Positions 1 to 8,873 of a stretch of 8,873 bases of DNA are shown here, in pieces. Within the stretch, counting starts at the first letter, position 1. Each line of letters starts with the position of its first letter. Below the pieces are notes generated by a model that was given only the letters and a program-made list of their open reading frames with translations, was not told the origin of the DNA and ran no database searches. This DNA is from Herminiimonas sp. (lineage in GTDB: Bacteria; Pseudomonadota; Gammaproteobacteria; Burkholderiales; Burkholderiaceae), in contig JACMQD010000196.1 in assembly GCA_014377155.1 (NCBI GenBank), positions 1 to 8,873 on the forward strand, given 5' to 3'. The translations under genes and the position numbers were made by a program.

Positions 1-141
1 ATCCACCCACAGGGTCACGGCTATGCCGTGCTGACCCTGCATCTGCCGTGCCAGCCGCCAGCAAATTCCAATGTCGCCGTAATTGTCGTCGACCTTGCAA
101 AACAGGGCCAGGGAAGTAGGGTGGCTTTTCGTGACGGACAT
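1..141 (-). CDS. earP: EF-P arginine rhamnosyltransferase EarP, N-terminal fragment
   Basis: Only the first 47 codons are present; the gene runs off the left edge. I translated it by hand from the ATG at 141-139. The fragment contains FCKVDDNYGDIGICWRLARQ (residues 14-33) followed by a segment ending in LWVD, which is the characteristic start of EarP (DUF2331). EarP is a GT-B enzyme that transfers rhamnose from dTDP-rhamnose to a conserved arginine of elongation factor P and so relieves ribosome stalling at polyproline. The two aspartates of the DNYGD motif (D19 and D23) match the positions known to be needed for activity in the family. The start is well fixed, because the in-frame codon six triplets upstream is TGA. 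efp often lies next to earP but would be outside this window. The gene lies 75 bases beyond the deacetylase gene on the same strand and has no functional link to the polysaccharide genes, so it probably marks the end of the cluster. Confidence 0.88.
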   Translation of the reverse strand, partial: MSVTKSHPTSLALFCKVDDNYGDIGICWRLARQMQGQHGIAVTLWVD

Positions 142-189
142 GGTTGCGGTGCCATTTCAGAATCGTGGCGCCAGCATACACGAGGTATT

Positions 190-215
190 GGCGACCGGCG
201 CAGGCCGGTGTCGCC
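190..215 (-). terminator. GC-rich hairpin just past the deacetylase stop codon
   Basis: Positions 190-199 (GGCGACCGGC) pair with 204-215 (GCCGGTGTCGCC) to give a 10-pair stem with a 2-base bulge and a 4-base loop. It begins two bases after the deacetylase stop codon (219-217) and lies between that gene and earP. Its position suits a transcription terminator or a 3'-end-protecting stem. On the minus strand no run of T follows it, so intrinsic termination is uncertain. It could instead lie in the 5' leader of earP. Confidence 0.4.
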
Positions 216-216
216 G

Positions 217-2079
217 TCAGGCGGGTGGCGCCGGGACGCTACAAGCTAATTCGAGTGCGGTCACGTCGCCGGCGATGATTTGCCATGCGGCGGGGTAGCT
301 GCCGATCACGCCGTGTCCCCTAATAAACCTCGGCATCTCGCACTGCTTCTTTGAAATTGTCCAGGTCATGTCTGTCAGGGACTGCGGATGCGCGGCCAGC
401 AGATGGGCCTCGCCATCCTGGTGATCGAAACGCCAGGTCGTCAATTCACGCCGGCTCATGAATTGCGCCACCTCGGTCATCGTGTACCACTTGAATACCC
501 TGTTGCGCGCGAGCGATGCGGTGGTTTTCATCCAGGCTGTAACAGCACCGGCATAGAACCGCATACCCAGTGGATGACAGTAGATCAAGCGGATATTTTT
601 GGTATCGGCAGTAAAATTCGACACCTCGTCGAGCCAGCGAGCAATAGCCCGATGCGGAAGCCCGGAAAACATCGCCTCTTCGAACGACGCGATGCGACCG
701 AAGGGCGTAACCGGTATCGACCAGATCCGGCGGTCGACCGCGCCTTTGGCGTCGACCATGCGGGTAGCGCCGGTGCCGCCGTTGGCCGTGGTGTAATACG
801 CCACGACCTTTTGCTTGACTAGCCAGTCGGTCACCCAGTCCGGATGATTGCCATTCGGCGCGGCGTACTCGAGCAGCGGCTTGCCGAGGATGCGCCGCAT
901 GACGTCGTCGTTTTTGACCAGGTATTTGGTAAAACTGTCCTGATTGCGCTCGGTGACCTCTTTGCCGAAATGATTATGTATCCAGCCGCCGTGGTTGCCG
1001 ATGGCATGGCCTTTTGCTGCGAGCTCGCGAATCCAGGCCTGGGCCGATGGACTGCGTTCGGCATCCATGCCTTTTGCGTCGCCTTCCGTATCGACATCAG
1101 GACCGGCCGTGAAATGGATCGAGTACGGTCCCTGGTCGAGCGCGCCGATGGATTGCATGAAATTCAGGTTGGGGATCGCCGCACCGGAATCGACATGAAT
1201 ATTGAGCACCAAGCCACCGATTCCTTTCGGGGAGCTCAGCAAGCGGGGCAATGCCACCACGTCGTCGGAGAAATAGCGCAGGAACGCATGCAGTAATAAA
1301 CCATCGGTGCGGGTCTGCAACAAGCCCAATGGCACATTGACGAACAGGCTCTTACCGCTGCCGAAACTGTTCTCGATTGCTGCCACGCTGCCATTTGCGG
1401 CCATCAGCAGCACGTTGTCAGGGACGCCGGCGGCGGCGGTCATGAACAAGGGATATTCGAGCTTGTCGTAGTGATAGGTAGTAAGCCAGCGATCGACGAT
1501 GCGGCTGCCCTGCGGACGCGGATTTTCGGTGTTGAATCGGCCGGGAGTGATGCCCAGTTTGACCATGGCCGCTGCCGTGCCACCGATCGCATCGCGTGCC
1601 AGCGTCTGGTCGCCGTACTGCCGATAGAGGGCGTAATCGACGCCCGCCACATCCGATAGCCGCGACTTGCCAGGCGCATAGCTGCCTGCCAGGTCCAGTG
1701 TCAGCGCATCATGCACCAGCATCAGCGCGCCACCTTCATGCACATAGCGTTTGAGCTTGTCGATCAGCATGGCATTGCCGCGCCGGTGCACACTATCCGG
1801 AAGAATGATGCCGACATAGTTTTTCCGGGACAGCCCGAATGGTCGCAGAAATGCGCTGGCAGTCAAGGGTTCGAGCTTGATGCCCTCCTCCGATGCGGCC
1901 TGTATCCAGCCGGCGAACTCGGCGTCGTCGAGGGCATCCGGGACCAGCAATGCGATCGTGTGTTCTGCCGGTATGCGCAGTTCCGCACCGAGCAGCCAGG
2001 CCGAACAGCCCACCAGCGACGCCGCGCACACCAGCACGATCAGTCCAGTCAAAGACTTCATTTTCTTGACAGTTATCAT
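217..2079 (-). CDS. Lipoprotein with GATase-like and polysaccharide-deacetylase-like domains
   Basis: Predicted envelope lipoprotein of 620 residues. The N-terminus ends in the lipobox LVGC (lipidated Cys about residue 25); the following Ser suggests outer-membrane sorting. Residues about 37-271 look like a class I glutamine-amidotransferase-like fold (IALLVPDALDD, GGALMLVHD, SLFVNVPLG), as found beside deacetylase domains in some exopolysaccharide proteins. Residues about 285-540 look like a divergent NodB/CE4-type deacetylase: LNIHVDSG (D297), GNHGGWIHNHF (H363, H368, H370), AAPNG (P408) and YCHPLG (H502) lie where the usual metal-binding and catalytic motifs would be, but the usual TFDD and HSxxH forms are altered. 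It is probably a de-N-acetylase of the polymer made by this cluster; activity is not certain. The frame stays open upstream to 2166, but that stretch is 11-base tandem repeats. ATG 2079 or ATG 2061 (Cys at residue 19) is therefore more likely; neither has a clear ribosome-binding site. It is the last gene of the cluster, before earP. Confidence 0.75.
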   Translation of the reverse strand: MITVKKMKSLTGLIVLVCAASLVGCSAWLLGAELRIPAEHTIALLVPDALDDAEFAGWIQAASEEGIKLEPLTASAFLRPFGLSRKNYVGIILPDSVHRRGNAMLIDKLKRYVHEGGALMLVHDALTLDLAGSYAPGKSRLSDVAGVDYALYRQYGDQTLARDAIGGTAAAMVKLGITPGRFNTENPRPQGSRIVDRWLTTYHYDKLEYPLFMTAAAGVPDNVLLMAANGSVAAIENSFGSGKSLFVNVPLGLLQTRTDGLLLHAFLRYFSDDVVALPRLLSSPKGIGGLVLNIHVDSGAAIPNLNFMQSIGALDQGPYSIHFTAGPDVDTEGDAKGMDAERSPSAQAWIRELAAKGHAIGNHGGWIHNHFGKEVTERNQDSFTKYLVKNDDVMRRILGKPLLEYAAPNGNHPDWVTDWLVKQKVVAYYTTANGGTGATRMVDAKGAVDRRIWSIPVTPFGRIASFEEAMFSGLPHRAIARWLDEVSNFTADTKNIRLIYCHPLGMRFYAGAVTAWMKTTASLARNRVFKWYTMTEVAQFMSRRELTTWRFDHQDGEAHLLAAHPQSLTDMTWTISKKQCEMPRFIRGHGVIGSYPAAWQIIAGDVTALELACSVPAPPA

Positions 2080-2101
2080 TTTAGTCGTCGTCGTAACAGG
2101 T

Positions 2102-2156
2102 CGGCAGTAAGCAGGTAATAAGCACCCAATAAGTAGGCAGCGAGCAGGCAGCAAGC
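2102..2156. repeat. Five imperfect 11-base tandem repeats between two genes
   Basis: On the minus strand five consecutive 11-mers occur without gaps: GCTTGCTGCCT (2156-2146), GCTCGCTGCCT (2145-2135), ACTTATTGGGT (2134-2124), GCTTATTACCT (2123-2113) and GCTTACTGCCG (2112-2102). The consensus is about GCTTACTGCCT. The first two differ at one base, and the third is the most diverged. The array fills most of the gap between the membrane-protein stop (2186) and the deacetylase start (2079 or 2061). The period is close to one turn of DNA, so a regulator-binding array is possible, but slippage-derived sequence with no function is equally possible. Confidence 0.75.
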
Positions 2157-2185
2157 GGGCCGCCACTGCGAAACCGGCGTCATTG

Positions 2186-3016
2186 CTAAGCCGTTGCGCG
2201 GGCAGGCAACGTGCTCGCCGCCCAGGAATACAATGCGACGAAGATCAGCACATCGAACACGCCGCCGAAGCAGATCGTGAGAATCGGCATCAACAGCACC
2301 GAAAAATGGTGCAGCACCACCGCATGCAGCACGATTTGATGCGGGATCATCAGCACAAAGTAACCCAGGATCAGCATGGTATGCAGCACCTTGGTTGCGT
2401 AAGCCGCGTCAAGCAGGTAATACCCCAGCGTCAGCATGATCGGCACCGCCAGACTGACGCTGTAACCGACCTGGGCCAGGTCGTCCAGGTGATCGGCGAC
2501 GCCGTAAGGAAACTGCGACGGCATGATCAGAAAAAATAGCAGCGCCAGCATCTGTATGAAGCACAGGATCCGTATCAGATATCGGAGCGGCAGTCTTTGA
2601 TCGTCAAGGCGCGAGGAGAGCAAAAACACCATTGCGGTCAGTACGGCCGTGACAAGCCAGGCACCCTGCCCGGGCATGTCAAGCCGGCTGTCGGTGGCGA
2701 CCCAGTGCAGTCCCAGTAACGTGTCGCCGCTGCCATCGACAAGCGCTTCCAGTGGCAGGTCGAGAAGCACGGCCCAGTACAGAATGCAGTTGCGCCAGAA
2801 TGCCAGCAGCCAGGGGCCGGCCCAACCGATCGACAGGCAAAACGCCAATGGCAACAGCAGCGCCTGCACTAGGCGGCCGGGGTCGACCGCCATGCTGCGC
2901 AGCGAGCGGTGCGCAGGCGCTTTGCCGTGGCGCTGTTTGGCACGCTCCAGTGACGACGACGCCACCCTAAACGCGTGTTCGCGCACGGCGTCGGAATCGG
3001 CAGCATCCTTCAACAT
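2186..3016 (-). CDS. Multi-pass inner-membrane protein of unknown family
   Basis: I do not recognise the family. The 276-residue protein has a charged N-terminal tail of about 45 residues (probably cytoplasmic) and then about six hydrophobic segments: roughly 49-73, 118-134, 148-166, 184-203, 208-233 and 237-266. Between the first and second lies an amphipathic stretch (about 80-117) containing LDLPLEALVDGSGDTLLGLH. Another loop (167-182) contains FPYGVADHLDDL. Histidines cluster near the fifth segment (H226, H231, H236, H237), which may hint at a metal or catalytic site; no known motif was matched. The start at ATG 3016 is supported by GAGGTG (3025-3020) overlapping the upstream stop, and lies 7 bases after the YaiO-like gene. 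Position between the barrel and the deacetylase suggests a role in polymer modification (for example substituent transfer) or secretion, but this is only inferred from neighbours. Confidence 0.72.
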   Translation of the reverse strand: MLKDAADSDAVREHAFRVASSSLERAKQRHGKAPAHRSLRSMAVDPGRLVQALLLPLAFCLSIGWAGPWLLAFWRNCILYWAVLLDLPLEALVDGSGDTLLGLHWVATDSRLDMPGQGAWLVTAVLTAMVFLLSSRLDDQRLPLRYLIRILCFIQMLALLFFLIMPSQFPYGVADHLDDLAQVGYSVSLAVPIMLTLGYYLLDAAYATKVLHTMLILGYFVLMIPHQIVLHAVVLHHFSVLLMPILTICFGGVFDVLIFVALYSWAASTLPARATA

Positions 3017-3019
3017 AGG

Positions 3020-3025
3020 CACCTC
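3020..3025 (-). promoter_or_regulatory. Ribosome-binding site overlapping the upstream stop codon
   Basis: GAGGTG read on the minus strand overlaps the TGA stop of the beta-barrel gene (3026-3024) and lies just before the ATG at 3016; the GAGG core is five bases away. It decides the start of the multi-pass membrane protein against longer readings into the barrel gene, and suggests translational coupling. Confidence 0.65.
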
Positions 3026-3851
3026 ATTCGAACTGGCGAAAGACACCAAGGTTGACCCCGCTGCGTTCGTACGAAGGATTGCGATAATGATTCAGGTCGG
3101 CCAAAAAGCCGGTGCGGGAATCGATCCAATGGCGCCATCCGAGACTGATTTCCTTGCTTTGAAAATCGACTAGGGCTGTATTTTCGGCAATCGTCAAATA
3201 GCCCTCGCCGCCCCATCCGTAGCGCACCGAGAACAGATCCTGACGGTCACGCCCGTACGTGGCTGCCAGGAATTGCTGATGCGTCACGACCGCGCCTGGC
3301 GTACTGCGGTTGTAGCGCACGCCACCTTCGACCACGAGTGGCTGGTCGAAATAGTAAGCGGCGGACAAGCCCAGACCATGATCGGCATGACCGTCGGGTG
3401 CCTTGTAATACCCCAAGCCCAGCGACGTCACCAGATTTTGTCGGGCGAACCATTTCTTGTTGAGCGTAGCGTCGAGGCGATAGCGTGGCAAGTAAAAGGC
3501 GCCGTTGCCCGCGCCAGCGCCGGCGCTGGCATACCACTGCGGCGAGATCGTGAACGTATCGGCGACGCCGACAAAATTCCCTGCTTCGCCGAATTCTTTT
3601 TTCGCTGACAGTTCGCCCTGCAACACATGGTCTCCGGTGGCGTAGGTGCCGCGCACGGTCACATTTCGCCAGCCAGCGTAGCCAGCGGTCAGTGTCTGGC
3701 CGCCAGCACTGAGTTCGATACTGCGCGCCAATTTTAGCGAAAGCGTCTCTGGTGGTTTTTGAGGGTTCTGTTCGCCGTTTGCAGACCATGAAAAAAGAGC
3801 CACCGACAGAAATAAAAAGAAATTGCGAAGGCTGGCTGTTCGTGTTGACAT
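3024..3851 (-). CDS. YaiO-like outer-membrane beta-barrel protein
   Basis: Predicted exported outer-membrane protein, 275 residues when started at ATG 3851. That start gives a normal signal peptide (hydrophobic FFLFLSVALFSWSA, cleavage about residue 24-27). The mature part has no long hydrophobic helix. It is rich in alternating aromatic, small and polar strands such as NVTVRGTYATGDHVLQGELS and FLADLNHYRN, separated by Gly/Asn turns, and ends in the aromatic strand VNLGVFRQFE. Length and pattern fit the YaiO family of outer-membrane barrels (E. coli YaiO is about 260 residues), which sits beside a family 2 glycosyltransferase in E. coli. The likely role is a pore for the polysaccharide. There is no TPR region like that of PgaA or BcsC. 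The frame also opens at ATG 3932, which overlaps the wecB stop as ATGA. That start would put about 37 residues before the hydrophobic core, but the overlap fits the coupling seen elsewhere here, so it cannot be excluded. Confidence 0.78.
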   Translation of the reverse strand: MSTRTASLRNFFLFLSVALFSWSANGEQNPQKPPETLSLKLARSIELSAGGQTLTAGYAGWRNVTVRGTYATGDHVLQGELSAKKEFGEAGNFVGVADTFTISPQWYASAGAGAGNGAFYLPRYRLDATLNKKWFARQNLVTSLGLGYYKAPDGHADHGLGLSAAYYFDQPLVVEGGVRYNRSTPGAVVTHQQFLAATYGRDRQDLFSVRYGWGGEGYLTIAENTALVDFQSKEISLGWRHWIDSRTGFLADLNHYRNPSYERSGVNLGVFRQFE

Positions 3852-3928
3852 GTCGGGTTCTCGCACAGGGAATTCGGTGGCCAGCGATGCACGCCGCCAG
3901 GCGGTTTTCTTCAGGACGATGCTCGGCA

Positions 3929-5134
3929 TCATGCGGCCCGCCGCTCTGCCAGAGAATCAGCGCCAGACCAGACACCGTCCTTGTACTGCGCGCTGGAGAT
4001 GACGTCGGCAATGCGCGTGCCAGATTGGCCGTCGCCGAACGGGCTCACGGCGAGTTGCATGCTGCGGTAAAGCCTGGCATCGCCAAGCAATCGGTCGATC
4101 GCCTGCGTCATGGTTGTCAGATCGGTGCCGACCAGCGTTGCACCGCCGGCCTGGACCAGCTCCTGGCGTTCGGTGCTGGTTCGCGCGATCAGGACCGGTT
4201 TGGCGAAGGCGGACGCTTCTTCCTGGATGCCGCCGGAATCTGTCAGCGTGAAGTCGCATTGCATCAGCAGTCGGATCATAGTTTGATAACCTACCGGCGG
4301 CAATAAGCAAATGCGTGCCCGAACCGCCGGCGAAAGTAGTGCAACCTCGCTTTCCACATCGGATCGTACCGCGGCATTCGGATGAACTGGCCAGACCACG
4401 CACGTATCGCCGTGACGCGCCAGCATGGCACCGACCGCTCTGGCAATATTGCGTATCGGCTGGCCCCAGTTTTCGCGGCGATGGGCGGTTACGAGAATCA
4501 GCCGACGGCTGGCTACCGCGGCCAGGAATGGCGACAGCACGGACGGCATCATCTCATCCGGATTGTCGGTGGCGAGCAAAATGCGTTCACGCGTCCACAG
4601 GGCCGCGTCGATGACGGTATTACCGACTTCGAAAATACGTGCCGCATGAATATCTTCGCCGAGCAGGTTTTGCCGCGCTTGGCGGGTTGGAGAAAAATTC
4701 CAATGCGCCAGTCGTCCGATGATCTCGCGGTTTTTTTCTTCAGGAAACGGCTCGCGTTCGAACGTGCGCAATCCCGCTTCGATATGGGCGACCGGTTTGT
4801 CGTGGTAATAGCCGATCATCGCACCTGCCAGGGCCGAGGTGGTGTCGCCCTGCACCAGCATGATGTCGGGATCGAGCGCGCGCAGCCCTTCATCGACACC
4901 TTCGAGCAGTGCCGATGTCAAATGCGCGAGCGATGATGATTTGCGTTTGAGGTCGATGGTGTAGTCGGGCCGCATATCGAAAAAATCATATAGTTCGTCC
5001 GCAACGGCGCCGTGTTGCCCGGTATGCAGGATCAGCGAGCGGTGCCCTTGCCGAAGCAGCGCTTTGTGCACCGGCGCCATCTTGATGATTTCGGGACGGG
5101 TTCCGATGCAGGTCAAACAGGTTTTCGTTTTCAT
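3929..5134 (-). CDS. wecB: UDP-N-acetylglucosamine 2-epimerase (non-hydrolysing)
   Basis: Cytoplasmic GT-B-fold enzyme that interconverts UDP-GlcNAc and UDP-ManNAc. The 401-residue protein carries the family signatures in order: GTRPEIIK (11-18), HTGQH (37-41), VQGDTTS (D97), HIEAGLRT (E119), PEEKNR (E133), VTAHRREN (H218) and DSGGIQEE near residue 300. These include the acidic and histidine residues needed for catalysis in E. coli WecB, so the enzyme should be active. It is about 25 residues longer than the E. coli enzyme, mainly at the C-terminus. The start is ATG 5134, preceded by AAGAGG six bases upstream; an in-frame TTG at 5140 is less likely. No UDP-ManNAc dehydrogenase (wecC) is present in the window, so the product may be used as ManNAc itself rather than oxidised. 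Its place inside the cluster suggests that it supplies the glycosyltransferase with UDP-ManNAc. Confidence 0.95.
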   Translation of the reverse strand: MKTKTCLTCIGTRPEIIKMAPVHKALLRQGHRSLILHTGQHGAVADELYDFFDMRPDYTIDLKRKSSSLAHLTSALLEGVDEGLRALDPDIMLVQGDTTSALAGAMIGYYHDKPVAHIEAGLRTFEREPFPEEKNREIIGRLAHWNFSPTRQARQNLLGEDIHAARIFEVGNTVIDAALWTRERILLATDNPDEMMPSVLSPFLAAVASRRLILVTAHRRENWGQPIRNIARAVGAMLARHGDTCVVWPVHPNAAVRSDVESEVALLSPAVRARICLLPPVGYQTMIRLLMQCDFTLTDSGGIQEEASAFAKPVLIARTSTERQELVQAGGATLVGTDLTTMTQAIDRLLGDARLYRSMQLAVSPFGDGQSGTRIADVISSAQYKDGVWSGADSLAERRAA

Positions 5135-5140
5135 GTACAA

Positions 5141-5146
5141 CCTCTT
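5141..5146 (-). promoter_or_regulatory. Ribosome-binding site of wecB
   Basis: AAGAGG on the minus strand ends six bases before ATG 5134. It selects this ATG over the TTG two codons upstream and is the clearest ribosome-binding site attached to a certain gene in the window. Confidence 0.75.
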
Positions 5147-5169
5147 GTAAATTGCTGGGGGTGTTTGGC

Positions 5170-5191
5170 ACCTGTCCTGGTCTGAACAGGT
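5170..5191 (-). promoter_or_regulatory. Inverted repeat in the wecB leader
   Basis: On the minus strand ACCTGTTC (5191-5184) and GGACAGGT (5177-5170) form an 8-pair stem with one G-T pair and a 6-base loop, 35 bases before the wecB start codon. It lies in the 114-base gap between the exported-protein gene and wecB, the largest gap inside the cluster. It could be an operator, an mRNA leader stem or a processing site. It is not followed by a T-tract on the minus strand, so it is not a terminator by itself. Confidence 0.4.
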
Positions 5192-5195
5192 CCTT

Positions 5196-5230
5196 AAAAA
5201 AATGCGGCTCGTTATAGCTGTTCGGCCTGC
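5196..5230 (-). terminator. Possible weak terminator before wecB
   Basis: After the stop codon at 5251-5249 the minus strand reads a GC-rich stretch, with GCAGGC (about 5230-5225) able to pair imperfectly with GCCGC (about 5208-5204), followed by seven T (5202-5196). The stem is short, carries a bulge and has a large loop, so at best this is a partial terminator that reduces read-through from the first three genes into wecB. Confidence 0.25.
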
Positions 5231-5248
5231 GACTGCGCCGTCGACCGG

Positions 5249-6232
5249 TCAGCCACACGGCTCTTCCGGTGCTGCCATACGCACATTCTTTTGTTGGAGG
5301 ATCTGACTCGCGACCTCGTCGGTGACCGTCCAGTGCACACTGTGACGATATTTGGCCGTCTCGCGCAGCCAGCAGCGCGCCGATGCCAAGTCACGCTGGC
5401 GCAGCGCGACAACGGCGACCAGACCCCACGCAAAATCGTCGTGCACCTGGCTTAGCCACAGACGCCGATGCTCGGTCATCCACCTTTTGTAATAACTCGC
5501 CGCATCAGTCGACAGCAGAGAAAAATCCACGAAGAGTGGGAAAATCTGTGCGACATGTTCGGGATAGAAAGTGTGCGCGAGACGCTGCTGTTCGGGCTGG
5601 GTGGAGACAAGAAAGCGTTGCTGGCCGTCGTCCCAGAACACGGCGCGAATCGATTCCGCGAGTTTGCCCGCGCTATTGGTTTTGCGGCCGACCTGGCGCG
5701 CCGGCTTCCACGACCACACTTCGAGGTTATCCATGAACAAGCCGTGCTGATATACCGGGGAAACGAGGTAAATGCCACGCTTGTCGCGCAGGCGTCGCAA
5801 CGCGGCGCCACTCATCTGATAACTCTGTCGCCACGCCGGTTTGTCTTGTAACCTGGCTGGCATCGTGTCGAGAAATTTCAACCACAACGCCAGCAGTGCA
5901 TCGTCAGCGTCGGCGGTCTTGCAAGGCGCCCACACCGGACCTACCCGGCAAAAACGGTCGAACGTCGCGTCGGGCTTTTGCCGCGCCATCACCCATTCGG
6001 CCCATTTTTCGGCATGCGACGAAATATCGAGACCGTTTTCGTGCGCCAGCAACAGCGCCTGCAAAGCGAAATACGGATCGACCGTGTCGCCACGGTGCAG
6101 GATCGAAATCGCACCGCCGTCATCTACATAGCCTGCCAGCGACAACACAGCCGGCGCAGCGTTCGCAAGCGCGGCCGCGCCGGCAAGCCACACCAGCCCC
6201 AGCATTGCAAGAAAACCAGATAGTCGGTTCAT
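5249..6232 (-). CDS. Exported helical protein, possible six-hairpin glycosidase-like
   Basis: Predicted periplasmic protein of 327 residues with a signal peptide (MNRLSGFLAMLGLVWLAGAA, then ALANA, cleavage about residue 25). The start at ATG 6232 overlaps the previous stop as ATGA. The mature protein is mainly amphipathic helices with short loops rich in Asp, Trp and aromatics: DPYFALQALLLAHENGLD (52-69), KTADADDALLALWLKFLD (105-122), YQHGLFMDNLEVW (161-173), FYPEHVAQIFPLF (222-234) and VHDDFAWGLVAVVAL (263-277). This spacing resembles (alpha/alpha)6-toroid carbohydrate enzymes such as GH8 and related lyases, but I could not match a catalytic motif. Possible acid residues are D107/D109/D110, D168, E171, D265 and D266. 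C95 and C104 could form a disulfide. It may trim or release the polymer or bind the synthase on the periplasmic side. The family assignment is weak; export is well supported. Confidence 0.7.
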   Translation of the reverse strand: MNRLSGFLAMLGLVWLAGAAALANAAPAVLSLAGYVDDGGAISILHRGDTVDPYFALQALLLAHENGLDISSHAEKWAEWVMARQKPDATFDRFCRVGPVWAPCKTADADDALLALWLKFLDTMPARLQDKPAWRQSYQMSGAALRRLRDKRGIYLVSPVYQHGLFMDNLEVWSWKPARQVGRKTNSAGKLAESIRAVFWDDGQQRFLVSTQPEQQRLAHTFYPEHVAQIFPLFVDFSLLSTDAASYYKRWMTEHRRLWLSQVHDDFAWGLVAVVALRQRDLASARCWLRETAKYRHSVHWTVTDEVASQILQQKNVRMAAPEEPCG

Positions 6233-7263
6233 GATGACCACACCGTACCGACGTCGCGCGCCCATACCGTTCCATGGGCGATGACCCCTGCCTCGACGAT
6301 GATGGCTTCCGCGCTGATGGTGGAAGGCTGGTCGATCGTGCCGATCTCGGCGCCCGTGCCGATGATGACCTTCTGCTCCGAAATGACGACCCCGCCAACG
6401 CGCGCGCGATGAAACAATTTGATGTCGCCTTCGCTGACCACGGACCCGGTGACGATCGACTCGCTACCGAGGCTGAGACCCTTTCTGGCTTTGATATCGC
6501 CTTCTACGATGGTGTAGGCGCCAACGACCAGGTGGCCGGTCACGATCAGCGATCCGGCAAAGCGGCGGTGGCGTGGCAGCACGCAGTTTCCTTGCACCAT
6601 GAACAGGCTGTCGCTACGTCGGATGGCGCCCGGCACCGACTCGAAGCTGTGCAGTACACCGTCCGTGTGACCGCGGGAAGCGGTCCCTCGGTAAGCAGCG
6701 CCGAAGTAAATGGTCGGCGCATGAAGCCGCTCGAAACAGCAGCGGTTCTTGAGCTCGATAGCGAGCGCCGACGAAACCCGCCGCAATGCCACGCACGAGA
6801 CACCGAGCGTGAGCCAGCCTTCGGCGTGTGCCCATTCACGCAATTCCGAATGCGGACCCAGATGCACATGGCCAGCGGCGAACAGTCCCGAGAATGTGTC
6901 ATGGCCAATGCTGTGCAGGTCGGCGTTGACATACAGGGGCACCGCACACTTGACGGAGCGCTGCAGCCGCAGCGCATGGAAGGCGATCAGCGGCCTCGTC
7001 GCTTTCTCCCAGTCCATCCGTTCTGCATGCATTGGCACCGGTTCGAACAAGCCAGTACATGCTTCCGGGCTGGCAGCCAGCGACGACAGAATTTCGTGTC
7101 GAAACGCTTCCGCGAAATGGCCGGTATGGCGGGTGTAGCATTTCGAAACCGGCAACGGCTGGCAATCGGTGGGCATGCGCCACTCCCGATAGGCCGGCCG
7201 GAATGCGATCACCATGAATGCAACGCAGACGCTGAAAAACCCACTATAGGCTACGATAATCAC
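6229..7263 (-). CDS. Membrane-anchored bactofilin-like beta-helix protein
   Basis: 344-residue protein starting at GTG 7263, which overlaps the glycosyltransferase stop as GTGA; a longer reading to 7308 would lie inside the glycosyltransferase gene. Residues about 2-21 (AYSGFFSVCVAFMVIAF) form one membrane segment without charges before it and with FRPAYREWR after it, so the rest is probably cytoplasmic by the positive-inside rule. Residues about 235-335 are short repeated turns with regularly spaced Gly, Val and Ile (GSLIVTGHLVVGAYTIVEGD, VTGSVVSEGDIKLF, VVISEQKVIIGTGAEIGTI), the pattern of bactofilins (DUF583), which form cytoskeletal filaments from a beta-helix core. A second, less regular stretch at about 120-190 may be a further helix. 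Bactofilins are known to localise wall or polysaccharide enzymes in other bacteria. Coupling to the synthase suggests a scaffold for it; this is inference. A hexapeptide-type acyltransferase fold is the alternative, but no catalytic His motif was seen. Confidence 0.75.
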   Translation of the reverse strand: MIIVAYSGFFSVCVAFMVIAFRPAYREWRMPTDCQPLPVSKCYTRHTGHFAEAFRHEILSSLAASPEACTGLFEPVPMHAERMDWEKATRPLIAFHALRLQRSVKCAVPLYVNADLHSIGHDTFSGLFAAGHVHLGPHSELREWAHAEGWLTLGVSCVALRRVSSALAIELKNRCCFERLHAPTIYFGAAYRGTASRGHTDGVLHSFESVPGAIRRSDSLFMVQGNCVLPRHRRFAGSLIVTGHLVVGAYTIVEGDIKARKGLSLGSESIVTGSVVSEGDIKLFHRARVGGVVISEQKVIIGTGAEIGTIDQPSTISAEAIIVEAGVIAHGTVWARDVGTVWSS

Positions 7264-8789
7264 GGCAGGGCCGCTGCAGGTTTGCGGTAGCGGATGGTTT
7301 TGTCCCACGCGATGTCGCGTCGCAAAAGCCGGTCGACCATCAGGCTGGCAACCGCGCGCGTGATCGAGAAGACGCTGACCGTGAAGCCCAGGAGATTGAA
7401 CGGCAGCAGCCGAATTCGGTTGCGGTTACCATCGAGCAGGACGGCAATCACGATCTGAAAAAAGGCTGCGAAGTTACCCATGGCGCCATAGGCGATCAGT
7501 GCGAAGACTGGGATCAGGCTGGCAAGCATGGCGCCGCCATTGACAAAATACAGCACGATGGCCAGCAACCAGCCGACAATCAGCAAGGGCGGGATAACGA
7601 AGACGAATAGCAGCAACAGGCCATCGATACGCTCGCGCAGGGTCAGATACGGACTGGTCGCAAACGCCAGCCAGTAGCGCATCAGCACCTGGTTATGTCC
7701 TTTGGCCCAGCGCTTGATCTGCTTGATGCGCGTGGCCCAGTCCTGCGGCACCTCCTCGTAGCATTCGGCGCGATTGGTGTAGACCGTCTTCCAGCCATTG
7801 AGGATCAGACGATAAGTAATATCGGTATCTTCGGCAAGCATATCGTCATGCCAGCCACCCACGGCAGCGACGGCTGAAATGCGTACGCCGCCGACCGTGC
7901 CGCCGTACTGTGGTACCAGCCGCAAGTTCATGCGCGCCTGCTGGTCGACCTGGTAGCCGCCCGAACGTTCGAGATCGAGAAGGCGGGTCAGCAGATTGGC
8001 GCCGGCGTTCATCGGTACCACGCGACCCATCACGGCACCCACCTCCGGATCGAAGAACGGTGCCACCAGTTGCTTGAGCAAGCCCTGGCCAGGTACGTAA
8101 TCGGCGTCGAAGACGATCACGATGTCGCCTTCGGCAAACGCCAGCGCATCCTTGAGTGCGGCAGACTTGCCAGCCTTTCCCTCACTGCGGTGAAACGGAA
8201 ACAGGCGCTGCGGAAATTGCCCGGCATAGTGCTCGATGATTTTGCGCGTGCCGTCGGATGAACGATCGTTGACCGGAATGATCTTCAATCGGTCGGCCGG
8301 ATAATCGCTATCGAGCAAAGCCTCGATACAACCGGCGATGACCTGATCTTCGTTGTGCGCGGCGATCAGTACGGTAATCAGCGGCCATTGCGCGGTGTCG
8401 ATGTCGATATAAGGATGGCGTTGTGTTCCGTACAGGCGGCTGATCGTGAAAACGAAATGCCGTATGCCGTAGACCATCATGATCAGTACGATCAGAAACA
8501 GGCTGGCGGTCGCCGCCGTGATCAAGGGCGACTGACTGGAGCCGGCCGCAATACGAGAAGTGCGCGCTGTCATCACCGATTTTGGTTGGTCCGGCACTTC
8601 TTGCGTGATATGCGGCGACAACGTAGTCGTCATCTTCAGCGGCAAAAACGACTGCACCTTGAGCGGGCGGACACCGTGCTCGTGCGACCGTATCACAGGA
8701 CCGGGCAGGTCGGCGCGTGCAATTTTCTCCGTTGGCTGCGCACCTGCGGGTGCTGCAAGCACTGCCCAGGCAAACGATACGCCCAACAT
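7260..8789 (-). CDS. Processive family 2 glycosyltransferase, polysaccharide synthase
   Basis: Inner-membrane synthase that should polymerise a nucleotide-sugar and pass the chain through the membrane, like PgaC, HasA or NfrB. From ATG 8789 it is 509 residues. One membrane segment lies at about 88-108. The GT-A domain (about 137-362) carries AHNE (144-147), NDRSSDGT (174-181), DADY (228-231, nucleotide/metal DxD), LAEDTDI (318-324, catalytic Asp region) and QIKRW (357-361, the QxxRW motif of processive enzymes). Further membrane segments lie at about 388-416, 421-452 and 461-485. No PilZ or other c-di-GMP domain is visible. Residues 1-18 resemble a signal peptide (VSFAWAVLAAPAGAQ), followed by about 70 linker residues that would be periplasmic. 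The start is uncertain: the frame is open to the right edge, with no ATG, GTG or TTG upstream inside the window, and the best ribosome-binding site nearby points to an out-of-frame ATG. Acceptor and donor sugars are not readable; UDP-ManNAc or UDP-GlcNAc is suggested by wecB. Confidence 0.9.
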   Translation of the reverse strand: MLGVSFAWAVLAAPAGAQPTEKIARADLPGPVIRSHEHGVRPLKVQSFLPLKMTTTLSPHITQEVPDQPKSVMTARTSRIAAGSSQSPLITAATASLFLIVLIMMVYGIRHFVFTISRLYGTQRHPYIDIDTAQWPLITVLIAAHNEDQVIAGCIEALLDSDYPADRLKIIPVNDRSSDGTRKIIEHYAGQFPQRLFPFHRSEGKAGKSAALKDALAFAEGDIVIVFDADYVPGQGLLKQLVAPFFDPEVGAVMGRVVPMNAGANLLTRLLDLERSGGYQVDQQARMNLRLVPQYGGTVGGVRISAVAAVGGWHDDMLAEDTDITYRLILNGWKTVYTNRAECYEEVPQDWATRIKQIKRWAKGHNQVLMRYWLAFATSPYLTLRERIDGLLLLFVFVIPPLLIVGWLLAIVLYFVNGGAMLASLIPVFALIAYGAMGNFAAFFQIVIAVLLDGNRNRIRLLPFNLLGFTVSVFSITRAVASLMVDRLLRRDIAWDKTIRYRKPAAALP

Positions 8790-8812
8790 CCATTCGATGC
8801 CTGCCAGTCCAT
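8693..8812 (-). other. Possible 39-codon leader ORF overlapping the synthase start
   Basis: ATG 8812 is preceded by GGAGGGG (8827-8821) at 8 bases, the strongest Shine-Dalgarno sequence in the window. The frame begins MDWQASNGCWAYRLPGQ and ends at TGA 8695-8693 after 39 residues, overlapping the first part of the glycosyltransferase in another frame. The product has no recognisable feature. It may be a leader peptide coupled to the synthase, or the sign of a frameshift or misread base near the synthase N-terminus, or chance. Confidence 0.25.
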
Positions 8813-8820
8813 GACGAACA

Positions 8821-8827
8821 CCCCTCC
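8821..8827 (-). promoter_or_regulatory. Strong Shine-Dalgarno sequence near the synthase start
   Basis: GGAGGGG on the minus strand lies 8 bases before ATG 8812 and 31 bases before ATG 8789. The spacing fits the former, which is out of frame with the glycosyltransferase. It leaves the initiation point of the synthase unsettled. Confidence 0.5.
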
Positions 8828-8873
8828 GCTCTGCAACGAGCCTCGTGCAACATCTGCAGGAATGGCTACCCGA

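Follow-up and report, generated by a model that had tools for sequence, protein, structure and literature searches.

Gene content and organization of the locus

The window analysed here is a stretch of 8,873 nt from Herminiimonas sp. (contig JACMQD010000196.1, positions 1 to 8,873; assembly GCA_014377155.1). The list of open reading frames and translations of the window contains seven ORFs between 8789 and 217, all on the minus strand, as described in the initial annotation, which had placed seven consecutive same-strand genes at 217..8789. Their products are called P1 to P7 here. The junctions described earlier are also all seen on the coding strand. Genes 1 and 2 share the four bases GTGA, in which the GTG start of P2 (7263) overlaps the stop of P1, and genes 2 and 3 share ATGA, in which the ATG start of P3 (6232) overlaps the stop of P2. 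The sequence ATGATG between genes 4 and 5 makes an overlap possible (ATG 3932 of P5 with the P4 stop), and between genes 5 and 6 (TGAGGTGCCTATG) the stop codon overlaps a Shine-Dalgarno-like sequence. Relatives and overlaps together suggest GTG 7263, ATG 6232 and ATG 3016 as the starts of P2, P3 and P6, in ORFs that are open to 7308, 6265 and 3049, respectively.

The synthase and the bactofilin

P1 (7260..8789, minus strand) is predicted to be a processive GT2 polysaccharide synthase. It matches PF13641 (E 2.9e-30) and also PF00535, and it carries FDADY at 227, AED at 319 and QIKRW at 357, the last of these being the QxxRW motif that had been pointed out for a processive GT2. The DxD, ED and QxxRW residues are invariant in a 21-sequence alignment (A8). 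By these motifs P1 has the features of a processive inner-membrane GT2 (DxD, ED and QxxRW), as expected of synthase-dependent systems in general. Scans of Pfam and NCBIfam gave no PilZ match for P1. Its start codon is uncertain, because in 18 of 20 relatives the alignment does not begin before residue 60.

P2 (6229..7263, minus strand) is a bactofilin-family protein with one N-terminal transmembrane (TM) helix. A bactofilin-like membrane protein had been proposed, and at the level of the family this is borne out: PF04519 is matched by all 36 members of the P2 family alignment (E ≤ 0.1; best 1e-9), although P2 of the window alone reaches 19.3 bits, under the Pfam cut-off of 27.9. A TM segment is over threshold in 35 of the 36 members, and lysine and arginine are richer after this segment than before it in 34 of them; the body of P2 is predicted to be cytoplasmic. 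In one survey, about 3.2% of bactofilins were of the TM-anchored form (PMC12448750).

The epimerase and the periplasmic and membrane proteins

P4 (3929..5134, minus strand; start TTG 5140 or ATG 5134) is a WecB-type non-hydrolysing UDP-GlcNAc 2-epimerase, as had been proposed. It scores 361.3 bits against TIGR00236 (cut-off 210.15) and matches PDB entry 1vgv with E 4.1e-82.

P3 (5249..6232, minus strand) had been described as an exported helical protein. The secreted and helical character stands, and the predicted fold refines it to an (alpha/alpha)6 barrel, as found in glycanases such as BcsZ and PssZ. Foldseek gives E 4.4e-4 and TM 0.51 against BcsZ (9b87), and E 6.6e-3 against PssZ (6r2m), which is of the same fold class. 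This fold is also common to many other enzymes, including non-hydrolases. At sequence level, P3 has no Pfam family at E ≤ 1, only chance-level rows in NCBIfam (best E 0.14), and no match to any glycoside hydrolase, GH8 and GH126 included. Residues D119, D122, D179 and E182 are invariant in alignment A9 and D63 is nearly so, with D277 varying within the family. From the fold model, P3 is a candidate glycan-cleaving enzyme that is likely to cut the chain.

P5 (3024..3932, minus strand) is a YaiO-family outer-membrane β-barrel, and here too the earlier assignment holds, with 188.9 bits against TIGR04390 (cut-off 32) and 114.8 bits, again over cut-off, against PF19413. A later in-frame methionine precedes what looks by eye like a signal peptide. 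One family model recognises both P5 and E. coli YaiO; direct comparison of the two gives no alignment, and the P5 profile falls short of E. coli YaiO at E 1. No TPR family is matched by any of the seven proteins in Pfam or NCBIfam.

P6 (2186..3016, minus strand) is a multi-pass inner-membrane protein of no known family. Its AlphaFold2 model consists for the most part of long helices (mean pLDDT 85.7). The initial annotation could not place this membrane protein, and indeed it matches nothing in Pfam (E ≤ 1) or NCBIfam, and its model has no significant match among PDB folds. The family occurs in Burkholderiales and Acidobacteriota.

P7 (217..2079, minus strand; ORF open to 2166, likely start ATG 2079 or 2061) is a CE4-like deacetylase lipoprotein in which a separate N-terminal domain comes first. 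The deacetylase-like lipoprotein proposed earlier is supported by a match to PF01522 (26.2 bits, over the cut-off of 23.1), by the lipobox LVGC at residues 51-54, and by PF01522 matches in 19 of 27 family members (E ≤ 0.1). In the 27 sequences of alignment A7 (26 of 30 P7 rows plus the window protein, with L011, L014 and two L053 pieces omitted), H324, H392, H397 and H531 are invariant and D326 is at least 90% conserved. The canonical CE4 motifs are DD and H-x3-H (PMC7229062), from which the window protein departs in having HVD and H-x4-H. P7 resembles the Agd3-type (CE18) enzymes in being a large multi-domain deacetylase, but its motif spacing differs from theirs, and no Agd3 chain is among its PDB sequence matches up to E 10. 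Agd3-type deacetylases have been reported also from uncharacterised bacterial operons (PMC7229062). P7 probably de-N-acetylates the chain.

Conservation of the cluster

The initial annotation took the seven genes for one functional unit and made this depend on their co-occurrence in other genomes. A neighbourhood search found that the genes do recur together. In all 37 related loci the GT2 and bactofilin genes lie side by side and point the same way; L001-L020 were found through the GT2 and so contain it by construction. Two short contigs are the only ones of 30 betaproteobacterial loci to lack any of WecB, YaiO and P6: WecB is present in 29, and an outer-membrane barrel (YaiO) is encoded with the synthase in 28. 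All 30 have P3, P7 or both, with P3 missing from seven (matches weaker than 1e-15 being scored absent) and P7 from 11. The complete set is present in 12, and in one locus (L051) all seven genes lie on one strand in the order of the window. Environmental laboratory strains that carry the cluster include Undibacterium jejuense KACC 12607 and Acidovorax delafieldii DSM 64. The cluster has a modular make-up in which P3 and P7 are the parts that vary; a P7 homologue also sits away from any cluster (L061).

Searches that start from other genes lead to the same neighbourhood. With P6 as the only query, 14 of 200 genomes match. The same region encodes GT2 and bactofilin in every one of these, and WecB and YaiO in 13, a 3.8-kb contig accounting for the one that lacks them. 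With P3 as the only query, seven of 300 genomes match, all with GT2, bactofilin and WecB and six with YaiO and P6, the exception here being a 5.4-kb contig. Among 247 Acidobacteriota genomes, the P6 query matches five, and the four with E < 1e-10 carry a four-gene core of P6, GT2, bactofilin and YaiO in that order. On these conservation counts, the gene set exceeds chance.

It is worth adding how these counts are to be read. The profiles were built in part from the counted loci, two acidobacterial rows (L018, L020) being in the P6 profile, and alignment A4 comprises 44 of 120 matches listed, seven loci and the window protein. The genome survey scored some candidates per genome only, so that its absences are soft, and one of eight P3-positive genomes (G374) rests on a P3 match weaker than 1e-15. 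Nor do all loci count as independent: L045 and L056 share 99.5% identity across 5.4 kb, and L049 and L053 share 93.9% across 15.8 kb. The samples also overlap: the GT2 search had already turned up two of the P6-found genomes (G003, G004) and one P3-found genome (G002), and G243 belongs to the P6 and the P3 sample alike.

In three rearranged Acidovorax loci, GT2, P2 and P6 are on one strand and WecB, P3 and YaiO on the opposite one, a split that fits an inner-membrane group and a supply and export group. The same three loci have a GlmM gene between WecB and P3, and in another locus (L002) a GlmS gene adjoins the cluster. GlmM and GlmS both feed UDP-GlcNAc synthesis, and count in favour of the system proposed below. 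With single E. coli queries (tblastn, E 1e-4), WecB is found in 30 of 31 sequences (the 30 loci and the window) and WecC in none of the 31. WecB is missing in six of seven acidobacterial loci (L012, the remaining one, is a contig cut short) and in L075-L077, so these loci may use a different sugar or be supplied with the epimerase from another source.

Comparison with known systems

The tblastn comparison used single E. coli queries (E 1e-4) against the 30 loci and the window, a search in which distant relatives could be missed. PgaA, PgaD, BcsB, BcsC, BcsZ, NfrA, YbcH and YaiS were each found in 0 of 31. The claim that the cluster matches Pga, Bcs, Alg and Pel in no gene-for-gene manner is thus upheld for Pga and Bcs, and for Alg and Pel it rests on Pfam and NCBIfam scans, which found none of their families among the seven proteins. 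The proposal could also have failed through identity with a named exopolysaccharide locus, and no tested Pga, Bcs, Nfr or YaiS part matched; a description of such a cluster was not found in the open-licence literature searched.

P1 is related to PgaC and more distantly to BcsA. Against the CelA model it scores 68.9 bits (cut-off 699.1), and hence is not a BcsA equivalog. P3 shares the (alpha/alpha)6 fold of BcsZ in the cellulose system BcsABZC, but the Bcs sequences themselves have no match. The likeness to the Listeria Pss exopolysaccharide lies in the sugar proposed for the polymer and in PssZ, a hydrolase (GH126, first called GH8) in the same fold class as P3; the Pss polymer contains N-acetylmannosamine (PMC7479077, PMC6307706), and Listeria, being Gram-positive, has no outer-membrane exit.

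A likeness to E. coli yaiO/yaiP/yaiS had been proposed, and in the yaiO-yaiX-yaiP-yaiS region it stands for the YaiO family model and for a GT2 next to an acyltransferase-annotated gene. It does not extend to YaiS, and the alignment of P1 with YaiP covers 218 aa only (28%). The WecB, P2, P3, P6 and P7 profiles have no match in the yai region. The yai locus is a weaker analogue than Nfr. The Nfr (NGR) system of E. coli resembles the cluster in having a GT2 with QxxRW, an outer-membrane barrel, a dependence on WecB (putative for the cluster) and a periplasmic accessory protein. It differs in that NfrB carries an MshEN-type c-di-GMP domain, NfrA combines a TPR part with a 16-stranded barrel where P5 is a YaiO barrel with no TPR part, and YbcH is a DUF4434 protein. 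The bactofilin, P3, P6 and P7 profiles have no match in the E. coli nfr region.

A proposed synthase-dependent system

Family assignments and neighbourhood make a secreted polysaccharide the very likely product, and we consider it fairly likely that the seven genes form one distinct synthase-dependent exopolysaccharide system outside the standard list. WecB would convert UDP-GlcNAc to UDP-ManNAc, the chances that ManNAc is the building block being about even. The GT2 would polymerise the sugar and pass the chain across the inner membrane, with P6 as a membrane partner. The TM-anchored bactofilin, encoded straight after the synthase, would gather or position synthases from the cytoplasmic side, and a scaffolding role of this kind is somewhat favoured. 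In the periplasm P7 would partly de-N-acetylate the chain and P3 would trim it, and the chain would leave through the YaiO barrel as putative exporter. Precedents for such a scheme are NfrB, NfrA and WecB of E. coli, where the product of NGR (NfrA-NfrB-YbcH with WecB) is proposed to be a ManNAc polymer (PMC8669469, PMC8669472), and the Listeria ManNAc polymer with PssZ (PMC7479077, PMC6307706).

A bolder and rather doubtful extension is that the cluster represents a separate Gram-negative class of machine with the polymerase built into a bactofilin scaffold. The filament would set the site at which poly-ManNAc or a related polymer is extruded, a task of ordering that falls to TPR proteins in other systems, or to a cytoplasmic belt in bacteria that make cellulose ribbons.

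The constant pairing of bactofilin and synthase would also suit a cell-bound or developmental envelope glycan, such as a sheath or coat, sited by the bactofilin and not released as a biofilm polymer. We regard this as unlikely, since Pfam and NCBIfam recognise no anchoring function in the seven proteins.

It is improbable that P2 acylates the sugar as a left-handed-helix acyltransferase instead of serving as a cytoskeletal scaffold. Such enzymes need a histidine, and the P2 family has none in its invariant or 90%-conserved columns; set against the bactofilin matches of all 36 members, hexapeptide-type matches are weak and few (PF00132 in six, PF25084 in seven). P2 also gives weak LpxA-type PDB matches, and the comparably placed yaiX of E. 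coli carries an acyltransferase annotation, but the P2 profile has no convincing match to the one yaiX fragment compared.

PNAG synthesis by PgaABCD shares the logic of deacetylase, barrel and synthase, and provides the nearest characterised synthase family. The best NCBIfam match of P1 is PgaC_IcaA, a 237-aa alignment of P1 with E. coli PgaC shows 32% identity, and among four E. coli synthases the GT2 family profile scores highest with PgaC (139.1 bits). A divergent Pga-like system, with the GT2 as PgaC, P7 (which matches a polysaccharide deacetylase family) in place of PgaB, YaiO in place of PgaA, and WecB serving another pathway, is nevertheless quite improbable. P1 reaches 132.7 bits, far under the PgaC cut-off of 422.3; PgaA and PgaD are absent from the tblastn matches in all 31 sequences; P7 shows no profile match to PgaB (hhalign probability 0.22); the bactofilin is extra here; and WecB lies within the locus in all betaproteobacterial cases except one short contig.

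An Nfr-type ManNAc system with swapped parts is very improbable: the combination of GT2, outer-membrane barrel, WecB and periplasmic protein is common to both, and nfrB is reported to be linked to wecB where the organism has no other wecB (PMC8669469), but NfrA and YbcH have no match in the 31 sequences, the GT2 family profile gives NfrB 21.2 bits against the 139.1 for PgaC, which suggests that the family lies outside the NfrB clade, and the c-di-GMP-binding MshE-related match of NfrB has no counterpart in P1 in the NCBIfam scan.

Significance

NGR was proposed in 2021. An operon survey of 2020 gives five synthase-dependent exopolysaccharides, namely cellulose, acetylated cellulose, PNAG, alginate and Pel (PMC7112194). 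If the seven genes do form one distinct system, this unnamed and conserved system of Burkholderiales and Acidobacteriota would be one more. P6 represents a conserved membrane family for which no known relative was found among Pfam, NCBIfam and PDB folds, and P3 and P7 offer two families of candidate enzymes that would act on a polymer with little study behind it. With a synthase and a TM-anchored bactofilin so constantly paired, it becomes testable whether bacterial cytoskeletal filaments place polymer synthases.

Cluster organisation and protein families

The seven minus-strand open reading frames (8789 to 217) lie where the initial annotation had placed them, as ORF calling and translation of the window confirmed, and the junctions it described are also present, these being GTGA, ATGA, ATGATG and a stop codon within a Shine-Dalgarno-like stretch. 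Judging by their relatives, the starts of P2, P3, P6 and P7 are suggested to be shorter than the longest ORFs. Family searches clearly assigned the GT2 synthase, WecB and the YaiO-family barrel (P5) among the window proteins. The deacetylase match of the lipoprotein P7 was slightly above the curated cut-off, the bactofilin match of P2 was sub-threshold for the window protein itself, and P3 (a secreted (α/α)6-barrel protein) and P6 (a multi-pass membrane protein) gave no family match.

Conservation and distribution

Searching genome_contigs (84,980 species) with the GT2, at a reach limited to close relatives, yielded 88 candidate stretches and 20 loci. Thirteen of these are betaproteobacterial (Undibacterium, Pandoraea MAG, Burkholderiales MAG, Acidovorax, Aquitalea, Xenophilus and Chromobacterium), and seven are from MAGs labelled acidobacterial (L012, L015-L020). 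Content was tallied with profiles of the seven families over 37 loci, namely 30 betaproteobacterial ones, made up of these 13 and 17 more, and the 7 acidobacterial ones. Two of the 30 (L045 and L056) come from nearly one genome (99.5%) and are thus not independent. The GT2 and bactofilin genes are side by side on the same strand in all 37, and the full set of seven is found in 12/30 betaproteobacterial loci. In these 30 loci WecB is present in 29, YaiO in 28, P6 in 29, P3 in 23 and P7 in 19, with P3 and/or P7 in every one; the matched genes are all co-stranded in 24. Absences of WecB, YaiO and P6 are confined to two loci on short contigs, L056 (5.4 kb) and L063 (3.8 kb).

The same neighbourhood was recovered using P6 or P3 alone. 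In 200 Acidovorax-family genomes, P6 gave 14 matches; the surrounding region has the GT2 and bactofilin genes in 14/14 and WecB and YaiO in 13/14. The 8 P3 matches all fell within these 14 genomes. P3 alone gave 7 matches in 300 genomes of the order, with GT2, bactofilin and WecB in 7/7. P6 was found in 4/398 Pseudomonadota (all four met earlier via Burkholderiales searches), in 4/150 genomes from the order of a Chromobacterium, of which three (G016, G025, G112) recur from the 300-genome search, and in 5/247 Acidobacteriota. Four of these five (E < 1e-10) have a consecutive P6-GT2-bactofilin-YaiO run (L015, L075-L077; GT2 is split over two frames in L076), and the fifth (E 9.9e-4), with the other cluster genes absent, is probably a chance match. 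Taken together, these recoveries and the acidobacterial runs show a system that is patchy but spans two phyla, with P6, GT2, bactofilin and YaiO as its core.

Four acidobacterial loci share a gene downstream of YaiO (L015:13225-14274, with relatives in L017-L019). The L015 product has a legume-lectin domain and a PEP-CTERM signal, and perhaps binds the exported polymer. L012, on a contig labelled Candidatus Acidiferrales, has a WecB-GT2-P2 run; its GT2 is 59% identical to that of the window, compared to 44-46% in the other acidobacterial loci, and the contig may be mis-binned or transferred.

Gene order and modules

The window order, GT2-P2-P3-WecB-YaiO-P6-P7, is found identically on one strand in L051, and without P7 in L001-L003 and L045. 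Two other arrangements are WecB-GT2-P2-P3-P7-YaiO-P6 (L007-L011, L013, L014, L060) and GT2-P2-P7-WecB-YaiO-P6 (L046-L049, L052, L053, L055). In three Acidovorax loci (L004-L006) the set is divided between the strands: GT2-P2-P6 run one way, and WecB, P3 and YaiO the other. This division is consistent with one group for synthesis at the inner membrane and another for supply and export. In these three a GlmM gene lies between WecB and P3 (TIGR01455, 509-513 bits, cut-off 447.55), and a GlmS gene adjoins the L002 cluster (TIGR01135, 796 bits, cut-off 418.05). Both enzymes are on the route to UDP-GlcNAc, the substrate of WecB.

The members that vary between loci are the two candidate periplasmic enzymes, P3 and P7. 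In the P7 family (27 sequences) H324, H392, H397 and H531 are invariant and D326 is conserved in at least 90%, which would suit a putative metal-dependent deacetylase, differing from canonical CE4 enzymes in spacing and in the first motif. The Agd3-like deacetylases reported in uncharacterised bacterial operons (PMC7229062) are a possible analogue. A second P7-like gene lies beside the cluster in L046-L049, L051-L053 and L055, with a third copy in L047; a P7 homologue (L061) lies away from any cluster, on another contig of the L003 genome, whose cluster has no P7. Weak P3-like paralogues are close to P6 in L004-L006, L048, L049, L052 and L055. P3 itself is present twice in L051.

Genes of one further protein family flank the cluster in four loci (L046:8212-9195, L047:9388-10659, L049:13655-14941, L053:9623-10876 and 13245-14531); neither NCBIfam nor Pfam matched the L046 copy, and Pfam did not match the L047 copy either. 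A Crp-family regulator gene is near the cluster in L001-L006, the Crp-like domain being confirmed in L003. Two GGDEF-EAL genes and one GGDEF gene (L001:6994-9081, L003:6218-8833, L002:18832-19809) lie a few kb or less from the cluster, a possible c-di-GMP link. Reading frames are split over two frames or ORFs for GT2 (L014, L076), YaiO (L017) and one P7 (L053), through mutation or sequencing error.

Sugar and scaffold

WecB is of the non-hydrolysing type, which makes UDP-ManNAc. WecC was found in none of the 31 sequences tested (30 betaproteobacterial loci and the window), and its absence argues against ManNAcA. E. coli NfrB has been proposed to use UDP-ManNAc with WecB (PMC8669469; PMC8669472), and nfrB is reported to adjoin wecB in organisms that otherwise lack wecB (PMC8669469). 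The main caution on the sugar assignment is the acidobacterial loci that lack WecB.

At E <= 0.1 the bactofilin model recognises all 36 members of the P2 family, and 35 of them have a TM segment above threshold. K/R is richer after this segment than before it in 34/36 and the reverse in none, an excess that probably places the solenoid in the cytoplasm. One survey put bactofilins with a TM anchor at ~3.2% of the family, and in Caulobacter a bactofilin is reported to recruit the client synthase PbpC (PMC12448750). In Gluconacetobacter, it has been proposed that an unidentified cytoplasmic belt holds cellulose synthases in line (PMC7811197). From its pairing with the synthase and its family membership, we infer that P2 is a scaffold.

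Comparison with known systems

The initial annotation found no gene-for-gene match to Pga, Bcs, Alg or Pel. In the wider comparison the cluster departs from Pga, Bcs and Nfr at the defining parts of each, and Alg and Pel were not matched in family scans of the seven window proteins. Likeness to the E. coli yai locus is limited to a match to one YaiO family model and to GT2 similarity of a generic kind, there being no direct alignment between P5 and E. coli YaiO, which the P5 profile misses at E 1. No account of such a cluster was found among the open-licence PMC papers listed. On sequence evidence, the cluster is a real and conserved candidate exopolysaccharide system, apparently undescribed so far, and what stands out within the synthase-dependent kind is its fixed synthase-bactofilin pair.
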